Shown: positions 1 to 27,674 of the stretch, in pieces | How positions within the stretch are numbered: position 1 is the stretch's first letter | Layout of the letters: every line of letters starts with the position of its first letter | Virus record (IMG/VR): IMGVR_UViG_3300032284_000732 | Coordinates: 1 to 27,674 of that record | Origin: a virus | DNA length: 27,674 nt | Direction: 5' to 3' (one strand) | Notes under the pieces: model-generated | Database searches by the model: none | What the model was told of the DNA's origin: nothing | Seen by the model: the letters and a program-made list of their open reading frames with translations, nothing else | Made by a program: the position numbers and the translations under genes

Positions 1-3000
1 ACCACAGCAAACCCAGTGCTGGCACTTGGTGAAGCGGGATATGACTCTACCAACAATGCCCTACGCATTGGTGATGGGGTAACACATTGGGGTAACTTAT
101 CTGCTATTGCTGCAAGTACAAGTGGCAATATCCTATTAAGTGCTAACAAAGAATACCAACTCACACTAAACAACAATGGTTTCTTGCTAGGTGGTACAGA
201 TGGAACCCAAGACATTGAAATCGGTCAAGACAGTGACAATGATGTTGTGCGTGCTCACCTTTATATCAGCCAAGACGATCCCTATATCCGCAGTGAAGTA
301 ACCAGCACAACTAGCGATAACTATCGCAATGAAATGCTCTGGCACAATCCTTGGTATAGTCGTTACAACAAACTTTATACTAACGCATATGGTGTGCATA
401 TACAAAACGCACAGTGGTCCGGCCCTGGTAATGAGTATTTTAATCGTTTCAGTTTTACTCGTGATGGAGTGCTTAATCTACCACCTAGCGGTGTTATCCG
501 TAGCAATGATTGGCAGAGTTCTTCATGGTATGATCCAATCCAAGACGAATACATTAACAATGACAGTTTTCAGTATAGCACAGACAGCAGCCTAACATTT
601 GACGCTAACACTATCAGTGTTTCTCGTGGTAGTCTAAGCATGAACGGTGTTGGAAAGAATGGATCCAACTGGATCGCAATGGCAGGTTCTTTTGGTCAGA
701 ACAATTTCAGCACAGCACAAGAAGGATCCTGTGTAGATAACGATGGCAATACCTATACACTACAAAGCGCCAGTCCAGGTGGCCCTAATGTTACAGCAGT
801 AACCAAGTGGAGTCCAACAGGCGAACGACTATGGCAAAGAGATTTATTTAGTAACAATAGCACTGGTAGTTTTACAATTAGTGCATATCCAGTAGGCATC
901 AGTTGCGACGCTACCTCCGGCAATTTGTTTATCGCTCTAAACGACTATAGCAATACATATGATAATCCTGTGTTTGTTGCCATGGATACCAATGGCAATC
1001 AAGGTGATCCAGCTGGTGTGGCTTATAGTCCAACACGTGATATTGACATCAATGATGTTGCAGGTTTTGGCAATACAGTTGGATTCGCAGCAGTGGGTCG
1101 TGCGGCCAATGGTCAGCATTTTGTCACTCCTGACACCACTGGTATCACACAGGCTATTCCAAATCGATTGATAATTACAGGTGGTAGTTTTGGAGCCGGT
1201 CCAATACCTGATCCAACACAAAGCGCATGGTATATGTTTGGCACAGGTATATCAGGTAATGTGGCTATCAACAATGTCAATAACTTTGACTATCGCTACG
1301 CAGGTCGCTTGAGTGGTTCAGGAACCGGCACTGATGCATCATTCAATGTCAGCTATACACCAGGTGGTGCTTACCAAGTTACTATTGGTAACAACGCAGG
1401 CACAAACTATGATGACACTGATGTGTTATCCATCGCTGGTACCAGCTTAGGTGGTGCGACCCCCGCTAATGATGTAACATTCCACATCACAACTGATGCT
1501 GGCGTGATCATTGGTATCAACACAGTAACTGGCACAGCCACTTCAAACTATGCATTGGGCCTAGCAGGCAATCCTGTAGATTTTACATCAATCGCTACTC
1601 CAACAATATTGGCTTATACCAGCACTGATGCACTGTTCATTACAAACTATGTATTTGGTCCTGGACCCACTGCTCAAACATTTGGTAATATAGGTTGGGA
1701 TACGTTTAATGCCGTAGCATTTGATACTATTAATACTGATAATAATTGGACTGGCAATGTGTATGTAGGGGGACGTTATCATCCAACAGGCAACAATGGT
1801 CCACGCAGGAGTGTGTTGGCTAAAATTGTGCCAGGTATGGGTCCAACTATACAGTGGCAAAAAGAATTAGATGATTACACAGGTCGCAATGAAATCCGTG
1901 GCATCGCAGTAGATACAACAGGTAATGTTGCTACAATCGCAATTAACAATAATCGTGACTCTGTAGTCACCAAGGTGTCTAGCGAAGGTACTATGTTGTG
2001 GCAACGTATCGTCAAGAATACCTATTATGCTCCTAGCTATGACAATGATACATATGGCATCGGTGTAGACTCAAACAATAACTTTATCATCACTGCTAGA
2101 GCTACTCGCAACGATGATTTTAATAACAACAATGAAGACATAGTGGTTGCTAGCTTTGATACCTACGGTAGCCTAAATTGGGCTCGCTCATTAGGCACCA
2201 TACAGAATGACTACAGCCTGTGGGATCGTACTTTCCATGATATCACAGTCAAAGATGACACTATGGTTATAACTGGCTATACTTACGCAGGTGGTTTCCG
2301 TGTAACACATCCAGGAACGTCAAATGGTTTCGTAGCTAAACTGCCCGCAGATGGCACAGGTTTAGGACACTATGGCGAATGGCGTTATCAAAATCTATCA
2401 CTTGAAATTGAAATCGTGTCTAATACATCCGCTGTCACAGCTTCTTTAGCTTATTTAGAAAATGATATCAGCGAAGACAGTTCACTATATGTCTATGCCA
2501 ATGTGGCCGTCCGTTCTAGTGGCGCAGACCCAGAGTTTTTAACTCCTAGTATTACATATCCCGCAGGTGGTCCAGGTGCTATCACAGGCCTAAACGAACT
2601 ACGCTTTACAGATGGCACTGCTATCACACACGGACAAAAAATCACTCGTTATACCAGCGCAGTTGATAGCACAAACGTTGGTGCGACAGTGATAGACCCG
2701 ACCAGTACTAAAGTATTCCTAGCAGGTAATGTTGGTATCGCTGCAAGTTACTCGCTAGGTGCAGGACTATATGACGGACAACAGATACAGTTCTTCCCAC
2801 AAGGTACGATCGCCAGTACTGGCTTAGAAGATATTCGAAACGTTCGGGTATATCTACCTAAGCCATACCATCCAGATTCTAATCAAGCTAGCACATATGA
2901 TACTGGTGTGTGGCCTTACTATCCATTTACACATCTAGGCAGCACTGACAGGCATTCTCTAGCCACAGCGACCTGGAATGCGGAGGATGGTGTTTGGATA

Positions 3001-3024
3001 CTAGATCCTTGGGAATTTGATTAA
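1..3024 (+). CDS. Phage tail fibre/adhesin with beta-propeller-like repeats (5' partial)
   Basis: The frame is open from base 1, so the gene starts upstream of the window; the GTG at 16 is internal. The first visible residues (NPVLALGEAGYD, then LRIGDGVTHW) match the small module found at the N-terminus of many phage fibres (GE-G-D---N--RIGDG). The middle of the protein carries repeats of the form V-K---GE-LWQR-L followed by a GIAVD-(T/S)-GN strand, typical of bacterial beta-propeller repeats. The composition is rich in Asn, Thr, Gly and Ser and poor in Lys, as in secreted or virion beta proteins. No signal peptide is visible, and none is expected in a virion protein. I infer a host-recognition fibre or baseplate-attached adhesin; the receptor is unknown. 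It ends 15 bases before a strong terminator. Confidence 0.75.
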   Translation, partial: TTANPVLALGEAGYDSTNNALRIGDGVTHWGNLSAIAASTSGNILLSANKEYQLTLNNNGFLLGGTDGTQDIEIGQDSDNDVVRAHLYISQDDPYIRSEVTSTTSDNYRNEMLWHNPWYSRYNKLYTNAYGVHIQNAQWSGPGNEYFNRFSFTRDGVLNLPPSGVIRSNDWQSSSWYDPIQDEYINNDSFQYSTDSSLTFDANTISVSRGSLSMNGVGKNGSNWIAMAGSFGQNNFSTAQEGSCVDNDGNTYTLQSASPGGPNVTAVTKWSPTGERLWQRDLFSNNSTGSFTISAYPVGISCDATSGNLFIALNDYSNTYDNPVFVAMDTNGNQGDPAGVAYSPTRDIDINDVAGFGNTVGFAAVGRAANGQHFVTPDTTGITQAIPNRLIITGGSFGAGPIPDPTQSAWYMFGTGISGNVAINNVNNFDYRYAGRLSGSGTGTDASFNVSYTPGGAYQVTIGNNAGTNYDDTDVLSIAGTSLGGATPANDVTFHITTDAGVIIGINTVTGTATSNYALGLAGNPVDFTSIATPTILAYTSTDALFITNYVFGPGPTAQTFGNIGWDTFNAVAFDTINTDNNWTGNVYVGGRYHPTGNNGPRRSVLAKIVPGMGPTIQWQKELDDYTGRNEIRGIAVDTTGNVATIAINNNRDSVVTKVSSEGTMLWQRIVKNTYYAPSYDNDTYGIGVDSNNNFIITARATRNDDFNNNNEDIVVASFDTYGSLNWARSLGTIQNDYSLWDRTFHDITVKDDTMVITGYTYAGGFRVTHPGTSNGFVAKLPADGTGLGHYGEWRYQNLSLEIEIVSNTSAVTASLAYLENDISEDSSLYVYANVAVRSSGADPEFLTPSITYPAGGPGAITGLNELRFTDGTAITHGQKITRYTSAVDSTNVGATVIDPTSTKVFLAGNVGIAASYSLGAGLYDGQQIQFFPQGTIASTGLEDIRNVRVYLPKPYHPDSNQASTYDTGVWPYYPFTHLGSTDRHSLATATWNAEDGVWILDPWEFD

Positions 3025-3038
3025 TATCAGACTAAAAC

Positions 3039-3063
3039 AAAAAGGCTAGCAATAGCCTTTTTT
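3039..3063 (+). terminator. Rho-independent terminator after the fibre gene
   Basis: A 10-bp perfect stem (AAAAAGGCTA / TAGCCTTTTT) with a GCAA tetraloop at 3049-3052 runs into a T tract at 3058-3063. The A-rich left arm makes it potentially bidirectional. It separates the late fibre gene from the primase promoter that starts two bases later. Confidence 0.88.
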
Positions 3064-3064
3064 G

Positions 3065-3093
3065 TTGACCTTAACCAAAATTCAGCGTATAAT
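3065..3093 (+). promoter_or_regulatory. Sigma70-type early promoter of primase-helicase
   Basis: TTGACC (3065-3070), a 17-base spacer and a perfect TATAAT (3088-3093). The expected transcription start is about 3100, next to the primase ATG at 3101, which implies a leaderless or nearly leaderless mRNA. A 7-bp AT-rich inverted repeat (3089-3095 / 3108-3114) spans the start site. Confidence 0.82.
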
Positions 3094-3100
3094 ATAGTAT

Positions 3101-4132
3101 ATGCTTAATATTATTGCAGATTTTGTAAAATCGATACTTCCAGCTAAGAAGAAAACCACTCCCAGCGGTTGGACTAGTTTTAATGCTGTGTGTTGTCACC
3201 ATAATGGTGAAAGTCCGGACACACGTGGCAGGGGTGGACTAACAGCCAATCCTGACGGGTCAGTCAGCTATCACTGTTTTAACTGTAACTTCAAAGCCAG
3301 CTATCAACCAGGACGTCACCTTACATTTAAATTCCGTAAGCTACTAAAATGGTTTGGTGCAGATGAAAATGATATCAAACGTCTAGTTATCGAAGCCATA
3401 CGTATCCGTGAATTAGTTAATCCAGAATTAGTCAAAGCAGAAGCTGAAGAAGAAAAGATTGATTTCAAAGCTCGTGACTTACCAGAATCAGCAGTGAGTT
3501 TCCGGGCTATGATGTCACATCATCTATTAGATGATTTTAAGAATGTACCAGGACTATTAAATTCAGCCGTCAACTATACCAATCTGCGTAAGATGGATTA
3601 TGATCGTTATGACTTTTATTGGACAGACTCAATAGAACACAGTCTACATCAGCGTGTGATCATTCCGTTTATATGGCAAGGTCGGACGATTGGTTATACT
3701 GCTCGTGCTGTTAGCGATGGAGTTAAACCAAAATACTACAGTAGTTATGAGCCTAACTTTGTGTTTAATACAAACAATCAACACTATGATAACAAGTTTG
3801 TCATAGTATGTGAAGGCCCATTTGATGCTATGAGCATAGATGGTGTAGCAGTATTAAATAATGAATGCAATGAAACACAGGCAGACATAATTGAAAGTCT
3901 TGGCAAGGAAGTAATTGTGGTGGCAGATCGAGACCGTGCAGGTGCTAAGATGATTAACAATGCTATAGAATATGGATGGAGTGTCAGCTTTCCTGTATGG
4001 TTAGAAACCTGTAAGGATATTAATGAAGCAGTGGTAAAATATGGCAAGTTGTTTGTACTAAAAACTATCTTAGATGCCAAACAGACGAGCAAATTAAAAA
4101 TTGAACTCATGCGCAAAAAGCTATATAATTAA
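3101..4132 (+). CDS. 61: DNA primase, T4 gp61-like
   Basis: Makes RNA primers for lagging-strand synthesis with the helicase encoded next. The N-terminus has a zinc-ribbon-like segment: CCHH at residues 31-34 and C-x2-C at 59-62. The C-terminal half has a Toprim fold signature: EGPFDA at 238-243, with the catalytic-type Glu, and ADRDRAG at 275-281, with the metal-binding Asp-x-Asp. The length of 343 residues is essentially that of T4 gp61. No Shine-Dalgarno is seen: the ATG lies only seven bases after a consensus -10 box, so translation is probably from a leaderless message. The helicase follows after three bases. Function is confident from motifs and gene pair. Confidence 0.9.
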   Translation: MLNIIADFVKSILPAKKKTTPSGWTSFNAVCCHHNGESPDTRGRGGLTANPDGSVSYHCFNCNFKASYQPGRHLTFKFRKLLKWFGADENDIKRLVIEAIRIRELVNPELVKAEAEEEKIDFKARDLPESAVSFRAMMSHHLLDDFKNVPGLLNSAVNYTNLRKMDYDRYDFYWTDSIEHSLHQRVIIPFIWQGRTIGYTARAVSDGVKPKYYSSYEPNFVFNTNNQHYDNKFVIVCEGPFDAMSIDGVAVLNNECNETQADIIESLGKEVIVVADRDRAGAKMINNAIEYGWSVSFPVWLETCKDINEAVVKYGKLFVLKTILDAKQTSKLKIELMRKKLYN

Positions 4133-4135
4133 TAT

Positions 4136-5530
4136 ATGACAAAAGATTATACTCCAGATTTACAACGACTATTTTTAGAAATGATGCTACAGGACGCACA
4201 GAGTTATGTACGTGTACAGAACATCTATAATCCAGAAAACTTTGATAGAAGTTTGCGCGATGTGGCAAAATTTATTAAACAACACAGTGATGATCACAAG
4301 ACGCTGCCAACAGTAGAACAGGTAAAAGCAGTTACTGGTGTTGAAATGAAACATGTGCCAGATCTAACTGAAGACCACTACAACTGGTTTATGACAGAGT
4401 TTGAAGGATTTACTAGAAGACAAGAACTTGAACGTGCAATACTTAAATCAGCAGACTTGTTGGAAAAAGGTGAATATGATCCAGTAGAAAAACTTATTAA
4501 AGATGCAGTGCAGATAAGTTTGACTAAAGATATTGGCACTGATTATTTCCTAGACCCACGTAAAAGACTATTAGAAATTAAAAGTAATAATGGACAGGTA
4601 AGTACAGGCTGGCCAACCCTTGATAAACGGTTGTTTGGTGGCATGAATCGTGGTGAGCTAAACATCTTTGCAGGTGGATCTGGCAGTGGTAAAAGTTTGT
4701 TTATGCAGAACATAGCAATTAACTGGGTAACGCAGGGACTCAATGGCATATATCTTAGTTTAGAGTTAAGTGAAGGATTGTGTGCTATGCGTATGGACAG
4801 TATGGTAGCCAATGTCAGCACCAAAGAAGTGTTTAAAGATCTGGATATGGTAGAAATGAAGATTAAGATGGCAGGTAAAAAATCCGGTAGTTTACGTATT
4901 AAATATATGCCAGCACAGAGCAATGTAAACCAAATCCGCAGTTATATTAAAGAACTACAGATACAGACTGGTAAACATCCTGACTTTATTATGGTAGACT
5001 ATTTGGACTTGGTTATGCCTGTAAGTGCCAAGGTAAGCCCAAATGATTTATTTGTTAAGGACAAATATGTAAGTGAAGAACTGCGCAACCTAGCTAAAGA
5101 ATTCAATATATTAATGATAACAGCATCGCAGTTAAACAGAGGTGCGGTAGAAGAAATTGAATTTGACCATAGCCATATCGCAGGTGGGTTAAGTAAGATC
5201 AATACAGCAGATAACGTGTTTGGTATCTTTACTAGCCGTGCTATGCGTGAGCGTGGTAGATATCAACTACAACTTATGAAAACTCGTAGTAGCAGTGGCG
5301 TAGGCATGAAAGTAGACTTAGAGTATGACTTAGAAACATTGCGTATTACAGACCCAGGCGAAGAAGGTCAAGGTGATGGCAATGGGGCTACAAGAAACGT
5401 TAATAACGTGTTAAATAACATCAAATCCAGCAGTACATTAAAGCAAGAGGACACACCTAAAACAGTGGCACATGTAGATAGCAGCAAGTTAAAAAGCATG
5501 CTAGCAGGACTCAAATCTAGTACAGATTAA
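4136..5530 (+). CDS. 41: Replicative DNA helicase, DnaB/T4 gp41-like
   Basis: Ring helicase that unwinds the fork ahead of the phage polymerase and docks the primase encoded just upstream. The N-terminal part is helical. The RecA-like core begins near residue 160: Walker A GGSGSGKS is at 180-187 and Walker B IMVDYLD has its Asp at 288, followed by a TASQLNRGA segment typical of DnaB motif 3 and a TRSS--G loop near the C-terminus of the core. The length of 464 residues is close to T4 gp41. The last ~50 residues are a low-complexity Gly/Asn/Ser/Lys tail. The start ATG is three bases after the primase stop, so the pair is co-transcribed. Confidence 0.93.
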   Translation: MTKDYTPDLQRLFLEMMLQDAQSYVRVQNIYNPENFDRSLRDVAKFIKQHSDDHKTLPTVEQVKAVTGVEMKHVPDLTEDHYNWFMTEFEGFTRRQELERAILKSADLLEKGEYDPVEKLIKDAVQISLTKDIGTDYFLDPRKRLLEIKSNNGQVSTGWPTLDKRLFGGMNRGELNIFAGGSGSGKSLFMQNIAINWVTQGLNGIYLSLELSEGLCAMRMDSMVANVSTKEVFKDLDMVEMKIKMAGKKSGSLRIKYMPAQSNVNQIRSYIKELQIQTGKHPDFIMVDYLDLVMPVSAKVSPNDLFVKDKYVSEELRNLAKEFNILMITASQLNRGAVEEIEFDHSHIAGGLSKINTADNVFGIFTSRAMRERGRYQLQLMKTRSSSGVGMKVDLEYDLETLRITDPGEEGQGDGNGATRNVNNVLNNIKSSSTLKQEDTPKTVAHVDSSKLKSMLAGLKSSTD

Positions 5531-5541
5531 TATCAAACGGC

Positions 5542-5549
5542 AATAAATA
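5542..5549 (+). promoter_or_regulatory. Putative T4-type late promoter
   Basis: AATAAATA, a 6/8 or better match to the T4 late box TATAAATA, lies in the 39-base gap before the gene at 5570 and opens the block of late genes. Confidence 0.5.
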
Positions 5550-5569
5550 TACTAAATTGGAGTAAGATC

Positions 5570-5821
5570 TTGCATAAACGCACACGTAGTATTCTATCAG
5601 AGCTAGACGAGCTCTTAATACACAAAGACAAGGAAAACCTCCTAGAAAGTCGTGCTAATAACATCATTAATGGTGCTATTAATCTTATCCGTTACATCCA
5701 CGAAAGCTATGATGCAGAGACTGCAGGTGAACTAGAACGCAGACTGTTAAACGCTATCAAAGGACAAGACCCACAGAAGTTTACTCGTGGTATCAGGAAA
5801 ATTAAAGATGAAGATCAATGA
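5570..5821 (+). CDS. Small helical phage protein, unknown function
   Basis: 83 residues, highly charged and predicted mostly helical (RTRSILSELDELL, NIINGAINLIRYIHES, AGELERRLLNAIKG). I choose the TTG at 5570 because GGAG lies seven bases upstream (5559-5562) and the gene sits directly behind a late-type promoter. It overlaps the next gene by 14 bases, so translation is probably coupled. The family resembles small conserved proteins of T4-like phages from aquatic hosts, but no function can be assigned. Position after the replication genes, under a late box, suggests a virion or head-assembly role; this is inference only. Confidence 0.65.
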   Translation: MHKRTRSILSELDELLIHKDKENLLESRANNIINGAINLIRYIHESYDAETAGELERRLLNAIKGQDPQKFTRGIRKIKDEDQ

Positions 5822-6332
5822 AATATTAGCAGAATATGACATGCGTACCAAGAGCAAGATGGCAAGTTTTCTTCAGGGTATGGGCGCAAATGATGCTGCA
5901 TCAGCAGTTGATGCATATCATCAAAGTAAATATCAAGGTGGCAAATTGGGCAAAGACCGTAGCCCTAAGCCTAAAAAACCTATAGCTAAACCACAACCTG
6001 TACCAGAACAGCCAGACTATAATAAAGCAATTTTTCAGGATCCAGCCGTATTTAAATCTGCATGGGATCAATATGTTTCTATGCACGGTGGTGCAAATTA
6101 TCGTTTAATATCTGATCCTAGAATGCTAGATGTATTAAAACATATATGGAAACGTATAGGTAACGACACATTGGAAAGTCTAGACATATCAGAAGGTCAA
6201 GAAAACCCATGGGATCCTAGCAAACTATATACAGACTTTGAAAAGTATATGGCAGACGGTGGTAGTATAACACCTCTATGGAAGAATGAATTACGCACTA
6301 TATTAAAAACTGCTGTAAATAGAGTAGATTAA
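5808..6332 (+). CDS. Unknown late protein with a T4 capsid-targeting-like N-terminus
   Basis: 174 residues from the ATG at 5808; AGGA sits nine bases upstream. A longer frame from GTG 5787 exists but lacks a ribosome site. The first residues, MKINEILAE, resemble the capsid-targeting peptide of T4 internal proteins (MKTYQEFIAE), and the L-A-E end fits the L/I-x-E consensus cleaved by the T4 prohead protease. Next comes a basic, Pro/Lys-rich linker (about residues 48-70) and an acidic/aromatic C-terminal domain with DPAVFKSAWDQY and NPWDPSKLYTDFEKY. The function is not known. I infer a packaged internal protein or head-associated protein, with moderate-to-low confidence. Confidence 0.65.
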   Translation: MKINEILAEYDMRTKSKMASFLQGMGANDAASAVDAYHQSKYQGGKLGKDRSPKPKKPIAKPQPVPEQPDYNKAIFQDPAVFKSAWDQYVSMHGGANYRLISDPRMLDVLKHIWKRIGNDTLESLDISEGQENPWDPSKLYTDFEKYMADGGSITPLWKNELRTILKTAVNRVD

Positions 6333-6384
6333 TCTATACGCATATTTCGACAATCCTACTGTACTATAAAAATCTCACCACCAG

Positions 6385-6392
6385 CATAAATA
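6385..6392 (+). promoter_or_regulatory. Late promoter of the 106-residue protein gene
   Basis: CATAAATA differs from the T4 late consensus at the first base only. The expected start is about 6398, just inside the hairpin at 6394-6415 and ahead of the GGAG site at 6421-6424. Confidence 0.65.
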
Positions 6393-6393
6393 A

Positions 6394-6415
6394 TTGTATG
6401 CGCGAAAGCGTACAA
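6394..6415 (+). other. 5' leader hairpin
   Basis: TTGTATGC (6394-6401) pairs with GCGTACAA (6408-6415), with one G-T wobble and a GCGAAA loop. If the late start is at about 6398 the RNA would begin within the left arm, putting a hairpin at the 5' end, an arrangement that can protect abundant phage mRNAs. The ribosome site six bases downstream stays free. Confidence 0.55.
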
Positions 6416-6433
6416 ACTTAGGAGATTTAAATC

Positions 6434-6754
6434 ATGACAATCGCACGTACAAATGGCTGGGCTCGCCCAACCGACAGTGGCAATGCACAAGTAACAGGCC
6501 GTACCCTATCATTCTACACAGTTTCAAAAAGCAGTGTTGACGTAGGTTACGCAGCAGTAGGCAGTGACTTTGAAAAGCTAGTATTAGCTATCGAAACAGT
6601 TGGTTCAATCGAATTGTTAGGTACACCATCAAGTGGTGCTTTCCGTGTTGCTATCTCAGGTGCAGCACCAGCAGCAAATACAACACCAGGTTCTTTAGAA
6701 GGTATTTGTAATGCTGCCGTTTCAGGCACAACAGTTGCATCTTACACATTCTAA
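6434..6754 (+). CDS. Probable abundant small virion protein, unknown family
   Basis: 106 residues, rich in Ala, Gly, Ser, Thr and Val with alternating hydrophobic residues, as in all-beta virion proteins; no signal peptide or transmembrane segment. It begins MTIARTNGWARP and has a short TLSFYTVSKSS strand pair. Expression signals are unusually complete: a late promoter (6385-6392), 5' hairpin, a good GGAG ribosome site at 6421-6424 and a strong terminator 30 bases after the stop. This makes it a monocistronic late unit and suggests a high-copy product, such as a capsid decoration or tail-tube-like component. That role is inferred from expression context and composition; I do not recognise a fold. 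Confidence 0.72.
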   Translation: MTIARTNGWARPTDSGNAQVTGRTLSFYTVSKSSVDVGYAAVGSDFEKLVLAIETVGSIELLGTPSSGAFRVAISGAAPAANTTPGSLEGICNAAVSGTTVASYTF

Positions 6755-6783
6755 TATCAATTAGATAGTAATAGGTAATACTT

Positions 6784-6814
6784 AAAAAGGCAGAATTTAG
6801 TTCTGCCTTTTTTT
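6784..6814 (+). terminator. Strong Rho-independent terminator
   Basis: A 12-bp perfect stem (AAAAAGGCAGAA at 6784-6795 and TTCTGCCTTTTT at 6801-6812) with a TTTAG loop, followed by more T to 6814. It ends the 106-residue protein unit; the next late promoter starts four bases later. Confidence 0.93.
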
Positions 6815-6817
6815 GTC

Positions 6818-6825
6818 TATAAATA
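6818..6825 (+). promoter_or_regulatory. Consensus T4-type late promoter
   Basis: An exact TATAAATA, preceded by C. The expected start is about 6831 and the ATG is at 6834, so the message is nearly leaderless. Confidence 0.75.
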
Positions 6826-6833
6826 TCTTAGAC

Positions 6834-7271
6834 ATGTCTACAAACGAAAAATTATATACGTATTACGGTTTTAGTCTAATAGATATAACACCAACTGGTG
6901 TTACTTCATTTAGTCAAGAAAAAGAACGCGAAAGAAACCAACAGCGTAATTGGGAAACTGTCAACCAAATACTTAGTCTAAGAACGCAACTGTTAGATCT
7001 ACAATACATGGGCAATTTAGTTGCAGATGTATCTAACTACAGCTTTGGTATTAACTATACCGGACAGCACAAGATATGGCAGTTTAAATTTAAGGTAGAA
7101 TATGAAGATGTGTATGCAAGCACCAATGATAGATACGGCGGGCTTAAACAAGATTTAAAAATTATACCTATTATATTAAATCTAGACGAAACTGCCAAAC
7201 CAGACATTGCATTATTCTATACCAGTGGTCCATTTAAAAATATGTACTTTAAGTCTGTACTAGAAACATAA
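6834..7271 (+). CDS. Conserved phage protein, unknown function (probable virion-associated)
   Basis: 145 residues from ATG 6834. The frame extends upstream to a TTG at 6813, but that would place the consensus late promoter inside the coding region, so I reject it. The protein has a charged, Gln/Arg-rich helix (SQEKERERNQQRNWETV), then a segment starting LSLRTQ and a mixed beta part rich in aromatic residues. RNQQRNWET followed by LRTQ is a pattern I associate with conserved hypothetical proteins of T4-like phages, without known role. No membrane segment or enzyme motif is seen. Placement among late genes supports a structural role; the assignment is inference. Confidence 0.7.
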   Translation: MSTNEKLYTYYGFSLIDITPTGVTSFSQEKERERNQQRNWETVNQILSLRTQLLDLQYMGNLVADVSNYSFGINYTGQHKIWQFKFKVEYEDVYASTNDRYGGLKQDLKIIPIILNLDETAKPDIALFYTSGPFKNMYFKSVLET

Positions 7272-7274
7272 ATA
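7269..7274 (+). promoter_or_regulatory. Possible late promoter overlapping a stop codon
   Basis: The TAAATA core (context CATAAATA, 7267-7274) begins with the TAA stop of the previous gene and lies about 95 bases before the next start. The context matches the late box at 6385. Confidence 0.45.
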
Positions 7275-7287
7275 ATATTGATGCTAC

Positions 7288-7330
7288 AAGGCATTCATTA
7301 AGGCACATATTAAGGCACATTATCAAGGCT
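7288..7330 (+). repeat. Short tandem repeats in an untranslated leader
   Basis: AAGGCA begins at 7288, 7300 and 7312, and AAGGCT at 7325, giving units of 12, 12 and 13 bases that resemble AAGGCACATATT. They lie between a late-type promoter and the coiled-coil/membrane gene. Each AAGG is a potential ribosome-binding sequence without a start codon at the right distance. Confidence 0.7.
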
Positions 7331-7368
7331 CAATAAAAAGACGGCATCGCTCATAAAGGAATAGCGAG

Positions 7369-7632
7369 ATGTCTGCACCGACAGAAATTGAAAAACAAAA
7401 TCTAGAAGCCCACGTTGAGATATGTGCTGTAAGGTACACTAACTTGGAAAATAAACTTAATAATCTAGAAGAAAGAATAGACAAGGTTGAAGAACATCTT
7501 GTTGATATCAAGAACAGTTTAAACAATAGACTTGTTGGTCAGGATAAACAGACTATCAATATATTTGTTACACTGGGCGGAGTAATACTTGCGGCTCTGC
7601 TAGGATTTATCACACACGCAATCCTACACTAA
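7369..7632 (+). CDS. Small coiled-coil protein with C-terminal membrane anchor, XhlA-like
   Basis: 87 residues: residues about 24-58 form a heptad-rich coiled coil (ENKLNNLEERIDKVEEHL), and residues 64-86 a hydrophobic membrane segment ending near the C-terminus. This architecture matches XhlA-type haemolysin/holin-accessory proteins and many small phage membrane proteins. The ATG is preceded by AAGGA at 7356-7360, which lies in the loop of a small TCGCT/AGCGA hairpin (7347-7351 and 7363-7367). I infer a late inner-membrane protein, possibly in lysis; no endolysin gene is nearby to support that. Confidence 0.68.
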   Translation: MSAPTEIEKQNLEAHVEICAVRYTNLENKLNNLEERIDKVEEHLVDIKNSLNNRLVGQDKQTINIFVTLGGVILAALLGFITHAILH

Positions 7633-7635
7633 ATA
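7630..7635 (+). promoter_or_regulatory. Late promoter (CTAAATA type)
   Basis: CTAAATATA at 7629-7637 overlaps the TAA stop of the upstream gene and is followed 25 bases later by an ATG with an AGG site. It is the same variant as at 11087, 23619 and 27592. Confidence 0.5.
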
Positions 7636-7660
7636 TAACTAACTTACACAGGTTAATTAT

Positions 7661-7870
7661 ATGAAGATCGTAGAACTTACCAATGCACTGTTATTACCGT
7701 TAACAAATGAGGAACATGATTTGTTAAAGAAATTTGTCAATAATGAACCTGTGCCTAAACATCAACTAGAAGAACGCGAACAACTTTTGGCTAATAATCT
7801 AACCCAAAAAGACGTGTTATTGAGAACAAATGACGCCGGCAAAATCTACTACAAAAAACGAATTAGTTGA
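7661..7870 (+). CDS. Small conserved phage protein, unknown function
   Basis: 69 residues, acidic to neutral, probably helical, with LTNEEHDLLKKFVNNEPVP and a C-terminal RTNDAGKIYYKKR. ATG at 7661 with a weak AGG at 7651-7653. It resembles a short protein common in T4-like phages of aquatic bacteria (N-E-P-P-K/S-L-ERE-LA-NL---DVL-R). It overlaps the next gene by 41 bases in another frame, so the two are likely coupled. The N-terminus MKIVEL shares the M-(K/R)-x-x-E-(I/L/M) signature of four other genes in the window. No function is known to me. Confidence 0.65.
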   Translation: MKIVELTNALLLPLTNEEHDLLKKFVNNEPVPKHQLEEREQLLANNLTQKDVLLRTNDAGKIYYKKRIS

Positions 7871-8324
7871 GTTTGACTTAGAAAAAATACGCAGATTTAC
7901 CGAGCAAGAGCTTGAACGTTTGGCTAATAATCCACTGCCATTCTGCTACCAAATAGGTGCAGATGTGCTAATGGTAGGCAAGTACAAAGTCATTAAAATC
8001 AATGACAAATGCTGGCAGGTTACACAACAAAATCAGCAGATATTTGACTTTTTTAGCAGAAAAGATGCCATATTTTACTGTATTGCCATGCATAAAAAGA
8101 ATCTAGATCTAGCTAACAGTATTAAAAACAATGATAGTACGCTAGGCAAGCTGGAATCTGATGCTATTATGTACAGATACAGATATAAGAAAGCACATGC
8201 CAGCAACAATGACTGGGAAATAGAGCTGTACAGTAATAGGTATGAAGATACCATGGCTAAGATAGAACAAGTTAAGAAAGAATTACAAAAATCTATAAAC
8301 TCAGCTAAATATATTAAAGTTTAG
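7830..8324 (+). CDS. Unknown late protein, helical C-terminus
   Basis: 164 residues from ATG 7830, overlapping the previous gene by 41 bases. The N-terminal half mixes strands and helices (DVLMVGKYKVIKINDKCWQV), and the C-terminal half is a long charged helix rich in Lys, Asn and Tyr (GKLESDAIMYRYRYKKAH, then EDTMAKIEQVKKELQKS). The C-terminal part could be a coiled coil. No enzyme motif, signal peptide or membrane segment is visible. It is co-oriented and almost contiguous with the following head-core-like gene, so a role in virion assembly is plausible, but I do not recognise the family. Confidence 0.65.
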   Translation: MTPAKSTTKNELVEFDLEKIRRFTEQELERLANNPLPFCYQIGADVLMVGKYKVIKINDKCWQVTQQNQQIFDFFSRKDAIFYCIAMHKKNLDLANSIKNNDSTLGKLESDAIMYRYRYKKAHASNNDWEIELYSNRYEDTMAKIEQVKKELQKSINSAKYIKV

Positions 8325-8335
8325 GAAAAATTACC

Positions 8336-8998
8336 ATGAAACTAGCAGAAATGTCTATGACATCCGCAAAAAAAATTAACAAACTATTAGAAAGCCGTTT
8401 TGGCTTTGCTATTAACTATGACAATCTTACTGTTGAAAAAGCAGAAAAGTTAAGTGAAACAATTACTGCAAATCTAGACAAGATTCGTCACAGTGTTGAT
8501 TTACATACAGCCCATACAAATCCACGCTATATGGAATTATTGACTGTAAAAGAAGGATTAGACCAATGGCTAGGCAACCACAGACAACAATTAGTTGAAG
8601 GTGAAGTTGGCAATGCAGAAGTTTTACTTGCTGCTAAAGACATGGTAGACAGCATCCAAGATGCAATTGAAAAAGTAGGTAAAATGCAGAATGAGCAATT
8701 ACCACAATTACTAGATTCAATCCGTGATCAGATTGGTTCAGAACAGTCTGAAGGATTTAAAAACGCAGTGGGTGGCACATTAGACACACTAATGACTAAC
8801 TTACAGACAGCACGCGAAGGTGTAGATCAAGGAGTACGTATCCTAAGTGGTGAAGATGTTGCCCAACCAATGGATCTACCAGATGTACCTTCAGCGCCAA
8901 CCAGTGATTTAGACGCAGAAGAACCTGCACAAGATGAATTTACAGCCACAGATGCAGCAGTTGGTGGTCAAGAAGAGCTTGGTAGAGAAAAGCGTTAA
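8336..8998 (+). CDS. Putative prohead core/scaffold-like protein
   Basis: 220 residues with a long helical body (residues about 8-170) containing runs such as KDMVDSIQDAIEKVGKMQ and a strongly acidic, Ala/Pro/Asp/Glu-rich tail from about 175. Helical body plus acidic tail, and residence among late genes, recall scaffold or prohead-core proteins of T4-like phages, but I cannot align it to gp22 or another named protein. The start ATG at 8336 has AGGA at 8323-8326. It begins MKLAEM, sharing the N-terminal signature seen in other late proteins here. A non-scaffold internal head protein is the main alternative. Confidence 0.65.
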   Translation: MKLAEMSMTSAKKINKLLESRFGFAINYDNLTVEKAEKLSETITANLDKIRHSVDLHTAHTNPRYMELLTVKEGLDQWLGNHRQQLVEGEVGNAEVLLAAKDMVDSIQDAIEKVGKMQNEQLPQLLDSIRDQIGSEQSEGFKNAVGGTLDTLMTNLQTAREGVDQGVRILSGEDVAQPMDLPDVPSAPTSDLDAEEPAQDEFTATDAAVGGQEELGREKR

Positions 8999-9000
8999 TC

Positions 9001-9375
9001 GTGCGAATTGATGAACTTATCCATAGTCAATACAATACTCCAGAGACTAATTTAACAACAGCTCTGGAGTTATTGCGCTATAGATATGCAGATAAAGATC
9101 AAACACCAGTAATCAGCACACAAGCTCTTATTAATCTAGTATTAAACACAGACAAAACTTTTAACTATGATGCCCTCAAGGCAGCATATGAAAATAATCC
9201 CAGTGTTAAAAACCTTATTAAAAGTTTCAACAAACAACAGGTAACATTACAACCCTTAGATGCAAGCGACGAAACCAACACCACGGTAGGTGATGCATCA
9301 ACCACAGCGCCAGTAGATACCGTATCTAAAATGGCCAAACGTGCCGCAAAATCACGTGGCAGCGACCTTTTCTAA
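9001..9375 (+). CDS. Small late protein, unknown function
   Basis: 124 residues beginning at GTG 9001, two bases after the preceding stop. The N-terminus MRIDELI again fits the M-(K/R)-x-x-E-(I/L/M) pattern. The first two thirds are helical (ETNLTTALELLRYRYADKD, TQALINLVLNTDKTFNYDAL); the C-terminus is a Thr/Ala-rich linker ending in a basic MAKRAAKSRGSDLF tail. No good Shine-Dalgarno is seen, so it is likely translated by coupling to the gene before. A role in the head is inferred from its neighbour. The basic tail could contact DNA, but this is speculative. Confidence 0.65.
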   Translation: MRIDELIHSQYNTPETNLTTALELLRYRYADKDQTPVISTQALINLVLNTDKTFNYDALKAAYENNPSVKNLIKSFNKQQVTLQPLDASDETNTTVGDASTTAPVDTVSKMAKRAAKSRGSDLF

Positions 9376-9380
9376 AATCC

Positions 9381-9409
9381 TTGACTTTTCAGTGTAAATA
9401 CCATAGTAT
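9381..9409 (+). promoter_or_regulatory. Sigma70-type promoter of the Fe-S cassette
   Basis: TTGACT (9381-9386), a 17-base spacer and TAGTAT (9404-9409, 4/6 match to TATAAT). The start is expected near 9416, leaving a ~40-base leader before iscU. The -10 box lies within an inverted repeat. Confidence 0.72.
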
Positions 9410-9422
9410 ATTAGTATACTAT
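9403..9422 (+). promoter_or_regulatory. Inverted-repeat operator candidate over -10 and +1
   Basis: A perfect 8-bp inverted repeat, ATAGTATA (9403-9410), TTAG spacer, TATACTAT (9415-9422), is centred just upstream of the predicted start, where a bound dimer would block polymerase. Confidence 0.5.
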
Positions 9423-9426
9423 TATC

Positions 9427-9442
9427 GTATGCTATTGCATAC
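9427..9442 (+). other. Hairpin in the iscU leader
   Basis: GTATGC and GCATAC pair across a TATT loop, four bases before the GGAG ribosome site at 9447-9450. It could stabilise the mRNA 5' end or tune initiation; no riboswitch-like structure is apparent. Confidence 0.5.
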
Positions 9443-9456
9443 ATTTGGAGATAAAT

Positions 9457-9846
9457 ATGGCTTATTCAGCGCAGGTGTTAGACCATTACGAAAATCCTCG
9501 TAATGTGGGCAGTCTGGATAAAAACAGTCCAGACGTAGGCACAGGTATGGTAGGCGCACCAGCTTGTGGTGACGTTATGAAATTACAGATTGAAGTACAT
9601 GATGGTATTATAACAGATGCAAAGTTTAAAACTTATGGGTGTGGAAGTGCTATTGCTAGCAGTTCGCTTGTTACGGAAATGCTTAAGGGTCGTACTCTTG
9701 ATGAGGCAACTAGTATCAAAAACTCAGACATCGCAGAAGAACTAGCATTACCACCAGTTAAGATACATTGCAGCGTACTAGCAGAAGACGCTATTAAATC
9801 AGCAATCGCAGACTATAAGAAAAAACATGAAACAATCGCAAATTGA
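9457..9846 (+). CDS. iscU: Iron-sulfur cluster scaffold IscU
   Basis: Scaffold on which [2Fe-2S] clusters are built from sulfur delivered by the cysteine desulfurase IscS, in the cytosol. All key residues are present: Cys37, Asp39, Cys62, His104 and Cys105, in the contexts GAPACGD, TYGCGSA and IHCS. The LPPVK motif recognised by the chaperone HscA is intact at residues 98-102. The length of 129 residues is that of bacterial IscU. I start at ATG 9457, which has GGAG 6 bases upstream, rather than at the TTG at 9445. No iscS, hscA or hscB is in the window, so it would depend on host partners. It overlaps the DUF1289 gene by 20 bases and heads a three-gene cassette. Close similarity to proteobacterial IscU suggests host acquisition. 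Confidence 0.96.
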   Translation: MAYSAQVLDHYENPRNVGSLDKNSPDVGTGMVGAPACGDVMKLQIEVHDGIITDAKFKTYGCGSAIASSSLVTEMLKGRTLDEATSIKNSDIAEELALPPVKIHCSVLAEDAIKSAIADYKKKHETIAN

Positions 9847-10003
9847 AAGTCCATGCATAGGTGTTTGCCAGTTTTGGTTAGGTACCTGTAAAGGCTGTGG
9901 CCGTACACAGGAAGAAGCCTTCGAATGGTATGATATGACTGACAAGCAGAAACAAGCCGTTTTAGATCGTCTTAAGAAAAAGAATAAAAAACTATTAAAA
10001 TAG
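9827..10003 (+). CDS. DUF1289 family four-cysteine microprotein
   Basis: 58 residues, starting at ATG 9827 inside the end of iscU (+1-shifted frame) and ending at TAG 10001-10003, two bases before iscA. The sequence has the DUF1289 hallmark: SPCIGVC near residues 8-14 (Cys10, Cys14), [11 protein letters not shown] (Cys21, Cys24), then [16 protein letters not shown]. The four cysteines in C-x3-C and C-x2-C pairs could bind zinc or an Fe-S cluster. The C-terminus is a Lys-rich helix. DUF1289 proteins are widespread small proteins of proteobacteria with no established function. Its location between and overlapping Fe-S assembly genes argues for a role in that pathway; this is inference from context. 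Confidence 0.9.
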
Positions 10004-10005
10004 AC

Positions 10006-10326
10006 ATGATAACACTAACAGAAAAAGCCAAAGAAAGAGTAAAAATACTGTTAAAGAATAGACATAGAGGTATTGGTCTACGTTTAGGTGTACGTACTTC
10101 TGGCTGTTCAGGTCTGGCTTATGTTTTTGAGTATGCTGACCAAATACGTGAGCATGATATAGAATTTAGTCAGTCTGGCTATAAAATACTGGTAGACAAA
10201 AAAGACATTGTCTACCTAGATGGGGTTGAGATAGACTACGTTAGGCAGGGACTCAATGAAGGGTTTGAGTTTAAAAATCCCAACAGCAAAGGTGAATGTG
10301 GCTGTGGCGAAAGTTTTACAGTATAA
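10006..10326 (+). CDS. iscA: A-type Fe-S carrier, IscA/HesB family
   Basis: 106 residues. Binds iron or an Fe-S cluster and passes it to apoproteins. The three conserved cysteines are present: Cys34 in TSGCSGLAY and Cys98 and Cys100 in the C-terminal ECGCGESF, matching IscA spacing and length almost exactly. SufA or ErpA are alternatives within the same family; IscA is preferred because of the iscU neighbour and the fit in length. The ATG at 10006 follows the DUF1289 stop after two bases, with no clear ribosome site of its own beyond AGAC, so coupling is likely. A-type carriers are known in several aquatic T4-like phages; an adjoining iscU is less usual. Confidence 0.95.
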
Positions 10327-10340
10327 TTTGCCGCAAAAGT

Positions 10341-10369
10341 TTGACTTATCCCTAGTATTAACATACAAT
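10341..10369 (+). promoter_or_regulatory. Sigma70-type promoter of the exonuclease gene
   Basis: TTGACT (10341-10346), a 17-base spacer and TACAAT (10364-10369, 5/6). The expected start is about 10376, one base before the ATG at 10377, so a leaderless mRNA is predicted. ACTTAT (10344-10349) and ATAAGT (10370-10375) form an inverted repeat framing the promoter. Confidence 0.78.
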
Positions 10370-10376
10370 ATAAGTT

Positions 10377-11090
10377 ATGCTTATAAACCGTTACAATTAC
10401 ACCGCAATTACACGTGATAGCGTAGAAGGAAAAAGACTGTACAGTTTGCCTGATGGCAGTAGAGTCCCTAGCGTTACTACTATCCTAGACAGGACCAAGA
10501 GCGAAGAGAAAAAAGCCGCATTAGCAAATTGGCGAAAACGAGTAGGTGAAGTCAAAGCCCAGGAAATTACCACAGAGGCCGCAAATCGTGGCACACGTAT
10601 GCACAAGTGGCTAGAGGACTATGTACGCAATGACCGTAACATGGGTGAACCCGGCACAAATCCTTATAGTCAGCAGAGCTATGATATGGCCAAGACTATT
10701 GTAGAAAATGGTTTAAAACATGTAGATGAAGTATGGGGCATTGAGGTACCCTTATATGTAGAAGGACTATATGCAGGCACTACAGATGCATGTGGTTTAT
10801 ACAAGGGTCAACCCAGTATACTGGACTACAAACAGACAAACAAACCCAAGAAAACAGAATGGGTAGATGACTACTTTTTACAATTATGTGCCTATGGCAT
10901 TGCCCATAACGAAACACATGGCACAGATATTAAATCCGGGGTTATTTTAATGTGTGTACAACCCAAGCAACTGCCGGATGGCACATGGGAACAACCACAG
11001 TTTCAGACCTGGCATATACATGGTTCAGAATGGGATTTTTGGTCAGATAAATGGCTTGAAAGAGTAGAACAGTATTACAAACTTAACTAA
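10377..11090 (+). CDS. PD-(D/E)XK exonuclease, MGME1/RecB-like
   Basis: 237 residues with the motifs of single-domain RecB-type nucleases in order: RGTRMHKWLE (residues 71-80), a Glu-containing WGIEVPLY (120-127), AGTTDACG with Asp137, the core LDYKQT with Asp150 and Lys152, and QLCAYG (169-174). The Asp-x-Lys core plus the upstream Asp and Glu make a complete metal site. Relatives in T4-like aquatic phages are annotated as exonucleases resembling mitochondrial genome maintenance exonuclease 1. Only three Cys residues are present, without the Cas4/AddB Fe-S arrangement. Likely role: processing DNA ends during recombination-dependent replication. It has its own early promoter and, apparently, a leaderless start; a late promoter overlaps its stop. 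Confidence 0.85.
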   Translation: MLINRYNYTAITRDSVEGKRLYSLPDGSRVPSVTTILDRTKSEEKKAALANWRKRVGEVKAQEITTEAANRGTRMHKWLEDYVRNDRNMGEPGTNPYSQQSYDMAKTIVENGLKHVDEVWGIEVPLYVEGLYAGTTDACGLYKGQPSILDYKQTNKPKKTEWVDDYFLQLCAYGIAHNETHGTDIKSGVILMCVQPKQLPDGTWEQPQFQTWHIHGSEWDFWSDKWLERVEQYYKLN

Positions 11091-11115
11091 ATATAAGATA
11101 TAGTATAAGGTTAAG
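11082..11115 (+). promoter_or_regulatory. Inverted repeat enclosing a late promoter and masking an SD
   Basis: CTTAAC (11082-11087) can pair with GTTAAG (11110-11115), plus a T-G wobble; the late box lies in the loop and the last bases of the AAGG site lie at the right-arm base. RNA read through from the exonuclease promoter contains both arms; RNA started at the late promoter lacks the left arm. The stem is short, so the call is tentative. Confidence 0.4.
11088..11093 (+). promoter_or_regulatory. Late promoter of the tailspike-like gene
   Basis: CTAAATATA (11087-11095) starts at the TAA stop of the exonuclease gene. The expected start is about 11099, with AAGG at 11107-11110 and ATG at 11119. 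Confidence 0.6.
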
Positions 11116-11118
11116 AAC

Positions 11119-12672
11119 ATGGCTGTAATACAGATCTCTAAAATCCAAGTCCGTAGAGGATATCAAGAAAATCTACCACAATTAGGCAGTGGCGAATTTG
11201 GTTGGAGTATAGACCAACGCAGGCTATATATTGGCAATGGTACCCTTACTGAAGGCGCTCCAGAGCTAGGCAATACAGAAATCCTCACACAGAACACCGA
11301 CATCGTTAACGTAGTTAAAAGCTACGTATTTAAAGGCGACGAAAGCGGCTATACCAGTATTACTGGTGCAACGATCAGTGCATTTGTACAGAGAACGCTA
11401 CAACACAAGATAGATGAGCAGGTAAGTCTTAGAGACTTTATCATGCAGTCAGATATAGACAGTGGTGATTATACAGCCGCACTTCAACGTGCTATAGATC
11501 AAATATGGGCAGTTAATAATTTTGGTACAGTTGGTGTAAGACGAGAGTTACATATACCTGCTGGCACATACCTTATTACAAGTCCTATTACTATACCACC
11601 ATATGCAAGTATACGAGGCGACAGTGCTCAGGGTACAATTATCCAACAGCAATCTGCTAGCAGTGAAGTTTTTATACTAAGAGACAGCAAGCAACAAACG
11701 CGAACAGGTTTAGGTGTTACTGGTGGTGTGTTGCCTTTCCAAATACATATTAGAGATCTAACTGTGCAAAATCTAACAGACTATGATGCATTTGTAGTTG
11801 ATAGTGCCACTGACGTTAGTTTTGACAGAATAATATTTAAGGGATCAAGGACAAGTCCAGCAACAGCTACTAGTTTTGGTGCAGTTAGATTACAAGACAA
11901 TGCAGGCACAACAAGTCACATATCATTTAATAAGTGTCTGTTTACTTCTTCTACTTATGGCGTAGTTGCAACAGGTGACGTACAAAATGTAGTCATAGAT
12001 GATTGTAGATTTAGCGGTTTGTATCAGGCAGTTAAATTACAAGCCGATGGATTAAGTCCACAAAGTATTAAAGTAGTAAACAGTCTATTTGATAGTGTTT
12101 CGGCACAGGCAATCTATAGTGGTGATAACAGCAGTGTTGTAAGTGCATTTAACTATTTTAAAACTGTAGCAACTTCAGATGGTGCTAGTGTAACAACAGG
12201 CACCCCACACTATGCTATTATGTCTTGGAATACCGCAAATAACTTCAGCATGGGTGATATATTTGATAGAAGTGCCTCAGATATTGCTATAAAGCCGCTG
12301 ATAGAAGTATTAAGTACCACAGCACCATCTAAATCTGCATTTAGTACAGCAGGTTCATTGCAGGCAAGTCCTGGTTTTACCAATACTCTTATTGACAATA
12401 CAACATCAGGCAACACTACAGTAGTATTAAACAGTGGCGTTACTAATATTATTGACTATGTCATTACTAGGGTAGGTACAGTAAGAATGGGCACTATACA
12501 GGTATCTAGTCTTTCCGGCACAGCATTGTTTTCGGATGATTACACAGAGAACACCGGTACTGGTGTAACCCTAGGTTTTACTGGTTATGGTACTCAAGTC
12601 GTATTAACATATACGACTACATCTACTGGCAATAACGCTACATTCAAATACAATATTAGACAGTTCGTTTAA
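11119..12672 (+). CDS. Tailspike/fibre with right-handed beta-helix (pectate lyase-like fold)
   Basis: 517 residues. The N-terminus (residues 1-40) has the phage fibre module seen in the other adhesins here: IQVRRG, GSGEFGWSIDQRRLYIGNG. From about residue 110 a pectate-lyase-3 type beta-helix starts (DYTAALQRAIDQIW, then LHIPAGTYLITSPITIP and IRGDS), followed by many short strands with N-S-x-F-D and V-x-D-C-R-F repeats to about residue 420. The C-terminus is a Thr/Gly-rich beta domain ending YNIRQFV, as in virion fibre tips. This fold often carries polysaccharide binding or depolymerase activity. I see no certain catalytic residues, so enzymatic activity is open. AAGG at 11107-11110 serves the ATG. 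Confidence 0.85.
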   Translation: MAVIQISKIQVRRGYQENLPQLGSGEFGWSIDQRRLYIGNGTLTEGAPELGNTEILTQNTDIVNVVKSYVFKGDESGYTSITGATISAFVQRTLQHKIDEQVSLRDFIMQSDIDSGDYTAALQRAIDQIWAVNNFGTVGVRRELHIPAGTYLITSPITIPPYASIRGDSAQGTIIQQQSASSEVFILRDSKQQTRTGLGVTGGVLPFQIHIRDLTVQNLTDYDAFVVDSATDVSFDRIIFKGSRTSPATATSFGAVRLQDNAGTTSHISFNKCLFTSSTYGVVATGDVQNVVIDDCRFSGLYQAVKLQADGLSPQSIKVVNSLFDSVSAQAIYSGDNSSVVSAFNYFKTVATSDGASVTTGTPHYAIMSWNTANNFSMGDIFDRSASDIAIKPLIEVLSTTAPSKSAFSTAGSLQASPGFTNTLIDNTTSGNTTVVLNSGVTNIIDYVITRVGTVRMGTIQVSSLSGTALFSDDYTENTGTGVTLGFTGYGTQVVLTYTTTSTGNNATFKYNIRQFV

Positions 12673-12673
12673 C

Positions 12674-13135
12674 ATGGACAAGAATTTTTGGAATCTGCGT
12701 GTTAATGAACGGCTAACACAGTGGAAGGATTTTCGCGGTGAATTAAGTAACCTGCCTTTAGATAAGGCAATCCAACAGGTCAATGATATATGGAGTACTG
12801 CCGGTTATGTTAATTTTTATCTTGCACCGGATAATCCTACCGATTGGCCGGATCCCTGGTCCTTAATAGCCGAAAACTACTATTGTGACATTGCAAAGGC
12901 ATTGGGTATAATATATACTATATACTTCACAGCTCATAGGGACATAGAACCGGAGTTGAGAATTTACTATGATTTTAATACTAAAAATCGCTACAATGTA
13001 GCCTACATAAGCCAAGGAAAATATATTCTTAATTACTGGCCATATGAAATAGTAAATACAGAACAGCTAGAAAAACAGCAGTTACAACTGCTGTATCAAT
13101 ATTCAAGTAAAGAGTTACAGTTAGAAAAATATTAA
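12674..13135 (+). CDS. Companion of the tailspike gene, unknown function
   Basis: 153 residues, Tyr/Trp-rich, with WKDFRGELSNLPLDKAI, WSTAGYVNFYLAPDNP and TDWPDPWSLIAENYYCDIAK as visible blocks, and a Gln/Leu-rich C-terminal helix. The ATG is one base after the tailspike stop (TAACATG), so the two are probably translated as a pair. I associate this W-D-P-W-L-I-Y-C--AKA-G--YT pattern with proteins encoded next to fibre genes in T4-like phages of aquatic bacteria. A chaperone, attachment or regulatory role for the fibre is possible; no function is established. No signal peptide or membrane segment. Confidence 0.7.
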   Translation: MDKNFWNLRVNERLTQWKDFRGELSNLPLDKAIQQVNDIWSTAGYVNFYLAPDNPTDWPDPWSLIAENYYCDIAKALGIIYTIYFTAHRDIEPELRIYYDFNTKNRYNVAYISQGKYILNYWPYEIVNTEQLEKQQLQLLYQYSSKELQLEKY

Positions 13136-13150
13136 AAAGAGGTCCTCAAG

Positions 13151-15481
13151 TTGAGCAATATTCAAGTTAAAAAACGCAGCGGTTTAGTAGTACCATTGGA
13201 CCTAACCAAGTGGCAAAATCAGGTAGCTAAAGTATGTCAGGGCATAGCTGACGTCAGTCAGAGTATGATAGAAATCAAAGCCCAACCCCACTTTTATGAT
13301 GGCATTAGCACACGCGAAATTGATGAAATTACCCTACGTGCTATTGTAGATCTCATTGACATAGAACATGAACCTGAAGTAGGTCATGTAAACTATCAAT
13401 ATGTAGCAGGCAAACAACGTGTCAGTATGTTACGTAAAGATGTCTACGGTGATTATCAAGTACCACATCTATATGAGATCGTTAAAACCAACGTGGCTAC
13501 CGGTTTGTATACGAATGAACTATTAAATTGGTATACAGAAGAAGAATGGAACAAGATGAATGATATGATTGATCATGAAAAGGACGAATCATACAGCTAT
13601 GCGGCAATTGAACAATTAATTGAAAAGTATCTTGTACGTAATCGCAGCACAAAACAGATATATGAAACACCACAGGTAAGATACATGATTGCTGCGGCAA
13701 CTGTATTCCATAAAGAGAACCCCACACAGCGTTTAAAATATATTCGAGATTACTATGTATGTGCTAGTGATGGCTTGTTTACCCTTGCTACACCAGTGCT
13801 TGCTGGCCTAGGTACCCCTACAAAACAATTTAGTTCATGTGTATTAATTAAATCAGATGATGACCTAGACAGTATATTTGCATCAGGAGAGATGATGGCC
13901 AAATATGCCAGCAAGCGTGCAGGTATAGGTTTAGAGATTGGAAGACTACGTCCACTAGGTAGTCCAATCCGTGGTGGTGAGATCATGCATACAGGCATGA
14001 TTCCATTCTTAAAGAAGTGGTTTGGTGATTTACGTTCATGTTCACAGGGAGGTATTCGAAATGCTAGTGCTACTGTTTTCTATCCTATTTGGCATCATCA
14101 GTTTGATGATCTTATTGTACTTAAGAATAATCAAGGCACGGAGGAGACGAGAGTTAGACACATGGATTACGGAGTTGTGCTCAACGCCTTATTCTGGCGC
14201 AGATTCAAAAATAAGGAAAACATAACATTCTTTGATCCAAACGAAGTGCCGGATCTGTATGAAGCATTTTATAAAGACACAGCATTATTTGAAGAGCTGT
14301 ATATTAAGTATGAAAAACAAAAAGGACTACGTAAAAAAGTATTAAGCGCAGAAGAAGTATTTAAAGGCGGTATACTTAAAGAGCGGACTGATACCGGACG
14401 TATCTATCTAGTGTTTATTGACAATGTTATGAAACAAGGACCATTCGATCCTGAATATCATACCATCTATCAGAGTAATCTCTGTTGTGAAATCCTACTG
14501 CCCACTAAACCATTTAAACGTTTAGATGATGCAAATGGTCGCATAGCTCTTTGTACATTAGGAAGTATCAACTGGGGTGCGTTCCGTAATCCTGAGGACA
14601 TGCGCCGCGCTTGTCGTATCCTACAGCGTAGTCTATGTAATATACTTGATTACCAAGATTTCTTAAGCATACAGAGTAAATTATCAAACGATGAAATCAG
14701 TCCACTAGGTATCGGTGTTACTAACTTGGCCTACTGGCATGCAAAACGTGGTTACAAATATGGTGAACGAGATGCACTACAAGATGTGAAAACATGGATG
14801 GAACATCAGGCATTCTTCCTAACTGAAAGCACAGTAGAATTAGCCAAAGAACGTGGTGCTTGTTTACATAGCGAACACACACGCTATGGTAAAGGATACT
14901 TCCCATGGGAAAACCGCGCCAAAGGTGTAAATGCTCTTGCAGACTTTACGCCAACACGTGAACTAGATTGGGAACAACTACGTAGCGACATGCGTAGTTA
15001 TGGTGTACGTAATGCTACACTGATGGCTATCGCCCCTGTCGAAAGCTCTAGTGTTGTTATTAATTCAACTAATGGTATTGAAATGCCTATGAGTTTAATC
15101 TCAGTTAAAGAATCTAAAGCAGGATCTTTTATTCAAGTAGTACCTGAATATAATAAACTAAAAAATAAATATCAACTGATGTGGGAACAAAGAGACTGTG
15201 ATGCCTATCTAAAAACCGCGGCAGTATTAGCGGCTTATGTAGATCAAAGTATCAGTACTAATACATTCTATAATCCAGCACATTTTGCAGATCGTAAAGT
15301 ACCAACTACACTAATTGCTAAAAACTTGATGCAGGCGCACAGTTGGGGTATTAAAACATTCTACTACAGTTTGATTAATAAAGCTGGTAGTAAACAAGTA
15401 CAAGAAGAAGTTAAAACAACAGAAGTCCCAGTTGAAGAAGCAAATTCAGCAGACGACGATTGCGAGGCATGTAAACTATGA
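13151..15481 (+). CDS. nrdA: Ribonucleoside-diphosphate reductase, class Ia large subunit
   Basis: Reduces ribonucleotides to deoxyribonucleotides for phage DNA synthesis, with NrdB as radical generator. 776 residues. An N-terminal ATP-cone-like segment is followed by the catalytic barrel. Active-site residues are present: Cys230 (FSSCVLI), Asn443/Cys445/Glu447 in SNLCCEI, Cys468 in ALCTLG, the radical-transfer pair Tyr738-Tyr739, and the C-terminal redox pair Cys771/Cys774 in DDCEACKL, re-reduced by glutaredoxin or thioredoxin. The start is TTG 13151, supported by AGAGG at 13138-13142. The gene overlaps nrdB by four bases (ATGA). No intein is inserted, although RNR genes are frequent intein sites. 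The strong ribosome site with a weak TTG start may set dosage. Confidence 0.96.
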   Translation: MSNIQVKKRSGLVVPLDLTKWQNQVAKVCQGIADVSQSMIEIKAQPHFYDGISTREIDEITLRAIVDLIDIEHEPEVGHVNYQYVAGKQRVSMLRKDVYGDYQVPHLYEIVKTNVATGLYTNELLNWYTEEEWNKMNDMIDHEKDESYSYAAIEQLIEKYLVRNRSTKQIYETPQVRYMIAAATVFHKENPTQRLKYIRDYYVCASDGLFTLATPVLAGLGTPTKQFSSCVLIKSDDDLDSIFASGEMMAKYASKRAGIGLEIGRLRPLGSPIRGGEIMHTGMIPFLKKWFGDLRSCSQGGIRNASATVFYPIWHHQFDDLIVLKNNQGTEETRVRHMDYGVVLNALFWRRFKNKENITFFDPNEVPDLYEAFYKDTALFEELYIKYEKQKGLRKKVLSAEEVFKGGILKERTDTGRIYLVFIDNVMKQGPFDPEYHTIYQSNLCCEILLPTKPFKRLDDANGRIALCTLGSINWGAFRNPEDMRRACRILQRSLCNILDYQDFLSIQSKLSNDEISPLGIGVTNLAYWHAKRGYKYGERDALQDVKTWMEHQAFFLTESTVELAKERGACLHSEHTRYGKGYFPWENRAKGVNALADFTPTRELDWEQLRSDMRSYGVRNATLMAIAPVESSSVVINSTNGIEMPMSLISVKESKAGSFIQVVPEYNKLKNKYQLMWEQRDCDAYLKTAAVLAAYVDQSISTNTFYNPAHFADRKVPTTLIAKNLMQAHSWGIKTFYYSLINKAGSKQVQEEVKTTEVPVEEANSADDDCEACKL

Positions 15482-16578
15482 GTAAGGCACAATATAACCT
15501 ATCAACAAAAACAGACTATCTAAGTCGTAAAATGTTTTTAGACCCAGCTGGACCAGTTACAGTACAACGGTTTGAAGAAGTAAAGTATAATAAGCTGGCT
15601 AAATTTGAACAGACGGCTCGTGGTTTCTTTTGGATACCAGAAGAAGTTAGTTTAACTAAAGATGCAAATGATTTTAAAGAAGCCAGTGACACAGTCAAAC
15701 ATATCTTTACTAGTAACCTATTGCGTCAAACTGCTTTAGACAGTTTACAAGGCAGAGGCCCTGCACAGGTATTCACTCCTGTTGTAAGTATTCCAGAATT
15801 AGAAGCGTTGATGTATAATTGGAGTTTCTTTGAAACTAATATACATAGTCGCAGCTACAGTCATATCATACGAAATATCTATAACGTGCCTAAAGATGTG
15901 TTTAACACAATCCACAACACGCAAGAGATTATCAGTATGGCATCTACCATAGGCAACTACTATGATGCTCTTCACCGTATCAATTGCAAGGTAGAGCTAG
16001 GACACAAAGTAGATGAACAAGAACATATTAAAGCCATATGGTTGGCACTAAACGCAAGCTATGGACTAGAAGCATTCCGCTTCATGGTCAGCTTTGCTAC
16101 AAGCCTTGCCATGGTAGAGAACAAGATCTTTATCGGCAATGGCAATATTATTAGTTTAATTCTGCAAGACGAACTACTACATAAAGAGTGGACTGCTTGG
16201 ATTATTAATCAAGTTGTTAAAGAGGACAAACGTTTTGCAGCTGCGGCTAAAGATTGTGAAGCAGAGGTTGCAAAACTATACATCGATGTTATAGAAGAAG
16301 AAAAAGCCTGGGCTGATTATCTTTTCCAAAAGGGACCAGTAATTGGACTAAATGCTAATATCCTAAAAGAGTTTGTTGATTACACTGCTCTTAATGCTTT
16401 AAAAGATATAGGTAACAAATATGCTGAGCCAGCACCAAAAACAACACCTATACCTTGGTTTAATAAACACAGTGATACCAGCAAAAAACAAACAGCACTA
16501 CAAGAAAACGAAAGTACAAATTATGTAATTGGAGTCATGGGCGAAAACGTTGACTACAATGAACTACCAGAATTATAG
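15478..16578 (+). CDS. nrdB: Ribonucleoside-diphosphate reductase, class Ia small subunit
   Basis: Houses the di-iron (or dimanganese) site and tyrosyl radical. 366 residues. Recognisable residues: Asp88 (LDSLQGR), Glu119 and His123 in FFETNIHSRSY, radical Tyr127, Glu198 (GLEAFRF), and Glu232/His235 in QDELLHKEW. The C-terminus DYNELPEL is the expected NrdA-docking tail. One oddity: the first-helix Glu and His are separated by three residues rather than the two of E. coli NrdB (ETIH), so the ligand geometry of that helix may be shifted by one residue. The ATG overlaps the nrdA stop. The gene is followed by glutaredoxin after eight bases. Confidence 0.95.
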   Translation: MSKAQYNLSTKTDYLSRKMFLDPAGPVTVQRFEEVKYNKLAKFEQTARGFFWIPEEVSLTKDANDFKEASDTVKHIFTSNLLRQTALDSLQGRGPAQVFTPVVSIPELEALMYNWSFFETNIHSRSYSHIIRNIYNVPKDVFNTIHNTQEIISMASTIGNYYDALHRINCKVELGHKVDEQEHIKAIWLALNASYGLEAFRFMVSFATSLAMVENKIFIGNGNIISLILQDELLHKEWTAWIINQVVKEDKRFAAAAKDCEAEVAKLYIDVIEEEKAWADYLFQKGPVIGLNANILKEFVDYTALNALKDIGNKYAEPAPKTTPIPWFNKHSDTSKKQTALQENESTNYVIGVMGENVDYNELPEL

Positions 16579-16586
16579 GAAGAAAT

Positions 16587-16847
16587 ATGTTAATAGTATA
16601 TAGTAAAACAAATTGCCCATTCTGTGATCAGGCCAAGAAATTATTAGACAAGTATGAGATAGAATATGAGTCTATCAATGTAGAACAAGATCCAGCTAAA
16701 CGTGCTTGGCTGCAAAGTCAAGGACACAGGAGTGTACCACAGATATACACAGAAGATGATCAACTGTTTGTAGAAGGTGGTTTTCAGGGTTTAGCAAAGT
16801 TAAGTAAAGATGAAATTCTAAAACGTTTAGGGGAACTCAATGCTTGA
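16587..16847 (+). CDS. Glutaredoxin
   Basis: 86 residues with a thioredoxin fold: redox motif CPFC at residues 10-13, cis-Pro in SVPQIY (Pro51), and the glutathione-binding-type GGFQGL (64-69). It is the natural electron donor for the RNR encoded immediately upstream, equivalent in role to T4 NrdC. The ATG at 16587 follows GAAGAA, a weak ribosome site, and the gene overlaps the next one by eight bases. Class is certain; I do not assign a specific Grx number. Confidence 0.94.
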   Translation: MLIVYSKTNCPFCDQAKKLLDKYEIEYESINVEQDPAKRAWLQSQGHRSVPQIYTEDDQLFVEGGFQGLAKLSKDEILKRLGELNA

Positions 16848-17151
16848 AAATAAAGGTTATACCAAAGATACAACAGTAAGTTTTAAATTGGTTAATGGTG
16901 ATGAAATCGTTGCTAAAATTGTTGAAGAAACATCAGATGCGTTTGTTATTAATAAACCCTGTACATGTATGCCTAGTCAACGTGGATTAGGATTGTTGCA
17001 GAGTCTGTTTACAAGTGATCTAAATAAAACAATCACATTAAGTAAGACACATGTTATGATGCATGCACCTACAGTTAAAGATGTAGAAAATCATTACCTA
17101 CAGACCACTACAGGTATAGAACCTGTAGGTACTAGTGGTATTATAACATAG
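16840..17151 (+). CDS. Putative Sm-like (LSm) fold protein
   Basis: 103 residues. The N-terminal half reads as an Sm1-like beta meander: VSFKLVNGDEIVAKIVEE, then AFVINKPC, with a Gly at the usual turn, and THVMMHAPT as a later strand. I recall similar short proteins with an NGD/E-I--KI-E pattern in T4-like phages, often labelled Sm-like. An Sm ring would imply RNA binding or assembly. The identification rests on strand pattern, so it is moderate. Two Cys (PCTCMP) lie in the middle. Overlapping the glutaredoxin gene places it in the nrd operon. Near its 3' end the coding sequence contains a perfect 8-bp hairpin. Confidence 0.6.
   Translation: MLENKGYTKDTTVSFKLVNGDEIVAKIVEETSDAFVINKPCTCMPSQRGLGLLQSLFTSDLNKTITLSKTHVMMHAPTVKDVENHYLQTTTGIEPVGTSGIIT
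17108..17128 (+). other. Hairpin near the 3' end of the Sm-like gene
   Basis: CTACAGGT (17108-17115) and ACCTGTAG (17121-17128) pair perfectly with a 5-base loop. No T tract follows, so it is not a typical terminator; it could be an RNA-processing or stability element, or merely coding sequence. Confidence 0.4.
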
Positions 17152-17161
17152 GGCAACATAG

Positions 17162-18634
17162 ATGTCTGAACATGATATAAGCCTGGTAACCAGTCAAGCC
17201 GGATCAATAATAGGTCAGGGTCTACAGGTTTCTCTAGGTAGTTCTGGAGGTGGTTCTAGTCCTAGCACCTTGGTTGCTATGGCTGGTATGGCACAAGGTG
17301 GTGCATTACAAATCCATCCAAATGTAACTACTGCTATGAACAAAATGTCAACGCAGATAAGTTCGTTAAGATCAACAAGTCCTTTAGATGCAAATTATGC
17401 TAGTAATCTAGCACAGGCCAACACAATAGAAGAAGCAAGGAATAATTTAGGTAACCAAACTAATAAATTATGGGCAAGCGGTCCGGGTGGTTTTGGACAG
17501 ATACTGCAACAGGCACATGGTCATTGTTTAGACAGCATTGAATTAACACAAACCACAAACTTTATTAATAAAGTAGACTTTAATCAAATGGGCACAGGTA
17601 TCACTAGTCCAAGTAGTCTGAGTACAATGGGCATGGATAAAGTAATGGGTAACCTACCTAACACAGGTGCAGTTATGCAAGCTGCCGGATCTTGCTACAA
17701 TACACAGAACATGAGCACGTTCGGCACAGGAGCCGGATTAATAGACAAACTAAACAGCCAAAAGTTAGGCAACGCTACTGGTGTTAATGCAGCATTGGTA
17801 AAAAACGGTGTTGATACAAATAGACTAACGGATCCAGTATATAAAAATTCTATAGATAATGCCCTTAGTGGTATAAAAGATCCCGATGTAATTAAGTCGG
17901 TAGTTGATCAATTAGGTGTATCCCCACAAGGCTCATTAAACAGTCTTAATGATCTAACAGACATTAATAAAACAGTACCTGCATCAGCTAGAGCAGGTGT
18001 TACTACAGATCTAGCAGGTATAGGTAGTAAGTTTTCTGATATGGGTGCTAGTTTTAAAACACCGGCTGATGCAAGCACCATGCTAAACAATATTCAGATT
18101 CCAAGCGTGCCAAAACTAGATGCAGCAGCACCTACACTACCAGCATTAATGGGTGGTACAGTTAATGTGCAAAGCCTAACTGGCACAGGTAGAGGTCCAG
18201 GTGGATTACCATGTATTAAAGACTTTACTCACAGTGTAAGTAGCGGACCTGAGATAGATGCTATCGCAGGTGGAGATCTAAGTACTTCGGCAATGGGCAA
18301 TCTAAACACAGCAGTGAACAAAAGTTATGATCTAATGGCCAAAGCAGGCATTGATCTTACAGTTGCACCTACTAACAGCCTAAGCAGTATAAAGGGTTTT
18401 AGTAATAACCTACATAGAATGGGCGCAGATACAAGTGGCACTGGTCTTCAAGATGTTTTAAATGGTATGGCAACCAATGATGTATATGGTGATGCAGTTG
18501 TAAACAGTTTAATTGAAGGCAAAAACAAGGCGCTAATGTCTGCAAATGGTATAAAAACACCATCTTTTAATCCTAATCCTCCCAATCTAAACACAGGTAT
18601 ACCAATTAGTACTAATAAGTTATTGGGTTTATAA
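17162..18634 (+). CDS. Large Gly/Ser/Asn-rich probable virion structural protein
   Basis: 490 residues of low-complexity composition (Gly, Ser, Asn, Thr, Ala, Met), few aromatic residues, no signal peptide or clear membrane segment. It has a GGGSS linker near residues 28-33, a QQAHGHCLDSIEL segment around 110-125, and Pro-rich SFNPNPPNLNTGIP near the end. Such sequences occur in baseplate, tail or head accessory proteins of T4-like phages, but I cannot match it to a named one. The ATG at 17162 has TAGGG eight bases upstream. It directly follows the nrd-glutaredoxin operon and precedes an HEXXH protein. Function remains unassigned. Confidence 0.65.
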   Translation: MSEHDISLVTSQAGSIIGQGLQVSLGSSGGGSSPSTLVAMAGMAQGGALQIHPNVTTAMNKMSTQISSLRSTSPLDANYASNLAQANTIEEARNNLGNQTNKLWASGPGGFGQILQQAHGHCLDSIELTQTTNFINKVDFNQMGTGITSPSSLSTMGMDKVMGNLPNTGAVMQAAGSCYNTQNMSTFGTGAGLIDKLNSQKLGNATGVNAALVKNGVDTNRLTDPVYKNSIDNALSGIKDPDVIKSVVDQLGVSPQGSLNSLNDLTDINKTVPASARAGVTTDLAGIGSKFSDMGASFKTPADASTMLNNIQIPSVPKLDAAAPTLPALMGGTVNVQSLTGTGRGPGGLPCIKDFTHSVSSGPEIDAIAGGDLSTSAMGNLNTAVNKSYDLMAKAGIDLTVAPTNSLSSIKGFSNNLHRMGADTSGTGLQDVLNGMATNDVYGDAVVNSLIEGKNKALMSANGIKTPSFNPNPPNLNTGIPISTNKLLGL

Positions 18635-18691
18635 TAAGCTATATAAAAGACGTTATACAAGTTAATAAAGAAATATAATGGAAAAATAGAC

Positions 18692-19402
18692 ATGTACATA
18701 GATCCAGTTGCAGAATATAACACAATATCCTTCTGGATGTCAGATATAATTGGTAAGAAAATAACACCTAAGAATTTCGTACAGCGTCTAGGCAAGCATT
18801 TAAGTAGAAACCATGCCACAAGAGTAAAACTCTATGTGGGTAAGGATGAGCATCTTGATCGTGGTGATTTTAGTATTGGTGCTGAATATGATCCTGACTT
18901 AGATGAAAAGAAAAAGAAACAGCTGATAATAAATTTTATAGTAAACTATCCTAAACGAGGATTGTGGTTAATAACACCAGAACTTGCAGATAGATTTGTT
19001 ATAGACATGGTAGAAACACTAGTACACGAATATCAACACCAACACCAATATCGCAGTCGCAGATTTAAAATCAATAGAGGCTTTGTAAGCAAGAGTACAG
19101 ACCCTGCCTTAAAAGAAGATCAGGAATATCTAGGACAACCAGATGAGATAGATGCATACAGTGCCAATATTGCAGCAAGATTCTGGATATTAAATCACAA
19201 GCTCAAGGAAAATGCAGATAGTTTAGATCTACTACAGTATTACAAGGTATTTGGTAAAACACATCCGGTAACTAGAAAACTATTAAAAAAGATATTTGTA
19301 AATATACAACTACTTACAGACATTGACAATGGCAAAGCTAAACCCATAAGAAAAGGTAAACCTCGTCCAAAGTCCGCCACTAACCCATGGTATTCTTGGT
19401 AA
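18692..19402 (+). CDS. Putative zinc metallopeptidase-like protein (HEXXH)
   Basis: 236 residues. Residues 106-120 contain an active-site helix with HEYQH (His112, Glu113, His116) preceded by MVETLV, and a downstream LGQPDEIDAYSANIA helix (about 147-161) that could supply a Glu as third metal ligand, as in gluzincin-type enzymes. The N-terminus is mixed alpha/beta and the C-terminus is basic (RKGKPRPKSATNPW). No signal peptide is visible, so it would act in the cytoplasm or in the virion. Substrate unknown: prohead maturation or host-protein cleavage are possibilities. The last 23 bases overlap the end of the convergent methyltransferase gene. A possible TATAAT lies at 18674-18679 but lacks a good -35 box. 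Confidence 0.62.
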   Translation: MYIDPVAEYNTISFWMSDIIGKKITPKNFVQRLGKHLSRNHATRVKLYVGKDEHLDRGDFSIGAEYDPDLDEKKKKQLIINFIVNYPKRGLWLITPELADRFVIDMVETLVHEYQHQHQYRSRRFKINRGFVSKSTDPALKEDQEYLGQPDEIDAYSANIAARFWILNHKLKENADSLDLLQYYKVFGKTHPVTRKLLKKIFVNIQLLTDIDNGKAKPIRKGKPRPKSATNPWYSW

Positions 19403-20531
19403 ACACGTAGATACCTTCCCATTTTTCACGGCCTGCTGTCTTGTTATTGCCAACGCCTGGTCTGGTATTCAATATCATTTTTATAGTCTTGCTGTAGTTA
19501 AAACCAACTTTTTTAGCAGTGTCTATCCAACGCTCTACTACTTTGTACTCCTGATTACCATAACTCTTATAGTCAGCGATGTTAGTAGCAAATACACCGT
19601 CACTGTTTAATCCGCGATGTATATTTTTCATAGTAGGCACGACATAGCCTTCAAACCAATCATCAAGAGTAGTGTAACGTACCATACACTGTGTGGGCTC
19701 ATCACTGTATTTTTCTAAATTGAAATATGGTGGACTTGAAAACGCAAGATCAATGTCATGCGGTTCGTGCTCTTCGCTTACTGCACAGTGTATTTGACTA
19801 TTTCCGCCAACTGCCTGTTCTATTAAAGAATCTAAATAATGTAGATACGTATTTGTTTCAGTATTAGGATCAACACATGAATAATGATATCTCATATTAC
19901 TGGTACGAATCCCCAACATCCTGCCTCCGTAACCAGCCGAATAGTCATATATATTGCCCCACATTACAGGACATAATTCTTCAGCAATAGCCCTAGCATT
20001 CTGTGCCTTAAAGTTCTGTATGTTCTCACCTGTCACTAGTTCTAAAGCACGGCGTAAGGCAGTAGGACTGGCAAGATATTCTCCATCTCTATGTTTAAAA
20101 CATATACTGATAGCACGTCGTAGTTTAACATCATCTAGAAATCTATCACGTAGACTATTACTGCCACGACCTTTTGGCTCTGCCGTCATCATGTTGGGAA
20201 ATAAGAAACGATTAATAGTTTGTCCTATATTGTTGCCTAAACCCAATACATTATCCTTAACTGGATTTACACTGCGGCTAGCTAGATCTCTAATAGCATT
20301 AACCAAACCAGTTTCAGTATAATAATTAATAGGCACAACATTTACACTGCGGTAGATGTCAAATATTTCTTGGGTTACTAAATCAGGATCCTTTAGATAC
20401 TGTTCTTTAGTATAGGATTTTAATTGGTCCTCAACTGTCTCATAACAGGTAAACACACCATTGGTGTCTTTAAGATTAGACAACATGGCATATTTTTCTA
20501 CACCCCAAGTTTTATATAGATTGTTAATCAT
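19380..20531 (-). CDS. Solitary DNA methyltransferase (SPPY type)
   Basis: 383 residues. AdoMet-binding motif I is DYSAGYGGRMLG at 196-207, followed by an acidic residue in CVDPN (Asp221), and the catalytic motif IV is SSPPYFN at 265-271, as in amino (N4-cytosine or N6-adenine) methyltransferases. The ~190 residues before motif I are helical and may recognise DNA. It is the last gene of the minus-strand operon, eight bases after overlapping the previous frame, with no restriction enzyme nearby, so it is likely for protection against host restriction or for marking phage DNA. It runs into the convergent metallopeptidase gene with a 23-base overlap and no terminator between. Confidence 0.82.
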   Translation of the reverse strand: MINNLYKTWGVEKYAMLSNLKDTNGVFTCYETVEDQLKSYTKEQYLKDPDLVTQEIFDIYRSVNVVPINYYTETGLVNAIRDLASRSVNPVKDNVLGLGNNIGQTINRFLFPNMMTAEPKGRGSNSLRDRFLDDVKLRRAISICFKHRDGEYLASPTALRRALELVTGENIQNFKAQNARAIAEELCPVMWGNIYDYSAGYGGRMLGIRTSNMRYHYSCVDPNTETNTYLHYLDSLIEQAVGGNSQIHCAVSEEHEPHDIDLAFSSPPYFNLEKYSDEPTQCMVRYTTLDDWFEGYVVPTMKNIHRGLNSDGVFATNIADYKSYGNQEYKVVERWIDTAKKVGFNYSKTIKMILNTRPGVGNNKTAGREKWEGIYVFTKNTMG

Positions 20532-20745
20532 GGGTTATCCATTCCAAACACATGTTACGTGCTGTATTAGCATTCTTTTCTTCCCATAGCTGATGTGTAC
20601 TGTATGATAGATTATAGTTGTTAAAACTCATTTCAACTTCTGGAAAGTAGTTCATAAATGCCTGTCCATATCTATACCACGGATTCTTTAATACTTCCAT
20701 TAAGTAGAACTGTTCAAACTCTTGGAATTGCTGTTGGGTAATCAT
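20524..20745 (-). CDS. Small aromatic-rich protein, unknown function
   Basis: 73 residues, Phe/Tyr/Asn/Gln-rich: QQQFQEFEQFYLMEVLKN, WYRYGQAFMNYFP and STHQLWEEKNANTARNM. The ATG overlaps the peptide deformylase stop (ATGA) and its own end overlaps the methyltransferase start by eight bases, so it is embedded in the coupled operon. No motif is recognised. Since it directly precedes the methyltransferase, an accessory role is possible but unsupported. Confidence 0.6.
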   Translation of the reverse strand: MITQQQFQEFEQFYLMEVLKNPWYRYGQAFMNYFPEVEMSFNNYNLSYSTHQLWEEKNANTARNMCLEWITHD

Positions 20746-21191
20746 CGAACCTGTCTATCATGCATGACAATGCCATCTAAATGATCTAGCTCGTGTTGAA
20801 AACACACACTTATAAGTCCACCATTTAGTTCAAAGTCAATGCATTCGCCTCTATGGTTAAGATAACGTCCACGTATCTGTTTGCTCCTAGGCACAGTGAT
20901 AAGTTCATCAGGAAAACTAAGACATCCTTCCTGGCCTACTATCATTTCCTCACTGTAGTATGTAATCTCTGGGTTAAAGCAATAGTATGTTACATAGTTT
21001 ATTTTCATTACAAACAGTCGTTTGCTGATACCTATCTGTGGTGCTGCAAGTCCTACACCATCATTCTTATCCATAAAATCAACCATCTTTTCAGCTAGAC
21101 TAAGATTTTTATTAGGGTATTCGAAGGACATTGGTGTAGCAACCTTATGCAATACTTTTTTAGTAAACTTAAATTGACTAGGAACTATCAT
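20742..21191 (-). CDS. def: Peptide deformylase
   Basis: Removes the formyl group from the N-terminal Met of nascent proteins. 149 residues with all three motifs: GVGLAAPQIG (45-54), EGCLS (88-92, metal-binding Cys90) and QHELDHLDG (132-140, ligands His133 and His137, catalytic Glu134). It is slightly shorter than bacterial housekeeping enzymes, mainly at the C-terminus, as in other phage deformylases, which lack the C-terminal helix. Phage deformylases are known from aquatic T4-like phages, where they may favour phage or organelle-like proteins. The gene is central in the minus-strand operon, starting one base after the previous stop and ending in an ATGA overlap. Confidence 0.95.
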   Translation of the reverse strand: MIVPSQFKFTKKVLHKVATPMSFEYPNKNLSLAEKMVDFMDKNDGVGLAAPQIGISKRLFVMKINYVTYYCFNPEITYYSEEMIVGQEGCLSFPDELITVPRSKQIRGRYLNHRGECIDFELNGGLISVCFQHELDHLDGIVMHDRQVR

Positions 21192-21192
21192 A

Positions 21193-21417
21193 TCATTTAT
21201 ATTTCAGTAAAAACATAGTGTACTTGGTAGCATCTTCGAAGTCAAGATGTATGGTTATCTTTTCAACTCCAACAGGCGCATCTTGACATTCTATCATAAT
21301 GGATTCTCTACGCAGCGTAAAACCCAATGCAGTACCCATGCTTAACGCAGTATAGTCCTTAGCTAGTTTGGGCCATATCCGCTGCCATTCATAGTCTTCG
21401 TAACTTAATGTATGCAT
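21193..21417 (-). CDS. Small protein of the WPK...FLLKY family (member E)
   Basis: 74 residues: a WQRIWPKLAKDY start, a beta-rich middle (SIMIECQDAPVGVEKITIHL) and the C-terminal FEDATKYTMFLLKYK. The W-P-K start and the F-L-L-K-Y end recur in three or four neighbouring genes, suggesting duplicated, divergent small proteins. The ATG is coupled to the upstream stop (TAATG). Function unknown. Confidence 0.62.
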   Translation of the reverse strand: MHTLSYEDYEWQRIWPKLAKDYTALSMGTALGFTLRRESIMIECQDAPVGVEKITIHLDFEDATKYTMFLLKYK

Positions 21418-21677
21418 TAGTATTTTAGATTAAATAATAAAAATTTTTGTTGGTCTGTTACTTTATACTGATCTGTAATATCGCCTGCATTGTCTAATAT
21501 TAATCTAACTCCATAAGTGTTATCTAGCCAATCATCAAACGTATTAATATTAACGTCTTTATAAATCTCATCAAACTCTTGTCGAGCTTTAAACAATCTA
21601 GGCCACCAAGTCTGACCACCTACCACAGTGTCTAATCTTAGTGTGGGTGTAGCGTATAATTTATTATTGTTGGTCAT
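21417..21677 (-). CDS. Small protein, tandem paralog of the next upstream gene (member D)
   Basis: 86 residues. From residue 24 it aligns without large gaps with the protein from 21677-21892: W-W/Y-W-P-(R/K)-x2-K-x3-E/D-F, then I/N-INTFDDWLDNTYGVRL versus HNINSFEQWVKTKYRCRL, then D-x5-LF-L-(K/R)-Y. The extra N-terminus (about 22 residues) is polar. Start is the TAATG overlap with the upstream gene. Function unknown; the shared C-terminal DQQKFLLFNLKY motif is a family hallmark. Confidence 0.65.
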   Translation of the reverse strand: MTNNNKLYATPTLRLDTVVGGQTWWPRLFKARQEFDEIYKDVNINTFDDWLDNTYGVRLILDNAGDITDQYKVTDQQKFLLFNLKY

Positions 21678-21892
21678 TATTTGTCTGTGCCATATCTTAA
21701 TATAAACAAAGTTGCATCCTTATCATTATCAAACACGAATGCAGCAGATGTTTCAAATTCACTAAAACTTAATCTACATCTATATTTGGTTTTGACCCAT
21801 TGTTCAAAACTGTTTATATTGTGTATAGATAGATTTTCTTCCCAGTCTTTCTGCGCCTTAGGCCAATACGCAACTGTTTCTAAACTAATCAT
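21677..21892 (-). CDS. Small protein, tandem paralog (member C)
   Basis: 71 residues from the ATG at 21892. A longer frame from 21916 exists, but the ATG at 21892-21890 overlaps the previous stop as TAATG, the same coupling used by the next two genes, so I choose it. The protein starts MISLETVAYWPKAQKDWEE, continues with NINSFEQWVKTKYRCRL and ends DKDATLFILRYGTDK. The two aligned blocks show clear homology to the following gene product. Function unknown. Confidence 0.65.
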   Translation of the reverse strand: MISLETVAYWPKAQKDWEENLSIHNINSFEQWVKTKYRCRLSFSEFETSAAFVFDNDKDATLFILRYGTDK

Positions 21893-22074
21893 TAGTATAC
21901 TCCATTGTCTACCCATACTCGCAATGTTAAGAATAGAAAACTGAGACTATATGTGCGCTCATTTGGACCAGCCCATTCATCGTTAAATTCTCGTCTTGCC
22001 CAAGGCATTACTCGCCAGTGCAATGGATTTAAACTAATGATTATACTGGCACCACTGTATCTTAACCAATTCAT
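21892..22074 (-). CDS. Small Trp/Arg-rich protein, unknown function
   Basis: 60 residues: SIIISLNPLHWRVMPWARREF, a polar NDEWAGPNERTYS segment and an amphipathic-to-hydrophobic FLFLTLRVWVDNGVY end. I have seen the N-P-W-P...RT-S--FLFL-(V/L)R-W-DNG pattern in other phage small proteins, without a function. It may associate with membrane or a beta-sheet partner. ATG 22074 lies four bases after the lipoprotein stop. Confidence 0.6.
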   Translation of the reverse strand: MNWLRYSGASIIISLNPLHWRVMPWARREFNDEWAGPNERTYSLSFLFLTLRVWVDNGVY

Positions 22075-22078
22075 ATCT

Positions 22079-22498
22079 TTACCTCTTGTTTGGTGGAGTA
22101 TACTTTTCTAAACCATGCTGTATACGCCACAATTTTAATCTTGTTTTATCATCTATCCTACCAGTAGCAGGATACATATTCATATAACGGTGTTGAAAAT
22201 CAATAATTTTAGCTTTAGTACTAACATCAGGCATTTCAGGCGGTAGTTCTACACATATTTTTTTATCCTCAAAAACATTAAACATTCTACAGTCTTTGGT
22301 TAAGGCCCAACTCATAACATGGTCTGTTATTGTTTTGTTAGTAGCACCAACACTAACTACATCTGCGCTTGTCTTTACAGTATCTATAGTTTCAGCTGTT
22401 GATATCACAGTGGCACTAGCACCCATGTTACTGGCTAAGAACGTAACACAGCCTTGCAGTAACAAACAACAACCGAGTAATACTATCCTTATCCCCAT
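22079..22498 (-). CDS. Phage-encoded lipoprotein
   Basis: 139 residues. The first 17 form a lipoprotein signal: MGIR, a hydrophobic core IVLLGCCLLLQG and Cys17 as the lipidation site (lipobox LLQGC; Gln at -2 is unusual but tolerated). The mature protein has a Val/Thr/Ser-rich stretch, then KTITDHVMSWALTKDC and KKICVELPP, with two Cys that could pair in the periplasm; this block resembles lipoproteins of proteobacterial chromosomes. The C-terminus (IIDFQHRYMNMYPATGR, TRLKLWRIQHG) resembles a peptidoglycan-binding-domain repeat, but only weakly. In an early operon, a surface or periplasmic lipoprotein suggests a host-envelope role, such as superinfection exclusion; this is inference. Confidence 0.75.
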   Translation of the reverse strand: MGIRIVLLGCCLLLQGCVTFLASNMGASATVISTAETIDTVKTSADVVSVGATNKTITDHVMSWALTKDCRMFNVFEDKKICVELPPEMPDVSTKAKIIDFQHRYMNMYPATGRIDDKTRLKLWRIQHGLEKYTPPNKR

Positions 22499-22743
22499 CG
22501 TAATAAAAATGCTGTTACCTGTTCTTCTTTGGGTATACTTAAGATCATACCCTCGTGGTGCATGCGGCCGTTAGGAAAATTCTTTTCCATCCAGGCATAT
22601 ATTTCTTTTTCATTCTGTATCCACCAACTGAAATCCTTTATCATTAGATAGTAGTTATCAGTCATACCCGTAACGGTAGCAAACGCATGCTGACCAGCGT
22701 TAATAAAACGCTTACCCTCATTGTCATCAAATATATTTGCCAT
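22489..22743 (-). CDS. Small protein with C-terminal FLLRWG motif (member B)
   Basis: 84 residues: a polar N-terminus (ANIFDDNEGKRFINAGQHAF), then a W-rich DFSWWIQNEKEIYAWMEKNF helix, and HHEGMILSIPKEEQVTAFLLRWG at the C-terminus. The end resembles those of the other small operon proteins (FILRYG, FLLKY, LFNLKY). The ATG lies three bases after the previous stop, and the gene overlaps the lipoprotein start by ten bases. Function unknown. Confidence 0.62.
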   Translation of the reverse strand: MANIFDDNEGKRFINAGQHAFATVTGMTDNYYLMIKDFSWWIQNEKEIYAWMEKNFPNGRMHHEGMILSIPKEEQVTAFLLRWG

Positions 22744-22746
22744 GTT

Positions 22747-22980
22747 TTAACTGTTTTTTAACATAAAATAGGTAATAAACTGATTTGCCTGTGACTCTAG
22801 TCTGGCATCCCAATGCCATATGTTATAGCTCATACGACGCACACCTTTTACCTGATCTAGCTCTTGTACTAGAGTTTGTACAGAAACGTCATATAGTTTG
22901 CCCTTGAGAAAATCGGTTGACCCTTCCCATGACATGGTCATAACTAAATGGTTATTATGTTTTTCTAGAGTTAAATTCAC
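22747..22980 (-). CDS. First small protein of the minus-strand operon (member A)
   Basis: 77 residues from GTG 22980: LTLEKHNNHLVMTMSWEG, KLYDVSVQTLVQELDQVKG and the C-terminal ANQFITYFMLKNS, which loosely matches the family endings of genes B to E. The start codon lies six bases after a perfect TATAAT, so its message is likely leaderless, and the start is GTG, unlike the ATG of most neighbours. First-in-operon placement suggests an immediate-early product. Function unknown. Confidence 0.6.
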   Translation of the reverse strand: MNLTLEKHNNHLVMTMSWEGSTDFLKGKLYDVSVQTLVQELDQVKGVRRMSYNIWHWDARLESQANQFITYFMLKNS

Positions 22981-22981
22981 T

Positions 22982-23005
22982 CTACTATTATATACTACTA
23001 TTATA
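22982..23005 (-). repeat. 11-base direct repeat in the operon promoter
   Basis: The minus-strand sequence TATAATAGTAG is repeated after two bases. It covers spacer and -10 region, and could be a recent duplication or a tandem binding site. Confidence 0.7.
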
Positions 23006-23015
23006 CCAAAGTCAA
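22987..23015 (-). promoter_or_regulatory. Consensus sigma70-type promoter of the minus-strand operon
   Basis: On the minus strand: TTGACT (23015-23010), a 17-base spacer, TATAAT (22992-22987), then GTG at 22980. An extra TATAAT copy lies in the spacer because the 11-base direct repeat TATAATAGTAG occurs twice (complement of 22982-22992 and 22995-23005, period 13). The expected start coincides with the start codon. Confidence 0.85.
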
Positions 23016-23026
23016 CGATAATCTGC

Positions 23027-23055
23027 TTGACTTTTTATAGATTATGTTATAACAT
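23027..23055 (+). promoter_or_regulatory. Early promoter diverging from the minus-strand operon
   Basis: TTGACT (23027-23032) followed 17 bases on by TAACAT (23050-23055, 4/6); an alternative TATAAC with a 15-base spacer lies at 23048-23053. The -35 boxes of the divergent pair are only 11 bases apart. Confidence 0.62.
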
Positions 23056-23056
23056 A
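23043..23056 (+). promoter_or_regulatory. Palindromic operator candidate
   Basis: TATGTTATAACATA is a perfect 14-bp palindrome covering the -10 region of the rightward promoter. Its core GTTATAAC recurs at 27581-27588, next to the other promoter at the right end of the window. Confidence 0.5.
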
Positions 23057-23085
23057 GTATTTGTGTTATTAAAACGGACTATGCA

Positions 23086-23295
23086 ATGGCATCAATACTA
23101 AAATATCTAGAAAAATCGTTTGTTAAAAGACCTTTCGATCCCAACAGTAGGAAAGATCTAAGGATCTATAAACACTTTGTAGAGACTGGTGGCTGGGGTG
23201 AAGTATGCCCATTTGAACTAGAGTGGCCATATCTTAACATACCTCATATGTGCGCTGAAAAATTAACCAAAGCTGTGCTCGCTAAAATTAAGTAA
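23086..23295 (+). CDS. Small early protein, unknown function
   Basis: 69 residues from ATG 23086. An ATG five bases earlier opens only a six-codon frame. Visible blocks are a basic N-terminal helix (SILKYLEKSFVKRPFDPNS), a KDLRIYKHFVETGGWGEVCPF turn, and LEWPYLNIPHMC. The pattern (F-D-P-x2-R-K-D-L, WG--CPF-LEWPY-IP-M) looks conserved, but I know no function. It has its own promoter with a palindrome in the -10 region, divergent from the minus-strand operon. Immediate-early expression is likely, making a host-takeover or regulatory role possible. Confidence 0.65.
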   Translation: MASILKYLEKSFVKRPFDPNSRKDLRIYKHFVETGGWGEVCPFELEWPYLNIPHMCAEKLTKAVLAKIK

Positions 23296-23301
23296 CCTAA
23301 C

Positions 23302-23332
23302 CTGACCTATAAATATTTGTTTATTAGGTCAG
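23302..23332 (+). promoter_or_regulatory. Stem-loop that can mask the ribosome site in early read-through RNA
   Basis: CTGACCTA (23302-23309) and TAGGTCAG (23325-23332) form a perfect 8-bp stem with a 15-base loop. The only ribosome-site-like sequence for the ATG at 23337, AGG at 23326-23328, lies in the right arm. RNA starting at the late promoter lacks the left arm, leaving the site free. Confidence 0.65.
23308..23315 (+). promoter_or_regulatory. Consensus T4-type late promoter in a hairpin loop
   Basis: Exact TATAAATA, whose first two bases end the left arm of the inverted repeat 23302-23332. The expected start is about 23321, downstream of the left arm. Confidence 0.78.
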
Positions 23333-23336
23333 TGCA

Positions 23337-23615
23337 ATGTCTTTATATAGTTACCTAGTTGGCAATACTCACTTAGTTACACCTGTGTTAAAAAAGGGTT
23401 GGATTAGTCTATATCCTGAAGTTAACATGTACTTTTACTTTGGTCAAGATCCTGTGGCCACAAACAAATGTGCATTACTAAAAGCCAATGAACAGAGACG
23501 TATAAGACTACCGGTAAAATGTACCAAACTATCACTGCTGGCTGTATCTAATCCTGGTGTAATCACAATTACAGAAGAAAATGAAGGCGTGACTGCTAGT
23601 TGTTCGGCCCAATAA
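23337..23615 (+). CDS. Small beta-rich late protein, possible decoration protein
   Basis: 92 residues: WISLYPEVNMYFYFGQDPVATNK and RRIRLPVKCTKLSLLAVSNPG form a likely beta sandwich with an Asp/Glu-rich end. It has a consensus late promoter and a hairpin that can mask its ribosome site. I recall similar short proteins (LYP-G--YY--G-DPVAT) in T4-like phages near fibre or capsid genes, so a capsid decoration or fibre accessory role is plausible, but not shown. No signal peptide or membrane segment. Three Cys are present. Confidence 0.65.
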   Translation: MSLYSYLVGNTHLVTPVLKKGWISLYPEVNMYFYFGQDPVATNKCALLKANEQRRIRLPVKCTKLSLLAVSNPGVITITEENEGVTASCSAQ

Positions 23616-23633
23616 CTGCTAAATACAGTTATT
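23611..23633 (+). promoter_or_regulatory. Stem-loop whose loop is a late promoter
   Basis: AATAACTG (23611-23618) and CAGTTATT (23626-23633) form a perfect 8-bp stem. The seven-base loop, CTAAATA, is itself the late promoter core. The gene starts at GTG 23649 with GGA at 23639-23641, just outside the stem. Confidence 0.62.
23619..23625 (+). promoter_or_regulatory. Late promoter (CTAAATA)
   Basis: CTAAATA sits exactly between the arms of the inverted repeat 23611-23633. The expected start is near 23631, so late RNA would not contain the left arm. Confidence 0.6.
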
Positions 23634-23648
23634 AGACTGGAAAAACTC

Positions 23649-26006
23649 GTGTCAGCAAACGGAATATCATCACTATCGACTAAGCAAGCAAAACAAGCGG
23701 CTAAACTTGACATTGCTTCGGCAAAACGCCAGGGCAAGGTTGTTGCTGTTGACGGAACTATATCCGGTAGCGCAGATCCTACTAAGAATTATGCACGTTC
23801 AAGAGCATATTACGATATTACACAGTTGCCTACACAGTATAGTGGCAACGGCATTACGGATAATCCTAACACAGACGGATTGGTTGTGGGTCGCCCATGG
23901 ATTTCCATCAGCTATAGTATATCTCCAAATACATCAGCAGTCAACGAAGGTGATACGATTACCTACACAGTTACCACAGTTGGCGTAGCAGATGGTACAA
24001 CCTTATACTGGACTGATGATGGTACCACAACCGGACCAGACTTTACGGACAGCAATGCCAGCGGATCATTTACTATTACCAGCGGATCAGGAACATTTAG
24101 TAGAACACTATTAAATGACTACCTAACCGAAGGTACAGAAACTATTATCATACACATTCGTACTGGCAGCATAAACGGTCCTATCGTAGCTACCAGCGGC
24201 ACAGTATCAGTTGCCGATACTTCAATACCTGTTGTTGATCAATATGGTTACTTTGAACAGCAGTTACTTGCCGGCACCTATATGACATTTGATCAAACTA
24301 TCGCTGGAGTAAGCCTGAGATTTATCTCTACTAACTTTGACGGAACACTAAACGGTAACCCCCTCCAGCACGGAAGTTATATTAGAGCCAACGGTGTTAT
24401 GGTTGCTACCGACCACACAAGCAGTCCAGACAACATTGATAATAGCGTAGTTGGTGGTAGTGCATCATTTAGCGGAACCAGCCAATACCTATCTACTAGT
24501 AATGCTAGCCTTAATTTGACTGGAGATTTCACAGTTGAAGGATGGTTTTATCCAACAAACGTGACTGGCTTTCACGCTTTATGGACATTTGGTCAAGCAA
24601 GTGCCGGCAGATATACAGTCCAACTAAGTGGAACTTCTGTGTTGTCTAACTTGTATAGTGCGGGGTCAACAACCTACACCAGTACAGTCTCTATCAATAC
24701 TTGGACACATATTGCCATGGTACGTTCAGGTACCACAGTCAAAGTCTATATCAACGGCGTTGCCAGTGCAACAACAGATTCACAATCCGGAACAATCGGC
24801 AATGGTGGCTATTTGAATATTGGTGCAGACGATAGCGGCGCCACTAACTTTGCTGGTAGAATTACCAGTTTTAGAGTAGTAAATGGAACAGCGGTTTATA
24901 CCAGTAATTTTACGAAATCACCAAACCCATTATTACCTATAACAAACACTAAACTGTTGTTAACAGAATTAACCAGCGGTGACTTGGTAGCAGATACCGG
25001 CCCAAACAAATTAACATTAACTAACAATGGCTTGGTAACTTGGAACTCGGCTACACCATTTACAGCTGGTAGCCCAACAGCATTACCTAGTCCTAGCGAC
25101 CCTCCAAGCAACAACGGACTTGGATTCTGTATGCGTCGTGGACATACTATTGTGGCATTAAATCTTGATGGTACTGTTCAAAGCGCCAGCTGGTATGATA
25201 CTTGGCTGACTGTTGGTTTAGGTACTAACATAGCCGCACTGCTAAAATCATTCTTACCTGGTACGATCGTGGCTATTGGTACATTTGATGCTTGTGGTGT
25301 TAACCAAGACTTCCGTGATTGCCTAACCAACTACTTTGGTGATACTACATTTACCAACACTTGGAGCGGAACTAGACTTAGTCAAATGTTCTTGGCCATA
25401 GTTCAGAAAAAGATCCTAACATTTAATGGCAGTTCTAGCCGCATACAAGTGGGCGGTACACCATCAGACTGGGGCATACAGTTAAATTATACCATAGAGT
25501 TCTGGAGCAAAGCCGCAGTAGCTACTACTTCAAGTGGCTTATTAACCATCATGTCGCAACAGCCTAACAACAATACCATTGATATGTATCTACAAAACGG
25601 TAATCTATATGTCAACAACGGTAGGGCACTTTGCGCTGAACCTACCCCAGGAGTTTGGACACACGTGGCTATAACCTGCTCGGGTGGTGGCTCAACTGAC
25701 ACAAACGTATACTACAACGGTATCAATGTCTATAACGGCCCGGGTTACTACGCCAACGATACAAGCAATGATCTATGGATCGGCCGCCGCGGTAACAACG
25801 ACTTCCAGTATTTCAACGGAAAACTAACAAATATCAGAATCAGCAACACAGTTCGTTACTCGGGAACATTTACTCCACCAGTGACACTGGTAACTGATGC
25901 CAACACTAAGCTAGCATTAGACGGTAACCTAGTTGATCGCAGCGCCAGCGCACATACTATCGCTAATACTAGTGTGGCTACTAGTAATTTAGATTTCCCA
26001 ACGTAA
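23649..26006 (+). CDS. Modular adhesin: Calx-beta-like, two LamG and an ILEI-like domain
   Basis: 785 residues from GTG 23649. Domains in order: N-terminal helix and anchoring segment (1-82, with ARSRAYYDITQLPTQYSGNG and NPNTDGLVVGRPW, a pattern I associate with phage fibre attachment regions); a Calx-beta/Ig-like domain (about 84-195); a first concanavalin-like/LamG domain (about 270-440) with SGTSQYL, FTVEGWFYP and WTHIAMVRSG; an ILEI/FAM3-like domain (490-585) with RRGHTIVALNLDGTVQSASW and PGTIVAIGTFDACG; and a second LamG domain (588-760) with YTIEFWSKA, WTHVAITCSG and LWIGRRG. These are glycan- or protein-binding folds, so this is likely a host-recognition protein. No trimerisation motif is evident. 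Confidence 0.86.
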   Translation: MSANGISSLSTKQAKQAAKLDIASAKRQGKVVAVDGTISGSADPTKNYARSRAYYDITQLPTQYSGNGITDNPNTDGLVVGRPWISISYSISPNTSAVNEGDTITYTVTTVGVADGTTLYWTDDGTTTGPDFTDSNASGSFTITSGSGTFSRTLLNDYLTEGTETIIIHIRTGSINGPIVATSGTVSVADTSIPVVDQYGYFEQQLLAGTYMTFDQTIAGVSLRFISTNFDGTLNGNPLQHGSYIRANGVMVATDHTSSPDNIDNSVVGGSASFSGTSQYLSTSNASLNLTGDFTVEGWFYPTNVTGFHALWTFGQASAGRYTVQLSGTSVLSNLYSAGSTTYTSTVSINTWTHIAMVRSGTTVKVYINGVASATTDSQSGTIGNGGYLNIGADDSGATNFAGRITSFRVVNGTAVYTSNFTKSPNPLLPITNTKLLLTELTSGDLVADTGPNKLTLTNNGLVTWNSATPFTAGSPTALPSPSDPPSNNGLGFCMRRGHTIVALNLDGTVQSASWYDTWLTVGLGTNIAALLKSFLPGTIVAIGTFDACGVNQDFRDCLTNYFGDTTFTNTWSGTRLSQMFLAIVQKKILTFNGSSSRIQVGGTPSDWGIQLNYTIEFWSKAAVATTSSGLLTIMSQQPNNNTIDMYLQNGNLYVNNGRALCAEPTPGVWTHVAITCSGGGSTDTNVYYNGINVYNGPGYYANDTSNDLWIGRRGNNDFQYFNGKLTNIRISNTVRYSGTFTPPVTLVTDANTKLALDGNLVDRSASAHTIANTSVATSNLDFPT

Positions 26007-26012
26007 ACAGAA

Positions 26013-26026
26013 ATTTATTAATAAAT
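26013..26026 (+). promoter_or_regulatory. Palindrome overlapping a late promoter
   Basis: ATTTATTAATAAAT is a perfect 14-bp palindrome and overlaps the ATAAATA late box at 26021-26027. It has no loop, so it is more likely a DNA site or AT-rich coincidence than an RNA hairpin. Confidence 0.35.
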
Positions 26027-26027
26027 A
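26021..26027 (+). promoter_or_regulatory. Late promoter of the acidic Pro-rich protein
   Basis: ATAAATA lies six bases before the ATG at 26033. The expected start falls at or next to the start codon, and there is no Shine-Dalgarno, so the mRNA is probably leaderless unless read through from upstream. Confidence 0.6.
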
Positions 26028-26032
26028 TATAT

Positions 26033-26401
26033 ATGAAAACAGCAGAAATACTACGTAGTTTAGCCAATTTAATAGATGCAGAAGAGCAGGCTGCTCAACA
26101 GCCAGTGCAACCACAGGTAGTCGTGCAACCTCCTCCAGTGGTAGTAAACATCAACAACAGTGAAACTAACTCACCAACAACAGCTAAAAATGAGCCAGCA
26201 CAAGAACCAGTAGATGACGACATTGGTATTATGGTACCACCTCTACAACAAAAGATAGAACTAATGAAGAAATCGGCAGGTGTAAAATCAGCATATGATG
26301 AAGAGCCTGAAGAAGACGAATTAGAAATCCTTAAAAGACAAGCAGGATTAAAACCACTAGCCCTAGCCATAGCAGACGAAGATGAGCCGCTTGAAGGCTA
26401 A
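26033..26401 (+). CDS. Acidic, Pro/Gln-rich small late protein
   Basis: 122 residues: an N-terminal helix MKTAEILRSLANLIDAEEQ, a Gln/Pro/Val-rich linker (23-60), then IMVPPLQQKIELMKKSAGV (67-85) and an acidic EPEEDELEILKRQAGLKP tail. N-terminal MKTAEI fits the shared M-(K/R)-x-x-E-(I/L/M) signature. I have seen the pattern A-EILRSLA-L-D and PPLQQKIELLKK in aquatic phage proteins without known function. The start is set by the late box six bases upstream; the stop is 11 bases before the fibre gene. A role as linker or chaperone of the virion is conceivable, not shown. Confidence 0.65.
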   Translation: MKTAEILRSLANLIDAEEQAAQQPVQPQVVVQPPPVVVNINNSETNSPTTAKNEPAQEPVDDDIGIMVPPLQQKIELMKKSAGVKSAYDEEPEEDELEILKRQAGLKPLALAIADEDEPLEG

Positions 26402-26412
26402 GGAGTAATTCC

Positions 26413-27528
26413 GTGGCTTTCACCCAAGACCTTTTTACCAGCAGACGCAATTACCCAGACGGCAATGTACGCATTGGCGAGATTGATCGTCTATGGTATG
26501 ACAGCCTAACCAACACTATCCGCATAGGTGATGGTAATCCAGGTGGCAGGATTGTCAGTGGTGCTACATTAGGCAGCACTGTATATTCCGGCGAAACCCC
26601 GCCAGCCGATCCACAGACAGGTTGGTTATGGTATGATACCGTGACCGGCAGACTATACGTGTATGAAGCTGATGTAGACAGTAGTCAGTGGGTAGATGCA
26701 AGTCCTAATCTAACTACCTACAGTTTACCCATAGCCAGCTCACTAACTCTAGGTGGTGTGAGGATTGGTGCAAATATATCAATTGCGGGTGATGGTACTA
26801 TAGATGTTATATTTCCAGATAACATAGTAAACAATTACGGTAATACAAACGTCATAGCTTACTTGACAGAAAATCCACAACCAGGCACTTATAGCGATAG
26901 CAATGTTGCTGCATATTTACCAATATATACAGGCAACGTCAATGCAGCTTACTATTTTGGTGATGGTGGACTATTAAGCAACATAGCCTATAATAACTAC
27001 AGCAACGTCAACGTTGATGCTTGGTTTAGTGCTAATATCTCAGATAGTTTATATTCAAACGTCAATGTAGCTGCCTACCTGACAACTGCTACAATCAATA
27101 CCACGGACAACATCACAGCCAATAATATTAGTGCCAACACTCTTAGTGTCTCTGGTAATATCACTGCCAATAACATCACCGCCAATACCTTTAATGTCAA
27201 TGGCAGTTTTGCACAGAATGGACTATACATTAGTCCGGCAAACCTTATTACAGTTCCAGATAATGGCACTTATAGTCAGACTCATAATCTAAGCACCTCT
27301 ACCAGTTTTAATATATTATATGTGACAGCCGCAGGCTACACAGTAACCCTCAATATGCCAACAGCACCGGTAAACGGTCAACAATGTAGTTTCAGTATCA
27401 TAAACAACACTGTGACCTTGGCAGTAGGAACTGGCACAGTTGTGCCCACATTTGCCGGGGCACCGACAGCCGGGCTGTCATATCAATACACTTATTATTC
27501 TGGAACCAGTACCTGGTATGCGTTCTAG
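26413..27528 (+). CDS. Tail fibre protein with NVxAYL and NITANN repeats
   Basis: 371 residues from GTG 26413, with AAGGAG at 26400-26405 as the strongest ribosome site in this end of the window. The N-terminus (1-45) holds the fibre module RIGEIDRLWYDSLTNTIRIGDG, followed by a WLWYD-TGRLYVY strand pair. Four (Y-x-N-V-x-A-Y/W-L/F) repeats lie at residues 142-151, 160-169, 196-205 and 214-223; FGDGGLLSNI at 182-191 is typical of fibres. A 16-residue repeat occurs at 233-248 and 249-264. The C-terminus is a beta domain with G-x-YTVTLNMPTAPVNGQQ. No S74 peptidase or collagen repeat is seen. I infer a short tail fibre or fibre segment. Confidence 0.85.
   Translation: MAFTQDLFTSRRNYPDGNVRIGEIDRLWYDSLTNTIRIGDGNPGGRIVSGATLGSTVYSGETPPADPQTGWLWYDTVTGRLYVYEADVDSSQWVDASPNLTTYSLPIASSLTLGGVRIGANISIAGDGTIDVIFPDNIVNNYGNTNVIAYLTENPQPGTYSDSNVAAYLPIYTGNVNAAYYFGDGGLLSNIAYNNYSNVNVDAWFSANISDSLYSNVNVAAYLTTATINTTDNITANNISANTLSVSGNITANNITANTFNVNGSFAQNGLYISPANLITVPDNGTYSQTHNLSTSTSFNILYVTAAGYTVTLNMPTAPVNGQQCSFSIINNTVTLAVGTGTVVPTFAGAPTAGLSYQYTYYSGTSTWYAF
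27109..27204 (+). repeat. Two-copy 48-base coding repeat in the fibre gene
   Basis: Bases 27109-27156 and 27157-27204 encode NITANNISANTLSVSG and NITANNITANTFNVNG, two divergent copies of one unit. Confidence 0.75.
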
Positions 27529-27547
27529 AATCCTTAGCCAAAACCTC

Positions 27548-27576
27548 TTGCTTTTTCAAATATATTTTGCTAATAT
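27548..27576 (+). promoter_or_regulatory. Sigma70-type promoter before the last gene
   Basis: TTGCTT (27548-27553), a 17-base spacer and TAATAT (27571-27576). The expected start is about 27583, within the palindrome GTTATAAC (27581-27588). Confidence 0.55.
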
Positions 27577-27591
27577 ACTTGTTATAACTCA

Positions 27592-27598
27592 CTAAATA
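27592..27598 (+). promoter_or_regulatory. Late promoter (CTAAATA) before the last gene
   Basis: CTAAATA lies eight bases before ATG 27606; the expected start is about 27604. Early and late promoters thus both precede this gene. Confidence 0.55.
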
Positions 27599-27605
27599 TA
27601 TTACT

Positions 27606-27674
27606 ATGGCATTTGGTTACATATTATTATTCATCGCATTAACCATCAGTTCAGCGGCTGCTTACTACAGTATC
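27606..27674 (+). CDS. Small membrane protein (3' partial)
   Basis: Only the first 23 residues are in the window, and the frame runs off the end. From residue 2 they form a hydrophobic membrane segment: GYILLFIALTISSAAAYYSI. I recall short proteins of T4-like aquatic phages with similar A-(F/L)G-L--AL-IS--AAYYSI starts, so it is probably a small inner-membrane protein. No RBS is visible; a late promoter eight bases upstream and an early-type promoter serve it. A signal peptide is the alternative, as the rest is missing. Confidence 0.6.
   Translation, partial: MAFGYILLFIALTISSAAAYYSI

Follow-up and report, generated by a model that had tools for sequence, protein, structure and literature searches.

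The isc operon of the window, the 27,674-base viral contig analysed here in full, carries in its iscU gene what looks like the empty site of a new short-gap ribosome-bypass cassette. Between iscU codons 38 and 39, at the equivalent of window positions 9565..9573, sister phages have a short gap, which usually begins with a stop codon, and a second glycine codon. Our best reading, which is probably correct, is that the operon provides an Fe–S module for phage enzymes, that its iscU is a homing target and that the occupied sister alleles are bypassed by the ribosome via the short gap. The window itself belongs to a known class, in which it is ordinary and intact, with a DUF1289 gene as an extra.

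The isc operon of the window

The setting is a T4-like phage, with a DnaB-like helicase, a primase, a PD-(D/E)XK exonuclease and a class I ribonucleotide reductase encoded in the window. The iscU gene (9457..9846, plus strand; ATG at 9457, stop at 9846) is complete and uninterrupted and codes for an Fe–S scaffold of 129 amino acids (TIGR01999, NifU_N, phrog_8429); the program-listed open reading frame begins further 5', at a TTG at 9445. The protein scored 221.3 bits against NCBIfam TIGR01999, above the cut-off of 192.4, and its translation retains C37, D39, C62, H104, C105 and LPPVK, the catalytic Cys, Asp and His residues and the LPPVK being what we take to be the IscU motifs. Codons 37–39 (Cys-Gly-Asp; 9565..9573, plus strand) read TGT GGT GAC and form the empty site. 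The codon of the second active-site cysteine, Cys62 (9640..9642, plus strand), presumably Cys63 by E. coli numbering, is the site of an intein-like insert in other phages. The DUF1289 gene (9827..10003, plus strand; PF06945) overlaps iscU by 20 bases and encodes a 58-amino acid protein (59.2 bits, above the cut-off of 27) with four cysteines, all of them invariant in alignments A2 and A5. It is separated by two bases from iscA (10006..10326, plus strand; TIGR02011, phrog_17776), which encodes a complete A-type carrier of 106 amino acids with three cysteines that passed TIGR02011 by a narrow margin (152.4 bits; cut-off 150.6). Coordinates and family cut-offs thus agree with the original prediction of three complete genes packed in this manner. 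By synteny, the left neighbour of this isc slot is o9001 (9001..9375, plus strand), which has no assigned function and whose Com_YlbF match is merely at the cut-off (24.0 vs 23.9), and the right neighbour is the PD-(D/E)XK exonuclease gene (10377..11090, plus strand; phrog_298).

The promoter and leader of the operon, including a ribosome-binding site, were assigned to positions 9381..9456 (plus strand). Upstream of iscU, a promoter-like TTGACT-17-TAGTAT is found at 9381-9409 and an 8-bp inverted repeat, ATAGTATA-TTAG-TATACTAT, at 9403-9422. The promoter match by itself is weak, because a scan of the stretch gave 10 sites where 4.7 were expected. A promoter- and repeat-like layout also occurs 5' of iscU in relatives: the regular expression matched 57 of 256 upstream regions, a set in which bacteria, distant phages and the copy of the window are represented. 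Of the regulated-looking promoter claimed before, the site and the repeat are therefore present and have similar counterparts in relatives; the scan match taken alone carries little weight.

Within the module, IscU would build clusters using sulfur from the host desulfurase and IscA would pass them on, and the four-cysteine DUF1289 protein would be an accessory of undefined chemistry. An AlphaFold model of the latter (pLDDT 77, middling) gave no convincing fold match in the PDB, the single hit having an E-value of 7.4. The accessible text of two of the four papers naming the DUF1289 family gives no function; one of the two tabulates E. coli ydhL (DUF1289) in an oxidant-resistance screen. In a Methylotenera contig (L717), a DUF1289 gene is flanked by secA- and nth-like genes, which were identified by eye.

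Spread and setting of the isc slot

When viral contigs were scanned with IscU, at least 598 relatives were confirmed, and the best 80 of them were taken as the IscU sample. Among these best 80 of at least 598, iscU lies, as in the window, between o8336 or o9001 on the left and the exonuclease on the right in 45 loci and has neither of these neighbours in 27; an iscA match lies somewhere in the locus in 72, and a DUF1289 match was found in 17, always 3' of the iscU start. Because 45 of the best 80 loci share the neighbours of the window around iscU, the window is not chimeric; a chimera or bacterial contamination, which was the refutation first envisaged, is opposed by a gene order common to independent contigs. 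The search for synteny proposed originally was also successful: iscU was present in 72 of 80 DUF1289-anchored loci, and iscU together with iscA in 63. In the exonuclease-anchored sample, iscU was present in 50 of 80 loci. The IscU-, exonuclease- and DUF1289-anchored samples overlap and include near copies.

The isc slot is a cargo site. Elsewhere it holds radical-SAM genes, second A-type carriers, an FAD enzyme, endonuclease-like genes and, in one locus (L031), a CGFS-type glutaredoxin; four of the eight radical-SAM candidates scanned from the slot passed the Pfam cut-off. The IscU tree with host clades suggested in the original prediction was built and did not resolve, 56 of 102 inner branches being open, and a genus-level host call was dropped for this reason. 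The nearest bacterial IscU proteins are those of Methylophilaceae, at 80–86% among other beta- and gammaproteobacteria, which is merely a lead.

Interruption of iscU after codon 38 in sister phages

Frame breaks were sought by comparing the window proteins with 422 loci, of which 118 were matched by a TGA pattern and which are redundant. In this set iscU is continuous in 239 loci, as it is in the window through codons 37–39. Breaks at codon 38 were found with a 5-nt gap in 31 loci and with a 4-nt gap in 24, three further breaks lie at the same spot with shifted alignment ends, and two occur in intein-bearing copies with an iscU remnant upstream. Except for these two copies and a second stop in L238, all iscU breaks are at codon 38. 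Split matches to the remaining window proteins numbered 13 and fell in three divergent genes; the 10 inspected keep the frame. The anchored samples, which impose no sequence demand on the gap or on the codons around it, contained interrupted iscU in 5 of 50 (exonuclease) and 14 of 72 (DUF1289) iscU-bearing loci, and in the interrupted loci displayed from them a TGA follows Gly38 immediately.

Pooling of all scans gave at least 49 distinct interrupted genes vs 208 distinct intact ones (132 viral, 76 bacterial); distinct sequences do not equal independent events here, many being close relatives. The codons are arranged as TGY-GGN-gap-GGN-GAY, corresponding to Cys37-Gly38-gap-Gly-Asp39. The TGA, TAR and stop-agnostic patterns demanded GAY-GTN-ATGAA 3' of the gap, and two of the four also demanded GGN. 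Among the matches listed, a stop (TGA, TAG or TAA) directly follows Gly38 in 47 of the 49 interrupted genes, and L600 and L650 read GGT-TGTT-GGA, with a gap that has no stop next to Gly38. A rule of UGA-only gaps was overturned by the TAR and stop-agnostic scans. The second glycine codon, GGN, follows the gap in all 49 genes among the matches listed, 43 of which were found without the GGN requirement. Gaps among the 49 listed are 4 nt (25 genes), 5 nt (12), 6 nt (11) or 7 nt (1) long; a 3-nt gap (L494) and a 7-nt gap (L476) stand apart from these, having been missed by the regular expression. Gaps of 3–7 nt give frame changes of 0, +1 and +2, that is all three frames, and since all of these occur, skipping of the gap is the one event that would restore the same protein each time. 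Take-off and landing codons fall into what we take to be the same tRNA-Gly class in only 11 of 16 variants and differ in five, whereas the pair of T4 gene 60 is matched, and this counts against the hop. No signal of structure was seen 3' of the gap.

The interrupted alleles all come from metagenomic viral contigs. An assembly error is opposed, because the contig names show many separate metagenomes. A query of the phage-record collection with the HNH-like protein described below gave one weak partial hit. An alternative genetic code was rejected: 20 contigs have TAG, TAA or TGTT gaps, and the 14 that could be aligned have no in-frame stops in other genes, six being unaligned.

Both halves of the interrupted genes appear to be under normal purifying selection. 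Codon-aligned pN/pS was 0.19 for interrupted heads (42 distinct) and 0.16 for interrupted tails (40 distinct), compared with 0.17 for both heads and tails of intact phage iscU and 0.14 and 0.13, respectively, for bacterial iscU. On average, the cassette heads have diverged from one another at 64% of synonymous sites, and they are free of stops; 40 of 41 tails are stop-free, L238 having its second stop further on. Low pN/pS in such diverged, stop-free heads is as predicted by a translated, fused product. The evidence from sequence for programmed recoding is strong.

A covarying hairpin ends on the Gly38 codon

The 48 nt ending with codon 38 can form a 10-bp stem, the last pair of which uses the first base of codon 38. 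All ten pairs are present in 25 of 25 distinct interrupted segments, in 1 of 123 intact phage segments and in 0 of 76 bacterial ones; these counts lean towards the hairpin, because the stem was derived from the interrupted sequences themselves, and synonymous randomisation and covariation shuffles served as controls for this bias. When codons were redrawn synonymously, the full stem appeared in at most 5 of 25 segments in 2000 trials. The covariation score of the interrupted segments was 0.244, a value reached by none of 500 shuffles and by no slid version. Pair 12-42 is CG in 12, AU in 10 and UA in 3 of the 25 interrupted segments, and pair 15-39 is UA in 13, CG in 7, GC in 2, UG in 2 and GU in 1. 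The number of pairs changed on both sides, three, is not exceptional, being reached in 67 of 500 shuffles. Intact phage segments, of which alignment A4 took in 40 of the 123 distinct ones, showed no covariation (score 0.064, reached by 439 of 500 shuffles).

At residue 26, Gln or His is encoded by 25 of 25 interrupted segments vs 2 of 123 intact phage ones, and even the amino acid at this position seems to bend to the stem. Folding of the 60 nt up to and including codon 38 gave a mean z-score of -2.84 for interrupted and -0.31 for intact genes (30 each). In the window, covariance model R1 matches positions 9523-9570, where 5 of its 14 pairs fail; seven of the ten stem pairs form and three do not.

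A probable mobile HNH-like cassette at the head of iscU

Directly upstream of the interrupted genes lies an HNH-like open reading frame of about 200–240 amino acids, whose match ends at most 60 nt from the iscU start. It was found with 39 of the 49 interrupted genes among the matches listed vs 2 of 132 intact viral ones (Fisher 9e-28), although endonucleases beside intact genes could be missed, because the HNH queries came mostly from interrupted loci. The other 10 of the 49 listed lack such a reading frame directly upstream. Proteins of family A have, by eye, zinc-like cysteines and NKG repeats, and two of them gave Pfam HNH matches below the cut-off (E 0.02–0.08). Family B passes NUMOD3, which we take to be a module from homing endonucleases, and family A does not; phrog_5104, which has no assigned function, is common to both families. 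The case for an endonuclease is weak.

Comparison of occupied with empty alleles indicates how the cassette may be placed. In the pair L498/L023, the upstream flank is 83% identical and is followed by about 600 nt extra; within iscU, codons 1–38 are 74% and codons 39–124 are 94% identical, and the downstream region is 91% identical. The pair L337/L283 shows a similar pattern, and the identity of the head is lower than that of the tail in 12 of 12 empty/occupied pairs, which is partly an effect of selection, because pairs were picked for similar tails. The sharp step in identity at the gap and the extra 600 nt or so, seen in the four pairs with an alignable upstream flank, are not products of this selection. 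On a quick tail tree of about 258 columns, in which 41 of 171 rows are interrupted, the interrupted state requires at least 26 changes; L198 stands on a very long branch in this tree because its intein enters the tail. One intact iscU (L018) has a complete cassette-type hairpin and another (L283) has 9 of the 10 pairs, and both look like repaired alleles. The iscU of the window looks like an empty, uninterrupted allele of the homing target.

An intein-like insert lies just before the second active-site cysteine of two distinct phage IscU proteins, one represented by L195 and L198 and the other by L476. These inserts end in His-Asn-Cys, and the L195 protein matches Hint with 22.8, under the curated cut-off of 29.7. 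Since L476 carries the gap and the intein-like insert in one gene, two unrelated kinds of intervening element would have settled within the catalytic codons of iscU.

The proposed ribosome bypass and its alternatives

In the occupied sister alleles, the cassette would replace the leader and codons 1–38 of iscU and would bring a putative HNH-like endonuclease gene, its own iscU head, the hairpin ending on Gly38 and the insert that places the stop. A ribosome at Gly38 would take off at the stop, skip 3–7 nt and re-pair on the next Gly codon, after which translation would resume at Asp39 and yield a normal IscU; the insert would protect its own allele from cutting by the endonuclease. The anatomy, the exchange of heads between phages, the covariation of the hairpin, purifying selection and the HNH-like association are supported at the level of sequence. 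From these we infer the hop itself, the activity and specificity of the endonuclease, the protection and the client enzymes. Taken together, a programmed bypass over 3–7-nt gaps, with an HNH-like cassette that swaps the iscU head, a covarying hairpin and a hop between catalytic residues, is the account that we think likely.

If the ribosome shifted frame or read through the stop instead, one to four residues would be added between Gly38 and Asp39. Stop-C is a weak termination context, as in prfB, and 4-nt gaps are often of this kind (TGAC, TAAC), which would suit a frameshift. Readthrough would suit the 6-nt gaps, which begin with TAG, and the 3-nt gap of L494, since both kinds keep the frame. 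Gaps of 3–7 nt, however, demand +1, +2 (or -1) and in-frame events at one and the same site, the added residues would separate the catalytic Cys37 from Asp39, and the second Gly codon before Asp39, present in 49 of 49 among the matches listed, would be purposeless; readthrough is further opposed by the stop-free other genes of the 14 alignable contigs among the 20 with TAG, TAA or TGTT gaps. We therefore regard recoding of this type as unlikely. The gene could also give two chains, one ending after codon 38 and one restarting nearby, that assemble with each other, for which the split NrdA of phage Aeh1 is a model according to the accessible text of PMC2988022. A TGACA gap is present in 11 alleles, and its stop is overlapped by an ATG that is in frame with the tail; a further 27 of the 49 among the matches listed have a GTG or TTG in that frame at most 33 nt 5' of the landing codon; the downstream ATG (codon 41) was a requirement of the scan patterns. 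With a tail-frame start in 38 of the 49 listed, a split protein is the alternative hardest to exclude for some alleles. Eleven alleles with 6-nt gaps nevertheless have no tail-frame start codon within 33 nt upstream, the Gly and Asp codons after the gap would be freer to change, whereas all 49 genes among the matches listed retain GGN, and a covarying hairpin ending on codon 38 would be unexpected, which makes two chains quite improbable overall.

Finally, the interrupted iscU might be dead, the cassette being merely self-protecting and its conservation a sign of recent arrival. The great mobility of the interrupted state (41 of 171 rows, with no fewer than 26 changes) and the second stop of L238 would fit such a selfish scar. 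Heads that have diverged at 64% of synonymous sites and still show a pN/pS of 0.19 without stops, tails that are stop-free in 40 of 41 cases and a hairpin maintained via compensatory changes do not, and we consider a dead gene very improbable. A programmed bypass would mean that a homing element lives between catalytic codons without splicing and that selection on these phages for a working IscU is strong. The 16 or more natural variants of this one short-gap site, which differ in stop, length and frame, are a ready set for studying the rules of hopping.

Likely partners and clients of the Fe–S module

Partners and clients were surveyed in 15 iscU-bearing viral contigs of 56–367 kb, which may be incomplete. 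A single one of the 15 had an Aminotran_5 domain above the cut-off, and this was SufS-like and not IscS; HscB was found in none of these 15 large contigs. HSP70 was above the cut-off in six of 15, and the sole one classified was DnaK and not HscA. These results bear out the earlier view of a scaffold and a carrier that come without a sulfur donor or co-chaperone of their own, and the host would presumably supply sulfur donor and chaperones.

Radical-SAM domains above the cut-off were present in 14 of the 15 large iscU contigs, and because of this the phage's own radical-SAM enzymes would be the likeliest Fe–S users. As control, 7 of 10 exonuclease-anchored contigs were without iscU, three of them larger than 80 kb; one of these three has one radical-SAM domain above the cut-off and another has one below, in a control set that is small and not independent. 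Inside the slot, radical-SAM genes and iscU were not significantly associated (10 of 39 vs 2 of 23, p 0.18), and the idea of a tie between them within the slot was dropped on this ground. The operon might serve the diiron site of the phage NrdB, or host Fe–S repair, instead of radical-SAM enzymes. In L017, iscU lies between nrdA and nrdB, and in L036, L049 and L056 it lies near nrdB-grx. Against this stand the 45 of the best 80 of at least 598 loci that have iscU in the slot of the window, where nrdA starts kilobases beyond, and the radical-SAM domains of large contigs, which occur in 14 of 15 with iscU vs 1 of 3 without detected iscU; such a role is possible but doubtful. Host enzymes or NrdB had been the clients first proposed; radical-SAM enzymes are now the better supported choice, and NrdB keeps a chance through L017.

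Comparison with known systems

The accessible text of PMC5332604 describes iscU in six marine viral genomes and A-type carriers in 14 and proposes phage-encoded Fe–S proteins as their users. The novelty of the operon is thus lower than was originally held: since phage iscU is already published, the operon by itself adds one more member to a known class, and its one new detail is the DUF1289 gene between iscU and iscA. As far as the accessible text of PMC5332604 and PMC9038755 goes, T4-like viruses and other viruses from the sea, some of them with radical-SAM genes, have IscU and A-type carriers as the window does, and in the same text no coding gap, endonuclease cassette or intein is described. 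Unlike these published genes, those of the window form a tight operon with DUF1289 in the middle and have a conserved place. Phage C48C1 (OQ984149), a member of the Kyanoviridae, has an iscU, annotated as NifU-like, that is 73% identical to that of the window, uninterrupted and situated a few genes past a DnaB-like helicase; no DUF1289 or iscA match was found within the 30 kb examined. The operon adds to the known Fe–S genes of phages and suggests radical-SAM enzymes of the phage as their users. A search by title and start of abstract, with preprints and most subscription papers outside its scope, gave among the matches listed no paper on an intein, a homing cassette or bypass in iscU.

Among phages, bypass has mainly been studied in T4 gene 60, and a terminase of a Streptomyces phage is a candidate. 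According to the accessible text of PMC5009743 and PMC2988022, the two Gly codons of gene 60 match, the take-off codon is followed by a stop and accompanied by a stem-loop, and an endonuclease has inserted close by; PMC5009743 states that counterparts of shorter distance had long been presumed to exist. The same paper, in its accessible text, describes many short ribosome-skipped inserts in mitochondria of Magnusiomyces capitatus, where codons are likewise not always matched; that bypass is mitochondrial and is said to be independent of mRNA context, whereas the iscU alleles concern one site in one phage gene and have a conserved hairpin. The iscU alleles resemble T4 gene 60 and MobA in the stop-initial gap after a Gly codon, the resumption past a second Gly codon, the stem-loop at take-off and the short insert in an active gene, and perhaps also in an adjoining endonuclease gene, for which the HNH-like reading frame is a candidate. 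The window's own iscU has neither the coding gap nor the full hairpin of a gene 60-type cassette. Unlike in gene 60, the target is an Fe–S scaffold gene with the insert between catalytic residues, the HNH-like gene lies 5' of iscU, the cassette includes a gene head of its own, and there are many variants, in all three frames and with all three stop codons. Because the gap is 3–7 nt and not 50 nt, and because Gly codons that are matched in gene 60 are sometimes unmatched here, the iscU cassette would work like gene 60 without being a member of its class.

Variant iscU alleles in related loci

The iscU gene of the related locus L018 (5001-5384) is intact, yet its head retains the full hairpin of the cassette type, and it is likely a repaired allele. 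Among the interrupted alleles, which carry a short gap between the codons for Gly38 and Asp39, that of L238 (from 3274 on) holds a second in-frame insert, TAA-CTA, in the LPPVK region (LPP*LVKIHC). In L600 and L650 the gap reads GGT-TGTT-GGA, without a stop directly after Gly38; the HNH-like gene is present in both loci despite this stop-less start of the gap, and the hairpin is present in L600. The phage IscU of L195 (4828-6234), and also those of L198 and L476, contain an intein-like insert immediately ahead of the second catalytic cysteine (Cys62 in the window IscU), and the iscU of L476 has, besides this insert, a codon-38 gap bearing a stop. In L195, both the HNH-like gene and the iscU copy with the intein are preceded by a remnant of iscU (4073-4159, residues 1-29), which looks as if it had been left over from insertion of the cassette.

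Gene surroundings

In the window, a protein of 236 amino acids (18692-19402) had no Pfam match and contains an HEYQH motif, which is HExxH-like; it may be a metalloprotease; a peptide deformylase gene (PF01327) is located at 20742-21191 on the minus strand. On the contig comprising L017 and L185, iscU is placed between nrdA and nrdB and not in its usual slot next to the PD-(D/E)XK exonuclease gene. L007 has a tandem pair of DUF1289 genes (4241-4553), flanked by iscU and a shortened iscA match. Behind iscA of L003, an unannotated minus-strand gene (3902-4837) encodes a product of approximately 300 amino acids without a match in Pfam; similar ORFs were found in L009 and L013, and this ORF recurs in the slot. 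Immediately upstream of iscU-iscA in L031, a glutaredoxin is encoded (4658-4999) whose CGFS motif marks it as the Fe-S carrier type.

Follow-up and report, generated by a model that had tools for sequence, protein, structure and literature searches.

In a T4-related phage, the late gene that starts at position 23337 is probably controlled in cis by a translational switch between the early and late phases, of the kind described for the e, soc and I-TevI genes of T4. The switch would reside at positions 23302-23332, in a hairpin that is predicted to mask the Shine-Dalgarno (SD) sequence of the gene. The window analysed here is a whole virus record of 27,674 bases, a fragment from an uncultivated T4-related freshwater phage. 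Its genes include those for a primase, a DnaB-type helicase, tail components and a ribonucleotide reductase. A peptide deformylase is also encoded by the phage (20742-21191, minus strand). The closest relatives that were collected are IMG/VR contigs, and gene order is common to them over much of the window. A DNA search of annotated phages returned none with detectable similarity to the region around 23302-23336. The features on which the argument is built are the following.

23027..23055, plus strand: early (sigma70-type) promoter of the upstream gene, TTGACT-17-TAACAT, matching the consensus at 9 of 12 positions
23086..23295, plus strand: upstream early gene, 69 aa, an open reading frame whose homologues, in most relatives, immediately precede that of 23337
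23302..23309, plus strand: left arm CTGACCTA, from sequence and fold, expected only in read-through RNA
23308..23315, plus strand: T4-type late promoter -10 element TATAAATA, in the stem, an exact match, with TAAATA in homologues
23321..23321, plus strand: late transcription start, predicted by analogy with T4 late promoters
23325..23332, plus strand: right arm TAGGTCAG with the Shine-Dalgarno AGG at 23326-23328, from sequence, fold and pair probabilities
23337..23615, plus strand: late gene under the putative switch, 92 aa, a small all-beta protein, from the open reading frame, homologues and a model with pLDDT 85.9
7630..7662, plus strand: second putative switch, before gene 7661, with TAAATA at 7630-7635 and arms at 7633-7645 and 7650-7662, from fold, accessibility (p 0.008) and covariation

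The preliminary description of this DNA had reported an 8-bp stem between CTGACCTA and TAGGTCAG, with an AGG in the right arm. Both observations hold at the coordinates given above, all 8 of the 8 pairs being perfect, and the ATG follows at 23337. The same description had put an exact TATAAATA in the loop. The element is indeed there, at 23308-23315; its placement had to be corrected, as it shares bases with the left arm and is mostly contained in the upper stem rather than in the loop, because the fold extends past the 8 bp. Beyond them, a bulged U, five further pairs (UAAAU/GUUUA) and a 4-nt loop, AUUU, are predicted. The folding energy of the RNA from 23290 to 23345 is -13.0 kcal/mol (z -2.89), an energy equalled or bettered by 3 of 200 shuffles. 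When the flanks were shuffled and the promoter was kept fixed, a stem of at least 8 bp appeared in 2.4% of trials, a proportion that is not corrected for the seven late leaders with an SD found in the window. Considering this number of leaders, no great weight can be given to the stem on its own. The window also contains about 2.5 times as many perfect 8 bp repeats as shuffles do (27 versus 11), many of those in the window being terminators or intragenic repeats. Therefore, the repeat by itself was not counted as evidence.

Masking of the translation start was assessed as the energy required to open the region from the SD to the AUG, in RNA that included or lacked the sequence preceding the late start. 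As a control, this upstream part was replaced by those of other late promoters. For gene 23337, the computed opening cost is 14.1 kcal/mol when the upstream part is present and 5.7 kcal/mol when it is absent, so that an RNA beginning at the T4-type late start, devoid of the left arm, is about 8.5 kcal/mol cheaper to open. Swapped upstream parts gave a mean of 6.1 kcal/mol, with p 0.007 for an equally closed SD and start. With a composition-matched (dinucleotide) shuffle of the leader's own flank, P was 0.051, a value that probably arises from the ACCT repeats in this flank. Taken alone, the 23302 site is only modestly above chance, at P 0.007 to 0.05 depending on the control. In the predicted early RNA including the left arm, the unpaired probability of the AGG is 0.00 to 0.03. 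In the late RNA, the AGG may still be held by codons 5-7 in a less stable predicted hairpin, and the cost of this residual pairing is similar to that in T4 soc and segB. Calibration on T4 ranked soc, e, 49, I-TevII, segB, 53 and I-TevI first among 29 late leaders; genes 18, 19, 20, 34 and 36 were null. The opening cost at 23337 lies among those of the established T4 switches. As a separate observation, T4 genes 53 (p 0.000; L171:27385) and 51 (p 0.071; L172:16479) score like e and soc and are missing from the published lists of switches (PMC3014915, PMC2988022).

Hairpin switches of T4 have been listed in two reviews (PMC3014915, PMC2988022). For e, the longer RNA is translated 100-fold less (PMC3014915). 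In the leaders of e (lysozyme) and soc, the late promoter TATAAATA overlaps the DNA for the 5′ strand of the stem, as observed here. The long early RNA of these genes is masked at the SD and the late RNA is free; the same is predicted at 23337, and the accessibility scores of e, soc and the 23302 site are similar. As in T4-type switches, a stem pairs the SD in the longer RNA (8 bp, p 0.007; composition-matched P 0.051), and the late RNA would be deprived of the 5′ strand of the stem, since the left arm does not extend past the -10 element and the start is predicted beyond it. However, the gene in the window is a different one, the sequence is non-homologous and the phage is distant. Moreover, relatives of the window protect the gene by a terminator or a leaderless start and not by a conserved hairpin. 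The promoter-in-hairpin layout also occurs at homing-endonuclease genes of T4 and Aeh1 (PMC2988022). The layout of T4 I-TevI, I-TevII and segB and of Aeh1 mobE is the same as in the window, and relatives of the window have it before GIY-YIG and HNH-like genes, whereas the window gene has no endonuclease match. The late-promoter hairpins over the SD in these relatives were seen at GIY-YIG (SegE-like) genes (L127:662-1379, L129, L064, L044) and at HNH-like genes assigned by their sequence (L112:2371-3072, L134, L136, L137, L153, L065). Another late-promoter hairpin, ATCCTCAGTT/AACTGGGGAT (L163:2500-2560), is very strong, with 23.7 kcal/mol to open. The gene behind it follows clpP and precedes a tail-fibre-like gene homologous to 23649.

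In T4 late promoters, transcription starts at the sixth base after TATAAATA. The use of T4-type late promoters by the present phage may be taken as a sound assumption, because TAAATA is found before homologues of late genes at a distance from the start codon that hardly varies, because some relatives encode a late sigma factor and because T4 late genes have, roughly one helical turn before the start, a TATA box of 8 bp (PMC2988020). This distance is kept before homologues of 5570 (72/72), 6434 (112/112), 8336 (143/143), 7661 (140/151), 6834 (126/148) and 11119 (41/43), and TAAATA is nearly absent before the neighbours 7369 (1/153), 7830 (0/147) and 9001 (0/127). A T4-type late sigma (phrog_12791) was recognized in 3 of 12 large relatives, with E values of 1e-73 to 1e-81, the window being only a 27.7 kb fragment. 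On the early side, the promoter that had been announced at 23027 was recovered; with 9 of 12 matches and a poor -10, it is weak by consensus. A TTGAC-type promoter stands in front of the orthologues of 23086 in most relatives. A search of positions 22900-23800 for terminators revealed no terminator-like site. Elsewhere in the window, at a NifU-like gene (9370-9457), a TTGAC-type promoter, TAAATA and a palindrome (TAGTAT..TAGTCAACTATTGGAG in relatives) are gathered on a single stretch, perhaps as a tandem early and late promoter.

An initial IMG/VR protein search was empty and would have left gene 23337 an orphan, but the records of the relatives yielded homologues with about 31 to 54% identity. 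A structure model reached a pLDDT of 52 from the single sequence and of 85.9 with ten homologues. The best fold matches of this model are uncharacterised phage proteins. None of its matches in the PDB was significant (all E above 0.005) and, therefore, no function is claimed for 23337. Library searches with the protein and its homologues gave no family, and 23337 had no match to an endonuclease.

The same locus in relatives informs on the possible role of the hairpin. Homologues of 23337 mostly lie directly downstream of the 23086 homologue (exceptions are L216, L218 and L226), and all of them have TAAATA before the late ATG. In 13 of 16 distinct homologous leaders, a terminator hairpin followed by a T-run precedes the late promoter; 10 of these terminators were scored by a script, whereas the loops of the remaining 3 (L213, L216, L220) are longer and these were judged by eye. 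In the other three leaders (L218, L219, L226), TAAATA starts 10-13 nt before the ATG, a near-leaderless arrangement. Six relatives are leadered, with TAAATA at -24 or -25. All six carry a terminator and have open starts, at 2.2 to 4.6 kcal/mol, versus a closed start in the window, at 14.4 kcal/mol. In the alignment, the terminator segment is absent from the window. Among the collected 23337 homologues, the window is the only one to have a leader and an SD without a terminator, and the only one to have a masking hairpin. The 23302-23332 hairpin was found in no 23337 homologue, hence the number of countable compensatory changes at the site is zero. Compensation between the arms in relatives, chosen beforehand as a point on which the reading might fail, does not apply as worded, the hairpin being absent there and a substitute present. 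Intrinsic terminators at the orthologous locus (L179, L193, L182, L225, L229) occupy the same place between 23086 and 23337 and share with the window hairpin a presumed job, stopping early expression. They act on transcription whereas the hairpin, in a window devoid of terminator, would act on translation. In L213-L229, late promoters with a T4-type start at or beside the start codon point to apparently leaderless mRNAs.

A second case was found at gene 7661, the product of which matches a virion structural family. This gene has a late promoter and a stem over both the SD and the AUG. Among 14 homologous leaders, 132 of 140 cells are paired, where shuffles gave 119 (maximum 130). Changes on both sides are present in 10 cells, compared with 2.2 in shuffles (maximum 9). 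Neither value was reached in 5000 shuffles (0/5000), with a statistic that ignores relatedness. In another set of phages, the 7661 homologues have an unrelated stem, GTTATCCTG/TAGGATAAC, that does the same. In many other homologues, TAAATA starts 11 nt before the ATG and the mRNA would be leaderless by the T4 rule; about half of the 7661 homologues have TAAATA at -10 to -14. More generally, among 85 dereplicated SD-bearing late leaders of relatives, 21% have p<=0.05, versus 5% expected. Genome-wide use of the hairpin was considered and abandoned: families 5570, 6434 and 8336 are null and 11119 is partial. Repeats noticed by eye at 6387 and 8306 were no better as switches than swapped upstream flanks, and a hairpin at 23649 is weak (p 0.074) and not kept in most homologues. 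Other arrangements were observed at late leaders. At 6820-6836, TAAATA is at -10 to -14 in 126 of 148 homologues of 6834, which suggests leaderless late mRNAs. Directly before the late promoter of this tail gene, a terminator (6784-6814) is present in 17 of 18 dereplicated relatives and at 0 control positions. Finally, a hairpin GTATGCGCGAAAGCGTAC at 6396-6413, within the late 5′ leader of gene 6434, is conserved in nearly all relatives and is possibly an mRNA-stability or translation element.

Considering the closure of the start in silico, the calibration on T4 and the substitutes in relatives, the switch of the T4 e/soc type envisaged in the preliminary description is supported. Arms, promoter, gene order, missing terminator and substitutes in relatives can be read from the sequences; at 23337, we infer read-through, the late start site, silencing and release. 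A late gene located behind an early gene would have to escape translation from read-through RNA. RNA from the early promoter of 23086 would run on into 23337, because no terminator is present. In this early RNA, the CUGACCUA arm would pair with UAGGUCAG and bury the SD, so that the late protein would not be made early. In the late phase, RNA polymerase with the late sigma factor would start just downstream of TATAAATA, inside the DNA coding for the hairpin. The late RNA, without the left arm, would be translatable. In such a model, this lineage would have replaced the terminator by a hairpin masking the ribosome binding site and cut by the late promoter, as a substitute insulator. That relatives differ in the device used at the same gene is observed, and terminator, leaderless start and masking hairpin look interchangeable. 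That the swap was selected for, as well as the direction of change, is what we infer. The chances appear evenly balanced that, in this phage group, silence of a late gene on read-through RNA is a selected property, ensured by three devices swapped between lineages at orthologous genes: a terminator, a late start at the start codon that leaves the read-through RNA without an SD, or an SD-masking hairpin.

Several other possibilities may be envisaged. In a leader that is rich in A and T, ACCT repeats on the upstream side and AGGT on the downstream side could produce an idle 8 bp stem by chance. Such an origin would agree with the values of P (0.024 for a stem of at least 8 bp, 0.051 for opening under the composition-matched shuffle), with the seven leaders of the window, with the absence of the stem from homologues and with the lack of significance of the look-alike repeats at 6387 and 8306. 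It is nevertheless unlikely, given the result of the swap test (p 0.007), an opening cost of the size computed for established T4 switches and a second, covarying switch in the same phage, at gene 7661. In addition, the stem occurs in the only homologue having a leader and an SD without a terminator, precisely where masking would be needed.

It may also be imagined that the inverted repeat, in DNA or RNA, binds a protein at the late promoter, directs RNA processing or stabilises the late mRNA, the masking of the SD being a side effect. Dual use is known, as an operator for the I-TevI protein of T4 overlaps the late promoter of the same gene (PMC2988022). However, a stabilising stem is impossible since the late RNA would not contain the left arm, the arms vary between genes and phages, which argues against a shared protein site, and no U-run is found at 23302-23332 for a terminator role. 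Uses of this sort are thus most improbable. A masked SD would have little physiological role if little read-through RNA arrived, for instance because of Rho-dependent termination or of a weak early promoter. Read-through is a prediction and the -10 of the 23027 promoter is poor; the intrinsic terminators of relatives at the same spot nevertheless suggest that transcripts from 23086 do read through and that this has a cost, and a minor role of this kind seems decidedly unlikely. The early/late translational switch remains the preferred reading of the 23302-23332 hairpin.

In the two reviews cited above, the hairpin switches are described for one gene after another, mostly of T4 itself and its close relatives (PMC3014915, PMC2988022). 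The same design is now seen in phages from freshwater that have not been cultivated, in one case accompanied by compensatory base changes, at gene 7661, and in another at a locus, 23337, where all the collected relatives have a terminator or a leaderless start. From this substitution in nature, a clear function can be presumed for the hairpin, the insulation of a late gene from early RNA. The substitution also makes this function testable, as the three devices could be exchanged in one construct.
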